Shown here: positions 1 through 64,000 of the stretch, piece after piece | Layout of the letters: every line of letters starts with the position of its first letter | Position numbering within the stretch: the stretch's first letter is position 1 | Assembly: GCA_900319695.1 (NCBI GenBank) | Contig: ONPN01000004.1 | Span: 22,979-86,978, forward strand | Source: an uncultured Eubacteriales bacterium | Lineage (GTDB): Bacteria; Bacillota; Clostridia; Oscillospirales; Oscillospiraceae | Direction of reading: 5' to 3' | Length of the DNA stretch: 64,000 nt | Notes under the pieces: model-generated | The model's database searches: none | What the model saw: only the letters and a program-made list of their open reading frames with translations | What the model was told of the DNA's origin: nothing | Translations under genes and position numbers: made by a program

Positions 1-375
1 GCGCTTGTGCATCTCCTTGGCGATGGGGTACGCGATGGCGCAGCCGACGCCGCCGCCGACCACGCAGACCTTCTTCAGGCCTTCCATCTCGGTGGCTCTG
101 CCGAGGGGGCCGACGAAGTCGGAGATGTAGTCGCCCTGCTCGACGGTGTGGAGCATCTTGGTGGTGCGGCCCGCGGCCTGCACCATGACGGAGACAGTGC
201 CTTTCTCGCGGTCCCAGTCCGCGACGGAGACGGGGACGCGCTCGCCCTGCTCGTCCAGGCGGAAGATCACGAACTGACCGGCCTGCGCATGTCTGGCGGC
301 CAGCGGCGCCTCGATCTCAAACAGACAAATGGTCTTGGCGTCGTTGAGGAAACGCTTGGTTACGACCTTGTACAT
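1..375 (-). CDS. NfnA/SudB-like FAD/NAD-binding ferredoxin-NADP reductase subunit (partial, 5' end)
   Basis: The first 125 codons of a minus-strand gene run off the left edge of the window. The start is the ATG at 375-373, preceded by AGAGGTG. The protein begins MYKVVTKRFLNDAKTICLFE and continues into a ferredoxin-reductase-type beta barrel. The FAD-binding segment contains GQFVIFR and the NAD-binding fold begins at KKVCVVGGGVGCA (about residues 107-119). This is the pattern of the small sulfide dehydrogenase / NfnA subunit, which carries FAD and exchanges electrons between NADH, ferredoxin and NADPH together with a large NfnB/GltD-like subunit. The partner gene would lie left of the window. 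A dihydroorotate dehydrogenase electron-transfer subunit (PyrK) is the main alternative, because the two families share this fold. Confidence 0.8.
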   Translation of the reverse strand, partial: MYKVVTKRFLNDAKTICLFEIEAPLAARHAQAGQFVIFRLDEQGERVPVSVADWDREKGTVSVMVQAAGRTTKMLHTVEQGDYISDFVGPLGRATEMEGLKKVCVVGGGVGCAIAYPIAKEMHKR

Positions 376-435
376 GGAAACACCTCTATAATATTTATTG
401 ATTGCTGATGGTACTGTCGTTCGACAACAGATTTA

Positions 436-463
436 TTTTACGCTTTTTTTGGTATTAAGTCAA
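436..463 (-). promoter_or_regulatory. sigma-A promoter for the NfnA/SudB-like gene
   Basis: On the minus strand TTGACT (463-458) is separated by 16 bp from TAAAAT (441-436). The expected start point is near 429, giving a leader of about 50 nt. An inverted repeat TGTCG-TT-CGACA (415-426) lies just inside the transcribed region and could be an operator; that part is speculative. Confidence 0.7.
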
Positions 464-495
464 TGTTTTCCGTATTTTTTACCCTGTTAAAGTAA

Positions 496-849
496 TCACA
501 CGTACAAAATCAGGGCGATCATCTCCAGCGGCTCGTCCCCGACGGCCTTCATGCTGTGGCCCTCGCCGTCACCGACGTACATCACGTCGCCGGGGCCGAC
601 CTCGATGAGCGTGCCGTTGTCGCTGTACTCACCGCGGCCTTTGAGGATGTAGTAGGTCTCGCCGTCGCCGTGGTGGACATGCCAGCCGAGCTCACATCCG
701 GGCCGGATGACCACATGGTTAAAGAGCCGTCCCTTGCCGTACATCTCCTCCGCGCCCAGCAGGAGTCTGTGGTGCTCGACCTCGCCCGCGCCGCCGAACA
801 TCTTCTTCATCTCCACCGGGACTTCGTCTTTACGTCTGATAACGCTCAT
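496..849 (-). CDS. small cupin-domain protein
   Basis: A 117-residue single-domain cupin. Motif 1 is seen as GWHVHHGDGETYYILKGRG (about residues 55-73, with metal-ligand His-His and Glu) and motif 2 as PGDVMYVGDGEGHSMKAVG (about residues 85-103). Proteins of this size and pattern are metal-binding beta barrels; the substrate cannot be read from sequence. The gene starts 11 bp downstream of the LUD-domain gene in the same direction, so the two are almost certainly co-transcribed from the promoter at 1482-1510. It could be a small isomerase, a dioxygenase-like enzyme or a sugar-binding sensor; none of these is distinguishable here. Confidence 0.85.
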   Translation of the reverse strand: MSVIRRKDEVPVEMKKMFGGAGEVEHHRLLLGAEEMYGKGRLFNHVVIRPGCELGWHVHHGDGETYYILKGRGEYSDNGTLIEVGPGDVMYVGDGEGHSMKAVGDEPLEMIALILYV

Positions 850-860
850 GTTCTCCTCCT

Positions 861-1451
861 TTACATGCCGAGTTCTTCGTCAATCAAAACAACTTCCGTC
901 TCCATGCCGTTCATCGGGGCCCACAGCACCGTGAGCGCCCGGCAGATGCGCTCCGGACTGCGGCAGTCGTGGCAGATGCCGTCGGTCTGGCAGGGCGTCT
1001 TCTTGCCAAAGCGCGCGCAGTTTTTCACCGCCGCGACGTTGCGAGCCCGTTTCAGCGCCGTGTCGAAGTCCGGGGCGATCTTGTTGACGCCCGCGATAAT
1101 GAAGACCTTCTCGTGTCCGAAGACCGTGGCCGCGATGCGGTTGCCGGTGCCATCGATGTTGAAGATTTCGCCGTCCTCGCTGATGGCGTTTGCGCTGCAC
1201 AGGTACACATCCGTCAGCGCCGCGCTCTTGAGCGTCTCGCGCCCCGGCGTCTTCCAGTGCCAGTATACCGTGTTGTCCGCCGAGAGCTTTTCAAAAAGCC
1301 CCAGTGCCTCGACCGTCTTGCTGCCGCCTATGCCCACGCTTTTGCCGCTGACCTGTCCGGCGATCCAGGCCGCCGCCTCCCGCGCGCTTTCAAAGTGTGA
1401 GACCTTGAAGCCGCGCGCTTCCAGATTGTGAATGGTTTTGTTCAGGTCCAT
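861..1451 (-). CDS. LUD-domain protein (LutC-like lactate utilisation family)
   Basis: This 196-residue protein starts at MDLNKTIHNLEARGF. The start at 1451 is preferred because it follows CAGGGGAGGCGGT, and because the upstream in-frame Met at 1505 lies inside the promoter. GKSVGIGGSKTVEALGLFE (about residues 36-54) and NRIAATVFGHEKVFIIAGVNKI mark the LUD (DUF162) fold, which is shared with LutB/LutC of L-lactate oxidation and with many stand-alone clostridial proteins of unknown role. A Cys-containing C-terminal part (CARFGKKTPCQTDGICHDC) suggests metal or Fe-S binding. There is no LutA or LutB nearby, so a role in lactate oxidation is not supported by context. Confidence 0.85.
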   Translation of the reverse strand: MDLNKTIHNLEARGFKVSHFESAREAAAWIAGQVSGKSVGIGGSKTVEALGLFEKLSADNTVYWHWKTPGRETLKSAALTDVYLCSANAISEDGEIFNIDGTGNRIAATVFGHEKVFIIAGVNKIAPDFDTALKRARNVAAVKNCARFGKKTPCQTDGICHDCRSPERICRALTVLWAPMNGMETEVVLIDEELGM

Positions 1452-1481
1452 AGGACCGCCTCCCCTGTTTATTGTATTTTC

Positions 1482-1510
1482 ATTATACAAAAGCCCCGCG
1501 TACATGTCAA
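1482..1510 (-). promoter_or_regulatory. consensus sigma-A promoter for the LUD-cupin operon
   Basis: On the minus strand a perfect TTGACA (1510-1505) is followed after 17 bp by a perfect TATAAT (1487-1482). It places transcription start near 1475 and fixes the LUD start codon at 1451. Confidence 0.85.
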
Positions 1511-1529
1511 AGCCGCGGGGAAATTTTTC

Positions 1530-1558
1530 TTGACAGTGTCGCTTTAGTGTGCTAATAT
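1530..1558 (+). promoter_or_regulatory. sigma-A promoter for the ABC importer-racemase operon
   Basis: TTGACA (1530-1535), a 17-bp spacer and TAATAT (1553-1558). It is divergent from, and adjacent to, the LUD promoter. The leader is about 45 nt, with AAGGAG ahead of the ATG at 1612. Confidence 0.85.
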
Positions 1559-1611
1559 GCTAAATCGTTAAGAGAACCGCAAAACCATTTTGAAAATAAG
1601 GAGACAACACC

Positions 1612-2424
1612 ATGAAAAAAATCATCTGCCTTACGTTGACCCTTGTCATGATGGCCGCCCTGTTCGCCCCCGGCGCCTTTGCCGCCGAGAAGACCTTCAT
1701 CATGGGCATTGACCCCGAGTATCCCCCGTTCAGCTACCTCGGCGACGACGGCGAATACACCGGCTTTGACGTTGAGGTCTGCAAGGCCGTCTGCGATTAC
1801 CTCGGCTGGGATTTGGAAATCTTCGGCGTCAACTGGGACGAGAAGCTGGTTCAGCTCGACTCCATGGAGTGCGACTGCGTGTGGTCCGGCATGACCATTC
1901 TCGACAGCATGAAGGAAGCCGGCTATGTGATCTCCGAGCCCTACTATGACAACACTCAGGTTCTGGTCGTCAAGGCCGACAGCGGCTTCAAGTCCTCCAA
2001 GGACCTCGCCGGCAAGATCGTCGCGGTTCAGCTCGGCACCTCCGGCGAGAGCCTGCTCAACGGCGACCTGGCCGATCTGGCAGCTACCTTCGACAACGTC
2101 CTGACCTGCGACAGCTTCCTCAAGTGCTTCACCGAGCTGCAGGGCGGCGCGGTTGACGCTGTGTTCGTCGACATGCCCGTCGCGGCGAGCTACGTTGCCA
2201 AGCACGACGGTCTCGCCATCATCGACGAGCAGCTCGGCGCCGAGCAGTACGGCATTGCCTTCCGCTCCGGCGACGCCGAGCTCTGCAAGGCCGTTGACGA
2301 CGCCGTTCAGGCCCTGGTCAAGGACGGCACCTACGCCAAGATCGCCGAGAAAGAGGAGTACGCCGACATCGTCAACAACCTTCTCTTCCTGAACGCCGAC
2401 GCTGACGCGGAGAAGGCCGCCTGA
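1612..2424 (+). CDS. amino-acid ABC transporter substrate-binding protein
   Basis: A 270-residue extracytoplasmic binding protein of the polar amino acid family (SBP_bac_3). It starts with a Sec signal MKKIICLTLTLVMMAALFAP, with likely cleavage after GAFA. Typical features follow: GIDPEYPPFSYLGDDGEYTGFDVEVC near the N-terminus, GKIVAVQLGTSGE for the ligand-contacting region, and a second lobe containing VDAVFVDMPVA. It is the first gene of an operon with permease, ATPase and racemase genes. There is no lipobox cysteine, which is unusual for a monoderm Firmicute, where such proteins are normally lipid-anchored. The ligand is unknown; co-occurrence with a racemase suggests an amino acid whose D or L form is interconverted after uptake. 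Confidence 0.9.
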   Translation: MKKIICLTLTLVMMAALFAPGAFAAEKTFIMGIDPEYPPFSYLGDDGEYTGFDVEVCKAVCDYLGWDLEIFGVNWDEKLVQLDSMECDCVWSGMTILDSMKEAGYVISEPYYDNTQVLVVKADSGFKSSKDLAGKIVAVQLGTSGESLLNGDLADLAATFDNVLTCDSFLKCFTELQGGAVDAVFVDMPVAASYVAKHDGLAIIDEQLGAEQYGIAFRSGDAELCKAVDDAVQALVKDGTYAKIAEKEEYADIVNNLLFLNADADAEKAA

Positions 2425-2454
2425 GGTATCACGGCAAAATCGCATTGACTCTAA

Positions 2455-2484
2455 CCCGAAAGCGCAGAAATCTGCGCTTTCGGG
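2455..2484 (+). terminator. intra-operon hairpin between binding protein and permease
   Basis: A perfect 14-bp stem (2455-2468 with 2471-2484) and a 2-nt loop, with no strong U-run after it. Such hairpins usually attenuate read-through and protect the upstream mRNA, giving more binding protein than permease. The minus-strand importer has an equivalent at 21779-21803. Confidence 0.6.
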
Positions 2485-2545
2485 ATATTGTTCTATTTCC
2501 CGCTTTTCCCCGTACACACAATCAAAAAGAAAATGAGGGTTCCCT

Positions 2546-3193
2546 ATGTCGCTGATGACAATGATCGTCAAGATGAGCGAGGGTCTGGGCAAGACCTGCG
2601 CCATCTTTTTTCTGACTCTGCTCTTCTCGCTCCCGCTGGGCATGATCGTCGCCCTGCTGCGCATGAGCAAGGTGAAGGTGGTCTCCGCGGTCACGCGCTT
2701 CATCATCACCGTGCTGCGCGGCACGCCGCTGATGCTCCAGCTCCTCGCGGTCACCTACGGCCCCTACTACCTCTTCGGGGCGACAGTCGCGCGCAACAAG
2801 CTCATCCCCGTCGTGATCGCCTTCTCCATCAACTATGCCGCCTACTTTGCGGAGATTTACCGCGGCGGCATTGAGTCCATCCCCATCGGCCAGTATGAGG
2901 CGGCGGAGGTTTTGGGCTACACGAAGGTGCAGACCTTCATGCGCATCATCCTGCCGCAGGTCATCAAGCGCATCATGCCGAGCGTCACCAACGAGGTTGT
3001 GACGCTGGTCAAGGATACCTCAATGGCCTTCACAGTCTCCTATCAGGAGATGTTCACCATCGGCAAGCAGATTGCAAACTCCCAGACCAGCTTTACGCCC
3101 TTCCTCGTCGCGGGCGTCTTCTACTACGTGTTCAACGTGGTCGTGGACTATGTGATGGGCCGGATCGAAAAGCGGCTGGATTACTACAGGTGA
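2546..3193 (+). CDS. amino-acid ABC transporter permease (HisM/GlnP family)
   Basis: A 215-residue integral membrane subunit with about five hydrophobic segments. The EAA loop that docks on the ATPase is recognisable as EAAEVLGYTKVQTFMRIILPQ (about residues 112-132). RGTPLMLQL near residue 59 is typical of the polar amino acid permease family. It lies between the binding-protein and ATPase genes, with 12 bp to the latter. A GAGGG site precedes the ATG at 2546. One permease gene is present, so the transporter is expected to be a homodimer. Confidence 0.9.
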   Translation: MSLMTMIVKMSEGLGKTCAIFFLTLLFSLPLGMIVALLRMSKVKVVSAVTRFIITVLRGTPLMLQLLAVTYGPYYLFGATVARNKLIPVVIAFSINYAAYFAEIYRGGIESIPIGQYEAAEVLGYTKVQTFMRIILPQVIKRIMPSVTNEVVTLVKDTSMAFTVSYQEMFTIGKQIANSQTSFTPFLVAGVFYYVFNVVVDYVMGRIEKRLDYYR

Positions 3194-3205
3194 GAAGGGG
3201 GAAAC

Positions 3206-3982
3206 ATGATGAACGCAAACAACATGACAAACGCTGACGCCCCCATTCTCTCTATCCGGAACCTCCAGAAATCCTTCGACTCCCTCCATGTGCTGGAGGA
3301 CATTTCCCTCTCCGTTGAGCGCGGCAACGTCGTCTCGATCATCGGGCCCTCCGGCTCGGGCAAATCCACGCTGCTCCGCTGTGCCTCCTTCCTGGAGCAC
3401 GCCGACGGCGGCGACATCCTCTACGACGGACAGTACGCCCTCAAAAACGGGGTCTACGCCCACCGCTCGGAGCTCAACCGCTTCCGCACGCGCTTCGGGC
3501 TGGTTTTCCAGAACTTTCAGCTCTTCCCGCACTACTCGGTGCTGCGCAACATCTCCGAGGCTCCGATCCTCCACGGCGAGGACAAGGCCGAGGTGCTTGA
3601 GCGCGCCATGGAGCTTTTGAAGAAGATGGGGCTTGAGGGCAAGGAGAAGGCCTACCCCTTCCAGCTCTCCGGCGGCCAGCAGCAGCGCGTTGCCATTGCG
3701 CGCGCCCTGTGCATGCGCCCCGAGATTTTATATTTTGACGAGCCCACCTCCGCCCTCGACCCCGAGCTCACGGGCGAGGTTTTGAAGGTCATCCGCCAGC
3801 TTGCGGACGAGAAGATGACCATGGTGGTCGTCACCCACGAGATGCCCTTCGCCAAGGCGGTCAGCAACCGCGTCATCTTCATGGCGGGCGGCGTGATCGT
3901 GGAGCAGGGCGACCCGAAAGAGGTCTTTGAAAATCCACGTGAGGAACGCACCCGGCAGTTCCTGCGCGTGTTCGAGCGCTGA
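3206..3982 (+). CDS. amino-acid ABC transporter ATP-binding protein
   Basis: A 258-residue ABC ATPase. Walker A is [14 protein letters not shown] (about residue 47), the Q-loop is [10 protein letters not shown], the signature is [15 protein letters not shown], Walker B is [14 protein letters not shown] and the H-switch is VVTHE. This is the GlnQ/HisP pattern for polar amino acid uptake. The start has two adjacent ATGs (3206 and 3209) behind AGAAGGGGG; either may be used. The stop is only 3 nt before the racemase start, so the two are translationally coupled. Confidence 0.93.
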
Positions 3983-3985
3983 GTC

Positions 3986-4816
3986 ATGGAGCTGCACGTC
4001 AGCATCCTCGACCCCACGGGCAACATCACCGCCCTGGTGGAGAGCGAGGTTGAGATCACTCGTCAGCCCGCCGTTGCCGCCGAGATCATGCGCCGCCACC
4101 CGGAGGTGGAGCAGGTCGGTTTCCTGCGTCCCGCCTCCGGGGACGGCGTTGCGGCGGAGCTGCGCATGGCCGGGGGCGAGTTCTGCGGCAACGCTTCCAT
4201 GTGCGCCGCCGTGCTCTGCCGCTTGAATGGCATTCAAGGAGACGAAGCAATTCGCCTCCGGGTCTCCGGGACAAAGCAGCCGGTGTCGGTCCGTCTCAGG
4301 CGCGAGGCCCCAGACCGTTTCCGAGCCGAGCTGACCATGCCGTCCGCGCTGGGCATTGAGGAGAGAGCCTTCCGCTTTGAAGGTATAGGCAGCGTGCTTC
4401 CCCTTGTCCGCCTCGAAGGGATCTCCCACGTCATCGCGGAGCCTGCCTCCCCCTTCTTTTCACTCCTTGAAAACCGGGAGGCCGCCGAAGGTGCTGTGCG
4501 CTCCTTCTGTAAAGAGCTCCGCGCCGAGGGGCTGGGCCTGCTGTTTTTGGACGGCAGCGGAGCTGAGCGCCGCATGACGCCGCTTGTGTATATTCCCGGC
4601 AGCGGGACGGTCTTCTGGGAAAACTCCTGCGCCAGCGGCAGCGCCGCCGTGGGCGTCTGTCTTGCGAAAAGGAGCGGCGCGCCGGTCGATCTTTGCCTCC
4701 GTCAGCCCGGCGGGACGCTGCGCGTTTCATGCGATCCCAGGAGCTTTGCGCCCCGTCTCGGCGGCAGCGTCAAACTTATTTCGAGCTTTTCGGAAAATTT
4801 TTCAGAAAGCTGTTGA
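3986..4816 (+). CDS. DAP-epimerase-fold amino-acid racemase (CntK/histidine racemase-like)
   Basis: A 276-residue PLP-independent racemase. It has the two-cysteine layout of the diaminopimelate epimerase fold: Cys67 in [10 protein letters not shown] and Cys215 in [10 protein letters not shown]. In DapF the equivalent motifs are MCGNG and ACGTGA. The GGEFCGNA variant is what I associate with broader amino-acid racemases such as staphylococcal CntK (histidine racemase) rather than true DapF. It is the last gene of an amino-acid ABC importer operon, 3 nt behind the ATPase, so its substrate is probably the imported amino acid or its enantiomer. A separate DapF-like domain occurs in the window, fused to CarB. 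Histidine as substrate is inference only. Confidence 0.75.
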
Positions 4817-4842
4817 CAAATGGGACATTGATATGGTATATT
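4813..4842 (+). promoter_or_regulatory. sigma-A promoter of the tRNA cluster
   Basis: TTGACA (4813-4818), an 18-bp spacer and TATATT (4837-4842), overlapping the stop codon of the racemase gene and ending 24 bp before tRNA-Gly. Confidence 0.8.
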
Positions 4843-4866
4843 CTCAAGGCTGAATGGGGACGACGT

Positions 4867-4940
4867 GCGGGTGTAGTTCAATGGTAGAACACCAGCCTTC
4901 CAAGCTGGATACGTGGGTTCGATTCCCATCACCCGCTCCA
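4867..4940 (+). tRNA. tRNA-Gly(TCC)
   Basis: Full cloverleaf with acceptor GCGGGTG pairing with CACCCGC, discriminator T and an encoded CCA. The anticodon loop CTTCCAA gives TCC. First gene of the cluster. The 60 nt to the next tRNA contain a short hairpin (GAAGCA/TGCTTC). Confidence 0.95.
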
Positions 4941-5000
4941 GCGTCGGAAGAAGCAGGCCACATTATGCTTCCCGATCTTGTTGGCGCGGTCAGCATATAC

Positions 5001-5077
5001 GCGCCAATAGCTCAGCAGGATAGAGCAACTGCCTTCTAAGCAGTAGGTCGGGGGTTCGAATCCCTCTTGGCGTGCCA
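5001..5077 (+). tRNA. tRNA-Arg(TCT)
   Basis: Acceptor GCGCCAA pairs with TTGGCGT (first pair G-T). The anticodon loop CTTCTAA gives TCT, and CCA is encoded at 5075-5077. Structured repeat copy A begins 4 nt after the CCA. Confidence 0.93.
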
Positions 5078-5080
5078 GGA

Positions 5081-5200
5081 CGTCAGAAGAAACTTACTCC
5101 GTTCCGCTTTCGCGGTTTGCGTAAGTGCCGCGAAAGCTCCACATCCGTAAGTTCCTTCTTCCTTTCAAACACAAACCCGCTTCGCTGGGCTTTGTGTTTG
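5081..5200 (+). repeat. 120-nt structured repeat, copy A
   Basis: One of three copies (the others are 5549-5667 and 53497-53616). All begin CGTCAG. They share an outer stem (here GAAGAA 5086-5091 with TTCTTC 5156-5161), a central hairpin (10-bp stem 5106-5115/5128-5137, loop TTTGCGTAAGTG) and a 3' hairpin of copy-specific sequence (CAAACACAAA 5166-5175 with TTTGTGTTTG 5191-5200). Stem sequences differ between copies but pairing is kept. It abuts tRNA-Arg. I do not recognise it as a named family. Confidence 0.8.
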
Positions 5201-5348
5201 GCGAGGGAACAAACCTGTTCCGTTTCACGCGGTCGTGCGGTCAGGTTTTTGATATAGACTCTCCGCCGGGAGAGCAGCAGAACAACAACTTCAAAGCCTG
5301 GCTTTGAGTTTATGATAGGACGTGCGGGAAGCCGCACGGACAGATATG
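5201..5348 (+). repeat. hairpin-rich spacer between tRNA-Arg and tRNA-His
   Basis: There is no gene here. Four consecutive short perfect or near-perfect hairpins are visible: GGAACA/TGTTCC (5206-5221), CTCTCC/GGAGAG (about 5259-5274), TCAAAGCC/GGCTTTGA (about 5290-5306) and GTGCGG/CCGCAC (about 5322-5337). The last lies just before tRNA-His. They may act as processing or termination signals in the tRNA transcript. Confidence 0.55.
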
Positions 5349-5424
5349 GTGGGATTAGCTCAGTTGGTAGAGCACCGGATTGTGGTTCCGGGTGTCGTGG
5401 GTTCGAGCCCCATATCCCACCCCA
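5349..5424 (+). tRNA. tRNA-His(GTG)
   Basis: Acceptor GTGGGAT pairs with ATCCCAC. Discriminator C73 faces an encoded G at 5348 (the tRNA-His G-1), and CCA is at 5422-5424. The anticodon loop TTGTGGT gives GTG. Confidence 0.95.
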
Positions 5425-5474
5425 CTAAAAACGAGCCGAGGCCGGCCTCGCCGGTCTCGGTTTTGAAATATCAT

Positions 5475-5548
5475 TGGGATGTAGTGTAATGGTAACACAC
5501 CGGACTTTGACTCCGATATAGTGGGTTCGAGTCCCGCCATCCCAGCCA
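5475..5548 (+). tRNA. tRNA-Gln(TTG)
   Basis: Acceptor TGGGATG pairs with CATCCCA, discriminator G, encoded CCA. The anticodon loop CTTTGAC gives TTG. The outermost anticodon-stem pair (27-43) is a C-A mismatch. Structured repeat copy B starts on the base after the CCA. Confidence 0.93.
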
Positions 5549-5667
5549 CGTCAGAGGAAGCTCGCGCCGCTCCGTTTCCGCGGTTTGCGTAAAGGCCGCG
5601 AAAACTGCACTATGCTCCCTTCCTCTTCCTTTCCAAATCGAAACCGCTTTGCCGGGTTTCGATTTGG
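5549..5667 (+). repeat. 119-nt structured repeat, copy B
   Basis: Same architecture as copy A, starting CGTCAG immediately after the tRNA-Gln CCA. The outer stem GAGGAAG (5554-5560) / CTTCCTC (5619-5625) shows a compensatory change against copies A and C. The central hairpin is 5574-5583/5596-5605 with loop TTTGCGTAAAGG. The 3' hairpin pairs 5633-5645 with 5655-5667, in a sequence unlike those of A and C. Confidence 0.8.
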
Positions 5668-5747
5668 GGAGACGCGGCAAAACATAGTCTTGAGAGGAAG
5701 AATAATGGCATCGGTCAAATGACCTTATGACGTTATTCCGACGATAT

Positions 5748-5823
5748 GCCCCAGTAGCTCAGGAGGTAGAGCACCTGCCTTTTAAGCAGGGTGTCCGGGG
5801 TTCGAGTCCCCGCTGGAGCACCA
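5748..5823 (+). tRNA. tRNA-Lys(TTT)
   Basis: The anticodon loop CTTTTAA gives TTT and CCA is encoded at 5821-5823. Acceptor strands GCCCCAG and CTGGAGC pair except for C3-A70; a T at position 3 would restore the stem. The last 29 nt are repeated exactly at 5964-5992, and the last 21 at 6146-6166. A terminator-like hairpin (arms 5824-5835 and 5850-5861) begins on the next base. Confidence 0.9.
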
Positions 5824-5861
5824 ACCGCAGACAGCTCGCCACTCGGCGGGCTGTCTGTGGT
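5824..5861 (+). terminator. hairpin following tRNA-Lys
   Basis: A 12-bp stem (5824-5835 with 5850-5861, one G-T pair) enclosing a second small stem CGCC/GGCG. Only a short T-run follows, so termination here may be partial. Confidence 0.6.
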
Positions 5862-5963
5862 TTATGGGTTTATCTGGATCGAACCACGGGCACCTAAACG
5901 CGAAGCGTTTTTTGAGCGAAGCGGAATAAGCTGCGAAGCAGGCCGCGCCAGCGGCAGGCTTCG

Positions 5964-5992
5964 CCGGGGTTCGAGTCCCCGCTGGAGCACCA
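5964..5992 (+). repeat. second copy of the tRNA-Lys 3' end (29 nt, exact)
   Basis: Identical to 5795-5823, including the T-arm, acceptor 3' strand and CCA, but with no upstream tRNA body. It is followed at once by its own terminator (CCACCCC 6002-6008 / GGGGTGG 6013-6019, then TTGTTTTTTT). This looks like an attachment-site scar or a tail replacement. Confidence 0.85.
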
Positions 5993-5996
5993 AAAG

Positions 5997-6029
5997 AACA
6001 GCCACCCCTTTCGGGGTGGTTGTTTTTTT
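5997..6029 (+). terminator. Rho-independent terminator after tRNA-Lys tail copy 2
   Basis: GC-rich stem CCACCCC/GGGGTGG with a TTTC loop, flanked by pairing A and T residues and followed by seven Ts (6023-6029). Confidence 0.8.
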
Positions 6030-6145
6030 CATGCCGACGGGGACTCGAATCATCATCGAAAGCCCCGGCGGGGCTTTCATCGTCCAGTGCGCACACTGGG
6101 CGATACCTCTATTTGCGCCGATCTCCCGCGAGGCGCAAATGCATG

Positions 6146-6166
6146 CGAGTCCCCGCTGGAGCACCA
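6146..6166 (+). repeat. third copy of the tRNA-Lys 3' end (21 nt, exact)
   Basis: Identical to 5803-5823. It is followed by a third, unrelated hairpin (arms about 6172-6185 and 6207-6221, T-rich 3' side). The interval 5993-6145 between tails 2 and 3 also holds a 16-nt palindrome-like site (6084-6099) that recurs inverted at 9969-9984. No gene is seen in 5824-6471. Confidence 0.8.
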
Positions 6167-6171
6167 AACCG

Positions 6172-6226
6172 ACAAAATTCGAACCAGCTCTTCCCTATGG
6201 AAGACGGGTTCGGATTTTTGTGTTTT
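6172..6226 (+). terminator. terminator-like hairpin after tRNA-Lys tail copy 3
   Basis: GAACC (6181-6185) pairs with GGTTC (6207-6211), and the stem extends outward through A/T pairs to about 6172/6221. An inner CTTCC/GGAAG stem sits in the loop, and GTTTTC follows. Confidence 0.6.
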
Positions 6227-6362
6227 CTGCCAGTGTCCGTCCTCTCCCAACGGCGTCCAGATGGTGAGCGGGAAGCTGCAATTGATGCAGCCCCCCCGCC
6301 CGTTTCTATTTAGCTAACAATACTTTCCGCTTGTGATTTCCTCGAAATACAGAAATCATACT

Positions 6363-6453
6363 GGTCTCCCATAAAACGGCTTAAAGCCGTTTTATAGTGC
6401 CAAAGGCGCGTCGGAGACCTATGAGACGTGTTTTGTGCCCGAGGGCACAAAAC
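6363..6453 (-). terminator. nested palindromes downstream of gdhA
   Basis: A perfect inverted repeat at 6371-6395 is enclosed by GGTCTCC (6363-6369) and GGAGACC (6413-6419). A second perfect palindrome spans 6430-6453 (GTTTTGTGCCC with GGGCACAAAAC). They lie just past the gdhA stop on its strand and probably include its terminator. The rest of 6227-6471 shows nothing recognisable. Confidence 0.6.
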
Positions 6454-6471
6454 TTTTAACGAAAAACAGTA

Positions 6472-7836
<1,365 letters not shown>

Positions 7837-7887
7837 TTACATTCGGATGCAGAAATTATACTGCAAAAGGCCTGAAACATACAAGAA

Positions 7888-7927
7888 AAAACGCATGTCC
7901 CCGTGTAAAAATTCAGAGGGGACACGC
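7888..7927 (-). terminator. terminator between nadE and gdhA
   Basis: The stem GCATGTCCCC (7893-7902) pairs with GGGGACACGC (7918-7927) with one mismatch. Read on the minus strand it ends in a T-rich run (7890 downward), so it terminates nadE transcripts before gdhA. Confidence 0.75.
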
Positions 7928-7956
7928 GCTTTTTCTTGTGAAATTTTACGGGATTT

Positions 7957-9819
7957 TTACCCGATATTCTCCAGATCCTTCAGAAACAGCGTGGCTTCGC
8001 CGTCGGAGGGGATGCGGAAGCCGGTGCGGGGGGAGACGGTGAAGGCCTCCACCGCGGGGCCGTCCATCAGGCAGGAGCGCTTGAACTGCTGAGAGAACAG
8101 GCGCTTGCACCAGCTCGTGAGCCAGCGCTTCAATTCCTCATCCGTAAACTCGTCGGCATAGGCCGCCTTCGCCAGGCGGAACACCTTGGACGGCGTGAAG
8201 CCGTTAATCAGGATGTGGTGGGTGAAGAAGTCCTGCAGAGCGTAGGAGCCGACGGCGTCCTCACTCTTCTGCTCGATCAGATCGTCGTGAATGGGCAGGA
8301 GCTCCGGGGTCACGGGGCAGTCGAGCACGTCGTAGAGCGCGGCCTTGAGAACCTTGTCCTCCGTCGTCGCGGCGATGTGGCTGACATTGGCACGAACCTG
8401 CGTCTTCGTGAGGCCGAGGTTTACGTCGTACATGCTGGTGTGGTCGCCGTTGTAGGTGCACCAGCCGTCGATGAACTCGCTCAGATCCTCGGTGCCGACG
8501 TCGAGGCCGTTGCACTTGTTGGCGATGTCCATGAGCACCTGCGTCCGCTCGCGCGCCTGGGCGTTCTCAAAGGCGAGGGAGTAGTCGTCGTGGGCGTGGC
8601 CGATGTCGTCGAAGTGCTGCAAAACGGCCTTCGTAATGTCGATGACGCGCACCTCGCAGCCCCACTGCTCGGCCACCACCACCGCGTTGGACTTGGTGCG
8701 GCTGGACGTGCCGAAGCAGGGCATGGTGCAGGCAATGACGTTCGTGGAAGGCAGGCCCATGCGCTTGACCGCCATGGCCGAGACCATAACCGCGAGGGTC
8801 GAGTCCACACCGCCGGAGATGCCGACGACGCAGTGGTCGAGGTGGGCGTAGGTCATGCGCTTGACGAGAGCCGAGACCTGGATGTCCAGCATCCGCTCGC
8901 AATAGGCGGGCAGATCGGCGGGGTTCTCGGGCAGGTGCGGGTGCTTGCTGTAACGGCGGGTGAGGGCGGTGTCACTCAATTCCGCGCGGCCCCACAGACG
9001 GACGCCGTCAAACCCGGTGCTGCGGTCAAAGCCGCCGCGCGCTTTGCGGAGGTTCATCAGGTACTCCGCGTCGATCTCACTGACAGCCAGGCAGTCCTCA
9101 TACTCGGACTCGGCGAGGATAACGCCGTCCTCTGCCGCCATGCACAGGCCGGAGTAGGCATTGTCGGTGGTGCTCTCGCCCCGTCCGGGAGCGGCGAGAA
9201 GAATGCCCGCCGCGAGGCGCTTCGACTGCGCCTTGATGTTCAGCTCCGCGTCCCGGGTGGAGTATACCGTCTCGGGAAAGTCCGCCATCTGTACGATCAG
9301 CGTCGCGCCCTCGAGTGCTGCGTCCACGGAGGGCGGGCAGACCGCGTCCATGTCCGCGCCGATTTCAGCCCAAACTTTAAGGCCTGGGATCGCCCGGTGT
9401 TCATAGAGACGCTTTGCCGAGATGGGGAAATCAACGGCGTCTTTTGCAAGAGCATAGTCCGGCGCTGTTTCGCCCTGCGGGGTGAGCCCCAGCAGCTCGC
9501 CGTCGTACACAGCGGCGGCGGCGTTCAGAACCCGTGAGCCGAGGGCGTAGGGCAGACCGACAAAGACGAGCATGTCCCTGCTCTCCGTCGCCGTGATGAC
9601 CTTCTGAAGCGCGGCCCACGCCCCGTCAAGCAAAACCTTATGCCGGAAGAGGTCGCGGCACTCCACGCCCGTCAGCGTCAGTACCGGGAAGGCCAGCACC
9701 TTCACGCCGAGCGCGTCCGCCTTTTCGATGCACTCGATCACGCGGTCGGCGTTATAGTCGCAGTCGCACACCCGGATCACGGGCGACGCCGCGGCAACTT
9801 TGATAAATCCGTTTTTCAC
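7957..9819 (-). CDS. nadE: NAD+ synthetase with degenerate glutaminase (nitrilase) domain
   Basis: A 620-residue two-domain NadE that amidates nicotinic acid adenine dinucleotide to NAD. The C-terminal synthetase domain is intact: ISGGVDSTLAV P-loop (about residues 332-342), LDVGTEDLSEFIDGWCTYNGD and SQQFKRSCL. The N-terminal nitrilase-like domain keeps the fold (RGESTTDNAYSG, PPSVDAALEGAT). It lacks the catalytic Glu-Lys-Cys: VFPEL is AFPVL (Val46), VPK is TPQ (Gln115), and EICEDM is EIGADM (Gly154). By alignment from memory to the M. tuberculosis enzyme (E52, K121, C176) glutamine hydrolysis should be abolished, so the protein probably uses free ammonia. It is likely co-transcribed with glyS upstream. 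Confidence 0.93.
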   Translation of the reverse strand: MKNGFIKVAAASPVIRVCDCDYNADRVIECIEKADALGVKVLAFPVLTLTGVECRDLFRHKVLLDGAWAALQKVITATESRDMLVFVGLPYALGSRVLNAAAAVYDGELLGLTPQGETAPDYALAKDAVDFPISAKRLYEHRAIPGLKVWAEIGADMDAVCPPSVDAALEGATLIVQMADFPETVYSTRDAELNIKAQSKRLAAGILLAAPGRGESTTDNAYSGLCMAAEDGVILAESEYEDCLAVSEIDAEYLMNLRKARGGFDRSTGFDGVRLWGRAELSDTALTRRYSKHPHLPENPADLPAYCERMLDIQVSALVKRMTYAHLDHCVVGISGGVDSTLAVMVSAMAVKRMGLPSTNVIACTMPCFGTSSRTKSNAVVVAEQWGCEVRVIDITKAVLQHFDDIGHAHDDYSLAFENAQARERTQVLMDIANKCNGLDVGTEDLSEFIDGWCTYNGDHTSMYDVNLGLTKTQVRANVSHIAATTEDKVLKAALYDVLDCPVTPELLPIHDDLIEQKSEDAVGSYALQDFFTHHILINGFTPSKVFRLAKAAYADEFTDEELKRWLTSWCKRLFSQQFKRSCLMDGPAVEAFTVSPRTGFRIPSDGEATLFLKDLENIG

Positions 9820-9845
9820 AGAAGGTACCTTACTTTCGTGATAAA

Positions 9846-10010
9846 TGCCTTCCCCTTGAGGGGAAGGTGGCTCTTCCCGTCCCCCGCAAGGGACGAGACG
9901 GATGAGGTGGAAACCTTGCCCACGGTACGAGACCGTTTAGAAAGAACAACGCTGCCACCTCATCCCCACCAGTGTGCGCACTGGTGGACCTTCCCCTCAA
10001 GGGGAAGGCA
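9846..10010. repeat. 165-bp inverted-repeat intergenic element
   Basis: The ends are complementary: 9846-9870 and 9988-10010 each contain CCTTCCCCTTGAGGGGAAGG-type self-complementary cores. Inner arms GATGAGGTGG (about 9901) and CCACCTCATC (about 9954) also pair, and CCAGTGTGCGCACTGG lies at 9969-9984. No coding capacity. It resembles short mobile intergenic repeats I recall from Oscillospirales, but this was not searched. Confidence 0.75.
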
Positions 10011-10017
10011 AAGCTAT

Positions 10018-11442
10018 TCAGAACTTCACGCGCTCGGCGATGTAGTTCTTGACCTCGGTGATGGGGATGCGGACCTGCTGCATGGTGTCGCGCTCGCGGA
10101 TGGTGACGCAGTGGTCGGCGACGTCGGTCTCGGTGCCGACGGTGTTGAAGTCGAAGGTGATGCAGAACGGGGTGCCGATCTCATCCTCGCGGCGGTAGCG
10201 CTTGCCGATGGAGCCGGTCTCGTCGTAGTCGCACATGAACTCCTTGGACAGTTCGCGGTAGAGCTCCATGGCGGGGCCGGTGAGGACTTCCTTCTTGCTC
10301 AGCGGCAGGATCGCGCACTTGAAGGGGGCGAGGGCCGGGTGCAGGTGCAGAACCGTGCGCACGTCGGGGTTGCCCTTCTTGTCCTGGCCGACAACTTCCT
10401 CGTCATAGGCCTCGCACAGGAAAGCGAGGGCCACGCGGTCGCAGCCGAGGGACGGCTCGATAACGTAGGGGATGTAGTGCTCGTTCGCGTCCTGATCGTA
10501 GTAGGTCAGATCCTTGCCGCTGGCCTCCTGGTGACGGCCGAGGTCGTAGTCCGTGCGGTCGGCGATGCCCCAGAGCTCGCCCCAATCGGTGAACGGGAAG
10601 GCGTACTCGATGTCGGTGGTAGCGCGGGAGTAGAAGGCCAGCTCCGCCTTCTCGTGGTCGCGCAGTCTCAGGTGCTCCTCCTTGATGCCGAGGGACACAA
10701 GCCAGTTGCGGCAGTAGTCTTTCCAGTAGGCAAACCACTCGAGGTCGGTGCCGGGCTTGCAGAAGAACTCGCACTCCATCTGCTCAAACTCTCTGGTGCG
10801 GAAGGTGAAGTTGCCCGGGGTGATCTCGTTGCGGAAGGCCTTGCCCACCTGGCAGACGCCGAAGGGCAGCTTGCGGCGGGTGGTGCGCTGGATGTTGGCA
10901 AAGTTTACAAAGATGCCCTGCGCGGTCTCGGGGCGCAGATAGCAGACGGAGGAGGAGTCCTCGGTAACGCCGATGGCGGTCTTGAACATGAGGTTGAACT
11001 TGCGGATGGGGGTGAAGTCATGCTTGCCGCACATGGGGCAGATGATATCGTTATGCTCGGCAATGAACGCGTCCATCTCGTCGAAGCTCATGGCGTCGAC
11101 GTTGACCTCGGGGTGCTCCTCACCGATGAGCTTGTCGGCTCTGTGGCGGGCCTTGCAGGCCTTGCAGTCGAGCAGAGGGTCGGAGAAGCTGGAGACGTGT
11201 CCGGTGGTGACCCAGGTCTGGGGGTTCATCAGGATGGCGGCGTCGAGGCCGACGTTATACTCGCTCTCCTGCACGAACTTCTTGAGCCATGCCTTCTTCA
11301 CGTTGTTTTTGAACTCCACGCCGAGGGGGCCGTAGTCCCAGGAGTTGGCGAGGCCGCCGTAGATCTCGCTGCCCGCGTAGACGAAGCCGCGGTTTTTGCA
11401 CAGGGCGACGATCTTGTCCATTGTCTTTTCGTTGTGTTCCAT
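10018..11442 (-). CDS. glyS: glycine-tRNA ligase (single-chain, dimeric type)
   Basis: A 474-residue class II synthetase of the eukaryote/archaea-like alpha2 type. It begins [19 protein letters not shown]. Motif regions include [20 protein letters not shown] near the N-terminus, [14 protein letters not shown] (motif 2 area) and [14 protein letters not shown] (motif 3). A CxxC/H zinc-like insert is present ([27 protein letters not shown]). The ATG at 11442 is chosen because it sits 7 nt after AAGGAAG; an upstream in-frame GTG at 11460 overlaps that site. A 95-nt leader contains a terminator-like hairpin but no T-box signature. Confidence 0.95.
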
Positions 11443-11486
11443 TTTTACTTCCTTTCCCACGGCTGGATGCCGCGGAGATATTTTTA

Positions 11487-11511
11487 AGGGGTCGCCCGAC
11501 GGCCCCTTATT
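11487..11511 (-). promoter_or_regulatory. attenuator-like hairpin in the glyS leader
   Basis: On the minus strand AAGGGG...CCCCTT is followed by AAAAATA, between the promoter and the start codon. A second hairpin CCGCGGC/GCCGTGG overlaps the ribosome-binding region. The conserved T-box sequence is absent, so the regulatory mode is unknown. Confidence 0.4.
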
Positions 11512-11536
11512 TTATGCCATATTCCGGCGAATTGTT

Positions 11537-11565
11537 ATTTTATCAGAAAAAGTACCGGGATTCAA
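11537..11565 (-). promoter_or_regulatory. sigma-A promoter for glyS-nadE
   Basis: On the minus strand TTGAAT (11565-11560), a 17-bp spacer and TAAAAT (11542-11537), preceded by TG one base upstream (extended -10 like). Confidence 0.75.
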
Positions 11566-11661
11566 TACAAAACTGCCTGTGAGAAAAAGATAACAAAGAC
11601 GTGCTATGCAAGGCACGCGCTTTATGCTATACTGTCCCCAAAACCGAGAACGGAGACGATT

Positions 11662-12315
11662 ATGAAATACAAATGCCTGGTCTTTGACCACGACGACACC
11701 GTCGTCAACTCCACCGCCACCATCCATCACCCCTGCTTTGCCGAATACTTAAAAGAGTTTTACCCCGGGGAGACCATGGGACTGGAGGAGTATTTCCTGT
11801 TAAACTTCGCCCCGGGCTTCGTCCCCATGTGCCGGGAGCGCTACGGCATGACGGACGAGGACCTTGCGCACGAGGCAACATACTGGCAGAACTATGTGAG
11901 GAGCCATATCCCCACGGCCTACCCCGGCCTGCGGGAGATCATGGAGCGGCAGAAGGCGGAGGGCGGCCTTGTGTGCGTCGTGTCCCACTCCTTTGACTAC
12001 AACATCCGCCGGGATTACGAGGCAAACGGCCTGCCGTCGCCCGACGCGGTCTACGGCTGGGAGCGGCCCGAGCACCAGCGCAAGCCCAACACCTTTCCGC
12101 TCGACGACATCATGGCGCGCTTTGAGCTGAAACCCTCGGAGCTTCTGATGATCGACGATCTCAAGCCCGGCTACGACATGGCCGCCGCCGCGGGGGTGGA
12201 CTTCGCCGCCGTCGGCTGGGCCTATGAGATCCCGGAGATCGAGCGCTTCATGCGGCAGAACTGCCCGCTGTACTTCAAGAAGGTATCGGAGCTTGCGGCG
12301 TGGCTTGCAGAATAG
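11662..12315 (+). CDS. HAD-family hydrolase (phosphatase-like)
   Basis: A 217-residue haloacid dehalogenase fold protein. Motif I is VFDHDDTVV (nucleophile Asp in DxDxT), motif II is VVSHS, the motif III lysine is in RKPNTFP and motif IV is LLMIDDLKPG. A helical cap lies between motifs I and II (about residues 20-90). The pattern matches phosphoglycolate-phosphatase-like enzymes, but the substrate is not deducible. The gene is divergent from glyS and converges on the hydrogenase gene, so it appears monocistronic. A possible -10 TATACT lies at 11628-11633. Confidence 0.85.
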   Translation: MKYKCLVFDHDDTVVNSTATIHHPCFAEYLKEFYPGETMGLEEYFLLNFAPGFVPMCRERYGMTDEDLAHEATYWQNYVRSHIPTAYPGLREIMERQKAEGGLVCVVSHSFDYNIRRDYEANGLPSPDAVYGWERPEHQRKPNTFPLDDIMARFELKPSELLMIDDLKPGYDMAAAAGVDFAAVGWAYEIPEIERFMRQNCPLYFKKVSELAAWLAE

Positions 12316-12341
12316 TGTGATTTGAGTCCCCTGTTAAATTG

Positions 12342-12372
12342 AACAGCGGCAGGCGCACGGCCTGTCGCTGTT
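12342..12372. terminator. bidirectional terminator between the HAD and hydrogenase genes
   Basis: A 13-bp stem (12342-12354 with 12360-12372, one G-T pair) between two convergent genes. Confidence 0.75.
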
Positions 12373-12386
12373 TCCTTATGTGATGA

Positions 12387-13856
12387 TTACTCCCTGTGCA
12401 TATGCACATTCTCGGCGTCCATGATTTTCAGATTCTCGTGCACGCCTCTTGAGTCTGCAAGGCCGATCATGGCGTCGCGGTCTTTTTTCAGCTCCGTGAC
12501 CGCCTTCTGCCGCGCCGGGCCGCCGACGCAGCCGCCCTCGCAGATCATGCCCTCGATAAAGCTCTCGGGCAGTCTGCCGAGCTTCATCATGGTCAGGGCG
12601 GTCTTGCACTCCTGCGCGCCGTTGCAGACCTTGACCTTGAGCTGGTCGGGGTCGAAGTCCTGCTCCTTGAGGCACTGGACCACAGCGGCGGTGACGCCCG
12701 CGCTGTTGCCGAAATACTTGCCATAGGTCGAGCCCTGCTGCGTGTATCCCGACGCGGGCTCAAGCTCAATATCCTTGCCGTGCAGCATCTCCACCGCCTC
12801 GTCAAAGGTGAGGACAAAGTCGGCGTTGCCTTCGATCTGCTGATCCTGCGCCTCGCTCTTTTTGGCCTGGCAGGGGCCGACGAAGACGGTGACCGCCTCG
12901 GGATCGCGGCTCTTGATCAGGCGCGAAACGGCGCACATGGGGCTGACCGTGGTGGAGATGTTCCCGGCGAGCTCCGGGAAGTGCTTGCGTATCATGTTGA
13001 CAAAGGCCGGGCAGCAGGAGGTCGTCTTCTTCTCGCCCTTCTGGAAGGCCTCGGCCCATTCGTCCGCCTCTGCGGCGGCGGTCAGGTCGCCGCCCAAAGA
13101 CACCTCGATCATGTCCGCAAAGCCCGCCTTTTTAAGCGCCTCGCGCCAGGAGTCGGGGGTGATGTTCTTGCCGAACTGTCCCTCCACCGCCGGGGCCACC
13201 ATGGCATAGACGCGCTTGCCGGCGAGGATCGCCTGGATCACGTCCACGAGGCGGGTCTTCGCGCCGAGCGCGCCGAAGGGGCAGGCCTGGATGCAGTGGC
13301 CGCACTGGATGCACTTGCTCTCGTCGATCACGCACAGTCCCGTGTCCGGATCCATGGTGATTGCGTTGGCCGGGCACGCCTGTTTGCAGGGGCGCACCTG
13401 ATGCACGATGACCTGATAGGGGCAGTTTTTCGCGCACATGCCGCACTCCCGGCATTTCTGCGGGTCGATATGGGCGCGGATTCGGCCGCGCTCACGCACG
13501 ATGGAGACGGCCTGAAAACGGCAGGACTCAAAGCAGGCGTGACCCAGACATCCGTGGCAGTTGTCCGTCACGGTGTAGGAGGAGATAGCGCAGTCGTCGC
13601 AGGCGGCGGGGATGACGTGCACGATATTCTTTGTGTCGTTCGCTGCGGGGCTCAGGCCGCGCACCAGGCGCACGCGCTGGCGGATGATCTCGCGCTCACG
13701 GTAGATGCAGCAGCGAAACTGCGGCAGCGGCCCCGGAATGATGGTCTCCGGCAGGAGTTCCACCTTTTCCTCCAGCTCCCCGTTCCAGGCGAGCTTTGCC
13801 ACCTCGCGGAAAATTCTCTTGGTGATGTTGCTGGTTGTGCGGTCGTTTGTAATCAT
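12387..13856 (-). CDS. monomeric [FeFe] hydrogenase with 2[4Fe-4S] N-terminal domain
   Basis: A 489-residue iron-only hydrogenase that produces or senses H2 using ferredoxin electrons. Two 4Fe-4S ferredoxin motifs occur at KCRECGMCAKNCP (about residues 134-146) and KCIQCGHCIQACP (about residues 180-192), after an extra Cys-rich region (CDDC, CHGC). The H-cluster motifs are TSCCPAF (L1), VGPCQAKK (L2) and EGMICEGGCVGGP (L3). The TSCCPA and GPC variants resemble the group B monomeric enzymes of clostridia, whose role is less clear than that of bifurcating HydABC. Maturases HydEFG are not in the window. The start has AAGGAGGAG upstream. The protein is cytosolic, with no signal. Confidence 0.9.
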   Translation of the reverse strand: MITNDRTTSNITKRIFREVAKLAWNGELEEKVELLPETIIPGPLPQFRCCIYREREIIRQRVRLVRGLSPAANDTKNIVHVIPAACDDCAISSYTVTDNCHGCLGHACFESCRFQAVSIVRERGRIRAHIDPQKCRECGMCAKNCPYQVIVHQVRPCKQACPANAITMDPDTGLCVIDESKCIQCGHCIQACPFGALGAKTRLVDVIQAILAGKRVYAMVAPAVEGQFGKNITPDSWREALKKAGFADMIEVSLGGDLTAAAEADEWAEAFQKGEKKTTSCCPAFVNMIRKHFPELAGNISTTVSPMCAVSRLIKSRDPEAVTVFVGPCQAKKSEAQDQQIEGNADFVLTFDEAVEMLHGKDIELEPASGYTQQGSTYGKYFGNSAGVTAAVVQCLKEQDFDPDQLKVKVCNGAQECKTALTMMKLGRLPESFIEGMICEGGCVGGPARQKAVTELKKDRDAMIGLADSRGVHENLKIMDAENVHMHRE

Positions 13857-13910
13857 ATAGCTCCTCCTTCAGATCGCAGGCAATCAGGTTCAATAAAGAT
13901 TTGTGTGTCT

Positions 13911-13939
13911 ATTGTATAGGCTCCCCCGCCCGGGGTCAA
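13911..13939 (-). promoter_or_regulatory. sigma-A promoter for the [FeFe] hydrogenase
   Basis: On the minus strand TTGACC (13939-13934), 17 bp, TACAAT (13916-13911), about 55 nt before the start codon. Confidence 0.75.
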
Positions 13940-13967
13940 GCAAATCTTTCGAAAAGACCGCAAAAAC

Positions 13968-14053
13968 CGTAGGGGTCGATCCCCAGATCGACCCGCCGAT
14001 CAACGCGCGCTGGTGTGTTTACGGCGGGCCGATGAGGGCATCGGCCCCTACGG
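13968..14053. repeat. inverted-repeat element (GTAGGGGYCGAT family)
   Basis: The outer arms 13968-13981 and 14040-14053 pair. Positions 14022-14052 are, in reverse complement, identical over 31 nt to 30205-30235 downstream of coaX. No coding capacity. Confidence 0.75.
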
Positions 14054-14060
14054 CCTGTTA

Positions 14061-17000
14061 TCAGTATTCAAACTGTCCCTCGTACACGACGCTCGCCCCG
14101 CCGGTGAGCAGGACGCGCGCGTCGGTGTAGTTGACGGTGAGCTCGCCGCCGAGGACGCTGACCTTCACGTCGCTGCCCTTGTCGCAGAGGCCGTTTTCAC
14201 AGGCCGCCACGACCGCCGCGCACGCGCCGGTGCCGCAGGCGAGGGTCTCGCCGCTGCCGCGCTCCCAGACCCGCATACGCAGAGCGTGCCGGTTCACGAC
14301 GCGCACGAACTCGGCGTTAACCCGTTCGGGGAACATGGCGTCATGCTCAAAGAGCGGGCCAACCGTCTCAAGGTCAAGGCCGTCGATCGCGTCGCAGAAC
14401 ACCACGCAGTGGGGGTTGCCGACGTTCACGCAGGTGACGCGGTAATCCGCCCCGCCGATGGTGACAGGCGCGTCGACAACGGTCTCCCCGCCGTAGACTG
14501 CCGGGATCTCCGCCGCCTTGAGCGACGCTTTCCCCATGTCCACCTCCACAGAGCTGACCTTCCCGTCACGCAGGAAGAGGCGCAGGGACTTGACCCCGCT
14601 GCCGGTCTCGACGGTCATGCGCTCCCGGGACACGATACCCCGGTCGTAGACGTACTTTGCCACGCAGCGGATGTTGTTGCCCGCCATTTTGCCCTCGCTG
14701 CCGTCACGGTTGAAGCTGCGCATCCTGACGTCGGCGATCTTGGACTTCTCGATCAGCACAATGCCGTCGCTGCCGACGCCGGTGTGGGGTCTGCACAGGT
14801 TTACGCACAGGGACTCCGGGCAGGTGATCGCGCCGTCAAAGTTTTCAATGAAGATATAGTCGTTGCCGCAGTCCTGCATCTTGGTGAAGCGGATAAGCTG
14901 GCGCCGGGTGCGCATGGCGTTGATATCCACGAGCTCGGTGCTGCTCTCATGGAAGCGGCTTTCAATGATCTCGGCCAGGGCGTTCGCGGTATCGAGCGAC
15001 GTGAGGCACGGCACGCCCCGCTGCATGGCGCGGCGGTGAAGCGCGATGTAGTCCCCCATCGTCCCGTCCTTGACCGCGCCGGTATAGACAAGGTAGCGCA
15101 GAGCCCCGCTGTCCATCAGCGCTTCGATCTCCCCGCTCTCCCCGGCGTTTTGCACGGAGACGACCGGGATGCCGAGGGAGGCGATGGCCGCCGCCGTGTC
15201 GGTGGTGGCGTAGAGCGTGAGCCCCAGCTTGTAAAAGCGCCGCGCGAGAGACAAAATCTCCTGGCTGTCCTCGTTCTCCACGCTGATGAGTACGCCGCGC
15301 TGCGCATCATAGCGCTCCGGGAGCTTAAAGCCCGCGGCGGTCAGCCCCTTGAAGAGGGCCTCCGCCAGCGTCCGGCCGATACCCAGCACCTCGCCCGTGG
15401 ACTTCATCTCCGGGCCGAGGATGGAGTTTGCGTCGGAGAGCTTTTCAAAGGAGAAGACCGGCACCTTGACGGCGTAATAGGGCGGCGTGCGATAGAGTCC
15501 CGTCCCCCAGCCGAGATCGCGCAGCTTTGCCCCCAGCATGATCCGGGAGGCGAGGTCCACCATCGGCACGTTTGTGACCTTGCTGATATAGGGCACGGTG
15601 CGGGAGGCGCGGGGGTTTACCTCGATGACATACAGCTCGTCCTGCCAGATGAGGTACTGGATGTTGACCAGCCCTTTGGTCCCCAGCGCGAGGGCCAGCT
15701 TTTCGGACACGTCCGCGATACGCTTTAAGAACTTGTCGCTGAGGTTCCAGGGCGGATAGACGGCGATGGAGTCGCCGCTGTGGACACCCGCGCGCTCGAT
15801 ATGCTCCATGATGCCGGGGATGAGCACGTCCTCCCCGTCGGAGATCACATCCACCTCGAGTTCCGTGCCGGGCATATACTTGTCCACCAGCACGGGGTTT
15901 TCGATGCCCTGGGCGAGGATGCCGTTCATATAGCGCACGGTGCTCTCTTTGTCACGGGAGATGCACATGTTCTGCCCGCCGATGACGTAGGAAGGGCGCA
16001 GCAGTACGGGATAGCCCAGATCCTCCGCGGCGGCGACGGCCTCGTCCAGCGTGAGCACGCCGTGGCCCCGCGGTCTGCGGATGCCGAAGCGCTCGAGCAG
16101 CGCGTCAAAGCGGGCGCGGTCCTCGGCGGTGTCAATGCTGTCGGCGGAGGTACCGAGGATCTGCACGCCCTTTTTGTCCAGAAACTCGGTCAGCTTGATG
16201 GCCGTCTGCCCGCCGAAGGCCACGACCACGCCCACGGGCTTTTCAAGCTGCACGATGTTCCACACGTCCTCGCGGCACAGGGGCTCAAAGTAGAGTCTGT
16301 CCGCCGTGTCGTAGTCGGTGGAGACGGTCTCGGGGTTGTTGTTGACGATGACCACGTCGTAGCCCAGCTCCCGCAGGGTCCAGACGCAGTGGACCGAGGA
16401 ATAGTCAAACTCGATGCCCTGGCCGATGCGGATGGGGCCGGAGCCCAGCACCATGACCACGGGCTTGCCGGAGCGCGGGAAAAGGCGGCTCTCACACTCC
16501 GAGTCGAAGGTGGAATAGAAGTACGGCGTCTCAGCCTCAAACTCCGCGCCGCAGGTGTCCACCATCTTATAGTGCATCTCCATGCCCGGAACGGAATCCA
16601 CGCCGCAGAGCCTGCACAGCGCCTCGTCCGTATAGCCGAGGCGTTTCGCTTTTTTGTAGTCCTCGCCGCTGAGTCCGTCAGCCTTCAAGTGAGCTTCAAA
16701 CTCCACCAGTCCCTGTAATTTCCACAAAAACCAGCGGTCGATTTTGGTAATGTTGAAGATCTCGTCCACGCTGACGCCGGCCTTCAGCGCCTCGAAGACG
16801 GTGAAAATGCGGCGGTCGTCCTGGGCGGCCAGGCGCTCACGCACCGGCGCGTCGGAGAGGGGCGGAGCATTGAGCGTATCAAGGCCCAGTTCCGCGCCGC
16901 GCACGGCCTTCATCAGGGCCATCTCGAAGGAGGGCGCGATGGCCATGACCTCGCCCGTGGCCTTCATCTGGGTACCGAGCCTGCGGCTGGCCCCGTGGAA

Positions 17001-18092
17001 CTTTTCAAAGGGCCATTTGGGGAACTTCACCACCACATAGTCAACGGTCGGCTCAAAGCAGGCGCAGGTCTTGCCGGTGATGTCGTTCTTTATCTCGTCG
17101 AGGGTATAGCCCAGGGCGATACGGGTGGACATCTTGGCAATCGGATAGCCGGTGGCCTTGGAGGCGAGGGCCGAGGAGCGGCTCACGCGGGGGTTGACCT
17201 CGATGACCGCATATTCGAAGCTGTCGGGGTTAAGCGCGAACTGCACGTTGCAGCCGCCCTCGATGCCGATAGCCGTCACGATGTTCAGCGCCGCCGAGCG
17301 CAGCATCTGGTATTCCTTATCCGCCAGCGTCAGCGCCGGAGCGACGACGATGGAGTCGCCCGTGTGAATGCCGACGGGGTCGACGTTTTCCATGGAGCAG
17401 ACCGCGATCACATTGCCCGCGCTGTCGCGCATGGTCTCAAACTCGATCTCCTTCCAGCCGGAGACGCACTTCTCGATCAGCACCTGCGTGATGGGCGACA
17501 GGTCGAGCCCCTGCCGGGAAATCTGCGCAAGCTCGTCGGCGTTCTGGGCAATGCCGCCGCCGCTGCCGCCCAGGGTATAGGCCGGGCGCACGATGACGGG
17601 GTAGCCGATTTTGTCCGCGATCGCAAGGCAGGTCTCCACATCCTCCGCCGTGGCCGAGGGGATGACGGGCTGACCCATTTCGGCGAGGGTTTCGCGGAAG
17701 CGCTCGCGGTCCTCGGCGCGCTCAATGGCGTCGATGCCGGAGCCGAGCAGCTTCACGCCGTACTTTTCCAGCGTCCCGTCCCTGGTCAGCTGCATGGCAA
17801 GCGTTAGACCCGTCTGCCCGCCGAGACCGGCAAGCAGGCCGTCGGGACGTTCCAGCGCGATGATGCGGCGCAGGGTCTCGGCTGTCAGGGGTTCCAGATA
17901 GATTGCGTCGGCGAGGTGCTTGTCGGTCATAATGGTGGCCGGATTGGAGTTGACCAGTACAGTCCGTATGCCCTCCTGCTGCAGCACGCGGCAGGCCTGG
18001 GCCCCGGCGTAGTCAAATTCCGCCGCCTGGCCGATCACGATGGGGCCGGAGCCGATGACCAGCACCTTGCGGATATTCGGGTTTTTAGGCAT
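14061..18092 (-). CDS. carB: carbamoyl-phosphate synthase large subunit fused to a DapF-like domain
   Basis: A single 1343-residue frame. Residues 1 to about 1055 are CarB: two ATP-grasp halves (starting VLVIGSGPIVIGQ and VMVLGSGPIRIGQ) and a C-terminal MGS-like allosteric domain (about residues 930-1055). It makes carbamoyl phosphate from ammonia delivered by CarA. Residues 1060-1343 form a complete DapF-length module beginning MRTRRQLIRFTKMQ, with GVGSDGIVLI and the second catalytic cysteine in ACGTGA (Cys1286). The first DapF cysteine is Ala1137 (KMAGNNIRC instead of MCGNG). No convincing SD precedes the internal ATG at 14915, so a real fusion is likelier than two genes. It overlaps carA by 8 nt. 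DAP epimerase activity is doubtful without Cys1. Confidence 0.93.
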   Translation of the reverse strand: MPKNPNIRKVLVIGSGPIVIGQAAEFDYAGAQACRVLQQEGIRTVLVNSNPATIMTDKHLADAIYLEPLTAETLRRIIALERPDGLLAGLGGQTGLTLAMQLTRDGTLEKYGVKLLGSGIDAIERAEDRERFRETLAEMGQPVIPSATAEDVETCLAIADKIGYPVIVRPAYTLGGSGGGIAQNADELAQISRQGLDLSPITQVLIEKCVSGWKEIEFETMRDSAGNVIAVCSMENVDPVGIHTGDSIVVAPALTLADKEYQMLRSAALNIVTAIGIEGGCNVQFALNPDSFEYAVIEVNPRVSRSSALASKATGYPIAKMSTRIALGYTLDEIKNDITGKTCACFEPTVDYVVVKFPKWPFEKFHGASRRLGTQMKATGEVMAIAPSFEMALMKAVRGAELGLDTLNAPPLSDAPVRERLAAQDDRRIFTVFEALKAGVSVDEIFNITKIDRWFLWKLQGLVEFEAHLKADGLSGEDYKKAKRLGYTDEALCRLCGVDSVPGMEMHYKMVDTCGAEFEAETPYFYSTFDSECESRLFPRSGKPVVMVLGSGPIRIGQGIEFDYSSVHCVWTLRELGYDVVIVNNNPETVSTDYDTADRLYFEPLCREDVWNIVQLEKPVGVVVAFGGQTAIKLTEFLDKKGVQILGTSADSIDTAEDRARFDALLERFGIRRPRGHGVLTLDEAVAAAEDLGYPVLLRPSYVIGGQNMCISRDKESTVRYMNGILAQGIENPVLVDKYMPGTELEVDVISDGEDVLIPGIMEHIERAGVHSGDSIAVYPPWNLSDKFLKRIADVSEKLALALGTKGLVNIQYLIWQDELYVIEVNPRASRTVPYISKVTNVPMVDLASRIMLGAKLRDLGWGTGLYRTPPYYAVKVPVFSFEKLSDANSILGPEMKSTGEVLGIGRTLAEALFKGLTAAGFKLPERYDAQRGVLISVENEDSQEILSLARRFYKLGLTLYATTDTAAAIASLGIPVVSVQNAGESGEIEALMDSGALRYLVYTGAVKDGTMGDYIALHRRAMQRGVPCLTSLDTANALAEIIESRFHESSTELVDINAMRTRRQLIRFTKMQDCGNDYIFIENFDGAITCPESLCVNLCRPHTGVGSDGIVLIEKSKIADVRMRSFNRDGSEGKMAGNNIRCVAKYVYDRGIVSRERMTVETGSGVKSLRLFLRDGKVSSVEVDMGKASLKAAEIPAVYGGETVVDAPVTIGGADYRVTCVNVGNPHCVVFCDAIDGLDLETVGPLFEHDAMFPERVNAEFVRVVNRHALRMRVWERGSGETLACGTGACAAVVAACENGLCDKGSDVKVSVLGGELTVNYTDARVLLTGGASVVYEGQFEY

Positions 18093-19155
18093 GGTCCTCG
18101 CCTCCCATCATGGCGACAAAGCGGTCGAAGAGAAAGCCGGTATCGTGCGGCCCGGCGCTGGCCTCGGGGTGAAACTGTACCGTGAAGCAGCGCCTGCCGG
18201 GGTAGTCCAGCCCCTCGCAGCTAAAGTCGTTGGCGTTGATATAGCGGAGCTCTGCGATATCCGACACGCTGTCGGCCAGCACCGCGTAGCCGTGGTTCTG
18301 GCTGGTGATAAAGCAGCGTCCAGTTTTGAGGTCCTTCACCGGCTGGTTGGCCCCCCGATGGCCGTACTTGAGCTTGACGGTCTCCCCGCCGAGGGCGAGG
18401 GCCGCGAGCTGATGGCCCAGGCAGATGCCGAAGACCGGCAGCCTGCCCATGAGCTTTTTGAGCTGTTCGATCTCGAAGACATTCTCCTTCGGATCGCCGG
18501 GGCCGTTGGAGAGCATGAGGCCGTCCGGGTTCAGGGCCAGGATCTCCTCCGCCGGGGTATCGTGCGGAAGCTCCGTTACGCGGCAGCCGCGCGCCGTCAG
18601 GTTCTCCACAATGTGGTGCTTTGCACCGTAGTCCATGAGGGCCACATGAAAGCGCTCCTCCCCGACGGCGGGGAAGCTCTGCGCCTGATGGCAGCTTGCG
18701 GCGGCGACCACGCCTCGCACCGCATAGGCCTGTATGTCCGTCAAATCCGCCGGTATCTCGTCGCAGATCAGGGCGTTCATCACGCCCTCCTCACGGATGA
18801 TCCGCGTCAGGGCGCGGGTGTCCACGCCCGTGATGCCGGGGATGTTGTGTTCTTTTAAAAATCTATCCAGCGCATATTCGCTCCGGAAGTTGGAGGGGGT
18901 CTCGCAGAGCTCGCGCACGACATAGCCCTTTGCGAGGCACGCCCCCTCGAAGTCCTCCGGGATGACCCCGTAATTGCCGATCAGGGGGAAGGTCTGCATG
19001 ATGATCTGCCCCGCATAGCTCGGGTCGGTCAGGGTCTCGAGATAGCCGGTCATGCCGGTGGTGAACACCAGCTCGCCGAGGCCTTCCCCCTCCGCGCCGA
19101 TACGGACGCCCTCGAAAGCGCGTCCGTCGGATAATACAAGATAAGCCTTTTTCAT
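18085..19155 (-). CDS. carA: carbamoyl-phosphate synthase small (glutaminase) subunit
   Basis: A 356-residue CarA starting MKKAYLVLSDGRAFEG. It hydrolyses glutamine and passes ammonia to CarB. The class I amidotransferase triad is present: Cys in FGICLGHQLAALALGG, and His and Glu in VQFHPEASAGP. A second ATG sits one codon upstream (19158). The start lies 7 nt downstream of the argF stop, so translation is probably coupled. Longer in-frame extensions run back into argF and are not credible. Its intact cysteine contrasts with NadE: this organism still uses glutamine here. Confidence 0.95.
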   Translation of the reverse strand: MKKAYLVLSDGRAFEGVRIGAEGEGLGELVFTTGMTGYLETLTDPSYAGQIIMQTFPLIGNYGVIPEDFEGACLAKGYVVRELCETPSNFRSEYALDRFLKEHNIPGITGVDTRALTRIIREEGVMNALICDEIPADLTDIQAYAVRGVVAAASCHQAQSFPAVGEERFHVALMDYGAKHHIVENLTARGCRVTELPHDTPAEEILALNPDGLMLSNGPGDPKENVFEIEQLKKLMGRLPVFGICLGHQLAALALGGETVKLKYGHRGANQPVKDLKTGRCFITSQNHGYAVLADSVSDIAELRYINANDFSCEGLDYPGRRCFTVQFHPEASAGPHDTGFLFDRFVAMMGGEDHA

Positions 19156-19162
19156 CATTATC

Positions 19163-20146
19163 TCACAGTGTAGCGGCCATGATGGCCTTGATGGTGTGCA
19201 TACGGTTTTCGGCCTCGTCGAAGACGAGGGACTGCGGGCTTTCAAACACCTCGTCCGTGACTTCCATCTCGGTACGGCCGAAGCGCTCGCCCATCTCCTT
19301 CCCGATCCCGGTCTTGAGATCGTGGAAGGCAGGCAGACAGTGGAGAAACACGGCCTGGGGGCCCGCCGCGTCCATCAGGGCCTTGTTCACCTGATAGGGG
19401 GCGAGGGCCGCGATACGCTCTGCCCAGACCTCCATCGGCTCACCCATGGACACCCAGACGTCGGTGTACAGGACATGCGCGCCCTGCACAGCCTTGACGG
19501 GATCGGTCTCAAAGTCCAGCACCGCCCCGGTCTCCGCAGCAATTACCTGACACTTCGCAATCAGCGCCTGGTCGGGGAAGTACGCTTGCGGCGCGGCGGC
19601 GACAAAGTGCATCCCCATCTTCGCGCAGCCCACCATCAGGGAATCGGCCATGTTGTAGCGCGCGTCGCCGAGGTAGACGAGCTTGATCCCTTCGAGTGTC
19701 CCGAAATGCTCCCGGATCGTGAGGAAGTCGGCCAGAATCTGCGTCGGGTGAAACTCGTTGGTGAGGCCGTTCCACACCGGCACGGAGGCATATTCCGCCA
19801 GCTCCTCCACAATGGTCTGTCCGTAGCCCCGGTACTCGATGCCGTCGAACATGCGGGAGAGGACGCGGGCGGTGTCGGCGATGCTCTCCTTTTTCCCAAT
19901 CTGCGAGCCTGTGGGGTCCAGATAGGTCACGCCCATGCCGAGATCGTGCCCCGCCACCTCAAAGGAGCAGCGGGTCCGGGTGCTGGTCTTCTCGAAGATC
20001 AGGGCGATGTTCTTTCCCTCATGCAGCTTATGCGGGATCCCCGCCTTTTTCTTTGCCTTGAGCTCCGCCGCAAGATCAAGCAGATAGGTGATCTCGTCCG
20101 GCGTATAGTCAAGCAGGGTGAGAAAATCGCGTCCGTGTAAGTCCAT
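19163..20146 (-). CDS. argF: ornithine carbamoyltransferase
   Basis: A 327-residue OTCase that joins carbamoyl phosphate and ornithine to citrulline. The carbamoyl-phosphate loop is [11 protein letters not shown] (about residues 55-65), followed by [11 protein letters not shown] and the ornithine-binding HCLPAFHD (about residues 270-277). It is the first gene of argF-carA-carB, so the carbamoyl phosphate producer and one consumer are expressed together. It is probably a biosynthetic ArgF rather than a catabolic ArcB, since arcA and arcC are not adjacent and argG/argH are in the same block. Confidence 0.95.
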
Positions 20147-20167
20147 GGTAAATACTCCTTCGTCGTA

Positions 20168-20290
20168 TTTTCCAAGAGTGGAGTTTGAAGAGTGGAGAGT
20201 GGTGTTGCGGTGTCGCTTCGCGACGAATTTAAAATCGTCCGCCTCGCGGACACCATAACTCCACTCTCAACTCTCCACTCTTCACTCTGT
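20168..20290. repeat. GAGTGGAG-type inverted intergenic repeat
   Basis: The left side carries GAGTGGAGTTTGAAGAGTGG and the right side the complementary CCACTCTCAACTCTCCACTC, with a GC-rich hairpin centre (CGCTTCGCGACG, CCGCCTCGCGGAC). A related pyrimidine tract (CACTCCACACTCCACTCTCC) occurs at 43228-43278. Confidence 0.65.
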
Positions 20291-21034
20291 TCAAAGTACC
20301 TTTGACAAAAAGCTCTTGAGTCTGTCGCTCTTCGGATGATCGAAGATATTCTCGGGCGTGCCCTGCTCGACGATAACGCCCTCGTCCATGAAGAGGACGC
20401 GGTCTGCCACCTCGCGGGCAAAGCCCATCTCGTGCGTGACCACGACCATGGTCATGCCCTCTTTTGCAAGCTCCTTCATGACATCCAGCACCTCGCCCAC
20501 CATCTCGGGATCAAGGGCGGAGGTCGGCTCGTCAAAGAGCATGACATCCGGCTCCATGCACAGGGCGCGGACGATGGCGATACGCTGCTTCTGTCCGCCG
20601 GAGAGCTGCGAGGGGTAGGCGTCCGCGCGGTCGGCAAGGCCCACGCGCTCCAGAAGCTGCATGGCCTTTTGATTTGCCTCGGCCTGGCTCTTTTTCAAAA
20701 GCTCTGTCGGGCCGAGGGTCAGGTTTTTCAGCACCGTCATGTGCGGGAAGAGGTTGAAGTGCTGGAACACCATGCCCATGCGGCGGCGGCAGAGGTTGAT
20801 GTTGGTGCGCGGAGCGGTGATGTCGGTGCCCTCGAAGATGACCTTACCGCCCGTGGGGCGCTCCAGCAGGTTCAGGCAGCGCAGGAAGGTGGACTTGCCG
20901 GAGCCGGAGGGGCCGATCACGACCAGCACCTCTGACCGCTCGATATCGACCGACACGCCGTTGAGCGCGTGGACCGCGCCGGCGTTGAAGTGCTTTTCCA
21001 GATCCTTGACGGAGATGATAATATCAGCGCTCAC
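20291..21034 (-). CDS. amino-acid ABC transporter ATP-binding protein
   Basis: A 247-residue GlnQ-type ATPase. Walker A is [14 protein letters not shown], the signature [15 protein letters not shown], Walker [15 protein letters not shown] and the switch His VVTHEMGF. It overlaps the permease gene by 11 nt and ends 145 bp before argF. Located inside the arginine block, its substrate is plausibly arginine, ornithine, citrulline or a related basic amino acid; that assignment rests on context only. Confidence 0.93.
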
Positions 21035-21752
21035 TGCTCCTCAGCCTCCTTTCCAGTTTGCCGATCAGCCAGCTGAAGAACACGACCAGCAGCAGATAAA
21101 TCAGGGCCACCGCGATCAGCGGCATAAACGCGGAAAACGTGCGCCCGCGGATGACGTCGCCGCCCTTGGTGAGATCCATCAGGCCGATATAGCCGCAGAC
21201 GGCGGTCTCCTTCAAAAGGGCGATAAATTCATTGGCCAACGACGGCAGCACATTTTTGAACGCCTGGGGGATGATGATGAAGCGCATCGTCTGGATGTAG
21301 GTAAAGCCGATGCTGCGCCCCGCCTCAAACTGGCCGTGGTCAATGCTCATAATGCCGCCGCGGATGATTTCGGTGATGTACGCGCCGGAGTTGATGCCGA
21401 AGACCATGGACGCGACAAAGACCGTGTTCGTCGTCGAGACGAAGATGACGAAGTAGCCGATCAAAAGCTGCACGACGACAGGCGTGCCGCGGATGACCGT
21501 GAGGTACAGACGCGCCAGGGCGTTGAGCGCCGTCATCAGCGTCTTGCCGAGACCGGGCTTCATTTCGTCCTTCATCTGGTCGTAGGAGGAGCGAACCATC
21601 GCCACCACCACACCGATCACGATACCGAGCAGCAGCGCGAAGAAGGTGACCTTCAGCGTGACCCACAGGCCGTTCGTGATGTACTTCCAGCGCGCGCCCT
21701 CTATAAAGTTGAAGATAAAGCTCTCTTTGAGCTCCGCAAAGGCTTGTGCCAT
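21024..21752 (-). CDS. amino-acid ABC transporter permease
   Basis: A 242-residue HisM/GlnP-family membrane subunit. It has a long N-terminal cytoplasmic or amphipathic lead, then TM segments. [14 protein letters not shown] (about residue 89) and the EAA loop [21 protein letters not shown] (about residues 143-163) are visible. It is the middle gene of the three-gene importer. A hairpin at 21779-21803 separates it from the binding-protein gene. Confidence 0.92.
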
Positions 21753-21778
21753 AGGAAAATCCTCCGAATATCAGAAAT

Positions 21779-21803
21779 CCCGGGGACGCCGAGGCGCCCC
21801 CGG
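21779..21803 (-). terminator. intra-operon hairpin between binding protein and permease
   Basis: GGGGGCGCC pairs with GGCGTCCCC, without a clear U-run. It is positioned like 2455-2484 in the other importer operon. Confidence 0.5.
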
Positions 21804-21825
21804 TATTATTCGATTTTGCGTAAGA

Positions 21826-22569
21826 TCAGTCGGCGCTGATGTACTTGTCGATGATCTTCTGGACGGTGCCGTCCTTAAGCAGCTCCTCGAGCGCGCCGTT
21901 GAACTCATCATAGAGCTCGGTGGCGTTCTTGTTCAGCTCAAAGCCGTAGGCCTCCTCGGCGTAGGCGGTGGGCAGGATCTTCAGGCCCTTGTTCTGGGCG
22001 ACGAAGGTCTCGGCGGGGCTGTTGTCGATGATGACGCAGTTGACCTTGCCGGTGATAAGCGCCTGGACAGCGTCAGCGCCCTTGTTGAAGCGGGCCATGT
22101 GATCCTCGCCAAACTGATCGGTGGCGTAGATGTCGCCGGTGGTATCCTGCTGGACGCCGATCTTGATGCCCTTCGCCTCAAGATCCTCAACGCCGGTGAT
22201 GGGGGAATCTTCCTTGACAATGATGGACTGGATGCCGGTGGAGTAGCTGGTGGTGAAGTTCACGCTCTTGGCGCGCTCCTCGGTGATGGTGATGGCGCCG
22301 AAGCCGACGTCAACCTTGCCCGCGGCCACAGCGGTGATGATGGAACCGAACTCCATGTCGGAAAGCTCCATCTCGTAGCCGAGCTTGTCGCAGATGGCCT
22401 GGACGATATCGACGTCGATGCCGACGACCTTCTCGTCCTCGTAGTACTCATAGGGAGGGAACGCAACGTTGGTGGCAACTTTCAGAACCTTGTCGGCGGC
22501 CAGCGCGGACGGGGCGAAACACGCAAAGCAGAACACCAGGCAGAGAATCAGAGAAATGGTCTTTTTCAT
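21826..22569 (-). CDS. amino-acid ABC transporter substrate-binding protein
   Basis: A 247-residue SBP_bac_3 protein with a Sec signal ending near APSALA-AD. The mature part begins KVLKVATNVAFPPYEYYED. VVGIDVDIVQAICDKLG, the lobe-linking ITITEERAKSVNFTTSY and GIKIGVQQDTTGDIYA are typical of polar amino acid binding proteins. Cysteines lie inside the signal (LILCLVFCFACFAP), but no canonical lipobox precedes the mature domain. It heads the ABC genes within the arginine block, with AAAGGAGACG before the ATG. A GCAAAT/ATTTGC palindrome lies 36-50 bp upstream. Confidence 0.92.
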   Translation of the reverse strand: MKKTISLILCLVFCFACFAPSALAADKVLKVATNVAFPPYEYYEDEKVVGIDVDIVQAICDKLGYEMELSDMEFGSIITAVAAGKVDVGFGAITITEERAKSVNFTTSYSTGIQSIIVKEDSPITGVEDLEAKGIKIGVQQDTTGDIYATDQFGEDHMARFNKGADAVQALITGKVNCVIIDNSPAETFVAQNKGLKILPTAYAEEAYGFELNKNATELYDEFNGALEELLKDGTVQKIIDKYISAD

Positions 22570-22604
22570 TTTTTTCGTCTCCTTTTAATAAAAGATTTAT
22601 ATTC

Positions 22605-22619
22605 ATTTGCTATGCAAAT
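22605..22619. promoter_or_regulatory. ATTTGC-TAT-GCAAAT palindrome upstream of the binding-protein gene
   Basis: A perfect 6-bp inverted repeat with a 3-nt centre in an A/T-rich leader, flanked by TGAAT/ATTCA half-site-like sequences reminiscent of ArgR boxes. It could equally be the end of the M20 transcript. Confidence 0.35.
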
Positions 22620-23685
22620 TCATATATGAATGAGGTTTGTGAAGAGCTTGAGCGCCGCTTCGGTGACGGCGTCGTTCCAGCGATAGTCCGGGGTGTGGAG
22701 TCCGGGGGTATTCTCCCCCGCGCCGATCCCGCAGAAGAAGGCCGGACAGTGCGCGCCGTAATGGCCGAAATCCTCGGACCATCGGAAGGGCTCGGGAGGG
22801 GTCAGGCAGTCAAGTCCCGCCTGCCTTGCGGCCGCTTCGACTTTTCCGTAAAGTGCCGGGGCGTTCACCGTTGCGGGGAACACGTCCTGCTCGGCGGCGG
22901 TGAGCTTGATTCCCGCTCTGTCGGCAAGCATTGACGCCGTCTGTACCGCGCCGCTCACCAGCTTCTCAAGATCCGCGTCATACCAGGCTCTCAGCGTGAG
23001 GTCGATTTCCCCGCTTCCCGCCGCCACCCCGAAGGAGGGTGAGCCTGCCGAGAAGCATACCGGCGTTGCGAGAACCAGACCGCCGTACTGTTTTGGGTCG
23101 GTCAGCGCCTGCCATCGCCCGAAGAACGCCGCCATCGGGAAGATGGGGTTTCTGCCGTTTTCCGGGTAGGCGGCGTGGGTCTGGCTGCCTTCAAAGATCA
23201 GCCGCAGGCCCTTGGACGCGCAGGCGAAGGTGTCATGCAGCATCAGGACCGAGCCTGCCGGGAAGCCGGGACAGTTGTGAAAGCCGTAGATCGCGCCGAT
23301 CTTTTCTTTGTTGAAGATCGCGCAGCACTCTGCTGCGCCGGCGCTGGTCTCCTCGGCGTGCTGGAAGAGAAAAAAGAGGTTTTTACCGAAGCTCTTTCCG
23401 GCCGTCCAGGCCGCCAGCGCCGCCATGACGGAGGAGTGTCCGTCGTGGCCGCAGCCGTGATAGGGTCGGCTGTCGGCGCCCGTGACCGCGTCCATATCGG
23501 CCCGGAACGCCATGCCCTCCTCTGCGCCCTCCTCGCGGTGCGCGGCGTAAAACCACTTGCCGCAGTCGATGATTTCAAGATCGCTCTCCTGTTTCAGAAA
23601 GTCGATCAGGGCTTTCTTTGTCTCCGTCTCACAGCCGGAGAGTTCGGGGATCGTATGCAAATGCTTTTGCAGCTTCTTTGCAAGT

Positions 23686-23702
<17 letters not shown>
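22620..23702 (-). CDS. M20 family amidohydrolase (peptidase M20D-like)
   Basis: A 360-residue zinc amidohydrolase. Metal-binding stretches are FRADMDAV (about residue 67), GCGHDGHSSVMAAL (about residues 82-95) and FQHAEETSAGA with the catalytic Glu pair (about residues 113-123). It also has the dimerisation/substrate element of HipO-like enzymes. The 5' end overlaps argH by 17 nt, so it is translated with arginine genes. A role in deacylating an arginine-pathway intermediate (ArgE-like) or an imported N-acyl amino acid is plausible but unproven. At 360 residues it is a little shorter than most M20D proteins. Confidence 0.85.
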
Positions 23703-25080
<1,378 letters not shown>

Positions 25081-25108
25081 GTCAATTCGTCCTCACAATA
25101 GTTAAATC

Positions 25109-25248
25109 GTTTTTGAGGCAGCTCTGCCGCCTCAAAAACTCCCTGAGGCGAGCTGCGCGAGCCCTCGCGCCGACCAAACGCGGCGATCTCACGCGAGCCG
25201 CGTGCGATAAGCGCGAGTCCTCAATTTGGAAGCCCCGCTTCCAAATTG
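25109..25248. repeat. hairpin-rich spacer between argH and argG
   Basis: Two strong hairpins: GTTTTTGAGGC/GCCTCAAAAAC (25109-25119 with 25129-25139) and CAATTTGGAAGC/GCTTCCAAATTG (25222-25233 with 25237-25248). They lie downstream of argG on its strand and upstream of argH; the second directly follows the argG stop and may attenuate transcription. No gene. Confidence 0.6.
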
Positions 25249-25249
25249 A

Positions 25250-26470
25250 TTAAAGTTTCCCTTGCTGCATGAGCGCCTGGACCGTGGTGGGCAGGCCCCA
25301 GAGATTGATGAAGCCCGCGGCCTGAGCCTGGTCATAGTCGCTCTCGCCGAAGGTGGCGATGTTCTCGGAGTACAGGGAGTAGGGGCTCTTGAGACCGGCC
25401 TTGATGATGTTGCCCTTGTAGAGCTTGAGCTTTACCGTGCCGGTGACGTTCTTCTGCGTAGCGGTGACGAAAGCGGACAGCGCTTCGCGCAGGGGGCTGA
25501 ACCAGAGGCCGTTGTACAGAAGCTCCGCCAGGGTGATGCTCAGCTCCTGCTTCTTGTGCATCGTCATCTTGTCGAGGCACAGGGTCTCGAGCGCCTCATG
25601 GGCCGCATACAGGATCGTGCCGCCCGGGGTCTCATACACGCCGCGGCACTTCATGCCGACGAGACGGTTTTCCACGATGTCCAGAAGGCCGATGCCGTTC
25701 TTGCCGCCGATGTCGTTGAGCTTCCAGATGATGTCCGTGGGGCTTAAGCTTTCACCGTTGAGGGAGACCGGGACGCCCTTTTCAAACTCGAGCGTCACAT
25801 ACTCCGGGGCGTCCGGCGCGTCGATGGGGCTGACGCCCATCTCGAGGAAGCCGGGCTTTTCATACTGCGGCTCGTTCCAGGGGTCTTCAAGGTCAAGGCC
25901 CTCGTGACTGAGGTGCCAGAGGTTTTTGTCCTTGGAGTAGTTGGTCTCGCGGCTGATCTTGAGGGGCACATTGTGGGCCTCGGCGTAGTCGATCTCCTCC
26001 TCGCGGGACTTGATGCTCCACTCACGCCAGGGGGCGATGACCTTCATGCCGGGGGCGAAGTGCTTGATTGCCAGCTCGAAGCGGACCTGGTCGTTGCCCT
26101 TGCCGGTGCAGCCGTGGGCGATGGCGTCGGCCCCTTCCTTGAGGGCGATCTCCACCAGGCCCTTGGCGATGATGGGACGGGCGAAGGCTGTGCCCAGCAG
26201 ATAGTCCTCATATTTCGCGTCGGCCTGCACACAGGGGATGATCACATCGTTGACCATCTCGTCCGCGAGGTCGAGAGCGTAGAACTTGCTCGCGCCGGTC
26301 TTGATGGCTTTCTCCTCGAGGCCGTCCAGCTCGCCCACCTGGCCGACGTTGCCGGCCACGGCGATGATCTCGGGATCGTTGTAGTTCTCCTTCAGCCAGG
26401 GGATGATGACCGAGGTATCCAGACCGCCGGAATAGGCGAGGACGATTTTCTTGATTTCATTTTTATTCAT
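25250..26470 (-). CDS. argG: argininosuccinate synthase
   Basis: A 406-residue enzyme that condenses citrulline and aspartate with ATP. It starts [20 protein letters not shown]; the PP-motif is AYSGGLDTS. Further signatures are [15 protein letters not shown] and [17 protein letters not shown]. The ATG at 26470 is chosen because an upstream in-frame ATG at 26485 contains the ribosome-binding site (GGAGGCGG). The leading gene of the minus-strand arginine block, it has a clear promoter and a possible ArgR half-site pair upstream. Confidence 0.96.
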
Positions 26471-26512
26471 GTTATCCGCCTCCATACGTGCGTTATTCGT
26501 TTGATGTGTATA

Positions 26513-26541
26513 TTTATACTCGCTTCTCCCATGAAAGTCAA
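26513..26541 (-). promoter_or_regulatory. sigma-A promoter for argG
   Basis: On the minus strand TTGACT (26541-26536), 17 bp, TATAAA (26518-26513). Confidence 0.75.
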
Positions 26542-26542
26542 G

Positions 26543-26552
26543 TGAATATTCA
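26543..26552. promoter_or_regulatory. TGAATATTCA palindrome abutting the argG promoter
   Basis: A perfect 10-bp palindrome one base upstream of the -35. TGAAT and ATTCA are the half-sites of classical ARG boxes, although the usual 4-bp A/T spacer is missing, so ArgR binding is only a possibility. The rest of 26553-26784 shows no gene, only the candidate promoter at 26644-26672. Confidence 0.4.
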
Positions 26553-26643
26553 TTTTTAGAGCATTTTCATTCAAACTGCCCATGTGGACGCATGGAGGCA
26601 GCTTTGTTTTTGTGCGCTTTCTGGTGTTTTTGCCGTTTCGCTC

Positions 26644-26672
26644 TTGCGGACAGGGCCCTTCTATATTAGAAT
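26644..26672 (+). promoter_or_regulatory. candidate promoter for the DUF4349 lipoprotein
   Basis: TTGCGG (26644-26649), 17 bp, TAGAAT (26667-26672). The leader would be about 105 nt. Confidence 0.5.
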
Positions 26673-26784
26673 GGGCTTGCATTTTGGTTGATTTTTCCTC
26701 TGCGGCGGGAACAATCCCCGCTCCCCTGCCGTCAAAACAGACGAAGCGTATACACACAATTCATAATATACGGAGGTCAAGACC

Positions 26785-27834
26785 ATGAACATGAGAAAAA
26801 CATGCGCGCTCCTGCTTGCCCTGCTGATGTGCCTGTCCCTCTGCGCCTGCGGCAGTTCCAAAAGCAGCGCCCCGGCCATGCGCCAGGACAACGCCTATTA
26901 CGCCCCCATGCCGGAGGCCATGGCGATGGAGGCCGCCTACGACATGGACTATGAAGCGAGCGGCTTTGCGTCCATGAACACCGCCGCGACCGCCGCCAAG
27001 GGGGCGGACGAGAGCGGCGCGCCCGAGGAAAACCCCGAGAAGATCATCTATTCCGGCGAAGCCACGGTCGAGACCACGGAATTTGAGCAGAGCGTCGCGG
27101 CACTTGAAAAGATGATCGAAGACTGCGGCGGCTTCATCGAGTCGAGCTCCGTCAACGGCAATAACTACTACGACAGCTCCCGCGGCTACACCTCCCGCCG
27201 CACGGCGACCTATACCCTGCGCATCCCGAGCGCGAAGTTTGCCGGGCTCATGACCAGCCTCTCCTCCATCGGCAACGTCCCCTATACCCACACCTACACC
27301 GAGAACGTCACCGCCCAGTACTACGATGTCCAGGCGCGGCTGACCGCTCTGAAGGCGCAGGAGACCCGGCTCCTCGAGATGATGGAGATGGCGGAGACGG
27401 TGGAGGACATCATCACCATCGAGGACAAGCTCACCGACGTGCGCTACCGCATCGACTCCTTACAGTCGAGTCTCAACAACTGGGACCGCCGCGTCGCCTA
27501 CAGCAGCCTGAGCGTCACGCTCAAGGAGGTGCAGGTCTACACGCCCGAGACGGTGACGAAGATCACCTACGGTGAGGAGCTCTGGCGCACGTTTACCGGC
27601 GCGATTGAGAATACCGGGGAGTTCTTCAAGGATCTGCTGCTCTTCCTGGTCTCCGCACTGCCGACGCTCGTGATCCTGGCGGCGCTGTTCTTTGTGTTCC
27701 GCCCGCTGCTCAAGAAGCTGAGCGCCCGGAACAAAGAGCGCCGCGCGAAGAGGGCCGCGGAGAGGGCGGCGATCATTGCCGCGAAAAAGGCCGGCATCCA
27801 GGACGCAAAGATTGAGGAGCAAAAGAAGCCGTAA
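26785..27834 (+). CDS. DUF4349 domain lipoprotein
   Basis: A 349-residue membrane-attached protein. A lipoprotein signal (LLALLMCLSLCAC, lipid Cys at about residue 22) is followed by a Ser/Ala/Met-rich linker and the DUF4349 domain (about residues 85-270), in which TVETTEFEQSVAALEKMIEDCGGFIESS and a coiled segment LTALKAQETRLLEMMEMAETVEDI stand out. A C-terminal TM segment (about residues 288-310) is followed by a very basic tail (KERRAKRAAERAA). The protein is therefore held at both ends of the ectodomain. Family function is unknown. A strong GGAGG lies before the ATG, and a second ATG is two codons in. Confidence 0.85.
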   Translation: MNMRKTCALLLALLMCLSLCACGSSKSSAPAMRQDNAYYAPMPEAMAMEAAYDMDYEASGFASMNTAATAAKGADESGAPEENPEKIIYSGEATVETTEFEQSVAALEKMIEDCGGFIESSSVNGNNYYDSSRGYTSRRTATYTLRIPSAKFAGLMTSLSSIGNVPYTHTYTENVTAQYYDVQARLTALKAQETRLLEMMEMAETVEDIITIEDKLTDVRYRIDSLQSSLNNWDRRVAYSSLSVTLKEVQVYTPETVTKITYGEELWRTFTGAIENTGEFFKDLLLFLVSALPTLVILAALFFVFRPLLKKLSARNKERRAKRAAERAAIIAAKKAGIQDAKIEEQKKP

Positions 27835-27850
27835 CGCGATCATAAGTATG

Positions 27851-27875
27851 GAAGCCGCCTCGGGCGGCTTCTTTT
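27851..27875 (+). terminator. Rho-independent terminator
   Basis: GAAGCCGCC pairs with GGCGGCTTC, followed by TTTTAT, directly after the DUF4349 gene. Confidence 0.85.
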
Positions 27876-27908
27876 ATCAAAACCCTTTCCCTTTCCTCAA
27901 AAAATGTG

Positions 27909-27914
27909 TATAAT
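27909..27914 (+). promoter_or_regulatory. candidate -10 element for the deacetylase-coaX operon
   Basis: A perfect TATAAT preceded by TGTG. No good -35 at 17 bp (TTTCCC). A GTG at 27906 overlaps it and was rejected as a start codon. Confidence 0.45.
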
Positions 27915-27950
27915 AAAGACAACGCTATCAGACACAGAAAAGGACACGGC

Positions 27951-29414
27951 ATGAGAGAGACAGAGGAACGGACAACTCGAAAACGCGGCGGGCACGGCCT
28001 GCTGATCGCCCTGGTGATCTTTGTATGGCTGGCCTTCACGGCGGCAGCCATCCTGTTTGTTGACGGACGCACGGTGCGGTTTTATATCTATGGCGACGAG
28101 GATATGACAGTCGAGTACGGGTCGACCTTTCAAGATCCCGGCGTCTACGCGGTGACAAGCGGGCGGCTCTTCGGCGAGACGGAGAAACATCTGCCCGTGC
28201 AGACCCTTGGCGCGGTGGATACCAATAAGCTCGGCACGTACACCCTGCGATATATGGCGCGTTTCGCCTTTACCGACTTCAGCACCGAGCGGCGCGTCAC
28301 CGTTGTGGACACGACCCCGCCCGTCATCGAGCTCAAGCACATTGAGGGTTACGTGCCCACCTGGATGAGCGGCTACACCGAGGAGGGCTACAGCGCCATC
28401 GACGCGGTGGACGGCGATCTGACCGATCGGGTCGAGAGCGTCAAGCTGGATGACCGCGTGCGCTACACGGTCACGGACAGCGCCGGCAACACGGCGAGCG
28501 TTGAGCGTCTGCTGCCGGATGCCAGCTATCAGACGCCCGTCATCCGGCTTTTAGGCGAGGAGCACCTCGTCATGGACGCGGGGCTCTGGTATGAGGACGC
28601 GGGGGCCGAGCTCACCGACAAGCTGGGGACCGACCTGAGCGACAAGTTGGTTGTTGAGGGCGGCGTCATCCCCTGGATCGCCGGGGACTATCAGATCACC
28701 TACTCCATCACCAACGACTTCGGCGAGACAATCAGCGCGACGAGGACGATAAGTGTTCTCCCGGTGGCACTGCCCGAGGAGGTCACGCCGACGGAGAAGA
28801 CCATCTACCTCACCTTTGACGACGGCCCCGGCCCCTACACCCAGAGGCTCCTGGATGTGCTGGACCGCTACGGCGCGAAGGCCACCTTCTTCGTCACCGA
28901 TCAGGATCCCCGCTACATCGACCTGATCGGAAAAGCCTATAAGGCCGGACACTCCATCGGCGTGCACACGATGAGTCACGACTACTATAAAATATATGCC
29001 AGCGAGCTCGCCTTCTTTGAGGACTTCTTCACCATGGAGGAGATCATCAAACAGCAGACCGGTGAGTATACCCGCCTGTTCCGCTTCCCCGGCGGCAGCT
29101 CCAACACCATCAGCCGCTTCAATGAGGGGATCATGTCCCGCCTCACGCGGGCCATGAACGACATGGGCTATCAGTTCTACGACTGGAACGTCTATTCCGG
29201 CGACGCGGGCGAGACCAGCAAGACCGAGCAGATTGCAAAGAACATCAAGGAGGGCTGCGCCGAGCACCGCGTCTCGGTGGTTTTGCAGCACGACATCAAG
29301 GACTACAGCGTCGCGGCGGTGGAGAGCGTGCTGCAATGGGGCCTCAACAACGGCTACAGCTTCAAGGCCCTGCAGCTCGACAGCCCAACGGCCCACCACG
29401 GGGTGAATAACTAA
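27951..29414 (+). CDS. membrane-anchored polysaccharide deacetylase with Ig-like domains
   Basis: A 487-residue protein starting MRETEERTTRKRG. An N-terminal TM anchor (about residues 18-38) precedes two or three DUF5011-like Ig domains (about residues 45-280; VVDTTPPVIEL, AIDAVDGDLTDRV, DAGAELTDKLGTDL). A C-terminal NodB domain (about residues 285-480) has IYLTFDDGPGPYT with the catalytic and metal Asp pair, the metal ligands HTMSHDY, and RFPGGSS. It probably deacetylates peptidoglycan or another cell-surface amino-glycan outside the membrane. The Ig repeats likely hold the catalytic domain away from the membrane. coaX follows after 12 bp. Confidence 0.88.
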   Translation: MRETEERTTRKRGGHGLLIALVIFVWLAFTAAAILFVDGRTVRFYIYGDEDMTVEYGSTFQDPGVYAVTSGRLFGETEKHLPVQTLGAVDTNKLGTYTLRYMARFAFTDFSTERRVTVVDTTPPVIELKHIEGYVPTWMSGYTEEGYSAIDAVDGDLTDRVESVKLDDRVRYTVTDSAGNTASVERLLPDASYQTPVIRLLGEEHLVMDAGLWYEDAGAELTDKLGTDLSDKLVVEGGVIPWIAGDYQITYSITNDFGETISATRTISVLPVALPEEVTPTEKTIYLTFDDGPGPYTQRLLDVLDRYGAKATFFVTDQDPRYIDLIGKAYKAGHSIGVHTMSHDYYKIYASELAFFEDFFTMEEIIKQQTGEYTRLFRFPGGSSNTISRFNEGIMSRLTRAMNDMGYQFYDWNVYSGDAGETSKTEQIAKNIKEGCAEHRVSVVLQHDIKDYSVAAVESVLQWGLNNGYSFKALQLDSPTAHHGVNN

Positions 29415-29426
29415 GGAGGGGCAGCC

Positions 29427-30194
29427 ATGATATTTGCAATCGACGTGGGCAACACCCACATCGTCATCGGCATGATCGAGGGCGGCGAGATCCGAAACAT
29501 CGTCCGCATCCACACCGATCCCCGCGAGACCGCCACCGAACACATCATCAAGCTGCGCCAGATCACGGACTTCTACGGTCTCGACCCCACGGCGTTTGAG
29601 GGCAGCATCCTGGCCTCCGTGGTGCCGCGCGTGACGGAGCCGCTCAAGCTGGCTCTTGAGACGCTGACCGGAAAGCGCGTGATGCTGGTCGGCCCCGGCA
29701 TCAAGACCGGGTTAAACCTGCGCGTGGACGAGCCGGGCAGCGTGGCCGCCGACCTCATTGTCGGCAGCGTCGCGGCCCTGACGCACTACGGCGCGCCCGC
29801 CATCGTCATCGACATGGGTACCGCCACCACCATGACCGTGGTGGACAAGAATCGCTGCTTCCGCGGGGGCGTGATCTTCCCTGGCGTGAAGCTCTCCTAT
29901 GAGGCTCTCTCCGGCGGGACAAGCCTCCTGCCCGACATCTCCATTCTCCCTCCGAAAAAGGTCATCGGCAGCAACACGGTGGACTGTATGCGCTCCGGCG
30001 CGGTCTTCGGCACGGCGGCCATGATCGACGGCATGCTCGAACGCATGGAAGCAGAGCTCGGCACGCCCTGCACGGTGGTCGCCACCGGGGGCCTTGCCAG
30101 GCATGTGATCCCCTGCTGCAAACGAAAGGACATTGTGATCGACAACGAGCTGCTCCTGCGCGGGCTGTGGGTGCTGTACGAGAAGAATCGGTGA
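29427..30194 (+). CDS. coaX: type III pantothenate kinase
   Basis: A 255-residue CoaX that phosphorylates pantothenate, the first step to CoA. The N-terminal phosphate motif is IFAIDVGNTHIVIG; PGIKTGLNLRVD, VIDMGTATTMTVVD (catalytic Asp region) and FPGVKLSYEALSGGTSLLP are the family motifs. It follows the deacetylase gene with a GGAGGGG site between them, so it is probably in the same transcript. The link to cell-wall modification is probably only operon economy. Confidence 0.96.
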   Translation: MIFAIDVGNTHIVIGMIEGGEIRNIVRIHTDPRETATEHIIKLRQITDFYGLDPTAFEGSILASVVPRVTEPLKLALETLTGKRVMLVGPGIKTGLNLRVDEPGSVAADLIVGSVAALTHYGAPAIVIDMGTATTMTVVDKNRCFRGGVIFPGVKLSYEALSGGTSLLPDISILPPKKVIGSNTVDCMRSGAVFGTAAMIDGMLERMEAELGTPCTVVATGGLARHVIPCCKRKDIVIDNELLLRGLWVLYEKNR

Positions 30195-30204
30195 AGATTG
30201 GCTT

Positions 30205-30235
30205 CGTAGGGGCCGATGCCCTCATCGGCCCGCCG
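30205..30235 (+). repeat. hairpin unit shared with 14022-14052
   Basis: A 31-nt unit, itself a hairpin (GGGCCGATG with CATCGGCCC), identical to the reverse complement of 14022-14052. It lies just downstream of coaX. Confidence 0.75.
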
Positions 30236-30255
30236 TCAGAAAAAAACACGCAGTA

Positions 30256-30287
30256 AAAAGAACGCCTCCGGTCGGAGACGTTCTTTT
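30256..30287. terminator. bidirectional terminator between coaX and the TRAP operon
   Basis: AAAAGAACGCCTCCG pairs with CGGAGACGTTCTTTT around a 2-nt loop between convergent genes, with A- and T-runs at both ends. Confidence 0.88.
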
Positions 30288-30306
30288 GCTATACGTTTAT
30301 TGGGCT

Positions 30307-32337
30307 TTACGCCTTGGCGGCTTTTTTCTCCTTCATGACCTGCACTGCGATCACGGCGGCGACCAGGACGAGGCCGATGCCGTCGGTCAGGAGGCCGGGG
30401 TAAATCAGCATCAGACCACCGGCGGCGACGACGATGCGCAGCAGGGCGGGGATCGTCCCGCGGTAGAAGCCCTCCAGCGCCATGGACAGGGCAAACATGC
30501 CAACCAGGGAGGTCACGACGATGGAGACGACCTCGAGCGCGGTGGTGTCCACAAAGACCATGGCCGGGTTGAGCGCCAGGATGTACGGGATGATGAAGGC
30601 GGCGATGGCGAGCTTGGTCGCGTTGACGCCGGTCTTCATGGGACTGCCGTGGGCAATGGCCGCGCCCGCGTAGGCGGCCAGGGCCACCGGCGGAGTGATG
30701 TCGGCCACGATGCCGAAGTAGAACACGAACATGTGGGCCGCGATGCTGGGGATGCCCATGCGGATCAGCACCGGGGCGCAGGTGGTGGCCATGATGACGT
30801 AGTTTGCGGTGGTGGGCACGCCCATGCCGAGGATGATGCAGGTGAGCATCGTGAGAAACAGTGCCACGATCTTATAGCCGCCGGAGGCCCCGATGATAAT
30901 GGAGATCAGGGACGAGCCGATGCCGGTGGTGGTGATGACGCAGGCGATCACGCCCGCGACCGCGCAGGCCACGCCCACGGTCAGGGTGCTCTTCGCGCCG
31001 TTTTCCAGCGCGTCGATCAGGCGGGAGAAGTCGATGCGATAGCCGTTTTCGTCGGTGAAGCTGATGCGGACGATGCGGGTCTCCGGGTACACCATGCTCA
31101 CCAGCATGGCGAGGCAGGTGGCCGCGATGGCGGCGAAAGCCATGGTGCGAGTCATCAGGAAGTAGACCAGCGCCACCAGCGGCAGGAGCAGGAAGCCCTT
31201 GCGCAGAAAGAGGGGCCAGAACTTCGGCAGCTGCTCGCGCGGGATGCCGGTCAGGCCGTTCTTCTTGGCCTCGATATGGACCATCATAAAGATGCCCGCA
31301 AAGTAGAGGACGGCGGGCAGGATCGCGCGCAGGGCGATGTAGCCGTAGTTGACGACGGTGTCCGGCATGGTAACGTATTCCACCATCAGGAAGGCCGCCG
31401 CCCCCATGATGGGCGGCATGATCTGTCCGCCGGTCGAAGCGGCTGCTTCGACGGCTCCGGCAAACTCCGGCTTGTAGCCGGTTTTCTTCATCATCGGGAT
31501 GGTGACGGAACCGGTGGTCACGGTGTTGCCCACGGAAGAGCCGGACACCATGCCGCACAGCGCCGAGGAGATGACCGCGACCTTCGCCGGGCCGCCGGAG
31601 GACGCGCCCGCGATGGAGTTTGCAAGCTCGATAAAGAACTGGGTGATGCCCGTCTTATCGAGGAACGCGCCGAAGATGACGAACAGCACGATGAAGTTCA
31701 GGCAGGCGCGGATAGGGGTGCCGATGATGCCGTCGGCGGTATAGAAAAGGTTATACACGTTCATGCGCAGGGACTTCTGCGTCATGGCGTAGATGATGAA
31801 TATCGAGGCGACGATCACGATCGGCAGGCCGACAGCACGGCGGCAGGCCTCCAGCGTGACGAGTATGCCGATCACGCCCAGCCAGACCTCCAGCGGCGTC
31901 AGCTTGATGCCGCGGTTGATGATCGTCCGATAGTTGATGACAAAGTAGAGGTAGGCGGCGATCCCCAGCGCCATCAGGATGATGTCGTACCAGGGAATGA
32001 AGTTGACCTTCTTCGGCGCGCTGCGTCTGGCCGGGAAGTTCACGAACACCAGCATCACAATCAGGCCGACGAAGGAGGCGCGCTCCATGCGGATCTCACC
32101 GGGATAGAACAGAAGGAAGACGGCGTACAGGGAGAAAAGCACGAAGAGCAGGCGCACGATGCGGCGCGTTTTGCCCTTGTAGATGCGGACGTTGGCCTCG
32201 CGGTCATACTTTTCCAGAACGGCGGTCGTGTTCTTTTCGATTTCCTCCGGGGTAGCCCCGAAGTCGTCCTTCGCGATCAGCTCCTCATCGTGGAGCTCGT
32301 GCGAGGTTTTTTTATACTCTTTTTCAAACTCGGGCAT
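30307..32337 (-). CDS. TRAP transporter fused permease (TAXI type)
   Basis: A 676-residue membrane protein joining the small DctQ-like and large DctM-like TRAP subunits, as usual for TAXI systems. An N-terminal cytoplasmic stretch (about 75 residues) is followed by roughly 16-18 hydrophobic segments. Motifs include GGQIMPPIMGAAAFLMVEY (about residues 308-326) and GMGVPTTANYVIMATTCAPVL (about residues 501-521). It imports a carboxylate or other organic anion delivered by the binding proteins, driven by an ion gradient. It is the last gene of TAXI2-TAXI1-DUF1850-permease. Confidence 0.93.
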   Translation of the reverse strand: MPEFEKEYKKTSHELHDEELIAKDDFGATPEEIEKNTTAVLEKYDREANVRIYKGKTRRIVRLLFVLFSLYAVFLLFYPGEIRMERASFVGLIVMLVFVNFPARRSAPKKVNFIPWYDIILMALGIAAYLYFVINYRTIINRGIKLTPLEVWLGVIGILVTLEACRRAVGLPIVIVASIFIIYAMTQKSLRMNVYNLFYTADGIIGTPIRACLNFIVLFVIFGAFLDKTGITQFFIELANSIAGASSGGPAKVAVISSALCGMVSGSSVGNTVTTGSVTIPMMKKTGYKPEFAGAVEAAASTGGQIMPPIMGAAAFLMVEYVTMPDTVVNYGYIALRAILPAVLYFAGIFMMVHIEAKKNGLTGIPREQLPKFWPLFLRKGFLLLPLVALVYFLMTRTMAFAAIAATCLAMLVSMVYPETRIVRISFTDENGYRIDFSRLIDALENGAKSTLTVGVACAVAGVIACVITTTGIGSSLISIIIGASGGYKIVALFLTMLTCIILGMGVPTTANYVIMATTCAPVLIRMGIPSIAAHMFVFYFGIVADITPPVALAAYAGAAIAHGSPMKTGVNATKLAIAAFIIPYILALNPAMVFVDTTALEVVSIVVTSLVGMFALSMALEGFYRGTIPALLRIVVAAGGLMLIYPGLLTDGIGLVLVAAVIAVQVMKEKKAAKA

Positions 32338-32350
32338 TTTAACACGCTCC

Positions 32351-32830
32351 TTACCTGACGGAAAAGTGTACCTTCGCGTTTTTTCCGCACAGTTGGTTTA
32401 AGATGATCTTTTCCCCGCCTATCTCCAGGATGTGGTCGTAGACCGTCCCGACGATGTAGGAAAGATCGTTCATTTTCATTTCGATGTTGCCGAGGATCAT
32501 CTCCCCGTTCTCCCCCGTCTCCAGCGTCCAGGAGGGGTCCAGCTCCTCGGCCACACCGGCCCCGAAGCCGTAGTAGACGCAGCCCGTGAGCCAGATCTCT
32601 TTGCCGCGGCGCTGGTAGATCTCGGTCACGTCGCTCTTGTTGACGCTGTGGCGGAAGGTGACGGAGAAGCTGTCCCCGTCAGCCAGGGGGAGTCTTGCGA
32701 AGACGCGGCCGCTGTCCTGATCGGACAGGACCAGCTTCGGCTCTCTCAGAAGGAAGAGCCCTAAGAGGGCAAGCGCGGCGACCACAAGGATCGCCGCGGC
32801 TGCCGTCATGGTTTTAGACTTGAAGTTCAA
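32351..32830 (-). CDS. DUF1850 domain protein
   Basis: A 159-residue protein with one N-terminal TM or signal segment (about residues 8-27) and a small beta-rich extracytoplasmic domain (VFARLPLADGDSFSVTFRHSVNKSDVTE, then VGTVYDHILEIGGEKI). DUF1850 proteins are regularly encoded with TAXI-TRAP transporters, exactly as here, between binding protein and permease. Their biochemical role is not established; an accessory or stabilising role in the transporter is inferred. Confidence 0.85.
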   Translation of the reverse strand: MNFKSKTMTAAAAILVVAALALLGLFLLREPKLVLSDQDSGRVFARLPLADGDSFSVTFRHSVNKSDVTEIYQRRGKEIWLTGCVYYGFGAGVAEELDPSWTLETGENGEMILGNIEMKMNDLSYIVGTVYDHILEIGGEKIILNQLCGKNAKVHFSVR

Positions 32831-32842
32831 GGCCGCTGTGAA

Positions 32843-33799
32843 TTACATCAGGCCGTTCTCGCTGTAGAACTTTGCGGCGCCGTCGTGCCAGGGGATGGAC
32901 ACGCCGGAGATCGCGGTGTTGAGGTCAAGCTCCGCCCCCTTGGCGTGGCCGGCGGTGATGTCGTCCTTGTAGTCGAACAGGCCCTTGACGAAGGCGTAGA
33001 CAGCGTCGGCGGACAGGTCGTTGGAGGCGACGATGGTGGCCATGACCGCGACGGCGGGGACGTCGTCAGCGACGCGGCTGTAGGTGTTGCCGGGGATCAC
33101 GCCATAGTAGTAGAAGCCGTAGTCGGCCTGGAGCTTGTCGGCATGGTCCTTGTCGATGGGCAGGAGGTTGAAGTCAAAGCTGGTGGCCAGCTCGGTGACC
33201 GCGGTGGTGGGGTAGCCCGCCACGACGAAGGCGGCGTCGATGGTGCCGTTCTTCAGGGAGTCGGCGGAGTCGGCAAAGCTCTGGTTGGAGACCTTGATGT
33301 CGTCAAAGCTCAGACCGTAAGCGCCGAGGATCTGCTTGGCGTTGAACTCGGTGCCGGAGCCCGCGTCGCCGACGGAGACGTTCTTGCCGGCCAGCTGCTC
33401 AATGGAGGTGATGTCCTTCTTGGCGAGGATCTGCACATACTCGGGGTAGCAGGAGGCGACAGCAGAGAAGCTGGTGATGGGGTCGCCGTCCGCGAACAGA
33501 TCGGTGCCGGTGTAGGCGTAGTACATAACGTCGTTCTGGACGATGGCGAGCTGGGCTTCGCCGGCGTCCAGCAGCTGGATATTGGCCTTGGAAGCACCGG
33601 TGGACTCAACCTTGAGGTTCAGGGTGTCCTTGAGCTTTTCATTCAGGACGTTGGCGATGACGCCGCTGAAACCGTAGTAGGTGCCGGACGTACCGCCGGT
33701 GGCATAGCTGATCTTGGTGGCGCCGGCCGCGAAAGCGGATGTTCCGACGAGAGCGAAGATCATCACGGTGACAAGCAGGAAAGAAATGAACTTTTTCAT
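32843..33799 (-). CDS. TAXI-family TRAP substrate-binding protein 1 (secreted form)
   Basis: A 318-residue TAXI binding protein. The Sec signal ends near TSAFA-AG, and the mature protein starts ISYATGGTSGTYYGFSGVIAN, the TAXI hallmark. There is no lipobox cysteine, whereas its neighbour paralogue (33983-34933) is a lipoprotein. The two are very similar throughout, differing mainly in the signal region, which points to tandem duplication. Because the transporter needs one binding protein, two versions with different anchoring may serve capture and delivery, or different ligands. Confidence 0.92.
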   Translation of the reverse strand: MKKFISFLLVTVMIFALVGTSAFAAGATKISYATGGTSGTYYGFSGVIANVLNEKLKDTLNLKVESTGASKANIQLLDAGEAQLAIVQNDVMYYAYTGTDLFADGDPITSFSAVASCYPEYVQILAKKDITSIEQLAGKNVSVGDAGSGTEFNAKQILGAYGLSFDDIKVSNQSFADSADSLKNGTIDAAFVVAGYPTTAVTELATSFDFNLLPIDKDHADKLQADYGFYYYGVIPGNTYSRVADDVPAVAVMATIVASNDLSADAVYAFVKGLFDYKDDITAGHAKGAELDLNTAISGVSIPWHDGAAKFYSENGLM

Positions 33800-33875
33800 G
33801 ATTGAACCCTCCGTATTAAAATTTTTCTTTTCCCAAACGTTTCAGGCGTTTTTGCTTTACGCCTGTTGCGTTGTT

Positions 33876-33904
33876 ATAGTACAACCAAAAGTTGATTTTG
33901 GCAA
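33876..33904 (-). promoter_or_regulatory. promoter with CAACTTTTGGTTG operator-like spacer, TAXI 1
   Basis: On the minus strand TTGCCA (33904-33899), 17 bp, TACTAT (33881-33876). The spacer contains the inverted repeat CAACTTTTGGTTG, which is identical in the promoter of the second TAXI gene. Confidence 0.7.
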
Positions 33905-33982
33905 GCCCCTTTTTACGTTTTTACTGTTTTGACAATTTCTGCTTTGGTGCTTTTGCCGGTTTTATGAAATTCACATAAAGAA

Positions 33983-34933
33983 TTACAAGAGACCCTTTTC
34001 CTTATAGAACTTCGCGGCGCCGTCGTGCCAGGGGATGGACACGCCGGAGACGGCGGTGTTGAGGTCAAGCTCGTTGCCCTTGGCGTGGCTGACGGCGATG
34101 TCGGACTTGTAGTCGAACAGGCCCTTGACGAAGGCGTAGATCACGTCGGAAGAGACCTTGTTGGAGGCGACGATGGTGGCCATGACCGCGACGGCGGGCA
34201 CGTCGTCGGCGACAGGGGTATAAGTGCCGCCGGGGATCACGCCGTAGTAGTAGAAGCCGTAGTCGGACTGCAGGGCCTTGGCGTGGGCGTCGTCGATGGG
34301 CAGAAGGTTAAAGTCGAAGTTGGTGGCAAGCTCGGTCACGGCGGTGGTGGGGTAGCCCGCCACGACGAAGGCCGCGTCGATGGTGCCGTTTTTGAGGGCG
34401 TCGGCGGAGTCGGCAAAGCTCTGGTTGGAGACCTTGATGCTGTCAAAGCTCATGCCGTAGGCGCCGAGGATCTGCTTGGCGTTGAACTCGGTGCCGGAGC
34501 CCGCGTCGCCGACGGAGACGTTCTTGCCCGCGAGCTGCTCGATGGAGGTGATGTCCTTGCGCGCAAGGATCTGGACGTACTCGGGGTAGCAGGAGGCGAC
34601 AGCGGAGAAGCCGGTGATGGGTTCGCCGCCCGCGAAGAGGTCGGTGCCGGTGTAGGCGTAGTACATGACGTCGTTCTGGACAATGGCGATGTCAGCGTCG
34701 CCGGAGTCGAGCATCTGGATGTTGGCCTTGGACGCGCCGGTGGACTCGACCTTGAGATTCAGGGTGTTCTTGAGCTTTTCGTTGAGGACGTTGGCGATCA
34801 CGCCGCTGAAGCCGTAGTAGGTGCCGGATGTGCCGCCGGTGGCGTACTTGAGCTCGGTAACGGAAGACTTGCCGCAGGCGCAGAGCGCAAAGATCATCAC
34901 GGCGGCAAGCAGGAGTGCGATAGCTTTCTTCAT
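33983..34933 (-). CDS. TAXI-family TRAP substrate-binding protein 2 (lipoprotein)
   Basis: A 316-residue paralogue of TAXI 1. The signal ends in the lipobox ALCAC (lipid Cys near residue 18-20), so the protein is membrane-anchored. The mature region LKYATGGTSGTYYGFSGVIA through SIPWHDGAAKFYKEKGL is almost the same as TAXI 1. Differences are concentrated at the signal peptide and around residues 225-245 and 265-285. It has its own promoter (35019-35047) carrying the same operator-like spacer. It is probably controlled by the divergent LysR gene. Confidence 0.92.
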   Translation of the reverse strand: MKKAIALLLAAVMIFALCACGKSSVTELKYATGGTSGTYYGFSGVIANVLNEKLKNTLNLKVESTGASKANIQMLDSGDADIAIVQNDVMYYAYTGTDLFAGGEPITGFSAVASCYPEYVQILARKDITSIEQLAGKNVSVGDAGSGTEFNAKQILGAYGMSFDSIKVSNQSFADSADALKNGTIDAAFVVAGYPTTAVTELATNFDFNLLPIDDAHAKALQSDYGFYYYGVIPGGTYTPVADDVPAVAVMATIVASNKVSSDVIYAFVKGLFDYKSDIAVSHAKGNELDLNTAVSGVSIPWHDGAAKFYKEKGLL

Positions 34934-35018
34934 AATGGTAACCTCCGTATTGGATTTTTCTTTTTCTCTTTTGAAAAAATTTTACAGGCGGGACTTGTAT
35001 TACGCCTGTTGTGGTGTT

Positions 35019-35047
35019 ATACTACAACCAAAAGTTGATTTTTACAA
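35019..35047 (-). promoter_or_regulatory. promoter with CAACTTTTGGTTG operator-like spacer, TAXI 2
   Basis: On the minus strand TTGTAA (35047-35042), 17 bp, TAGTAT (35024-35019). The inverted repeat is at 35025-35037. It lies between the TAXI 2 gene and the divergent LysR gene; no other clear element is seen in 34934-35215. Confidence 0.7.
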
Positions 35048-35215
35048 GCCCCCTTTTCTTTTTTTGCCGTTTTGAACATTTTGATCCGTTTACTCTGGTC
35101 AATTTTATGGAAATGAGATAAAGAATTTTGTCGACTTTGACGATTGCCCCGCGTGTTCCCTGGCTTGGAGAACGCCGGGCGAACAACGACTGCGCTTTCA
35201 ACGGAGGTGCGCGAT

Positions 35216-36169
35216 ATGGATTTTGCACTCTTAAAGAGCTTCATCGCGGTGGCGGAGGAGAAGAGTTTTTCATCCGCCGCCAAAAATCTGTTCATCTCGC
35301 AGCAGACCCTGTCCAAGCAGGTGGCGAAGCTGGAGGAGGATCTGGGCACGACTCTCTTCATCCGCAGCCGCCCCCTCGGGCTGACGCCGGACGGCGGTCG
35401 CCTGCTGCCCATCGCCAAGGAGATCTTGCAGCTCAAGCAGCAGTTTGAGGAGAGCTCGAGCAAGAGCTTCAGCGGCGCGCACTACATTCACCTGGGCATT
35501 GAGCACACCATCGCCAGGGCCATTCTGCCGCACGTCCTGCCCCGCTTCCTCGCCGACCACCCCGACACCTTTGTCAAGCTCAGCGAGGAGTCGCCCAGCG
35601 TGATGCAGAAGTCCATATCTTATGAAGGCGTGGATCTGGTGATCGGCTCGCTCGGCAGTGTGCCGGACAAGTTTGAGGCCATCCCGCTCTGCCGGAAGGA
35701 GCATCTGCTGGTGGTGCCGAAGGAGCTGATGGCGGCCCTCGCGGGGGATAAGCTGGACGAGACGGTCGCCCGCTTTTCCCGGAGCGCCGACCTGAGCTTT
35801 TTTGAGTCCGCGCCCTTCATCAAGATTCCGCGCCAGTCCTCGGGCGGGCGGGCGCTCGGCAGCTACCTTAAATATTATGACATCAGCCCCCGCTTTGTGT
35901 GTGAGCTGACCAATATCGAAAACGCCTTTCAGCTGGCAAACTCCGGCGTCGGCGTGTTCATCTACGCCAAGGTCTTCTGGGACATGCTCTCCCCCGAGCT
36001 CCAGGCCGACTATCTCAAAAACATCTACATCTTCCCCCTGCCCTATCTGCCGGACATTGAAGACGTCTGCGCCTACTACAACCGCGACGCGGGCATCAGC
36101 GGCATGACGCAGGAGCTGTTCGAGTCGGTCAAGGCTTTCTTTGAGGAGTACAAGGCACGGCAAAAATAA
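35216..36169 (+). CDS. LysR-family transcriptional regulator
   Basis: A 317-residue regulator. The N-terminal winged helix-turn-helix is MDFALLKSFIAVAEEKSFSS...LFISQQTLSKQVAKLEEDLG (residues 1 to about 45), with a LysR-type effector domain to the C-terminus. The ATG at 35216 follows GGAGG; upstream in-frame Met codons (from 35144) lie in the divergent promoter region and are rejected. Its divergent placement next to the TAXI operon, and the repeated dyad in both TAXI promoters, suggest it senses the transported ligand and controls those genes. Confidence 0.92.
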   Translation: MDFALLKSFIAVAEEKSFSSAAKNLFISQQTLSKQVAKLEEDLGTTLFIRSRPLGLTPDGGRLLPIAKEILQLKQQFEESSSKSFSGAHYIHLGIEHTIARAILPHVLPRFLADHPDTFVKLSEESPSVMQKSISYEGVDLVIGSLGSVPDKFEAIPLCRKEHLLVVPKELMAALAGDKLDETVARFSRSADLSFFESAPFIKIPRQSSGGRALGSYLKYYDISPRFVCELTNIENAFQLANSGVGVFIYAKVFWDMLSPELQADYLKNIYIFPLPYLPDIEDVCAYYNRDAGISGMTQELFESVKAFFEEYKARQK

Positions 36170-36188
36170 CGCCCTCGACGTGCTTTTC

Positions 36189-36216
36189 TTGACAAAGCGC
36201 TGTAAATGATTATAAT
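36189..36216 (+). promoter_or_regulatory. strong sigma-A promoter for the ribozyme-nagB transcript
   Basis: A perfect TTGACA (36189-36194), 16-bp spacer and perfect TATAAT (36211-36216). The leader reaches 36430, about 205 nt, and contains the ribozyme. Confidence 0.85.
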
Positions 36217-36261
36217 GATTTCAGTTTTAAAACCGATGCGCGCCCGGAGGATACGCGCGTC

Positions 36262-36412
36262 GGTTAGCGCCGGGACCGTGATAGGTTGACGAGGTTGGCG
36301 GTGATCGAAAGATTCGGCGGATGCCGCCACGGCTCACAGTGGGTCGCAAGGGAAAGGTTAAAAAGCAGAATCAAGACTGCAACAGAGCCTCCCCGGACAC
36401 TGAATAACATTT
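36262..36412 (+). ncRNA. glmS-type GlcN6P-activated ribozyme upstream of nagB
   Basis: The conserved glmS core is present in order: AGCGCC (36266-36271) with the scissile bond between 36266 and 36267, TTGACGAGG (about 36286-36294), the P2 strand TGGCGG (36296-36301), ATCGAA, TTCGGCGGATG (about 36313-36323), and the pairing strand CCGCCA (36324-36329). P2 differs from the Bacillus and Thermoanaerobacter sequences I recall but is fully complementary. P1 is very short. The 3' pseudoknot and P3/P4 (GCAG/CTGC at about 36367-36383) follow. Just 5' of the cleavage site a 10-bp hairpin forms (36233-36242 with 36254-36263). Such ribozymes normally control glmS; here the gene is nagB, 18 nt downstream. 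Confidence 0.88.
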
Positions 36413-36429
36413 ATAATAGGAGTATTATC

Positions 36430-37221
36430 ATGAGAGTTGTTATTCAGGACAATTACGACAAGATGTGCAAATGGGCCGCCGACTACATCGCGGCTAAGAT
36501 CAAGGCCCACAAGGAAGACCGCCCCTTCGTGCTGGGGCTGCCGACCGGCTCCTCCCCCATCGGCGTGTACAAGGAACTTGTCCGCATGAATCAGGCGGGC
36601 GAGCTGTCCTTCGCCAATGTCGTGACCTTCAACATGGACGAGTATGTGGGCCTGCCCCACGAGCATGACCAGAGCTACTGGTACTTCATGCACGACAATC
36701 TCTTCGACCATCTGGTCGATATGAAGGCGGAGAACATCAACATTCTCAACGGCATGGCCGAGGACCCCGAGGCCGAGTGCGCCCGCTACGAGGAGAAGAT
36801 CGCCTCCTACGGCGGGATCGACCTCTTCATGGGCGGCATCGGCGTGGACGGCCACCTCGCCTTCAACGAGCCGTACACCTCCCTCTCCTCCCGCACGGGA
36901 CTTCGCAATCTGACCACCGACACCATCATCGTCAACTCCCGCTTCTTCGGCAATGACCCGGCCAAGGTGCCCACGCAGGCTCTCTCCGTCGGCATCGGCA
37001 CCGTGACGGACGCGAAAGAGGTCCTTGTTCTCATCAGCGGCCACAATAAGGCCCGCGCCCTGGCGGCCACCGTCGAGGGCGGCGTGAGCCAGAAGTGGAC
37101 CTGCAGCGCCCTGCAGCTGCACAACGCGGCGATCATCGCCTGCGACGAGGCCGCCTGCGGAGAGCTCACGGTCGACACCTACAAATACTTCCTCGATATT
37201 GAGAAGGCCGAGAGGCTTTGA
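36430..37221 (+). CDS. nagB: glucosamine-6-phosphate deaminase
   Basis: A 263-residue NagB that interconverts GlcN6P with fructose-6-phosphate plus ammonia. Catalytic elements are intact: LGLPTGSSPIGVYKEL, FNMDEYVGL (catalytic Asp), GGIGVDGHLAFNEP (Asp, His, Glu) and SRTGLRNLT. The start at 36430 is set by TAGGAG and by the ribozyme; longer in-frame extensions would run through the ribozyme core. Control by a GlcN6P-activated ribozyme makes little sense for a purely catabolic deaminase, so it may act in the reverse, synthetic direction here. Confidence 0.94.
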   Translation: MRVVIQDNYDKMCKWAADYIAAKIKAHKEDRPFVLGLPTGSSPIGVYKELVRMNQAGELSFANVVTFNMDEYVGLPHEHDQSYWYFMHDNLFDHLVDMKAENINILNGMAEDPEAECARYEEKIASYGGIDLFMGGIGVDGHLAFNEPYTSLSSRTGLRNLTTDTIIVNSRFFGNDPAKVPTQALSVGIGTVTDAKEVLVLISGHNKARALAATVEGGVSQKWTCSALQLHNAAIIACDEAACGELTVDTYKYFLDIEKAERL

Positions 37222-37235
37222 TATAAACGCTTCAT

Positions 37236-37267
37236 CTCCCCGACGGAAATCCGCCGGGGAGTATTTT
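37236..37267 (+). terminator. terminator after nagB
   Basis: CTCCCCgaCGG (37236-37246) pairs with CCGccGGGGAG (37251-37261), followed by TATTTTG. Confidence 0.75.
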
Positions 37268-37280
37268 GCGCGGAAAAGGA

Positions 37281-37309
37281 TTGTCTCGGCGCTGCCCTTA
37301 TGCTAAAAT
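37281..37309 (+). promoter_or_regulatory. sigma-A promoter for pfkA
   Basis: TTGTCT (37281-37286), 17 bp, TAAAAT (37304-37309). Confidence 0.7.
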
Positions 37310-37405
37310 AAAGCTGTTATTGCCGTAACGCGCAAAGCGGAAACACAGCGCGGGGCTGTGCCCGGCGCCTATCCTTATTATAATATATTTGGAAGGAAGG
37401 ATCAC

Positions 37406-38401
37406 ATGGCTACCATTAAAAGAATCGGCGTCCTCACCAGCGGCGGAGACGCGCCCGGCATGAACGCCGCGGTCCGCGCGGTCACCCGTACCGCCCTCTC
37501 CTGCGGGATGGAGTGCATCGGCATCCGCAGGGGCTGGCAGGGCCTGATCAACGGCGACTTTGTCAAGCTCGACAGCGGCAGCGTCGGGCACATCCTCTCC
37601 CGCGGCGGCACCATCCTCTACACCGCCCGCAGCGAGGACTTTATGACCGAGAAGGGTCGGCAGAAGGCGGTCGCCACCTGCAAGCTGCTGGGTCTGGACG
37701 GGGTTGTCGCCATCGGCGGCGACGGCACCTTCCGCGGAGCGCTGGAGCTTTCGCGCCTCGGCGTCCCGGTGGTCGGCGTGCCCGCCACGATCGACAACGA
37801 CGTCGGCTGCACCAATTACACCATCGGCTTTGACTCCGCCTGCAACACCGCCATTGAGTGCATCGACAAGCTGCGCGACACCATGCAGTCGCACGAGCGC
37901 TGCTCCGTGGTGGAGGTCATGGGCCGCAACGCGGGCTTCCTCGCCCTGTACGTCGGCATTGCCGTCGGCGCGACCGCCGTGCTGGTGCCCGAGCATGAGC
38001 TTGACTTTGACCGTGATGTGATTGAGCGCATCCGTGAGTCCCGTCTCGCCGGCAACACGCATTTTATGATCGTCGTGGCCGAGGGTGTGGGCAGCGCCGT
38101 GGAGATCGGCAAACAGATCCAGGAGGCCCTGGGCATCCAGCCGCGCGTCACCGTTCTTGGCCACCTCCAGCGCGGCGGCTCCCCTACCGCGCGTGACCGC
38201 GAGACCGCCACGCGCATGGGCTATTACGCCGTCAAGGCCCTGGCCGAGGGGCGCGGCAACTGCATCATCGGCACCCAGGAGGGCGGCATTGTGGAGCTGC
38301 CCATTGAGGAGGCGCTGGCCAAAGAGAAGCACCTGCAGATGGATCGCTACCACATCATGGAGACCATGCAGTTCGGCAACTGGGTCAAATCCGCGCCGTA
38401 A
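37406..38401 (+). CDS. pfkA: ATP-dependent 6-phosphofructokinase
   Basis: A 331-residue PFK of the bacterial PfkA type. It begins MATIKRIGVLTSGGDAPGMN; other motifs are IGGDGTFRGA (ATP site), PATIDNDVGCTNYTIGFDSA (catalytic Asp region), VEVMGRNAGFLALYV and HLQRGGSPTARDR. The start at 37406 follows GGAAGGAAGG; an upstream in-frame Met at 37358 lies in the leader. It commits fructose-6-phosphate to glycolysis, the metabolite that NagB also uses or makes, and the two genes are neighbours with separate promoters. Confidence 0.96.
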   Translation: MATIKRIGVLTSGGDAPGMNAAVRAVTRTALSCGMECIGIRRGWQGLINGDFVKLDSGSVGHILSRGGTILYTARSEDFMTEKGRQKAVATCKLLGLDGVVAIGGDGTFRGALELSRLGVPVVGVPATIDNDVGCTNYTIGFDSACNTAIECIDKLRDTMQSHERCSVVEVMGRNAGFLALYVGIAVGATAVLVPEHELDFDRDVIERIRESRLAGNTHFMIVVAEGVGSAVEIGKQIQEALGIQPRVTVLGHLQRGGSPTARDRETATRMGYYAVKALAEGRGNCIIGTQEGGIVELPIEEALAKEKHLQMDRYHIMETMQFGNWVKSAP

Positions 38402-38410
38402 AAATATCGC

Positions 38411-38455
38411 CGCTCCCGCGTGACGGTTCGCCGTCACGCGGGAGCGATTTTTATT
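38411..38455 (+). terminator. strong terminator after pfkA
   Basis: A perfect 16-bp stem (38411-38426 with 38431-38446) capped by a TTCG tetraloop and followed by ATTTTTATTT. Confidence 0.92.
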
Positions 38456-38714
38456 TGCCGCGAAGCGTCGAAAAAAGTTTTTTAAAGCCGGGAACAAACG
38501 CGCAAGGCCGCCGTCATAATAGACACAGAGGGTGAAACAGTGTCGTCAGGCCGGGGAGGGGCCCCCGGCGAGGCGGACGCCCAAAGCGGAAAACCCTGCA
38601 AAAAGTCCGCTTTTGCCCCCGATTTTTGCACTTCTCTCGTCTGTCAAAAATTGTTGTAAATTTCAAAGCGGTTACAAACAGGAAAAATTTTGCCCCGGAA
38701 ATATGAAAAAACTC
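38456..38714 (+). other. non-coding interval before the surface-protein promoter
   Basis: There is no convincing gene. A small CCGGGG/CCCCGG-type hairpin lies near 38551-38570. A weak GTG reading frame (38532-38747) has no supporting features. A/T-rich stretches increase toward the promoter. Confidence 0.5.
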
Positions 38715-38743
38715 TTGCATTTTGGAGCATGCCGTGTTACATT
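38715..38743 (+). promoter_or_regulatory. candidate promoter for the large surface protein
   Basis: TTGCAT (38715-38720), 17 bp, TACATT (38738-38743). The leader of about 90 nt holds an inverted repeat GGAGAG...CTCTCC (38761-38786) and ends in AAGGAGAGG. Confidence 0.6.
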
Positions 38744-38839
38744 ATAGCTGCACCGCAGGTGGAGAGAACTGCAGGCTCTCCTCCCGCGTTGTATATATAT
38801 GTTAGTATTTTTAAAATCAGCATATAAGGAGAGGACATT

Positions 38840-41800
38840 ATGAAAACTTTCACCAAGGCCGTGTCTGTGATCCTGATTGCTGTTATGTGCCTCAGTCTTT
38901 TTGCGACAAGCGCATACGCATCGGGTGAAACATTCAACTTGAACGGCGCCCCATCTTCTAACAGCGGCAACGTCTTTAACCTGGGCGGCGCCTCTGATGC
39001 GGGCAACAGCAATAGTTTCAGCACCAACAGCGGCAACACCAACAACAACAGTAACAGCAACAGCAACGGCTTTAGCCTGAACAACAGCTCTTACGACGCA
39101 AGCAACAACAATCCTTCCTTCACCACACAGTCTAACAATGACACGAAGGGCGACACCTCGGGCGACACCACAGGCAACGCCAAGGGTGCGACACTCCTCA
39201 GCACTCCCATGCTCAGGTCGACTACTGTTGGAAGCTTTTCCCCTGAGGCTGCGGCCATTTCCAAGACGAATACGACTACCACATTCATTGAGACTAAGGC
39301 AACAGGCTTTGCCGGCGACACGTTTGAGGATCTCTATTACGGCAAGAACCCGACCGGGGTTTCTGCCGTGCTGCTCCCCGAGACAGCTTATGAGATCAAC
39401 GCCGCGTCGGTCGATACGGCTACTGGTTCTCTGAAAATTTACGCCTCCTGGCTGAAGACGCTGGATCCCGACACCTACTACATCTTTGGCCAGCCTGCCG
39501 ACGGTACCCTCAAAAAGATCATTGCCATCACGGTCAACGCCGGTTCTGCTGAGGACTTTGGCAGCTTCTCGGTTACCCCCGCCGTCTACACGCAGCGCGC
39601 TTCTACAAACTCGGATCTTTATGCTGAAACGGTCGCTGTCTCAGCCACCAGCAGCTTTGATCCCTTTACCAGATACGCGCTGATCCCCCAGGGCGCCAGC
39701 CAGGGTACTTTTGCTGACGGTTACATCTATAAGGCTACCAATAAGAACATCGCATTCAGCAGGACCTTCCTGGACGATCTCACTGCCGGTTACTATGACA
39801 TCTACGGCGTGACCGCCGACAATCAGCAGATCAAGTTTGGTCAGGTGAACATCCAGGCCGGCAACGGCAGCTTTACGGTTTACAACAGCCCCTACACGCA
39901 GTATAAATCAACTGCCTCCGATCAATATGCGGACACTGTCCTTGTCAGGCCGAAAGAAGCGACCACAACCTTTGGCCAGTTCTCCGGCTACTCGCTAATT
40001 CCGCAGAGCTCCGGGAGCGGCGTCTCTGCAAATGGATACGTCAGTATTTCGTCCGACCAGAAGGAGCTCAAGCTCAGCAGAACCCTCCTGAACGGCGTGG
40101 CTACCGGGTACTATGACATCTATGGCACGACCGCCAGCGGTCAGGTCAAGCTCGGCTCCGTGAATATCGTGCCCTTCAACGGCACCTATACGGTTGGCGG
40201 CACCCCCTACACGCAGCACGCCTCCAGTGAGGCAGATCAGTTTGCGAGCAACCTCTATGTCACAAGCGATTCTCCCCTGACTCTGTTCACCAGCTACTCG
40301 CTGGTACCGCAGGGCTCCACCAGCGGTATCTCCACTGACGGATATACCCGCTCCTCTGCGGACAAGACAGCCGTCTCGTTCAGCAGGAACCTGCTGGACA
40401 ACATAGCTGCCGGGGCCTATGAAATCTACGGCATTACCGCCAGCGGTCAGCAGGTCAAGCTCGGCAACGCGGAAATCAAGTCCAACAACGGCACCTTCTC
40501 GGTTGCCCCCACCACCTACACGCAGTATGCTTCCAGTGAAGCGAATCAGTATGCGGCCTCTGTCTCTGTCACAGCAAAGGAAGCGACCACGAACTTTACT
40601 CAGTTCTCCGGTTACTTTGTGGCTCCGCAGGGCTCCACCAGCGGCACCTCTGCAACCAATTATGTCAATGTTGTTAATAATCCTTCCAAAGCTGGGCAAA
40701 ATCCCTACCTCACGCTCAGCAGAAACCTGCTGGATGGTCTGACTCCCGGCTTCTATGACATCTACGGCGTCACTGCCAACGGTCAGCAGATCAAGCTCGG
40801 CTCTGTGGACGTTCAGGGCAGCGAAAACAGCTATACGGTCAACCCCAGCAACTATACGCAGTATGCCTCTGATAAAGAGAATCAGTATGAGGACACTGTT
40901 TTTGTCTCAACGGAAAACGGTAGTTTTGCTCAGTTCAGCAGATACTGTGTCGCTCCCCAGAACGGCGGCAACAGCACCTATGCCGACAGTAACGTCTCCG
41001 TTGCAAGCAACAATAAATCCATGGGGTTCAGCAGAGCTTTCCTGGATAAACTTGAGGCCGGCAACTACACCATCTACGGCGTGACCGCCGCCGGTAAGCA
41101 GATCAAGCTCGGCACCATGTTCATCACGGCGGGCTCGATCACCTACACGGTTACCCCCAGCGTCTATGAGCAGTTCGCCTCCGATAACACGGATGCCTAT
41201 GCCAACACTGTCACAGTCACGACATCGCGCACCAACAGCTTTGATCAGTACAAGAAATTCGCGCTGATTTCCCAGAACGGCGGCGGCAGCCACTATGCCG
41301 ACGGTTATGTCTACGCTCCGGACAAGGCAACCATCAAGTTCAGCAGAACCTTCCTGGACGGTCTCGAGGGCGGCACCTATGACATCCACGGCGTTGACGC
41401 CAACGGCCAGATGCTCAAGCTCGGCACCGTGTTCATCAAGGCTGGCAACACCGGCTACACGGTCAATCCTACCACCTATGAGCAGTTTGTTTCCAATGAC
41501 CCGAGTCAGTTTGCGGACACTATCTTCGTCAAAGCCGAGGGTACGAATACTTTCGCTCAGTTCACCAGATACAAGTTTGCTCCCCAGGGTTCCACCAGCG
41601 GCACCTATGCTGACGGTTCTGTGACCACCGCAAACGACAAGAGATCCATCGCGTTCAGCAGAACCTTCCTGGACGGCCTGAACGCCGGCTACTATGACAT
41701 CTACGGCGTTGGCTCCAACGGCACGGATGTCAAGCTCGGCACCGTGTACATCAAGCTCGGCGACCTGGCCTACAGGGTTACTCCCAGCACTTACGAGCAG

Positions 41801-43117
41801 TATGCCACAAGCTCCAAGGAACAATTTGAGAAGTCTGTCTCTGTTGTAGCACCCAACACAAGCACCAACTTTACCCAGTTCTCCAGATACGCGTTCATCC
41901 CCCAGGGCAGCGGCGTCACCAGTTATGCCGACGGAAATGTCAATGTTGTCAATAAGCCTCAGGACACTTCGAAGGCCCCCTACGTCACGTTCAGCAGAAC
42001 CTTCCTGGATGGACTCGCGGGCGGCTACTATGACGTCTACGGCATTGCCACCAACGGCAAGCAGGTCAAGTTCGGCTCCGTGTACATCAAGGCCGGCAGC
42101 GGCGACTACGTTGTCGATCCCGACGTCTATACGCAGTACTCCACGGATGCTCCCATCAAGGTCACGGCAAAGACTGCGGACTTCAGCCGCTTCACCAGAT
42201 TTGCGGTCATCTCTATGGGTTCCAGCAGCGGCGGCGCCTATGCCGACGGCTACACCAGCCTGAACTCGGCCAGGACCGAGCTCACGTTCGATGAGGATTT
42301 CCTGGACGGTCTGACGGCCGGTTACTATGACATCTATGGCGTCACCTCCAAGGGTGAGCAGGTCAAGCTCGGCAGCATGTACATCAAGGCCAGCAACGGC
42401 GGCTTCCCCGACGGCAAGTGGGATCTGTGGCCCGACTACACCATCCCCTGGACCAGCGGCGATGATCCTCTGATGTTCCGCTCCAACCTGATGGCTCTGC
42501 GCCAGACCTACCCGCGCTACACCATCGTTCCTCGCTGGGGCTCCGGCGCTGGCTCGATCCCCAACAACATGGTTGACGTCAACCAGTTCTGGGATATGGG
42601 CGACGGCGTCTTCGCCCTCGGCACCAACTTCCTGCGCTCCCTGCCCGCCGGCACCTACACGCTGCAGGTTGTTGACTACAAGCACCTGGCCGACTGCACC
42701 AACGTCGTCACCTTCCGCATCGGCTCCACGCTGCGCCCGATCGACACCGACAAGCACATCATCGGCAGCATCAAGAACCTCCGCTTCCTCTGCGACGAGC
42801 CTGTCTATGAGGTCTATGTCGGCAACATCCCGCTGACCTACGGTGAGGACTACGCGCTGTCCAACGGCAACAAGACCATCACCCTCAGCTTCGAGTTCCT
42901 CAACAAGCGCAGCGCCGGCAACACCTACACCATCAAGGCTCTGACGGCCAGCGGCACCTATCCCTCCTCCACCTTCCAGATCCTGAGCACCGCGCAGGGC
43001 TCCGCCAGCCCGAGAACCGGCGATGAGAGCAATCTCGGCCTGTGGGCTGCGTTCCTCCTGCTCTCCGGCGCGGCGGTCGTTGTCCTGGTCCCCAAGCTCA
43101 GAAAGCACGATTTCTGA
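38840..43117 (+). CDS. large repetitive cell-surface protein with C-terminal SPRTG sorting-like signal
   Basis: A 1425-residue secreted protein. The signal peptide (MKTFTKAVSVILIAVMCLSL, cleavage near SAYA-SG) is followed by an Asn/Ser/Gly/Thr-rich low-complexity region (to about residue 125). About nine repeats of roughly 90-105 residues run to about residue 1185. Each repeat ends in a unit like FSRTFLDGLxAGYYDIYG, then a KLGxVYI strand and a YTQYASxxxxQYA linker. A distinct C-terminal part contains an X2-like Ig segment (VYVGNIPLTYGEDYALSNGN). The end, SPRTGDESNLGLWAAFLLL then a basic KLRKHDF, is laid out like a sortase substrate with (S/P)PxTG instead of LPxTG. It is likely an adhesin or surface-layer stalk; the ligand is unknown. 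Confidence 0.85.
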   Translation: MKTFTKAVSVILIAVMCLSLFATSAYASGETFNLNGAPSSNSGNVFNLGGASDAGNSNSFSTNSGNTNNNSNSNSNGFSLNNSSYDASNNNPSFTTQSNNDTKGDTSGDTTGNAKGATLLSTPMLRSTTVGSFSPEAAAISKTNTTTTFIETKATGFAGDTFEDLYYGKNPTGVSAVLLPETAYEINAASVDTATGSLKIYASWLKTLDPDTYYIFGQPADGTLKKIIAITVNAGSAEDFGSFSVTPAVYTQRASTNSDLYAETVAVSATSSFDPFTRYALIPQGASQGTFADGYIYKATNKNIAFSRTFLDDLTAGYYDIYGVTADNQQIKFGQVNIQAGNGSFTVYNSPYTQYKSTASDQYADTVLVRPKEATTTFGQFSGYSLIPQSSGSGVSANGYVSISSDQKELKLSRTLLNGVATGYYDIYGTTASGQVKLGSVNIVPFNGTYTVGGTPYTQHASSEADQFASNLYVTSDSPLTLFTSYSLVPQGSTSGISTDGYTRSSADKTAVSFSRNLLDNIAAGAYEIYGITASGQQVKLGNAEIKSNNGTFSVAPTTYTQYASSEANQYAASVSVTAKEATTNFTQFSGYFVAPQGSTSGTSATNYVNVVNNPSKAGQNPYLTLSRNLLDGLTPGFYDIYGVTANGQQIKLGSVDVQGSENSYTVNPSNYTQYASDKENQYEDTVFVSTENGSFAQFSRYCVAPQNGGNSTYADSNVSVASNNKSMGFSRAFLDKLEAGNYTIYGVTAAGKQIKLGTMFITAGSITYTVTPSVYEQFASDNTDAYANTVTVTTSRTNSFDQYKKFALISQNGGGSHYADGYVYAPDKATIKFSRTFLDGLEGGTYDIHGVDANGQMLKLGTVFIKAGNTGYTVNPTTYEQFVSNDPSQFADTIFVKAEGTNTFAQFTRYKFAPQGSTSGTYADGSVTTANDKRSIAFSRTFLDGLNAGYYDIYGVGSNGTDVKLGTVYIKLGDLAYRVTPSTYEQYATSSKEQFEKSVSVVAPNTSTNFTQFSRYAFIPQGSGVTSYADGNVNVVNKPQDTSKAPYVTFSRTFLDGLAGGYYDVYGIATNGKQVKFGSVYIKAGSGDYVVDPDVYTQYSTDAPIKVTAKTADFSRFTRFAVISMGSSSGGAYADGYTSLNSARTELTFDEDFLDGLTAGYYDIYGVTSKGEQVKLGSMYIKASNGGFPDGKWDLWPDYTIPWTSGDDPLMFRSNLMALRQTYPRYTIVPRWGSGAGSIPNNMVDVNQFWDMGDGVFALGTNFLRSLPAGTYTLQVVDYKHLADCTNVVTFRIGSTLRPIDTDKHIIGSIKNLRFLCDEPVYEVYVGNIPLTYGEDYALSNGNKTITLSFEFLNKRSAGNTYTIKALTASGTYPSSTFQILSTAQGSASPRTGDESNLGLWAAFLLLSGAAVVVLVPKLRKHDF

Positions 43118-43191
43118 GATAAGACCTCAGGCGACCCCCGATCTGAGTCGGGAGATCCCGACTGAGTGAGGAAACCCCAAAACATAAGCGC

Positions 43192-43225
43192 CTCCCCCTC
43201 GCACCACGCGAGGGGGAGTTTTTAG
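43192..43225 (+). terminator. terminator after the surface protein
   Basis: CTCCCCCTCGC (43192-43202) pairs with GCGAGGGGGAG (43208-43218), followed by TTTTTAG. A further imperfect palindrome lies upstream at 43143-43166. Confidence 0.9.
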
Positions 43226-43227
43226 AC

Positions 43228-43278
43228 TTCACACTTCACACTCCACACTCCACACTCCACTCTCCACTCTCCACTCTC
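43228..43278. repeat. tandem CACTCCACACT/CCACTCTC pyrimidine repeat
   Basis: About seven short degenerate units of the form CACWCTCCACT in direct repeat. Related to the repeat at 20168-20290. Confidence 0.65.
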
Positions 43279-43282
43279 GCCC

Positions 43283-43311
43283 TTGTACTTTCTCCCCGCC
43301 TGTGTTAGAGT
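43283..43311 (+). promoter_or_regulatory. candidate promoter for the PPTase operon
   Basis: TTGTAC (43283-43288), 17 bp, TAGAGT (43306-43311), 27 bp before the start codon. Confidence 0.5.
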
Positions 43312-43337
43312 AAGAAAAACAATCCCGGAGGCAACAC

Positions 43338-44003
43338 ATGGACACCAAGCTCTATCTCGCCGACGTCCGGCCGCTCGCGGACGAGGCGCTGTTTACTCGG
43401 CTGCTGCCGACTGTCTCGGACGCACGGCGGGCAAAGGTCACGGCGTTTAAGCACGAAGGGGCGCGGCGGCTCTCCCTCGGCGCTGGTTTGCTCCTGCGTG
43501 CCTCCCTCCGTGCGGAGGGACTGTCCGCCGGGGAGCCGTGTCTCACCGAGTACGGCAAGCCCTTCTTTTCTGAGCTGCCCGACTTTCATTTCAGCCTCTC
43601 CCACAGCGGCGACTTTGTCCTCTGCGCCGTCTCTCCCTCCCCTGTCGGCTGCGACATTGAACAGCCGCGCCGCTACGATCCCGCGCTTGCGCGGCGCTTC
43701 TTCCACCCGGACGAGCGCGCCCTGCTCTTCTCCCTGCCGGAGGAACAGCAGCCGGAGGCGTTCTATCGCCTTTGGACCTGCAAGGAGAGCTTTATGAAGG
43801 CCGTCGGACTCGGCTTCAATCTGCCGCTGTCGGACTTTGCGGTGGACCTCGGCGAGCCGCCGACGCTCACACAGGGCGTCGACGCGCGGCCCTGGCGGCT
43901 CCGCTCTCTCCGATGGGGCGAGTATTCCGGCGCTCTCTGCGGCCTTGCGGGCGTTGCGGACGCGCCCGTCCTGTCTGTTGATCTCAGCGAGGTGGAAGCG
44001 TGA
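43338..44003 (+). CDS. 4'-phosphopantetheinyl transferase (Sfp/HetI family)
   Basis: A 221-residue Sfp-superfamily enzyme that loads phosphopantetheine from CoA onto a carrier protein. Motifs: GKPFFSELPDFHFSLSHSGD (P1/P2 region, about residues 74-93), VGCDIEQPRR (Mg-binding Asp, about residue 104) and FYRLWTCKESFMKAVGLG (P3, about residues 142-159). No NRPS or PKS is in the window, so the target is either elsewhere or the fatty-acid ACP. Its stop overlaps the start of the methyltransferase gene (GTGA). Confidence 0.92.
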   Translation: MDTKLYLADVRPLADEALFTRLLPTVSDARRAKVTAFKHEGARRLSLGAGLLLRASLRAEGLSAGEPCLTEYGKPFFSELPDFHFSLSHSGDFVLCAVSPSPVGCDIEQPRRYDPALARRFFHPDERALLFSLPEEQQPEAFYRLWTCKESFMKAVGLGFNLPLSDFAVDLGEPPTLTQGVDARPWRLRSLRWGEYSGALCGLAGVADAPVLSVDLSEVEA

Positions 44004-44938
44004 AAGCGGCAAGAAACAAGACCATAGACCTCGGCGTTGAAGAGGGCCGCGCGTATCTCGACCGCTGCCTGCGTCTGGACACGCCCGCCGCTCTCGGGGA
44101 CGTGCTGGACCGCACGATCTGCGGCGACAGCTTCGCGCTTCTGCCGCTGCTGCCCCGTGGCTTTGCCGATCTGCTGATTGTCGATCCGCCCTACAATCTC
44201 TCCAAGGACTTCCACGGCCTGCGCTTTGCCCGCATGGATGACGCGGCATACGCCGCATACACCGCCCGCTGGCTCGATCTCGCCCTGCCGCTGCTCAAAC
44301 CGGACGGCAGCGTCTATGTCTGCTGCGACTGGCGCTCGAGCCTCGTGATCGGGCGGCTCTTGGAGGATCGTCTGACTGTGCGCAGCCGCATCACCTGGCA
44401 GCGCGAGAAGGGCCGGGGCGCGAAAAAGAACTGGAAGAACGCCATGGAGGATATCTGGTTTGCCACCGCATCGGACGACTACTACTTCGACGCCGACGCC
44501 GTAAAGCAGCGCCGCCGCGTCATCGCCCCCTACCGCAGTGACGGCGAGCCCAAGGACTGGGATGAGACGGCGGAGGGCCGCTTCCGCGACACCGCGCCGT
44601 CCAATTTCTGGGACGACATCTCCGTGCCCTACTGGTCTATGCCGGAGAACACCGCCCACCCCACGCAGAAGCCCGAAAAGCTGCTGGCCAAGCTCATTCT
44701 CGCAAGCTGCCCGCCCGGCGGCGTGGTGCTCGACCCCTTCCTCGGCTCCGGCAGCAGCGCGGTCGCCGCGAAAAAGCTGGGGCGGCATTTTGTCGGCGTG
44801 GAGCAAAACGAGCGCTACTGCGTCTGGTGCGAAAAGCGCCTGGAGCTGGCCGGGACGGATCCGCGCATACAGGGCTACACCGACGGCGTCTTCTGGGAGC
44901 GCAACACTCTCGCCTTTCAAAAGCGCGGGAACAAGTAA
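44000..44938 (+). CDS. site-specific DNA methyltransferase (beta-class N4/N6 amino-methyltransferase)
   Basis: A 312-residue DNA methylase. Motif IV is IVDPPYNLSKDF (about residue 56) and comes before motif I, seen as LDPFLGSGSSAVAAKKLGRHFVGVEQ near the C-terminus. That order and the TAHPTQKPEKLLAKLI segment define the beta class, which modifies adenine N6 or cytosine N4. The start is the GTG at 44000, overlapping the PPTase stop. No restriction endonuclease gene is adjacent, so it appears to be an orphan or regulatory methylase. The target sequence cannot be deduced. Confidence 0.9.
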   Translation: MKAARNKTIDLGVEEGRAYLDRCLRLDTPAALGDVLDRTICGDSFALLPLLPRGFADLLIVDPPYNLSKDFHGLRFARMDDAAYAAYTARWLDLALPLLKPDGSVYVCCDWRSSLVIGRLLEDRLTVRSRITWQREKGRGAKKNWKNAMEDIWFATASDDYYFDADAVKQRRRVIAPYRSDGEPKDWDETAEGRFRDTAPSNFWDDISVPYWSMPENTAHPTQKPEKLLAKLILASCPPGGVVLDPFLGSGSSAVAAKKLGRHFVGVEQNERYCVWCEKRLELAGTDPRIQGYTDGVFWERNTLAFQKRGNK

Positions 44939-44942
44939 AGCC

Positions 44943-44983
44943 GTCATTGCGAAACAGTGCGCACACCGGTGCGGCAATCCGTT
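44943..44983. repeat. REP-like palindromic unit
   Basis: CATTGCGAAACAGTGCGCAC followed by ACCGGTGCGGCAATCCG: TTGC/GCAA outer and GTGCGCAC inner symmetry. CAGTGCGCACAC is shared with 6085-6096 and, inverted, with 9972-9983. Confidence 0.55.
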
Positions 44984-45004
44984 TTATTCAAGGAGGCGCA
45001 AGCC

Positions 45005-45739
45005 ATGAAGAAAAACTATCTCGCCCTGTATGACGCCCTGATCGGCGGCGTGACAAGCAGCGCCCCGGTGACCGCTGCCGTCGGCGGGGACTGCTGGGCC
45101 ATGGTCGAGACGGCGGACAGCGCGGGTCTCGGCATGATGACCGAGGGCGCGAGCATCCCGCCCCTGTACCCGGACGGCTTTGCCGGTCTCCCGCTCAGGG
45201 AGGCGGCCAAGGCGGCGGCGGGCTGGAACCTCCGGGAGGCGAGCTTCGGTCTCGCCGCGGCGAACGCCTTCTACAACACGCCGGAGCGCATGGCGAAGCT
45301 CGGCTGCTATGAGCCCATCAAGAACTACCCCACCGTCGGCCTCGATCTCGCGGGGATGACCGTCGGCCTCGTCGGGCACATGCACGGCCCCTCGGAGCTC
45401 TGGGAGCGGGCGCGGCAGGTCTACATCCTCGAGCGCGCGCCGAAGCCCGGCGACTACCCGGATTCCGCCTGCGACTGGTTCCTGCCGCGCTGCGATCTCG
45501 TGCTCATCACGGGCAGCACGCTCATCAACAAGACCCTGCCCCACCTCCTCGCGCTGTGCGAGCATGCGTACACCATCCTGCTCGGCCCCTCTGTGCCGAT
45601 GTGCCCGGCCCTGCTGGACTTCGGGATCGACCGCCTCGCGGGCATGGTCGTCACCGACAGGGCGGGCATGGCGGAGCATGTGCGGCAGAGCGTCCACGGC
45701 TCGCCGTACAAATACGGGCAGAGCTTTCTGATCAAATGA
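45005..45739 (+). CDS. DUF364/DUF4213 family protein
   Basis: A 244-residue cytosolic protein starting MKKNYLALYDALIGGV; the ATG at 45005 follows AAGGAGG. It has an N-terminal DUF4213-like part (to about residue 90, ending NAFYNTPERM) and a C-terminal DUF364 Rossmann-like part: VGLVGHMHGPSELWERA, LVLITGSTLINKTLPHLLA, ILLGPSVPMCPALLDFGID. This family is proposed to act in heavy-metal chelation or corrinoid-related processes, but no function is firmly established. It may be co-transcribed with the methyltransferase across 66 bp containing a REP-like unit. Confidence 0.85.
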   Translation: MKKNYLALYDALIGGVTSSAPVTAAVGGDCWAMVETADSAGLGMMTEGASIPPLYPDGFAGLPLREAAKAAAGWNLREASFGLAAANAFYNTPERMAKLGCYEPIKNYPTVGLDLAGMTVGLVGHMHGPSELWERARQVYILERAPKPGDYPDSACDWFLPRCDLVLITGSTLINKTLPHLLALCEHAYTILLGPSVPMCPALLDFGIDRLAGMVVTDRAGMAEHVRQSVHGSPYKYGQSFLIK

Positions 45740-45774
45740 AAATGGCGGCGGATCGTTTTGATCCGCCGCCATTT
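45740..45774 (+). terminator. terminator after the DUF364 gene
   Basis: AAATGGCGGCGGATC (45740-45754) pairs perfectly with GATCCGCCGCCATTT (45760-45774). Confidence 0.85.
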
Positions 45775-45789
45775 CATACTGTAGGCAAA

Positions 45790-45902
45790 CCCTTGCAAAT
45801 CAAGTTGGACTTGCAAGGGGGATCCGTGAAGGGGGACGGAGAGTCCCCCTTCACGTACAATCCATGCAAAAATGGGAACTTTTTTCGGAAGTTCCCATTT
45901 TT
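45790..45902. repeat. three consecutive perfect hairpins between convergent genes
   Basis: CCCTTGCAA/TTGCAAGGG (45790-45798 with 45811-45819), a 13-bp stem (45825-45837 with 45843-45855) and a 14-bp stem (45868-45881 with 45889-45902). The last has A/T runs on both sides and terminates the minus-strand TPM operon. Confidence 0.8.
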
Positions 45903-45908
45903 GTTCTG

Positions 45909-46733
45909 TTAAAACTTTCCGCTGTGGTGAGAGCCGCCGTGGCTGCCGCTGATGGTCGTGCCGCCGTAGTGGCCGCCGGAGCGGTTTTGCTCGCGGCGTA
46001 TGCGGTGGCTGGTGACGACGCGGTTGACAAACTGATCGCTCTGCACGCGCAGATTCACGCCGCCCTTCGGCACATAGCCGGAGGCGCGGGTCTGCTCGAC
46101 GGCGGTCTTCATCTGCTTTTTCATGCCGCCGACCGTTGCGCCGCCCGTGACGAGACCGACGATCAGACAGATGAACAGCTCAATCACGCCAAAATGCTCT
46201 TCCGGTTCATCGGAAATCCACTGATCCACCGGCTCGCCGTTTTTGGCACGGCGCATCAGCTCCCCGCTGTTCCTGACAAAGTCGCGGAAGCCGCCCGCCC
46301 AATCGTCACGGCGGAAGTTGTCGAGAAAGCTGTCGGCAAGCTGCTCCTTGCCATAGTCGGTAAAGGCGTAGTTGCCGAAGTCGCCGTGGGCGTAGATGTC
46401 ATAATCGCGGTCATCCATGCTCATGCCCAGGATCACGCCGTTTTCCGACTCGCCCCGGCCGAGGCCATAGCTGTGGAAAACCTCCTCGGTGAAGGTCTCG
46501 ATATTGCCGTTGACAAACTCCCGATAGTCGCCGACGATCACAATGTACACGCCGCAGTCATACTGCTCGGAAAGCTGCGCCGCCTCGTCGCTGAGGCTCT
46601 GCCGCTCGTAGTCGGACAGGAGCCCCGCATAGTCGCTCACGTAATCAAGCTGCGCCTCGGCGTGGGCGGAGACGGTCAAACAGCACAGCACCGAGAGCAG
46701 GAGCAGCAGGGAGATCCATGCTTTTTTCTTCAT
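45909..46733 (-). CDS. TPM-domain membrane protein (YdjH-like)
   Basis: A 274-residue protein starting MKKKAWISLLLLLSVLCCL, with GGGAGGGAG before the ATG. A signal peptide is followed by a TPM domain (about residues 28-170): YVSDYAGLLSDYERQSLSDEAAQL, then GVYIVIVGD and ENGVILGMSMDDRDY. A TM segment (about residues 188-208, LFICLIVGLVTGGATVGG) follows, with a Gly/His/Ser-rich tail GGSHHSGKF. With the adjacent zinc-ribbon and SPFH proteins it matches the arrangement of Bacillus YdjG-YdjH-YdjI, a membrane-associated module linked to the PspA stress response. No pspA is adjacent. Confidence 0.85.
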   Translation of the reverse strand: MKKKAWISLLLLLSVLCCLTVSAHAEAQLDYVSDYAGLLSDYERQSLSDEAAQLSEQYDCGVYIVIVGDYREFVNGNIETFTEEVFHSYGLGRGESENGVILGMSMDDRDYDIYAHGDFGNYAFTDYGKEQLADSFLDNFRRDDWAGGFRDFVRNSGELMRRAKNGEPVDQWISDEPEEHFGVIELFICLIVGLVTGGATVGGMKKQMKTAVEQTRASGYVPKGGVNLRVQSDQFVNRVVTSHRIRREQNRSGGHYGGTTISGSHGGSHHSGKF

Positions 46734-46747
46734 GCGCGCTCCCTCCC

Positions 46748-47836
46748 TCAGTTCATGAACAGAGCCATCAGCACGGACAGCACCGCCGTCACCCCGGCCG
46801 ATACGCCCGCGAACCAGGCCAGCGCCCTGCCGCTTGAGACGGGCAGATCGCCGATGAGCTTGCCGGTCTGACCGTTCATCGCGAACAGATAGTTCTTGCC
46901 CGCCCAGCGGGTCGAGAGCATCCACACCGGCAGCAGGGCATAAATCGGCTTGCCCCGGCGCACGCTCACATGCTTCTCGGTGGGGGACACGCTGGTGTAG
47001 CCGCCGACAGTCTGGGCCATGAGGTCGGCCGCGGTGTTCTGGGCGCGCGTCTCGGCGCGTTCGGAGCAGGCGTCGGGCCCCTGATCGTACTTGTCCGCCA
47101 GAAAGCCCGGCAGGTAGGCGGTGGAGAAGGGCTTGAGCTCGTCGTAATCGTAGGGCTCGATCGCGTCCATGTGCGCGTCCGGCATTTTTTTGGAGGCGTC
47201 CACCGGAATTTTTTCAAAGCGCACGGTCCCGGCCCGGTGGACGTTGTAGTATTCCGTGGTCGTGGTGACGGTATCGCCGAGGGTCACGCTGGTGGTGCGC
47301 GTGGCCTGGAAACTCATGTCCGCCTCCGCTGTGCCGTCATAGAGCCAGAAGGGGACGTAGACCCCCTTGATCTCCTCGATGTGGTTTTCTCTCGAGAAAG
47401 CCTTCGGCAGCAGGGGCTTGCCCTGGTAATACTTTTTCAGCGCCGCCTTGGCCTCCTCCTTTCCCAGCTTAAAGGGGATGACGTAATCGGGCTTGAGCAT
47501 GTCGCTGAGCTGGCCCGGCACGATGGAGGGGTTGCCGCAGTAGGGGCAGGAGGTCGCGGCGGTGCTCTCGTCACAGATGAGCTCCGCCCCGCAGCTCGGG
47601 CAGTTGTAGGCTTTCAGGCCCTGTGCCTGCGCCCAGTTGCTCTCGCCGCCCTGCTCTTCCTTTGCCTGGGCTGTCGCCTGGGCTGCGGCTTCGTCTTTTT
47701 CCTTGTACAGCGCCTCGATCTCCTGCACGCTGAAGCTGCTGCCGCAGTAGTCGCACTGGAGCTTGCCGGACTTGCCGTCAAAGTGCAGCGGTCCGGTACA
47801 CGCCGGGCACTGATAGTTGCTGATCTGCTCTGCCAT
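46748..47836 (-). CDS. zinc-ribbon membrane protein (YdjG-like)
   Basis: A 362-residue protein starting MAEQISNYQCPACTGPLHFDGK; the ATG follows GAGGTGA. Two zinc ribbons are visible: CPAC...CDYC (residues 10-33) and CPSC...CPYC (about residues 80-100). A middle domain (KGVYVPFWLYDG...) follows, with two or so C-terminal TM segments near residues 310-360. It sits between the SPFH and TPM genes (14 bp to the latter). It is probably the membrane adaptor recruiting the SPFH protein, as inferred for YdjG. Confidence 0.82.
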   Translation of the reverse strand: MAEQISNYQCPACTGPLHFDGKSGKLQCDYCGSSFSVQEIEALYKEKDEAAAQATAQAKEEQGGESNWAQAQGLKAYNCPSCGAELICDESTAATSCPYCGNPSIVPGQLSDMLKPDYVIPFKLGKEEAKAALKKYYQGKPLLPKAFSRENHIEEIKGVYVPFWLYDGTAEADMSFQATRTTSVTLGDTVTTTTEYYNVHRAGTVRFEKIPVDASKKMPDAHMDAIEPYDYDELKPFSTAYLPGFLADKYDQGPDACSERAETRAQNTAADLMAQTVGGYTSVSPTEKHVSVRRGKPIYALLPVWMLSTRWAGKNYLFAMNGQTGKLIGDLPVSSGRALAWFAGVSAGVTAVLSVLMALFMN

Positions 47837-47876
47837 GGACTTCACCTCGCTTTTGACGCTCAGGACGACAAGCTGT

Positions 47877-49190
47877 TTACTTTACGATGTCTTCCGCGGT
47901 GAAGGGGTCGCCGCACTCGGGGCAGAATTTCGGCGGATGGGCGGGGTCCTCGGGCTCCCAGCCGCACTTGTCGCACTTATAGACCAGCGCCCCGGCGGGC
48001 TTCTTTGCGCCGCACTCGGCACAGAACTTGCCCTTGTTCACTGCGCCGCAGCTCGGGCAGGTCCAGCCGTCCTCGGGCTTTTTGGTGCCGCATTCGGTGC
48101 AGAACTTGCCGGTGGCCTGTTTGCCGCAGGTCGGGCAGGTCCAGGAATCGCCCTTCGGGGCGGCGGGAGCGGAAGCCGTCGGCTGGGCGCTGCCCATGCC
48201 GTAGAGATTTGCCGCGTTGAAGCCGCCGGCCTGGCCCGCCATGTTCATGCCCATGAAGCCGACCGCCGCGCCGCCGGCGTTCTTGGCCGCGTCCTGCATG
48301 GCCGCCGCCTGCGCGCCGACAAGGTGGGCCGCTGCCATGGTGGGATCGCGGAAGGCCGCGTTGCGCTGCAGCTCCTTGAGCATCTTCTCGTCTTCCTCGC
48401 TCGCCTTGACGCTGGATACGCCGAAGGAGACGATCTCAAGGCCGCGCAGGTCGCGCCACTTGGCGGACAGGACGTCGTTGAGAGCGTCTGCGATCTCGAC
48501 GGTATGTCCGGGCAGGCTGGAGTAGCGGATGCCCATGTCGGAGATTTTCGCAAAGGCGGGCTGCAGGGCGGTCAGCAGTTCGGTCTTGAGCTGGTTGTCG
48601 ATCCTGTCGCGGGTGTAGGGCTCGTTGACGTTGCCGCAGACGTTGGTGTAGAACAGGATGGGGTTGCAGACGCGGTAGGAATACTCGCCGAAGCAGCGGA
48701 TGCCGATGTCGATGTCGATGCCGGCGCGCTGGTCCACCACGCGGAAGGGGACGGGAGAGGGCGTGCCGTACTTGTTGCCCACCAGTTCCTTGGTGTTGAA
48801 GTAGTAAACGCGCTGCTCCTTGGGGATCTCGCCGCCGAAGGTGAAGCGCTTGCCGATGGCTTTGAACACGTCGCCGATGCCGTCGCCCAGGCTGCCCGCG
48901 AAGATGGAGGGCTCGCTGGAGGCGTCATACCGGAACTCGCCCGGCTCGGCGCAGAGCTCGGCGATCTTGCCCTGGTCGACGATGATCATGCACTGACCGT
49001 CGGCCACGGCGATGACGGAGCCGTTGGAGATGACGTTGTCGCTGCCCTTGTTGGAGCCGCGGCCGCTCTGCCGCTTCTGGCCGCGCACGACCAGCACGTC
49101 GCTGTCAAGCGCATCGCAGTAGAAATACTCCTTCCACTGATCGGCGAGCACGCCGCCGACAGAACCCAAGGCTGCTTTGATAAGACCCAT
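47877..49190 (-). CDS. SPFH-domain protein with C-terminal zinc ribbons (YdjI-like)
   Basis: A 437-residue protein. An SPFH/band-7-like domain (about residues 1-290; VIAVADGQCMIIVDQGKIAE, ELVGNKYGTPSPVPF, IVSFGVSSVKASEEDEKML) is followed by an Ala/Gly/Met-rich linker and three zinc ribbons (CPTCGK...CTECG, CPSCG...CAECG, CDKCG...CPECG). It is of the type once annotated virion core protein and now grouped with bacterial flotillin-like YdjI. It probably forms oligomeric membrane-associated assemblies and is the first gene of the three-gene operon. No convincing -35 was found upstream, although TATACT/TATAAG elements lie near 49250. Confidence 0.87.
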   Translation of the reverse strand: MGLIKAALGSVGGVLADQWKEYFYCDALDSDVLVVRGQKRQSGRGSNKGSDNVISNGSVIAVADGQCMIIVDQGKIAELCAEPGEFRYDASSEPSIFAGSLGDGIGDVFKAIGKRFTFGGEIPKEQRVYYFNTKELVGNKYGTPSPVPFRVVDQRAGIDIDIGIRCFGEYSYRVCNPILFYTNVCGNVNEPYTRDRIDNQLKTELLTALQPAFAKISDMGIRYSSLPGHTVEIADALNDVLSAKWRDLRGLEIVSFGVSSVKASEEDEKMLKELQRNAAFRDPTMAAAHLVGAQAAAMQDAAKNAGGAAVGFMGMNMAGQAGGFNAANLYGMGSAQPTASAPAAPKGDSWTCPTCGKQATGKFCTECGTKKPEDGWTCPSCGAVNKGKFCAECGAKKPAGALVYKCDKCGWEPEDPAHPPKFCPECGDPFTAEDIVK

Positions 49191-49386
49191 GATATGTATC
49201 TCCTTTCACATTTCCGGACAAAGCCCGGGGAATTGTACAAAATTATCCTTATACAGTATAACAGGGTGTCTCGGAAAAATCCACAGGAAAGTGTGAATAC
49301 AGCAGGAACAAAGTGCCCCCGCGCGGCGTCAAAACAAAAGCCGAACGGGGTTTGCAAAATATTCACGCTTTACCCCGCAATTTCAG

Positions 49387-49415
49387 TTGAAAAAGCAGGA
49401 AAGGCGTACTATAAT
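49387..49415 (+). promoter_or_regulatory. sigma-A promoter for the Sel1 lipoprotein
   Basis: TTGAAA (49387-49392), 17 bp, perfect TATAAT (49410-49415). The rest of the divergent region 49191-49386 shows nothing else definite. Confidence 0.8.
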
Positions 49416-49465
49416 AGCAAAGTTACTGAATAAGCAAGCTCTTATATTGGAAGGAGATCAATCAT

Positions 49466-50647
49466 ATGAAAAGAACCGTTGCAGCAATCCTGCTGCTCGC
49501 CCTGGCGCTGACGCTGTGCGCCTGCGGCAAAAAAACCGAACCGAAGCCCGTCGAGACCCCCGCGCCCGCGCCGGTCGAGACCGTCAATCCCGCCGAGGAG
49601 GCCGCTGAAAGAGCCAAGGCCATCGCGGACGAGGCCATCGCCCTCTACAACAGCGGCGACTATGCCGCGGCCTTTGAAAAGGCCAACACCGCCGCCGACA
49701 GCTCCGATCCCGCCATTGCGGCCATCCTGGGCAGAGCTTATTACCTCGGTCTCGGCGTCGACGCGAACAGTGCCAAGGCTCTCGGCTACCTGGAGACCGC
49801 ATCGAAGGGCGGCTACTCCATCGCCTCCTACCTGCTGGCCGACGCCGTTGAGCAGGGCAAGGGCATGCGCATGGACGAAGCCGAGGCCGCGCGCCGCTAC
49901 ATCAAGTTCGTCGCCGCGGCGGACGATGCCGACCCCTCCTCCTTTGACTATGGCGCTGCCATGGCCAGTCTGAGCGACTGCTTTGCCAAGGGCAAGGGCG
50001 TTGAGAAGAAGTTTGAGCTCGCCCTGGACGCCGCGAACAAGGCCGCCGCGTGCAACAACCTCAGCCCCTTTGAGCTGATGGCTCTGGGTGATTTCTACAA
50101 CGCCCCCATGCCGAACCCCGTCAGCAAGACCGCCGATGAGGCCGGTACCCTGACCGTGGAGACGGCCCGCAAGGTCGACGCCGAGAAAGCGGAGAAGCTC
50201 TATGTCCTCGCCGTGCCCGGCTTGCAGAAGCTCATGTCGGAGGGCAACGCCGACGCCATGAAGCTCCTTGGCGACCTCTACCTTGACGGCAAGGGCGGCC
50301 TGGAGCAGGATTACGCCAAGGCCATGGAGTACTATCTCAAGGCCGCCGAAGAGGGAAATGCCGACGCGCAGGCTCAGCTCGGCTACATGTATCAGAACGC
50401 GCTCGGCGTCCCGGCAGACTATGCCAAGGCCATGGAGTGGAACAACCGCGCCGCCCAGCAGGGCAACGCCCAGGGCCAGGCCCAGATCGGCTATCTGTAT
50501 CAGAACGGTCTCGGCGTGACGCAGAACCTGGATGAGGCCGGTCGCTGGTACACCCGCGCCAAGGAGAGCGGCAGCGAATGGGCCGCCGCCAAGCTCGAGG
50601 AGACCGAGGCCACGAATCCCCACGCCTCCTTTGAAGCCCACGCTTGA
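49466..50647 (+). CDS. Sel1-repeat lipoprotein
   Basis: A 393-residue lipoprotein: signal MKRTVAAILLLALALTLCAC with lipobox cysteine at about residue 20, then a Pro/Glu linker. Sel1/TPR-like repeats follow (AAILGRAYYLGLGVDANSAKALGYL near residue 90; AMKLLGDLYLDGKGGLEQDYAKAMEY, AQAQLGYMYQNALGVPADYAKAMEW and GQAQIGYLYQNGLGVTQNLDEAGRW near residues 270-380). Such solenoids mediate protein contacts on the outer face of the membrane. It is monocistronic, with GGAAGGAG before the ATG. Confidence 0.9.
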   Translation: MKRTVAAILLLALALTLCACGKKTEPKPVETPAPAPVETVNPAEEAAERAKAIADEAIALYNSGDYAAAFEKANTAADSSDPAIAAILGRAYYLGLGVDANSAKALGYLETASKGGYSIASYLLADAVEQGKGMRMDEAEAARRYIKFVAAADDADPSSFDYGAAMASLSDCFAKGKGVEKKFELALDAANKAAACNNLSPFELMALGDFYNAPMPNPVSKTADEAGTLTVETARKVDAEKAEKLYVLAVPGLQKLMSEGNADAMKLLGDLYLDGKGGLEQDYAKAMEYYLKAAEEGNADAQAQLGYMYQNALGVPADYAKAMEWNNRAAQQGNAQGQAQIGYLYQNGLGVTQNLDEAGRWYTRAKESGSEWAAAKLEETEATNPHASFEAHA

Positions 50648-50811
50648 TACTATCCCCTGACAGAAACCTGACAGTCCTTCCGCCAAAATTTGCGCCATGC
50701 TGCGTTGAAGCCCTTGACCATATATCTCCATTATGCTCTGCGGGCTTCGCCTTGCCTGACACAAATTTTGCTTGGAATTCCTTGTCTGCTTTCTATCAGG
50801 GAATAGTATGA
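50646..50811. repeat. 166-bp MITE-like inverted repeat
   Basis: Arms of about 50 nt (50646-50700 and 50759-50811) are complementary with mismatches: left GATACTATCCCCTGACAGAA against the reverse of right, CATACTATTCCCTGATAGAA, plus AAAATTTG/CAAATTTT. GAAGCCC/GGGCTTC forms an inner stem. It begins at the Sel1 stop codon. No coding capacity. Confidence 0.7.
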
Positions 50812-50816
50812 GTTAA

Positions 50817-50882
50817 AAATACGCCTTACTCGTCACCACGGCACAAACGCCGCGGATCGAAGAGTAAGGCGTATTTCTTTTT
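50817..50882. terminator. terminator between convergent Sel1 and GT-C-like genes
   Basis: A 15-bp stem (50817-50831 with 50862-50876), an inner CGGC/GCCG hairpin and a T-run to 50882. Confidence 0.8.
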
Positions 50883-50923
50883 TGCGGCCGAGCTTTTCCC
50901 GAAAACCGGGGGGCTATGCGGTA

Positions 50924-52801
50924 TTATCCGACGACACAGTTGAGCGTGCCGCTGTCCTTGTCCACCTTCCACAGCGTCGCCGTACTCCCCTGCTCGAGGG
51001 TTCCGCTGAACAGATGCGCGTAGTTATCCGTAAAATAATCGTCCATTGCCATGACAACCACATAGTCATAATCTGAAACCAGCAGCGCCCGCCACTCGTC
51101 GGGCGTTGTTTTCATATATCCCTCCTGCTCCAGCTCTTCTTCCCCGAGCTGCCAGGTCTGCGGGACATAATTTGGACGGAGAACATAGTGCATCAGGAGC
51201 ATGTCGTAGCTTCGCCGGTCCTGCGTTACCAGAAAAACGCGCGATGGCTCCTCTTCGGCGTGGGCAAGGAAGTATTCCTCCACCGCTGCCGATCTTACTC
51301 GGGCAGACTGGGAACGATGGGCTTCAAAGCGCGTCAGCAGGGACAGGACGCCCACCGGGTTATTCCCGTACAGGAGCGCGCAGGCCAGCAGCAGCGCACA
51401 GAAGCCGCGCCGGATGCGCTCCGTCCCCGGCTCCCAGGCAAGATAGATCGCAGCCAGCAGAACCAGCAGCCAGAGAAAGCAGCAGACGATCGCGGCGTAG
51501 CGCAGGAGACTTGCGTATTGCTCAGCCGCCTCCTGCGTGAAGGAGAAGCAGTAAGTCAGGCACAGCCCGTACAGATACACCGGGAAAACCAGCGCCGTCG
51601 AGCCGAGCAGCAGCGCGCTGTCGCGGCCCGAAAATATACCGCGGCGCCGCAGAAAGCGGCACAGCAGCGCCAGCGCGGCGAACATACCAAGGATGAGCAG
51701 CAGCATCGGGACTCCCCTGAATGCGCACTTGTTGAGCTCCGTCCAGAATCCGTCGTAGACAGCCTGGCGGTAGGAGCTGTCCCGATGCGCCACCAGCGCG
51801 AGCAGATCCGAGACGCCCAGCTTAGTGGAAAAGGAAGCCCTGGCCCCGCCAAGGGCGCATTTGAGTTTCCACAGTGCTGCCGGAATGAGCGTCGACAGGG
51901 CGATGTACACCGCGTATTTTATTCGGGCGGGTGTCTTTGCCTCCATGCCGAAGCGTATGGCGGCTGTCACAGCCAGCAGCACGGCAAACAGCAGTCCGAC
52001 CGACTTCATCAGCACCAGCAGCGCACAGGCGCAGCAGAGATACAGCGTCTGCAGCCGCGGGCTGTCAAAGGGGTTCAGGAACAGGGCGGCCATCCCGCAG
52101 CCCAGGAGGATTGAGAGCGCCGTGTCGGCCATCAGACCCGTGTAAACGTCCAGAAACGCACACGGCGAAAACACGACGGCAATAACGGCCAGGACGCCGA
52201 GAGCACGCTTCTTTGCAAGGGGACGTGTGAAGAAGGGCAGCAGAAACGCAAAGGTCAAAATCAGGTGCGCGACATACAGGATATCCTCCCGATAGCCGTC
52301 TCCCGGGAAGATCAGATTATACAGCGCCTCGAACAGATACAGCATCAGCGTGTCTGCCGGCGGGTACTGCGGATGCAGGGCGTTTGCGGCGGGATAGACG
52401 CCGAATTTTCCCGTCTGGATCAAGACCTTGACGGCGTCTCCCCAATGGGAGAGCTCGTCGTAGCCGCAGATCATCTTTCTGTAATTGATGTACGCAAAGA
52501 AGGCGGCCATGACCAGAAAAGCAAAAAAGGCCGGAGTAAAAAAGGCTCTCATCTGCCGCCGTCTCTGCTCCGCTCCGCGCGGAAGCAGCGCCGCCGCCCA
52601 GAAGCCCAGGGTCAGGGCGCAGACGAGCCAGAAGCCCACACGAACCAGGTCAAGCAGGCCGCACACGAACAGAACAAGGATCAAACCCGTGCAGACGCAG
52701 GGAAAGCTCTGCTCAAAACGAACCGAGCGCCCGGCCAGCGCGGCGCTGCCGGAAAAGAGCAGCAGGAAGATCAGCCCCAGGAAAAGGCAGAAATGAAGCA
52801 T
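50924..52801 (-). CDS. polytopic membrane protein, GT-C glycosyltransferase-like
   Basis: A 625-residue protein with about 12-13 hydrophobic segments and a soluble C-terminal part (about residues 500-625). After TM 3 an extracytoplasmic loop carries an acidic motif, GYDELSHWGDAVKVLIQTG (about residues 112-130), followed by HPQYPPADTLMLYLFE. This is the layout of GT-C enzymes, which use lipid-phosphate sugars and keep catalytic acids in the first large outer loop. It has no recognisable family signature beyond that and may be a wall- or exopolysaccharide glycosyltransferase. It lies where rimM-trmD often follow khpA. AGGTGG precedes the ATG. Confidence 0.6.
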   Translation of the reverse strand: MLHFCLFLGLIFLLLFSGSAALAGRSVRFEQSFPCVCTGLILVLFVCGLLDLVRVGFWLVCALTLGFWAAALLPRGAEQRRRQMRAFFTPAFFAFLVMAAFFAYINYRKMICGYDELSHWGDAVKVLIQTGKFGVYPAANALHPQYPPADTLMLYLFEALYNLIFPGDGYREDILYVAHLILTFAFLLPFFTRPLAKKRALGVLAVIAVVFSPCAFLDVYTGLMADTALSILLGCGMAALFLNPFDSPRLQTLYLCCACALLVLMKSVGLLFAVLLAVTAAIRFGMEAKTPARIKYAVYIALSTLIPAALWKLKCALGGARASFSTKLGVSDLLALVAHRDSSYRQAVYDGFWTELNKCAFRGVPMLLLILGMFAALALLCRFLRRRGIFSGRDSALLLGSTALVFPVYLYGLCLTYCFSFTQEAAEQYASLLRYAAIVCCFLWLLVLLAAIYLAWEPGTERIRRGFCALLLACALLYGNNPVGVLSLLTRFEAHRSQSARVRSAAVEEYFLAHAEEEPSRVFLVTQDRRSYDMLLMHYVLRPNYVPQTWQLGEEELEQEGYMKTTPDEWRALLVSDYDYVVVMAMDDYFTDNYAHLFSGTLEQGSTATLWKVDKDSGTLNCVVG

Positions 52802-52865
52802 TATGAACCCACCTATTCAAAAGTGCCCCCAGGTGGGGCGCGCAAATATCTGCAAATAGCACTTT

Positions 52866-52885
52866 CCCCCGGCTTTCGCCGGGGG
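52866..52885 (-). terminator. hairpin after khpA
   Basis: CCCCCGGC (52866-52873) pairs with GCCGGGGG (52878-52885), immediately downstream of the rpsP-khpA genes on the minus strand. There is no long U-run. Confidence 0.6.
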
Positions 52886-52895
52886 AGGGAGACGA

Positions 52896-53126
52896 TCAGT
52901 CCATAATCTCAACTGATACTTTTTTGCCCTTTCTCTGGGCGACGGCCCGCATGAGGATACGAATCTGCTTGACGATTCTCCCCTGCCGACCGATGACCTT
53001 GCCCATATCGCCGTCAGCGACGCGGACCTCGAACACGGTCTCGCCGTCGGCTTTGCGCTCGGTCACAGAAACCTGGTCGGGATTATCCACCAGGCTCTGC
53101 ACGATGTAGGTCAAAAGCTCTTTCAT
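52896..53126 (-). CDS. khpA: KH-domain RNA-binding protein KhpA
   Basis: A 76-residue single KH domain, MKELLTYIVQSLVDNPDQV..., with the GxxG loop seen as VIGRQGRIVKQIRILMRAVA (about residues 46-65; IGRQG in place of IGxxG). KhpA dimerises with KhpB and binds RNA, affecting cell division and elongation. It follows rpsP by 19 bp in the usual ffh-rpsP-khpA order. In many Firmicutes rimM and trmD come next, but here the operon ends. Confidence 0.92.
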   Translation of the reverse strand: MKELLTYIVQSLVDNPDQVSVTERKADGETVFEVRVADGDMGKVIGRQGRIVKQIRILMRAVAQRKGKKVSVEIMD

Positions 53127-53145
53127 GCGGTCATGAACTCCTTAA

Positions 53146-53382
53146 TTAGGCCTCAACTTTCTTGAGCAGGCCGCGGACTGTATCGGTGGGCTGAGCGCCG
53201 TTCGCGATCCAGTACTTTGCACGCTCCATATCGACCTTGATCTTCTCGCCGTCGGCCATGGGGTCGTAAATACCCAGCTCCTCGATGAAGCGGCCGTCGC
53301 GCGGGCTGCGGGAATCAGCGACGATGATGCGGTAGTAAGGGGCCTTCTTGGCGCCCATTCTGCGAAGTCTGATCTTAACCAT
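53146..53382 (-). CDS. rpsP: 30S ribosomal protein S16
   Basis: A 78-residue S16, starting [20 protein letters not shown] and containing [21 protein letters not shown]. It has a strong GGAGGTG site before the ATG. It is separated from ffh by 236 bp, which include a palindrome, a duplicated ffh tail and structured repeat copy C. Confidence 0.97.
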
Positions 53383-53417
53383 GTATTTTCACCTCCATGA
53401 AAAATTTCAATATATCT

Positions 53418-53442
53418 TATAAAATGCTGCGCATTTTATAAA
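53418..53442. terminator. AT-rich perfect palindrome upstream of rpsP
   Basis: TTATAAAATGC (53418-53428) pairs with GCATTTTATAA (53432-53442). It lies directly after the duplicated ffh tail, where the ancestral ffh gene would have ended. Confidence 0.6.
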
Positions 53443-53447
53443 CGGAT

Positions 53448-53496
53448 TAGAGTCCGGGGAAACCCCCGCCGAAGCCGGGGAAGCCGCCTCCGCCCT
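53448..53496 (-). repeat. duplicated ffh C-terminal tail
   Basis: A 49-nt stretch, including the stop codon, matches the end of ffh (53619-53667) at about 45 of 49 positions. Read on the minus strand it encodes GGGGFPGFGGGFPGL and a stop, like ffh itself; the differences appear synonymous. It has no start codon of its own with a ribosome-binding site. The 120-nt repeat copy C separates the two tails. Confidence 0.85.
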
Positions 53497-53616
53497 CGTC
53501 AGAAGAAGCTCGCTGCGCTCTGTTTCCGCGGTTTGCGTAAGTGCCGCGAAAACGCCGCGTCCGCTCCCTCCTTCTTCCTCTCCGATTCAAACCCGCTTTT
53601 CCGGGCTTTGAATCGG
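53497..53616 (+). repeat. 120-nt structured repeat, copy C
   Basis: Same architecture as copies A and B: CGTCAG start, outer stem GAAGAAG (53502-53508) / CTTCTTC (53571-53577), central hairpin 53522-53531/53544-53553 with loop TTTGCGTAAGTG, and a 3' hairpin CCGATTCAAA/TTTGAATCGG (53582-53591 with 53607-53616). It ends 2 nt from the ffh stop codon, in antisense orientation to ffh, between two copies of the ffh tail. Confidence 0.82.
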
Positions 53617-53618
53617 TT

Positions 53619-54992
53619 TTAGAGTCCGGGGAAACCTCCCCCGAAGCCGGGGAAGCCACCGCCGCCCATGCGGCCCATTTTCTTTTGCAGCTTCTTCATG
53701 TTCTTGCCGGAAAGCTGCTTGGTCATCTGCTGCATGGCCTCGAACTGCTTGACGAGGCGGTTGACGTCGACCACCGTGGTGCCGGAGCCCGCGGCGATAC
53801 GCTTTTTGCGGCTGGAGTTGAGGATGGCGGGATTTTCACGCTCAGCCTGCGTCATGGAGAGGATGATCGCCTCCTGACGGGACATGGCCTTGTCGTCGAG
53901 CTTCGCGCCCTTGAGGGCCTTCGCGTCGACGCCGGGAATCATGCTGAGGACACTTTCCAGATCGCCCATGTTCTTGAGCTGGTTCATCTGGTCGAGATAG
54001 TCGCTCAGCGTAAAGCGGTTGGCGCGCAGCCTCTCGGCGGCCTCAAGGGCCTTCTTCTCGTCGAAGCTCTGCTGCGCCTTCTCGATGAGGGTCAGCATGT
54101 CGCCCATGCCGAGGATGCGGGAAGCCATGCGGTCGGGATAGAAGGGCTCGATCATGTCGAGCTTTTCGCCCACGCCGATGAACTTGACGGGCTTGCCGGT
54201 GGCGGCCGTGATGGAGAGGGCCGCGCCGCCTCTCGCGTCGCCGTCGAGCTTGGTGAGCATGACGCCGGTCACGTCCAGCGCTTCATCAAAGGCGGTGGCC
54301 GCGCTGACGGCGTCCTGACCGGTCATGGCGTCGACCACGAGCAGGATCTCGGCGGGCTCCACGGCGGCCTTGATGTTCTTCAGCTCGTCCATGAGCTGGG
54401 CGTCGATGTGGAGACGTCCGGCGGTGTCGAGAAAGACCAGGTCGTTGCCGTGCTTCTTTGCGTGCTCCACGGCGGCCTTCGCAATATCGACGGGATTCGT
54501 CGTGCCCATCTGGAAGACGGGGATGTCGAGCTGCGCGCCGACGGTTTCAAGCTGCTTGATGGCGGCAGGACGGTAGATGTCGCACGCGGCGAGCAGCGGG
54601 CGCTTGCCCTGCTTGCGCATATAGGCGGCGAGCTTGGCGCCGTTCGTGGTCTTGCCCGCGCCTTGCAGGCCGACCAGCATTACGACGCTCGGCGACTTGG
54701 AGCTGATGTTCAGCTTGCGGTTCTCGCTGCCCATCAGGTCGCAGAGCTCCTGGTTGACGATCTTGATGACCATCTGCGCGGGGTTCAGGGCCTCGAGCAC
54801 GTCCGTGCCCACGGCCTTCGCGGTGACGGACTTGGTGAAGTCGCGCACCACTTTGTAGCTGACGTCCGCCTCGAGCAGCGCCATGCGCACCTCGCGCATC
54901 GCGTCCTTGACGTCGTTCTCTGTCAGTCTGCCCTTGCCGCGCAGCTTTTTAAACGCCTCATTCAGTTTTTCAGATAAGCTCTCAAATGCCAT
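53619..54992 (-). CDS. ffh: signal recognition particle protein Ffh
   Basis: A 457-residue SRP54 GTPase: N domain (residues 1 to about 90), G domain with GLQGAGKTTNGAKLA (P-loop), DTAGRLHID (G3) and TKLDGDARGG (G4), and a Met-rich M domain (about residues 300-445) that binds SRP RNA and signal peptides, including QMTKQLSGKNMKKLQKKMGRM. The C-terminus is a Gly/Phe/Pro tail. It follows ylxM by 3 nt. The tail is duplicated downstream, with a structured repeat in between, so the present 3' end may have been acquired with that repeat. Confidence 0.97.
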   Translation of the reverse strand: MAFESLSEKLNEAFKKLRGKGRLTENDVKDAMREVRMALLEADVSYKVVRDFTKSVTAKAVGTDVLEALNPAQMVIKIVNQELCDLMGSENRKLNISSKSPSVVMLVGLQGAGKTTNGAKLAAYMRKQGKRPLLAACDIYRPAAIKQLETVGAQLDIPVFQMGTTNPVDIAKAAVEHAKKHGNDLVFLDTAGRLHIDAQLMDELKNIKAAVEPAEILLVVDAMTGQDAVSAATAFDEALDVTGVMLTKLDGDARGGAALSITAATGKPVKFIGVGEKLDMIEPFYPDRMASRILGMGDMLTLIEKAQQSFDEKKALEAAERLRANRFTLSDYLDQMNQLKNMGDLESVLSMIPGVDAKALKGAKLDDKAMSRQEAIILSMTQAERENPAILNSSRKKRIAAGSGTTVVDVNRLVKQFEAMQQMTKQLSGKNMKKLQKKMGRMGGGGFPGFGGGFPGL

Positions 54993-54995
54993 CTT

Positions 54996-55349
54996 TTATC
55001 CTCTGACGATCAACGTCTCGATCTCCGCCCCGGCCTGCGCTGCCAGGTTTCCGGCCTCGCCCGTGCTGAGCTCTTCGATACGCCGCAGCGTTTTTCGCAG
55101 GCTCTCCAGTCCGCGCCGGTTGTCCTCAAAACGGCGGATCAGCCCGGTTTTTTCCTCGATCTCACGCATTGCGCTCTCGGCGCGGCGGATGTTGTCCCAC
55201 ACGCCCTGGCGGGAGATGCCGAGCTGCTCTGCGATTTCCGACAAAGACAGGTCCTCGTTGTAGTGCAGATCGAAGCACTCTCTCTGCTTGTCGGTCAGGA
55301 GCTCCCCATAGAAATCCAGCAGCATACTCTGCTCTCTTCTGCCCTCCAT
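54996..55349 (-). CDS. ylxM: YlxM/p13-like DNA-binding helix-turn-helix protein
   Basis: A 117-residue protein with a sigma-70 region 4-like HTH: LLTDKQRECFDLHYNEDLSLSEIAEQLGISRQGVWDNIRRAE (about residues 17-58). YlxM is encoded directly upstream of ffh across Firmicutes and is thought to modulate SRP assembly or activity. It is the first gene of the operon, with a consensus promoter at 55387-55415. Confidence 0.93.
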   Translation of the reverse strand: MEGRREQSMLLDFYGELLTDKQRECFDLHYNEDLSLSEIAEQLGISRQGVWDNIRRAESAMREIEEKTGLIRRFEDNRRGLESLRKTLRRIEELSTGEAGNLAAQAGAEIETLIVRG

Positions 55350-55386
55350 GGCGCTCCGCCCCCTGTCAAGTCTTCAACCTTTACGG

Positions 55387-55415
55387 AGTATACACGCTCG
55401 CCCCCGTTCTGTCAA
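55387..55415 (-). promoter_or_regulatory. sigma-A promoter for ylxM-ffh
   Basis: On the minus strand a perfect TTGACA (55415-55410), 17 bp, TATACT (55392-55387). Confidence 0.85.
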
Positions 55416-55509
55416 GTATTTTTTCTTGTCAGAAGCGTCCGTGCATAACTTGTCCGGAATGGGAAAAACTGCATGGTGAATCCCAACACTTGACAAAACG
55501 GAGAGAGAC

Positions 55510-58500
55510 ATGGACAGCATGAATCTGGTATCGTACATTGACGATGAGCGTCTGTTTGATTACGCGGCCTCCTGCGCCCAGACCCTGCGCCCAGACGGCG
55601 TTCTGGACGGGCACGGCGAGGCGGGGACGCTGCGCCGCTGCTTTCAGGAGATCGAACGCTGCCACGACCTGTTCCGGCGGCGCTATCAGGACGCGGCCCG
55701 CGTCCCGGCCGCCTGCGAGTGGCTGCTTGACAACGACTATATGATCCGACGCGAGTACCCGCCTGTCCGCCGCGCCCTGCGCGACGCCGAGCGGCAGCGC
55801 GCCTGCCGGGGAAAGCTGCTGACGCTGGAGCTCTGCCGGGCGCTTTTGCAGGCGGGCAACGGGCGCGTCAGCGAGGAGCGCTGTCTGCTCTTTTTAAGAG
55901 GCTTTCAGTCGGTCACGGTGCTGCGGCGGCGGGAACTGCTGCTCTTTCCCGCCGCGCTGCGGGCGGCTCTGCTGGAAGCTGTGGCTTTTCAGTGCCAAAA
56001 GCTCTGCGCCTCGTCCGAGCCCGAAAGTCTGAGCGACGCCATGGCGGCGCTCTTCGGTTCGCTGAACCTGCTCGCCACCATGGACATGGAGCGCGTGCTG
56101 GACGAGACGGACGTACCCGCCGCGGTTTTGAGCGAAGACCCCGACGGGAGTTTCTCGCGCATGGACCGACCGACGCGGGAGGACTATCTGCGCCGCCTTT
56201 CCGACATGGCCGAGGCCCAGGACCTGGACGAACAGGCCCTCGCCCGCCGCCTCGTGGACACCGCGAAGGCCGACGGAAAACACGTCGGCTTTCTGCTGAT
56301 CGAACCGCCGGGGGAACTGCGCGCGGCGGTGTATATCGCAGCCCTCGCGGGGCTGACGCTCTTCGGCTGTCTCGCAGTGTTCACCGCGCTGAAGGACCTG
56401 CGCGCGGCGCTGCTGCTGATCGTGCCGGTCTGGTCGCTGGTCAAGGGTCTGGTGGACTTTCTGCTGCTGCGCTTTCTGACGCCGCGCCCCTTGCCGAGGC
56501 TCGATCTCACGGCGGGTGTGCCGGAGGAGGGGCGGAGCATCGTCGTGCTGTCGGCCCTGCTCGGCTGCGTGGAGCTCAAGCGCCTAGAGGAACTGCGCCT
56601 CGCCTGCGTGCATGAGGGGAAGGAGCTGCGCTTTGGGCTGCTGGCCGATCTGCCGGCCGCGAAGACGCAGACCTGCCCCGGAGACGAGGCGCTCATCCGC
56701 AAGGCGAGAGAGTATGTCGAAGGGCTCAACCGAAAACACGGCGGCGGCTTCTACCTCTTTCTCCGCCCCCGCACATTTGACGGGGACGGCTACAGCGGCT
56801 TTGAGCGCAAGCGCGGCGCGCTGACGGAGCTGGCAAAGCTGCTGTGCGGCGCGGCCTCCACGCTCGAGGTCACCGGCGACATTGAAGCCCTGAAGGGCAC
56901 GCGCTACATCGTCTCCCTCGACGCGGACACGCGCGTGTTTCCCGGCTCGATCGGTCAGCTCATCGGCGCGGCCCTGCATCCCCTGAACAGGCCCCAGCCG
57001 GGCCCGGACGGTCTGCCGGTCTCGGGGCACGCGATCATCCACCCGCGTATTGAGACGGAGCTTTCGAGCGCGTCGGCCACGGACTTTGCCCTGATCTTCG
57101 CTGGCCCCGGCGGCAGCGATCCCTACGGCGGGGTGTCGTCGGAGCTCTACATGGACGTCTTCGGCTCCGGGGGCTTTGCGGGCAAGGGCCTTCTCGACGC
57201 CGAGATGCTGCTGCGCTGCGGGGAGAAGCTGCCGACGGGGCGCGTACTCAGTCACGACGCGCTGGAGGGCGCATATCTGCACGGGGCGTACATGAGCGAC
57301 GCCGCCTTTTCCGACGCCTTTCCGGCAAAGCCCCTCGCGTACTTCAAGCGCCTGCACCGCTGGGTGCGCGGCGACTGGCAGAACACGCCCTGGATCTTTA
57401 GGCGCGAGCTTGCGATCATGGACCGTTTCCGCCTGCTGGACAACCTGCGGCGCAGCCTCGTCGCCCCGCTGACGCTGACGGCCCTGCTCGCGGGGCTCTG
57501 CGGCGAGGGGCCGGGCCTCCGCCTCGCAGGCTGGGCGGCGCTCTTGACGCTGTTGCAGGATCTGCTGCTGAGTTTTGCGGAGACCGGCCTTCGGCGTGAG
57601 GCGGGACATGTGCGCCTGCGTCGGCATACGCGCCTTTTGACCGGTCTCGGCGGGGCCATCGTGCGCTGCTTCATGCGGCTGTGGCTGCTGCCCTTCGAGG
57701 CCTGGGTCTGCCTCACGGCGATCCTCAGCTCCCTCTGGCGCATGCTCGTCAGCCGCCGACGGCTTTTGCAGTGGACCACCTTTGCGGAGCTCAGGGCCAC
57801 GGCCTCCCTTGCCGAGCATGTGCGGGCCATGTTTCCCTGCGTGGTGCTGGGCGTGCTGCTGATGGCCTTCGCGCCCCAGGCTCCCGGTAAAGCGGCGGGG
57901 CTCATGTGGCTCCTGTCCCCCGCCGCCTGCGCGGCTTTGGCCTTGCCCGCGGCGAAGGATGCCTCTCTCTCCGTGCGCGACAGCGATCTCCTGCTCCGTT
58001 CCCTCACCGAAAGCTGGGGCTACTGCCGCGAGCTCTCCGGCAGGGAGGATCACTTTCTCCCGCCCGACAACTTTCAGCAGCAGCCGCCTGTCGGCGCCGC
58101 GCACCGCACCTCGCCGACCAACATCGGCCTGGCGCTGGCCTCGGCGGCAGCCCTCGGTGCGGCGGGCGTGATTCCGAAGAACGAGTCCGTCGCTTATATT
58201 GAGCGTATGCTGCCCGCGCTGGAGGGGATGGAAAAGCACCGCGGCCACTTCTTCAACTGGTACGACACGCGCACGCTGCGCCCCCTGCGCCCGCGCTTTG
58301 TCTCCACCGTGGACAGCGGCAACCTCTGTGCCGGGCTCATCGTCGCCTGCTCCGCCCTGAAACGCTGGGGCGAGGGTGAGTCGGAACGCCGTCTGCGCGC
58401 GCTGCTGGACGCCATGGACTTTGCCCCGCTTTTTGATTCCAAGCGCGAGCTCTTCTATATCTGCTATGACGCCGAGAAGGAGCGCGGGGCGGGCGGCTGG

Positions 58501-61500
58501 TATGATCTCATGGCGAGCGAGGCGATGCTGACCAGCTATATTGCCCTTGCGAGGGGGCAGATCCCCCTCCGCCACTGGAAAAAGCTCAGCCGCGCCCAGC
58601 TTCAGAAGGACGGCTACCGCGGCCTTGCGAGCTGGACCGGCACGATGTTCGAGTATCTGATGCCCGCGCTCTTCCTGCCGCTCTGCCGCTCGAGCCTCCT
58701 GTATGAGAGCGCCCGCTTCTGCGTCTATGCCCAGAAGCGGCGGCACTACCCCGGCAAGCCCTGGGGCATCTCCGAGAGCGCGTTCTACTCCCTTGACGCC
58801 TCCCTCAGTTACCGCTACAAGGCCCACGGCTGTCCGGCCCTGGCCCTCAAGCGCGGGCAGGAGGCGGACATGGTCATTGCCCCCTATGCGAGCTTTCTGG
58901 CCCTTGCGGTCGAGCCCTCCGCCGCTGCTCGCAATCTGCGCCGTCTGCGCGATCTGGGGGCGGCGGGCCGCTGGGGCTATATCGAGGCCCTGGATTTCAC
59001 GCCCGGCCGCTGTGAAAACCCCAACGGCGAGCAGGTGCGCTGCTGGATGGCCCACCATGTGGGTATGAGCATCCTCGCCGCCGTCAACGCCGTGGACAAC
59101 GGCAGCGTCCGCGCCCTCTTCATGGACGAGCCGGAGATGGCGGCCTTCACCCTGCTTTTGCAGGAGAAGCTGCCCGACTCCGGGGCCGTCATCCGGCGCG
59201 ACCGCAGCCCGATCCCCGAGCGCCCGCCGAAGAGCGCGCGCCAGCCCTGGGAACAGGAGGGCCCGTGCGGGGAAAAGCCCTGCGCCTGCCTGCTCTCCAA
59301 CGGGGCCTACAGCCTGCGCCTTAAAGATAACGGGGAGAGCGCCGCCTTTCTCGGCGAGACCTGCGTCTACCGCCCGGAAGGGGCCGATCCCGGCCTCGCC
59401 CTCACTCTCGGGGAAAGGCCGCTTCTCTCCTCCCGTTATCACTTTGGTGAAGAGAGCTGCGGCTTTGAGTTGGAAGCCGACGGCGTGCGCTGTACCATCA
59501 CCCGACAGTGCGCGGCGGGCGAGCTCGGCGAGACGCTGCGCCTCACGCTAAACAGCGCCGAAAACCGGACTGTCCCGCTCACGCTGCGCTTTACACCCAT
59601 CCTCGCTTTGGAGCGGGACTGGGAGGATCACCGGGCTTACTGGCAGCTCGGCATGACGGCCGAAGCGCGCGGCGGGCGGCTCCTGCTGAGAAGGCTGTCC
59701 AAGACCGGCGGCGCGGAGCTCTGGCTCTGCCTGGCATCCGACGTCCCCGTCGCCTTTGACGCGGACGCGCGCGGCGGTCTCGGTCCGCTCGTAACACCGC
59801 TGATAAATGCCCGCGCAGGACTCACGTTGAAGCGCAAGCGCCCCTGTGAGCTGCGCTTCGTTCTCACCCTGGGCCGCAGCGCCGACGAGGCCTTTGACGC
59901 GGCGGGCCGTCTTTTGGACGCACCCGCCGATTCGGGCGGAACCATGCCCCGGGCCGCGGCCCTGCGTCTGGGACTCAGCGGCGAAGCCCTGGGCGAAGCG
60001 ATGGTCCAAGTCCTGCCGCTGTGGGAAAACCGCCTCCTTGACGCCGCCCCCAGGCGGGAGCTCTGGCGCTGGGGCATCTCGGGCGATCTGCCGATCATCG
60101 CCTGCCGCGCGGGAGCGGCGGAGGCGGACAAGCTGCTGCGTCAGTTCTGCCTGCTCAAAAGCTGCGGCCTGGAATCGGAGCTTGTTTTTCTCTCCGACGA
60201 GCAGGGCGAATACCTGCGCCCGCGCCTGCGGGAGATCGAAGGCCGGCTCGCCTCCTTCGGTCTTGCGGCGCTTTTAGGGGTGAAGGGCGGCGTGCTCTGC
60301 GTGCCCACCGCCGCGGAAGCGGTTTTGCTCCATCGCGCGGCGGTGTTCATCGGGGAGGAAAAGACGCTGCCCGCGTCCCTCGTCCCCGCGCTGCCCGCGC
60401 CGAAACGGGGAGAAGACGCCCCGCCCCACCGCTGGGACGGCGACATCTTCTCCTACGCCGTGCGGGATGCCCTGCCGCCGCGCGCCTGGCAGCAGGTGCT
60501 TACCAACGGCAGTCTCTCCGCCTTTGCCGCCGACTTCGGTCCGGCGGGGCTGTGGCTTAAAAACGCGCGGGAGATGCGTCTGCTGCCCCCGCCGCCGGAT
60601 ATCCGCGACAGCGCAGGGGCCGAGGCCCTGTACGCCCTCGTCGGAGGGCAGCCCGTCAGTCTCTTTGCGGACGGCGTCGGCGCGTGCCGCGTGCGCCTCT
60701 CCCCCGGCCTCTGCGTGTGGCAAAAGGAACTCGCCGGGCGGCGGGTGGAGACCACACTTTTCATTCCAACGGGGCTTGACCTGCGCGTGCTGCTCATTTG
60801 CGGCGCGAAGGGCCTGCGCCTCAACTGGGAGCTCCGGCCGACTCTCGGAACCTCCGATTCGGCGGGGCTGCAAATCGAAGAGCGGGACGGCCTCGTCCGC
60901 CTGTCTGACGCGGGGAGCTGGCTGCCCGGTGTTGAGCTCCTGGCCGCGGCCTCCGTGCCTTTCACCGTGAAATCCGACTTCTGTCCCCGCGCCCTGCGCC
61001 TGAGCTTTGAGGCGGAGGAGACGACCATGCTCCTACTCGGCACGGATGAAGAGGCGATCGCCCATGTCCTCGAACCCGGCGAGGCGGACGCCCTGCTCGC
61101 CGAGACGCGTGACTGGTGGAGCCGCCTGCTCGGGCGCTTTCATCTCGACTGCGCAGACGCGGCGCTCACGCACTATCTGAATACCTGGGCGGTCTATCAA
61201 TGTTACGCCTGTCGCCTCCTGGCGCGCAGCAGTCTTTACCAGAGCGGCGGGGCTGTCGGTTTTCGCGATCAGCTCCAGGACAGCGTCAACCTCCTGCTCA
61301 TCGACCCCGGCCTCTGCCGCAATCAGATTCTCGACTGCTGCCGCCATCAGTACCGCGAGGGCGACGTGCTCCACTGGTGGCACCGCCATCCGGCGGGCGA
61401 CCGGGGCGTGCGCACCCGCTGCTCGGACGATCTGCTGTGGCTTGCCTGGGCCCTGTGCGAGTACACGGAAGCGACCGGCGATCTCCGCCTCTGCTCCGTG

Positions 61501-62511
61501 GAGACGCCCTTCCTCGACTCCCCCGCTCTGCGGGACGAGGAGCGCGACCGGTACGAGACCCCGGCGCGGAGTACGCAGAGCGCGTCGGTGCTCGATCACG
61601 CCCTGCGCGCCGTACAATGCGCGGAGGCGCGGGGCTTTGGAGCGCACGGTCTGCCCCTGATGGGCAGCGGCGACTGGAACGACGGCCTTGACCGTGTCGG
61701 CGGGGAGAGCGTCTGGCTGGGCTGGTTCCTCTCCTGCGTCGCTCTGCGCCTGGCCAATCTGCTCGAGCGCCTGGACGACAAGCGCGCCGCGCACTACCGC
61801 GCTCTGTCCGAGGAGCTGGGCCGCGCCGCTGACAGCAGCTTCAACGGCCGCTGGTATCCGAGAGCCTGGTACGCGGACGGCAGGCCCCTCGGCGACGGGG
61901 AGCGCATCGACTCCCTGTCCCAGAGCTGGGCGGCCTTTTGCCCCTGGGCCTCGCCCGAGAAGGTGGCGCTCGCCCTGGAAAGCGCACTCTCCCGCCTCGT
62001 CGACCGGGAACACCGGCTGGTAAAACTCCTTGACCCGCCCTATCCCGCCGAGGACAGCCCCGGCTATCTTAGCGGCTACGGTGAGGGCTTCCGCGAAAAC
62101 GGCGGACAGTACACCCACGCCGCCGTCTGGCTGGCCCTGGCCTGCCTCAAGCGCGGGCGGGAGCGCGAGGGACGGGAGCTCCTGCGCCTGCTCCTGCCCG
62201 AGACAGGCGACTCTGATCGCTATGAGGCGGAGCCCTTCGTCCTCCCGGCGGACGTCTGCTCGGCAGAGGGCCGCGAAGGCACAGCGGGCTGGACCTGGTA
62301 CACCGGCTCCGCGGGCTGGTATTTCCGTGCGGCCTGCGAAGGGCTGCTTGGCCTTCGCCTGAAAGACGGCAAGCTCTATGCCGGTCCCGCCGCCCTCGAC
62401 CGCTTCACCGTCCGCTGGCGCGACCCCCGCGGCAAAGCCCACCTGATCGAAGCCGAGAACACAAAGCGCCGTGTCGACGGCGAAGACTACGAGGGTGAAG
62501 GGATTGGATGA
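55510..62511 (+). CDS. cyclic beta-1,2-glucan synthase-like protein (GT84 + glycoamylase-like + GH94)
   Basis: A 2333-residue multidomain membrane protein of the NdvB/Cgs type. Order: N-terminal region; TM pair (about residues 275-325); GT84 domain with VVLSALLGCVELKRLEELR, IVSLDADTRVFPGSIGQLIG (DxD) and FKRLHRWVRGDWQNTPW (about residue 613-629); several TM segments to about residue 835; a glycoamylase-like domain (about residues 865-1225; SPTNIGLALASAAALG, GHFFNWYDTRTLRPL); then GH94 phosphorylase-like modules. The GH94 catalytic-region motif is MGSGDWNDGLDRVGGESVWL (about residues 2051-2070). Predicted to polymerise UDP-glucose into beta-1,2-glucan and trim or cyclise it. NdvB itself is about 2800 residues. 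It is monocistronic and flanked by a terminator. Confidence 0.9.
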   Translation: MDSMNLVSYIDDERLFDYAASCAQTLRPDGVLDGHGEAGTLRRCFQEIERCHDLFRRRYQDAARVPAACEWLLDNDYMIRREYPPVRRALRDAERQRACRGKLLTLELCRALLQAGNGRVSEERCLLFLRGFQSVTVLRRRELLLFPAALRAALLEAVAFQCQKLCASSEPESLSDAMAALFGSLNLLATMDMERVLDETDVPAAVLSEDPDGSFSRMDRPTREDYLRRLSDMAEAQDLDEQALARRLVDTAKADGKHVGFLLIEPPGELRAAVYIAALAGLTLFGCLAVFTALKDLRAALLLIVPVWSLVKGLVDFLLLRFLTPRPLPRLDLTAGVPEEGRSIVVLSALLGCVELKRLEELRLACVHEGKELRFGLLADLPAAKTQTCPGDEALIRKAREYVEGLNRKHGGGFYLFLRPRTFDGDGYSGFERKRGALTELAKLLCGAASTLEVTGDIEALKGTRYIVSLDADTRVFPGSIGQLIGAALHPLNRPQPGPDGLPVSGHAIIHPRIETELSSASATDFALIFAGPGGSDPYGGVSSELYMDVFGSGGFAGKGLLDAEMLLRCGEKLPTGRVLSHDALEGAYLHGAYMSDAAFSDAFPAKPLAYFKRLHRWVRGDWQNTPWIFRRELAIMDRFRLLDNLRRSLVAPLTLTALLAGLCGEGPGLRLAGWAALLTLLQDLLLSFAETGLRREAGHVRLRRHTRLLTGLGGAIVRCFMRLWLLPFEAWVCLTAILSSLWRMLVSRRRLLQWTTFAELRATASLAEHVRAMFPCVVLGVLLMAFAPQAPGKAAGLMWLLSPAACAALALPAAKDASLSVRDSDLLLRSLTESWGYCRELSGREDHFLPPDNFQQQPPVGAAHRTSPTNIGLALASAAALGAAGVIPKNESVAYIERMLPALEGMEKHRGHFFNWYDTRTLRPLRPRFVSTVDSGNLCAGLIVACSALKRWGEGESERRLRALLDAMDFAPLFDSKRELFYICYDAEKERGAGGWYDLMASEAMLTSYIALARGQIPLRHWKKLSRAQLQKDGYRGLASWTGTMFEYLMPALFLPLCRSSLLYESARFCVYAQKRRHYPGKPWGISESAFYSLDASLSYRYKAHGCPALALKRGQEADMVIAPYASFLALAVEPSAAARNLRRLRDLGAAGRWGYIEALDFTPGRCENPNGEQVRCWMAHHVGMSILAAVNAVDNGSVRALFMDEPEMAAFTLLLQEKLPDSGAVIRRDRSPIPERPPKSARQPWEQEGPCGEKPCACLLSNGAYSLRLKDNGESAAFLGETCVYRPEGADPGLALTLGERPLLSSRYHFGEESCGFELEADGVRCTITRQCAAGELGETLRLTLNSAENRTVPLTLRFTPILALERDWEDHRAYWQLGMTAEARGGRLLLRRLSKTGGAELWLCLASDVPVAFDADARGGLGPLVTPLINARAGLTLKRKRPCELRFVLTLGRSADEAFDAAGRLLDAPADSGGTMPRAAALRLGLSGEALGEAMVQVLPLWENRLLDAAPRRELWRWGISGDLPIIACRAGAAEADKLLRQFCLLKSCGLESELVFLSDEQGEYLRPRLREIEGRLASFGLAALLGVKGGVLCVPTAAEAVLLHRAAVFIGEEKTLPASLVPALPAPKRGEDAPPHRWDGDIFSYAVRDALPPRAWQQVLTNGSLSAFAADFGPAGLWLKNAREMRLLPPPPDIRDSAGAEALYALVGGQPVSLFADGVGACRVRLSPGLCVWQKELAGRRVETTLFIPTGLDLRVLLICGAKGLRLNWELRPTLGTSDSAGLQIEERDGLVRLSDAGSWLPGVELLAAASVPFTVKSDFCPRALRLSFEAEETTMLLLGTDEEAIAHVLEPGEADALLAETRDWWSRLLGRFHLDCADAALTHYLNTWAVYQCYACRLLARSSLYQSGGAVGFRDQLQDSVNLLLIDPGLCRNQILDCCRHQYREGDVLHWWHRHPAGDRGVRTRCSDDLLWLAWALCEYTEATGDLRLCSVETPFLDSPALRDEERDRYETPARSTQSASVLDHALRAVQCAEARGFGAHGLPLMGSGDWNDGLDRVGGESVWLGWFLSCVALRLANLLERLDDKRAAHYRALSEELGRAADSSFNGRWYPRAWYADGRPLGDGERIDSLSQSWAAFCPWASPEKVALALESALSRLVDREHRLVKLLDPPYPAEDSPGYLSGYGEGFRENGGQYTHAAVWLALACLKRGREREGRELLRLLLPETGDSDRYEAEPFVLPADVCSAEGREGTAGWTWYTGSAGWYFRAACEGLLGLRLKDGKLYAGPAALDRFTVRWRDPRGKAHLIEAENTKRRVDGEDYEGEGIG

Positions 62512-62532
62512 TTCTCTCACCTGAACAACAAA

Positions 62533-62558
62533 ACTCCCCCGGATTTCTCCGGGGGAGT
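62533..62558. terminator. bidirectional terminator between the glucan synthase gene and tsf
   Basis: ACTCCCCCGGA (62533-62543) pairs with TCCGGGGGAGT (62548-62558), with an A-rich run on its left that becomes a T-run for tsf transcripts. Confidence 0.88.
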
Positions 62559-62592
62559 CAGTGTATATTGCTTTGTCAGAATCGCGGGGCGA

Positions 62593-63437
62593 TTACTTGC
62601 CCATGTTCATCTGCTTCGCGACCTCGGCCGCGAAGTCCTCTTCCTTCTTCTCAATGCCCTCGCCCTTGATGAAGTGGACGGCATTGACAAACTTCACGCT
62701 GCCGCCGAGCTTCTTGGCGGCGTCGGCGGGCAGTTCTCTTTGAAGAAGGCGTTGATCTTGCCGGCGGCGGCCTTCTCCTTGATGGCCTGGGGCTTGGACG
62801 CCATCTTGGGATCGTTGTCCATCAGGGCAACCTGAACCTCGCGCTCGTGGTCGATGTCGGCCTGGGGAACAAGGCTCTTGTCCCAGTACTTGGGATTCAT
62901 GGCCGCGATCTGCATGGCAATGTTCTTGCCGATCTCGGTGGCGTCGATGCCGCCCTCGACAGCGAGGTTAACCAGCACGGCGCGGGAGCCACCGGCGTGG
63001 ACGTAAGCCACGTTGGTGGGGTCGGCGAAGCGGGCGAAGCGGCGGATCTGCAGGTTCTCGCCGATGGACATGACCTTCTCGGGCAGGGTCTCGGCGACGG
63101 TCAGCGCGCTGCCGGGGTACTTGCACTGGAGCAGAGCCTCGACGTCGGCGGGGTTGTCGTTGAGGACGACCTTGCAGACATCCTTGACGAAGGCCTTGAA
63201 CAGATCGCTCTTGGCGCAGAAGTCGGTCTCGCAGTTGACCTCGACGATGGCGGCGACGCCGCATTCGGAGCAGACATGGGCGTAAGCCATGCCCTCGGCG
63301 GCCACGCGGCCGGCCTTCTTGGCGGCCTTGGCCAGGCCCTTCTCACGCAGCCAGTCGACTGCCTTGTCCATATCGCCGTCGGTGGCCTGGAGCGCCTTCT
63401 TGCAGTCCATCATGCCGACGTTGGTCATCTCAGCCAT
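62593..63437 (-). CDS. tsf: elongation factor Ts, apparently frameshifted and N-terminally shortened
   Basis: EF-Ts recycles EF-Tu-GDP. The body is typical (VGMMDCKKALQATDGDMDKA, GLAKAAKKAGRVAAEG, VNCETDFCAKSDLFKAFV), but two abnormalities are visible. First, the N-terminus is MAEMTNVGMMDCKK, lacking the 10-13 residues (the first UBA helix) normally before xLREMTxxGMMDCKK. Second, the open frame ends at 62694 after KINAFFKENCPPTPPRSSAAA. The expected C-terminus (ELPADAAKKLGGSVKF..., HFIKGEGIEKKEEDFAAEVA) continues in another frame to the stop at 62593-62595. The shift lies near 62728-62740, and the usual residues between KENC and the C-terminal strand are missing, suggesting a small deletion. 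An assembly error is possible. The SD AGGAGG is intact. Confidence 0.85.
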
Positions 63438-63467
63438 TTTTATATTCCTCCTGTATGATTCATTAGA

Positions 63468-63492
63468 AAAGGGGCGTATGAAACGCCCCTTT
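63468..63492 (-). terminator. hairpin between rpsB and tsf
   Basis: AAAGGGGCGT pairs with ACGCCCCTTT around a 5-nt loop. An intercistronic hairpin between two co-directional translation genes, probably a partial attenuator. Confidence 0.65.
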
Positions 63493-63499
63493 GAGATTC

Positions 63500-64000
63500 T
63501 TATTCCTCTGCGGCCTCTTCGGGGGCGGCTTCATCAGCGGCGGCATCGGCGCCCTGACGGCCTTCCTGAACGGCGTTGGCCATGGTGGCGGAGATGAGGC
63601 GGATGGCGCGGATCGCGTCGTCGTTGGCGGGGATCACGTAATCGACCTCGTCGGGATCGCAGTTGGTGTCGACGATGGCCACGATGGGGATGTGCAGCTT
63701 GCGGGCCTCGGCGATGGCGTTGTGCTCCTTGCGGGGGTCAACGACAAACAGGGCGCCGGGGAGCTTCTTCATTTCCTTGACGCCGCCGAGATACTTCTCG
63801 AGTTTCTCCATCTCGCCCAGGTGCTTCATGACTTCCTTCTTGGGCAGCATGTCGAAGGTGCCGTCTTCCTGCATCTTCTTGAGCTGAGCCAGGCGGTCAA
63901 CACGGGTGCGCATGGTCTTGAAGTTGGTGAGCATGCCGCCGAGCCAGCGGGCGTTGACATAGTACATGCCGACGCGGGAGGCCTCTTCCTTGACGGCGTC
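63500..64000 (-). CDS. rpsB: 30S ribosomal protein S2 (partial, 3' part of gene)
   Basis: The last 166 residues and stop of S2; the 5' end lies beyond the right edge. The frame enters as [22 protein letters not shown] and continues [66 protein letters not shown], ending in an acidic Ala/Glu-rich tail. The rpsB-tsf order is the standard one. S2 is a late-assembly protein of the small subunit. Confidence 0.96.

Follow-up and report, generated by a model that had tools for sequence, protein, structure and literature searches.

A family of CGTC-tagged double hairpins at tRNA and other gene ends in Oscillospiraceae, probably mobile DNA moved in trans

We describe a family of repeats, each composed of a CGTC tag, a long core hairpin and a second hairpin at the 3' side, that occurs in rumen and gut bacteria, only sporadically beyond its genus in the Oscillospiraceae, and has no Rfam match. 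Sequence comparisons indicate, at a probability that we would put at roughly 0.6, that the copies are mobile DNA hairpins, non-autonomous and moved in trans. The family was first noticed in a window of 64,000 nucleotides from an uncultured Eubacteriales bacterium (GenBank assembly GCA_900319695.1, contig ONPN01000004.1, positions 22,979 to 86,978), and an original prediction, made from the letters alone, had offered a mobile element, an RNA-processing or termination module, or a small RNA as readings. The mobile-element reading is the best supported of these, while the RNA-processing or termination reading loses ground to the scarcity of T-runs behind the element and of G-U pairs in its core.

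All three copies in the window (A, B, and C; Table 1) lie where they had been reported, each opening with CGTCAG, and the distances of copies A and B from their tRNA genes agree with ARAGORN. The three sequences likewise carry the 12-nt loop that had been described (TTTGCGTAAGTG, with TTTGCGTAAAGG in copy B), an outer stem whose two sides change together, and 3' hairpins that differ among copies yet pair. The fold of each copy beats 200 of 200 dinucleotide shuffles on both strands, with z-scores for copies A, B, and C of -6.2, -4.2, and -4.6 (+ strand) and -7.3, -5.1, and -5.2 (- strand). A point absent from the earlier account is that copy C sits between two 49-nt ends of the ffh gene. The window also holds the remnant of an element 5' end behind tRNA-Gly, a position at which fuller copies stand, likewise at 1 nt, in two other genomes (G027, L083:1219; G054, L127:1505). 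Elsewhere in the window, the 3' end of tRNA-Lys recurs as an exact 30-nt copy 140 nt past the gene (5795-5824 and 5964-5993), with a hairpin and a separate repeat-like stretch in between, and a glmS ribozyme lies at 36255-36404 (62 bits, Rfam).

Table 1. Elements, their parts, and associated repeats in the window
Feature	Position	Strand	Context	R1 score or similarity
Copy A	5081-5200	+	3 nt past ARAGORN tRNA-Arg(TCT)	110 bits
Copy A, CGTC tag	5081-5084	+		
Copy A, core hairpin	5081-5169	+		
Copy A, 3' hairpin	5166-5200	+		
Copy B	5549-5667	+	abuts ARAGORN tRNA-Gln(TTG), 0 nt	90 bits
Copy B, core	5549-5636	+		
Copy B, 3' hairpin	5633-5667	+		
Copy C	53497-53616	+	antisense to ffh; hairpin end 2 nt from ffh stop codon	99.5 bits
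Copy C, core	53497-53585	+		
Copy C, 3' hairpin arms	53582-53594 and 53604-53616	+		
ffh left direct repeat (displaced second copy of gene end)	53447-53495	+		92% identity to 53619-53667
ffh right direct repeat (true ffh 3' end)	53619-53667	+	ffh on - strand, 53619-54992 (TIGR00959, 602.9 bits)	
Remnant of element 5' end, CGTCGGAAGAAG	4942-4953	+	1 nt past tRNA-Gly(TCC)	
Decayed copy of second subtype (subtype by eye)	5693-5743	-	immediately before tRNA-Lys; stretch missing in G106	

In the home genome, an assembly of 96 contigs that totals 2.82 Mb and is 79% complete, blastn found 24 matches at E up to 10, 13 of them clear (E <= 2.5e-8), and a covariance model built from 10 home-genome copies, hereafter R1, was used to follow the family further. 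Matches to R1, a few of them the palindrome read from its other strand, were found in 49 of 61 sampled genus genomes (home included) at 1 to at least 44 per genome, scoring being capped at 44 candidates in each, and in none of the others. The original prediction had hinged on further copies in related genomes and on the lack of a described Rfam counterpart, and both were borne out: Rfam yielded nothing above gathering threshold over the elements save tRNAs, and a permissive search reached at most 17 bits, i.e., chance level. Among 38 genomes of other families only three marginal R1 hits appeared, and a wider draw from the order gave matches in 5 of 294 other genomes, three of the same family and two of other families. 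An exact pattern search of named genomes returned 94 stretches, by title mostly Oscillospiraceae, Ruminococcaceae, and Clostridiales MAGs, with many from ruminants and with Oscillibacter included, the copies of which score 48-51 bits with R1; the cultured Oscillibacter sp. 1-3 has two at 51 bits. The element was present on four viral contigs, and a search of phage and plasmid records with copy A as query found no match. In all, 220 matches collapse to 175 distinct copies, with a unit length of ~120 bp that rises to ~165 bp in arrays. The original prediction had not recognised the family, and the literature searched holds no earlier description of it; the sole relevant prior family is that of the CGTC-tagged REPs (PMC3733652), beside which, going by the accessible part of that paper, the tag places it. 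Neither do the accessible parts of RepRanger (PMC12306157) and of a structured-RNA survey of human microbiomes (PMC8040213) describe this hairpin family.

The core spans 89 nt, with 13 + 3 + 10 pairs and usually a 12-nt loop, and is followed by TCCTTTCC and the second hairpin; some array units finish in ...ACCA ahead of the next CGTC. The tag, which lies outside the paired part of the model, reads CGTC in 153, TGTC in 5, and CCTC in 2 of the 175 copies, and the first core pair is A-T in 102 and the second G-C in 96 of 108 copies. When 110 copies (108 distinct) were aligned to R1, 94.6% of 2797 cells at the 26 pairs were paired, a percentage that flatters, since R1 scores decided which copies entered the set and R1 also guided their alignment. 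The covariation that had been suspected from three copies is strong in this larger set: both sides change at 22 of the 26 pairs. Such changes fill 386 cells, compared with 120 (sd 12) after shuffling and 11 to 51 for slid partners, the latter a control that uses the same alignment rows as the real pairs.

The two strands pair unequally, a point that the original prediction passed over. Among the 10 home copies, pairing reaches 95.0% on the strand that ends in GACG and 84.9% on the strand first read, and the difference arises mainly from three fixed positions (16-87, 27-77, and 37-67) that are G-U in 288 of 321 cells across the 110 copies. The GACG-ending strand thus bears three fixed G-T wobbles along with GGA/GA internal loops, and it is because of these wobbles and purine loops that we infer it to be the strand that folds. 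The other 23 pairs comprise 2476 cells, where G-U (16) is just as rare as A-C (18), whereas 44 comparison tRNAs from the same loci have G-U at 70 of 960 pairs (7%), a figure based on ARAGORN's own stems, where mismatches may be hidden. Since RNA helices tolerate G-U, a core in which it is as rare as A-C suggests that the pairing is maintained in DNA rather than in ordinary RNA. The original prediction had spoken of selection on structure, and at the RNA level this is unsupported, G-U not being tolerated outside the three fixed positions and a T-run behind the 3' hairpin being found in few copies.

Conservation is distributed unevenly along the element. The internal loops have a mean majority share of 0.88-0.90, and loops and tag together of 0.88-0.95, while the variable helix columns (18-23 and 80-85) average 0.60. 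Conserved ends and loops around a variable helix are the pattern expected from a protein that reads ends, loops, and shape. A purely mutational origin, in which the elements would be old insertions and template switching would overwrite one arm of an imperfect palindrome with the other, would account for double changes whose intermediates are few, and as rare on one strand as on the other, and for the diversity of the 3' hairpins, the stems of which begin with 54 distinct 8-nt versions among 161 hairpins. Such a process should, however, erase mismatches, and here the three wobble pairs and both internal loops are kept; it also leaves placement and spread unexplained, and we consider it distinctly unlikely.

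The 3' hairpin behaves somewhat differently from the core. Its stem reaches at least 9 pairs in 165 of 169 copies, and on the + strand G-T outnumbers A-C (49 vs 16 of 2224 cells), so that strand symmetry does not fit there, the excess perhaps reflecting in part a conserved tip. These long stems, the strong folds, and the sense-strand G-T excess speak for a transcribed RNA module behind genes (e.g., a terminator, a 3'-end protector, or a tRNA-processing element) in which the RNA structure would be selected. Against such a module stand the rarity of G-U in the core by comparison with tRNAs and the poorer pairing of the sense strand. Moreover, at least 4 T in the 8 nt past the hairpin are seen in only 38 of 165 copies and TTTT within 12 nt in 26. 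The terminator reading was dropped over these few T-runs: like an intrinsic terminator the element places a hairpin behind genes, but the T-run is weak or absent in most copies. We regard an RNA module as unlikely overall, with two further points, one on each side, given below under placement and site occupancy.

Variation also extends to the tip, which occurs with short loops, with the 12-nt loop, and in a ~51-nt version that is 39 nt longer; a tip longer by these 39 nt is what separates otherwise near-identical copies at the same site in two genomes (G000 and G106). A second subtype, distinguished by eye, has the same ends and another interior (L283 = L360 in G050, L357 in G033, and part of L339 in G106).

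Placement was counted for 171 copies with at least 25 nt of flank. Forty-five begin 0, 1, or 3 nt past a same-strand tRNA, of nine amino-acid kinds with Leu (16) and Arg (11) foremost. Another 44 have CCA at most 3 nt upstream and no abutting called tRNA, against ~8 by chance at equal base frequencies, many of these being array spacers. Protein-coding genes are marked as well (e.g., jag/eloR; L006, NF041568): 14 copies start -2 to +3 nt from where a same-strand ORF of 80 codons or more stops, by heuristic ORF calls, and eight lie directly past another stop triplet (~3 expected). Two copies instead have their hairpin end close to the 3' end of a gene on the opposite strand, and the remaining 58 fall into none of these classes, with no gene end recognised there. 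These 58 include copy C and the other ffh copy (L054), at both of which the ORF heuristic missed the gene end; at copy C, ffh is displaced by a longer overlapping frame (53541-54977). Attachment to gene 3' ends, as originally claimed, fits 111 of 171 copies, a few of which are owed to chance.

Outside the genus, the pattern recurs at 4 of 9 loci, where copies stand 1 nt behind tRNA-Thr (G345), 0 nt behind tRNA-Asp (G228) and, by coordinates, directly behind tRNA-Lys (G228) and tRNA-Leu (G351). Three copies in G352 either lie 2 nt from where tRNA-Glu begins or come next in its array, and the fetched stretch around two copies in G125 contains no tRNA. The hairpin end is never behind a tRNA 3' end in the nearest-feature list, and in one copy (L037) it has a tRNA of the opposite strand beginning 4 nt away. 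This fixed orientation, with the CGTC end behind same-strand tRNAs, would also suit an RNA module. Insertion behind hairpins was considered and set aside, as left flanks were not clearly richer in stems than controls (observed/upstream/shuffled: tRNA 7/5/4.7 of 30, CCA-like 5/22/5.7 of 42, stop 9/5/5.3 of 22, other 19/12/12.3 of 58). A different hairpin stretch was also seen behind tRNA genes at three loci (L088, L097, and L110), where ~100 nt are enclosed by two repeats of the 3' end of that same tRNA, one inverted and one direct.

Comparison of the same sites across genomes bears on how copies came to be there. The spacer between tRNA-Arg and tRNA-His, readable in 29 of 30 loci, contains by eye full copies, decayed copies, other sequences, or a bare 6-14 nt. 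The ffh site is filled in 5 of 29 readable loci (30 fetched; G000, G106, G037, G050, and G099), and on the far side a second ffh gene end with stop codon is present in G000, G106, and G050 and in raggeder form in G099. The repeat measures 49 nt at 92% identity in G000 and 58 nt with one difference in G106, and no direct repeat was detected at the insertion in G037. A further copy (L048) is flanked by a 43-nt repeat of the aspS end (NF001750), and flanking repeats also occur at L039 (46 nt), L073 (26), L090 (24), L189 (21), and L125 (15). Filled, decayed, and empty states of one site, judged by eye, together with long direct repeats of gene ends at a few copies, point to insertion as the origin of the copies, a reading that is comparative and drawn from incomplete assemblies; that empty sites are common also counts against an RNA module. 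A flanking direct repeat accompanies 21 of the 165 copies examined; among 1641 shuffled pairings, 22 show one. Fourteen of the 21 are array partners or have array-type spacers and seven stand alone (~2 expected), so that target duplication was rejected as a general rule, and the mobile-element reading draws its weight from the other lines of evidence.

Neighbouring copies less than 400 nt apart are arranged head-to-tail in the same orientation in 39 of 39 pairs, about ten of which are loci fetched twice, and in the commonest arrays 71-75 nt separate the units. For 36 of 110 copies the nearest relative is in the same genome (array partners included), where 6 would be expected, and the likeness between copies that occupy a shared site in two genomes (0.81) barely exceeds that of random pairs (0.78). 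These nearest relatives within genomes and the low likeness at shared sites favour repeated local spread and insertion hot spots over plain descent.

Several observations concern the sequences around the copies. In five arrays (L005, L071, L009, L026, and L078) the spacer, ...AACACTCGTACCA or ...GGTTCGGATTTGGATTGCCCCGGTGCACCA, resembles a tRNA acceptor end and is directly followed by the next CGTC. Several copies in G039 (L108, L109, L122, L124, L126, and L128) share a longer repeated context (...gacgcctcgcat|CGTCAAACG...aggacgagcag...), and there the element may travel within a larger repeat. At L125 (~1430-1600) a copy is flanked on both sides by the parS-like palindrome TGTTTCACGTGAAACA. 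Lastly, five tRNA-Arg/His spacers from which the element is absent (L304, L307, L308, L311, and L312) contain another conserved hairpin, acgccagagggtggcagc...ccaccctcccggcgg, with variants, that is perhaps a distant cousin of the element.

The most similar known repeats are the CGTC-tagged REPs (Di Nocera, De Gregorio, Rocco 2013, PMC3733652). According to the accessible part of that study, these are 20-40 bp long with stems of 8-9 bp and loops of 4-5 nt, carry an unpaired CGTC (with TGTC and CCTC variants) at one palindrome end, have A-T at stem positions 1 and 2 and a 3-nt unpaired tail that is mostly CCA, lie, as REPs do, mainly downstream of coding regions, and adjoin no dedicated transposase gene. 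They form mostly head-to-head dimers, head-to-tail ones being negligible, and occur in five phyla, Bacillota not among them; no mobiliser of them was known in 2013, and none has appeared since in the literature searched. The one-ended unpaired tag, the gene-end position, and the lack of a linked transposase, judged here from 30 Y1 loci, are common to both, and the present family is akin to CGTC-tagged REPs on these grounds. Its stem opens with A-T followed by G-C, not with two A-T pairs, and with ~120 bp, two hairpins, 26 core pairs, a usual 12-nt loop, and exclusively head-to-tail neighbours the family is not a member; as far as can be seen, it works like a CGTC-tagged REP.

Other hairpin systems offer partial parallels. 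GTAG REPs, according to the accessible parts of two papers, are moved by RAYT (IS200/IS605-like Y1) transposases, the substrate of Y1 enzymes being single-stranded DNA (PMC3733652, PMC6006769). A tagged hairpin at gene ends is shared with them, a single-stranded form being presumed for the present family, but the tag is not GTAG, no linked Y1 gene was found, and several copy-rich genomes lack a Y1 match. With a MITE the comparison fails in that, by reading, CGTCAG... at one end and the 3' hairpin at the other do not form inverted repeats (no inverted pair of at least 14 nt occurs at 4800-6100 of the window) and that flanking repeats of 15-58 nt or none take the place of a target duplication of fixed length.

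Integron attC sites provide another model, in which a tyrosine recombinase would recombine one folded strand site-specifically. The bottom-strand fold, stems kept by pairing, a variable terminal structure, and arrays in direct orientation are all features that the family shares with attC. Its ends (CGTCAGA / TTCTTCC) are by reading nevertheless unlike the attC core boxes (GTTRRRY / RYYYAAC), no cassette genes were seen between copies less than 400 nt apart, and copies stand behind many unrelated genes; we think recombination of this kind improbable.

The search for a mobiliser concentrated on two enzyme classes. Y1 transposases match in 40 of 71 genomes and in none of the home genome, G043, G027, G051, G054, G018, and G042, which, allowing for incomplete assemblies, led us to reject them as the mover; beside 30 fetched Y1 loci the best R1 match was 14.1 bits, i.e., no linkage. 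No long, ORF-bearing version of the element came to light when 36 loci were roughly inspected as far as 1.6 kb upstream, although several of the 36 are chance matches. Reverse transcriptase fared no better. The precise CGTC junction, the loose far junction, and the direct repeats of variable length at a few copies would fit target-primed reverse transcription of an RNA ending in UGACG, but RVT_1 is without a match in 12 of 20 genomes (incomplete assemblies), including the copy-rich G043 (22 matches, 91% complete), G042, G018, G033, G045, and G051, which makes retrotransposition very improbable.

Returning to the mobile DNA hairpin, each unit combines its CGTC tag with a long hairpin, the purine internal loops of which are conserved, and with a second hairpin that varies freely. 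We infer that its working form is single-stranded DNA and that a trans-acting enzyme recognises the folded, GACG-ending strand, and this enzyme would join the CGTC end to the DNA just behind a gene 3' end, mostly a tRNA CCA and otherwise a stop codon. The CGTC end is the precise junction and the far end a loose one; most copies lack a detected flanking repeat, and in a few, 15-58 nt of the gene end or another target are directly repeated. The patchy copy number among genomes speaks for this reading. Against it count the 58 copies away from recognised gene ends, the many sites without a detected repeat, the failure to find a transposase beside the element, and the G-T excess in the 3' hairpin. 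That this amounts to a new kind of transposition in Oscillospiraceae and relatives, in which an enzyme acting in trans reads a folded single-strand hairpin, joins its CGTC to gene 3' ends, foremost tRNA CCA, and builds head-to-tail arrays, is a tentative proposal to which we give odds well short of even.

Two implications follow from these data. First, strong covariation of the textbook kind need not imply RNA, and the near absence of G-U from a core such as this one points to DNA hairpins. Second, what mobilises CGTC-tagged repeats becomes a testable question, because the present family is larger, has copy-rich and copy-free relatives within one genus, forms precise junctions with CCA and stop codons, and carries conserved loops that a binding protein could read.
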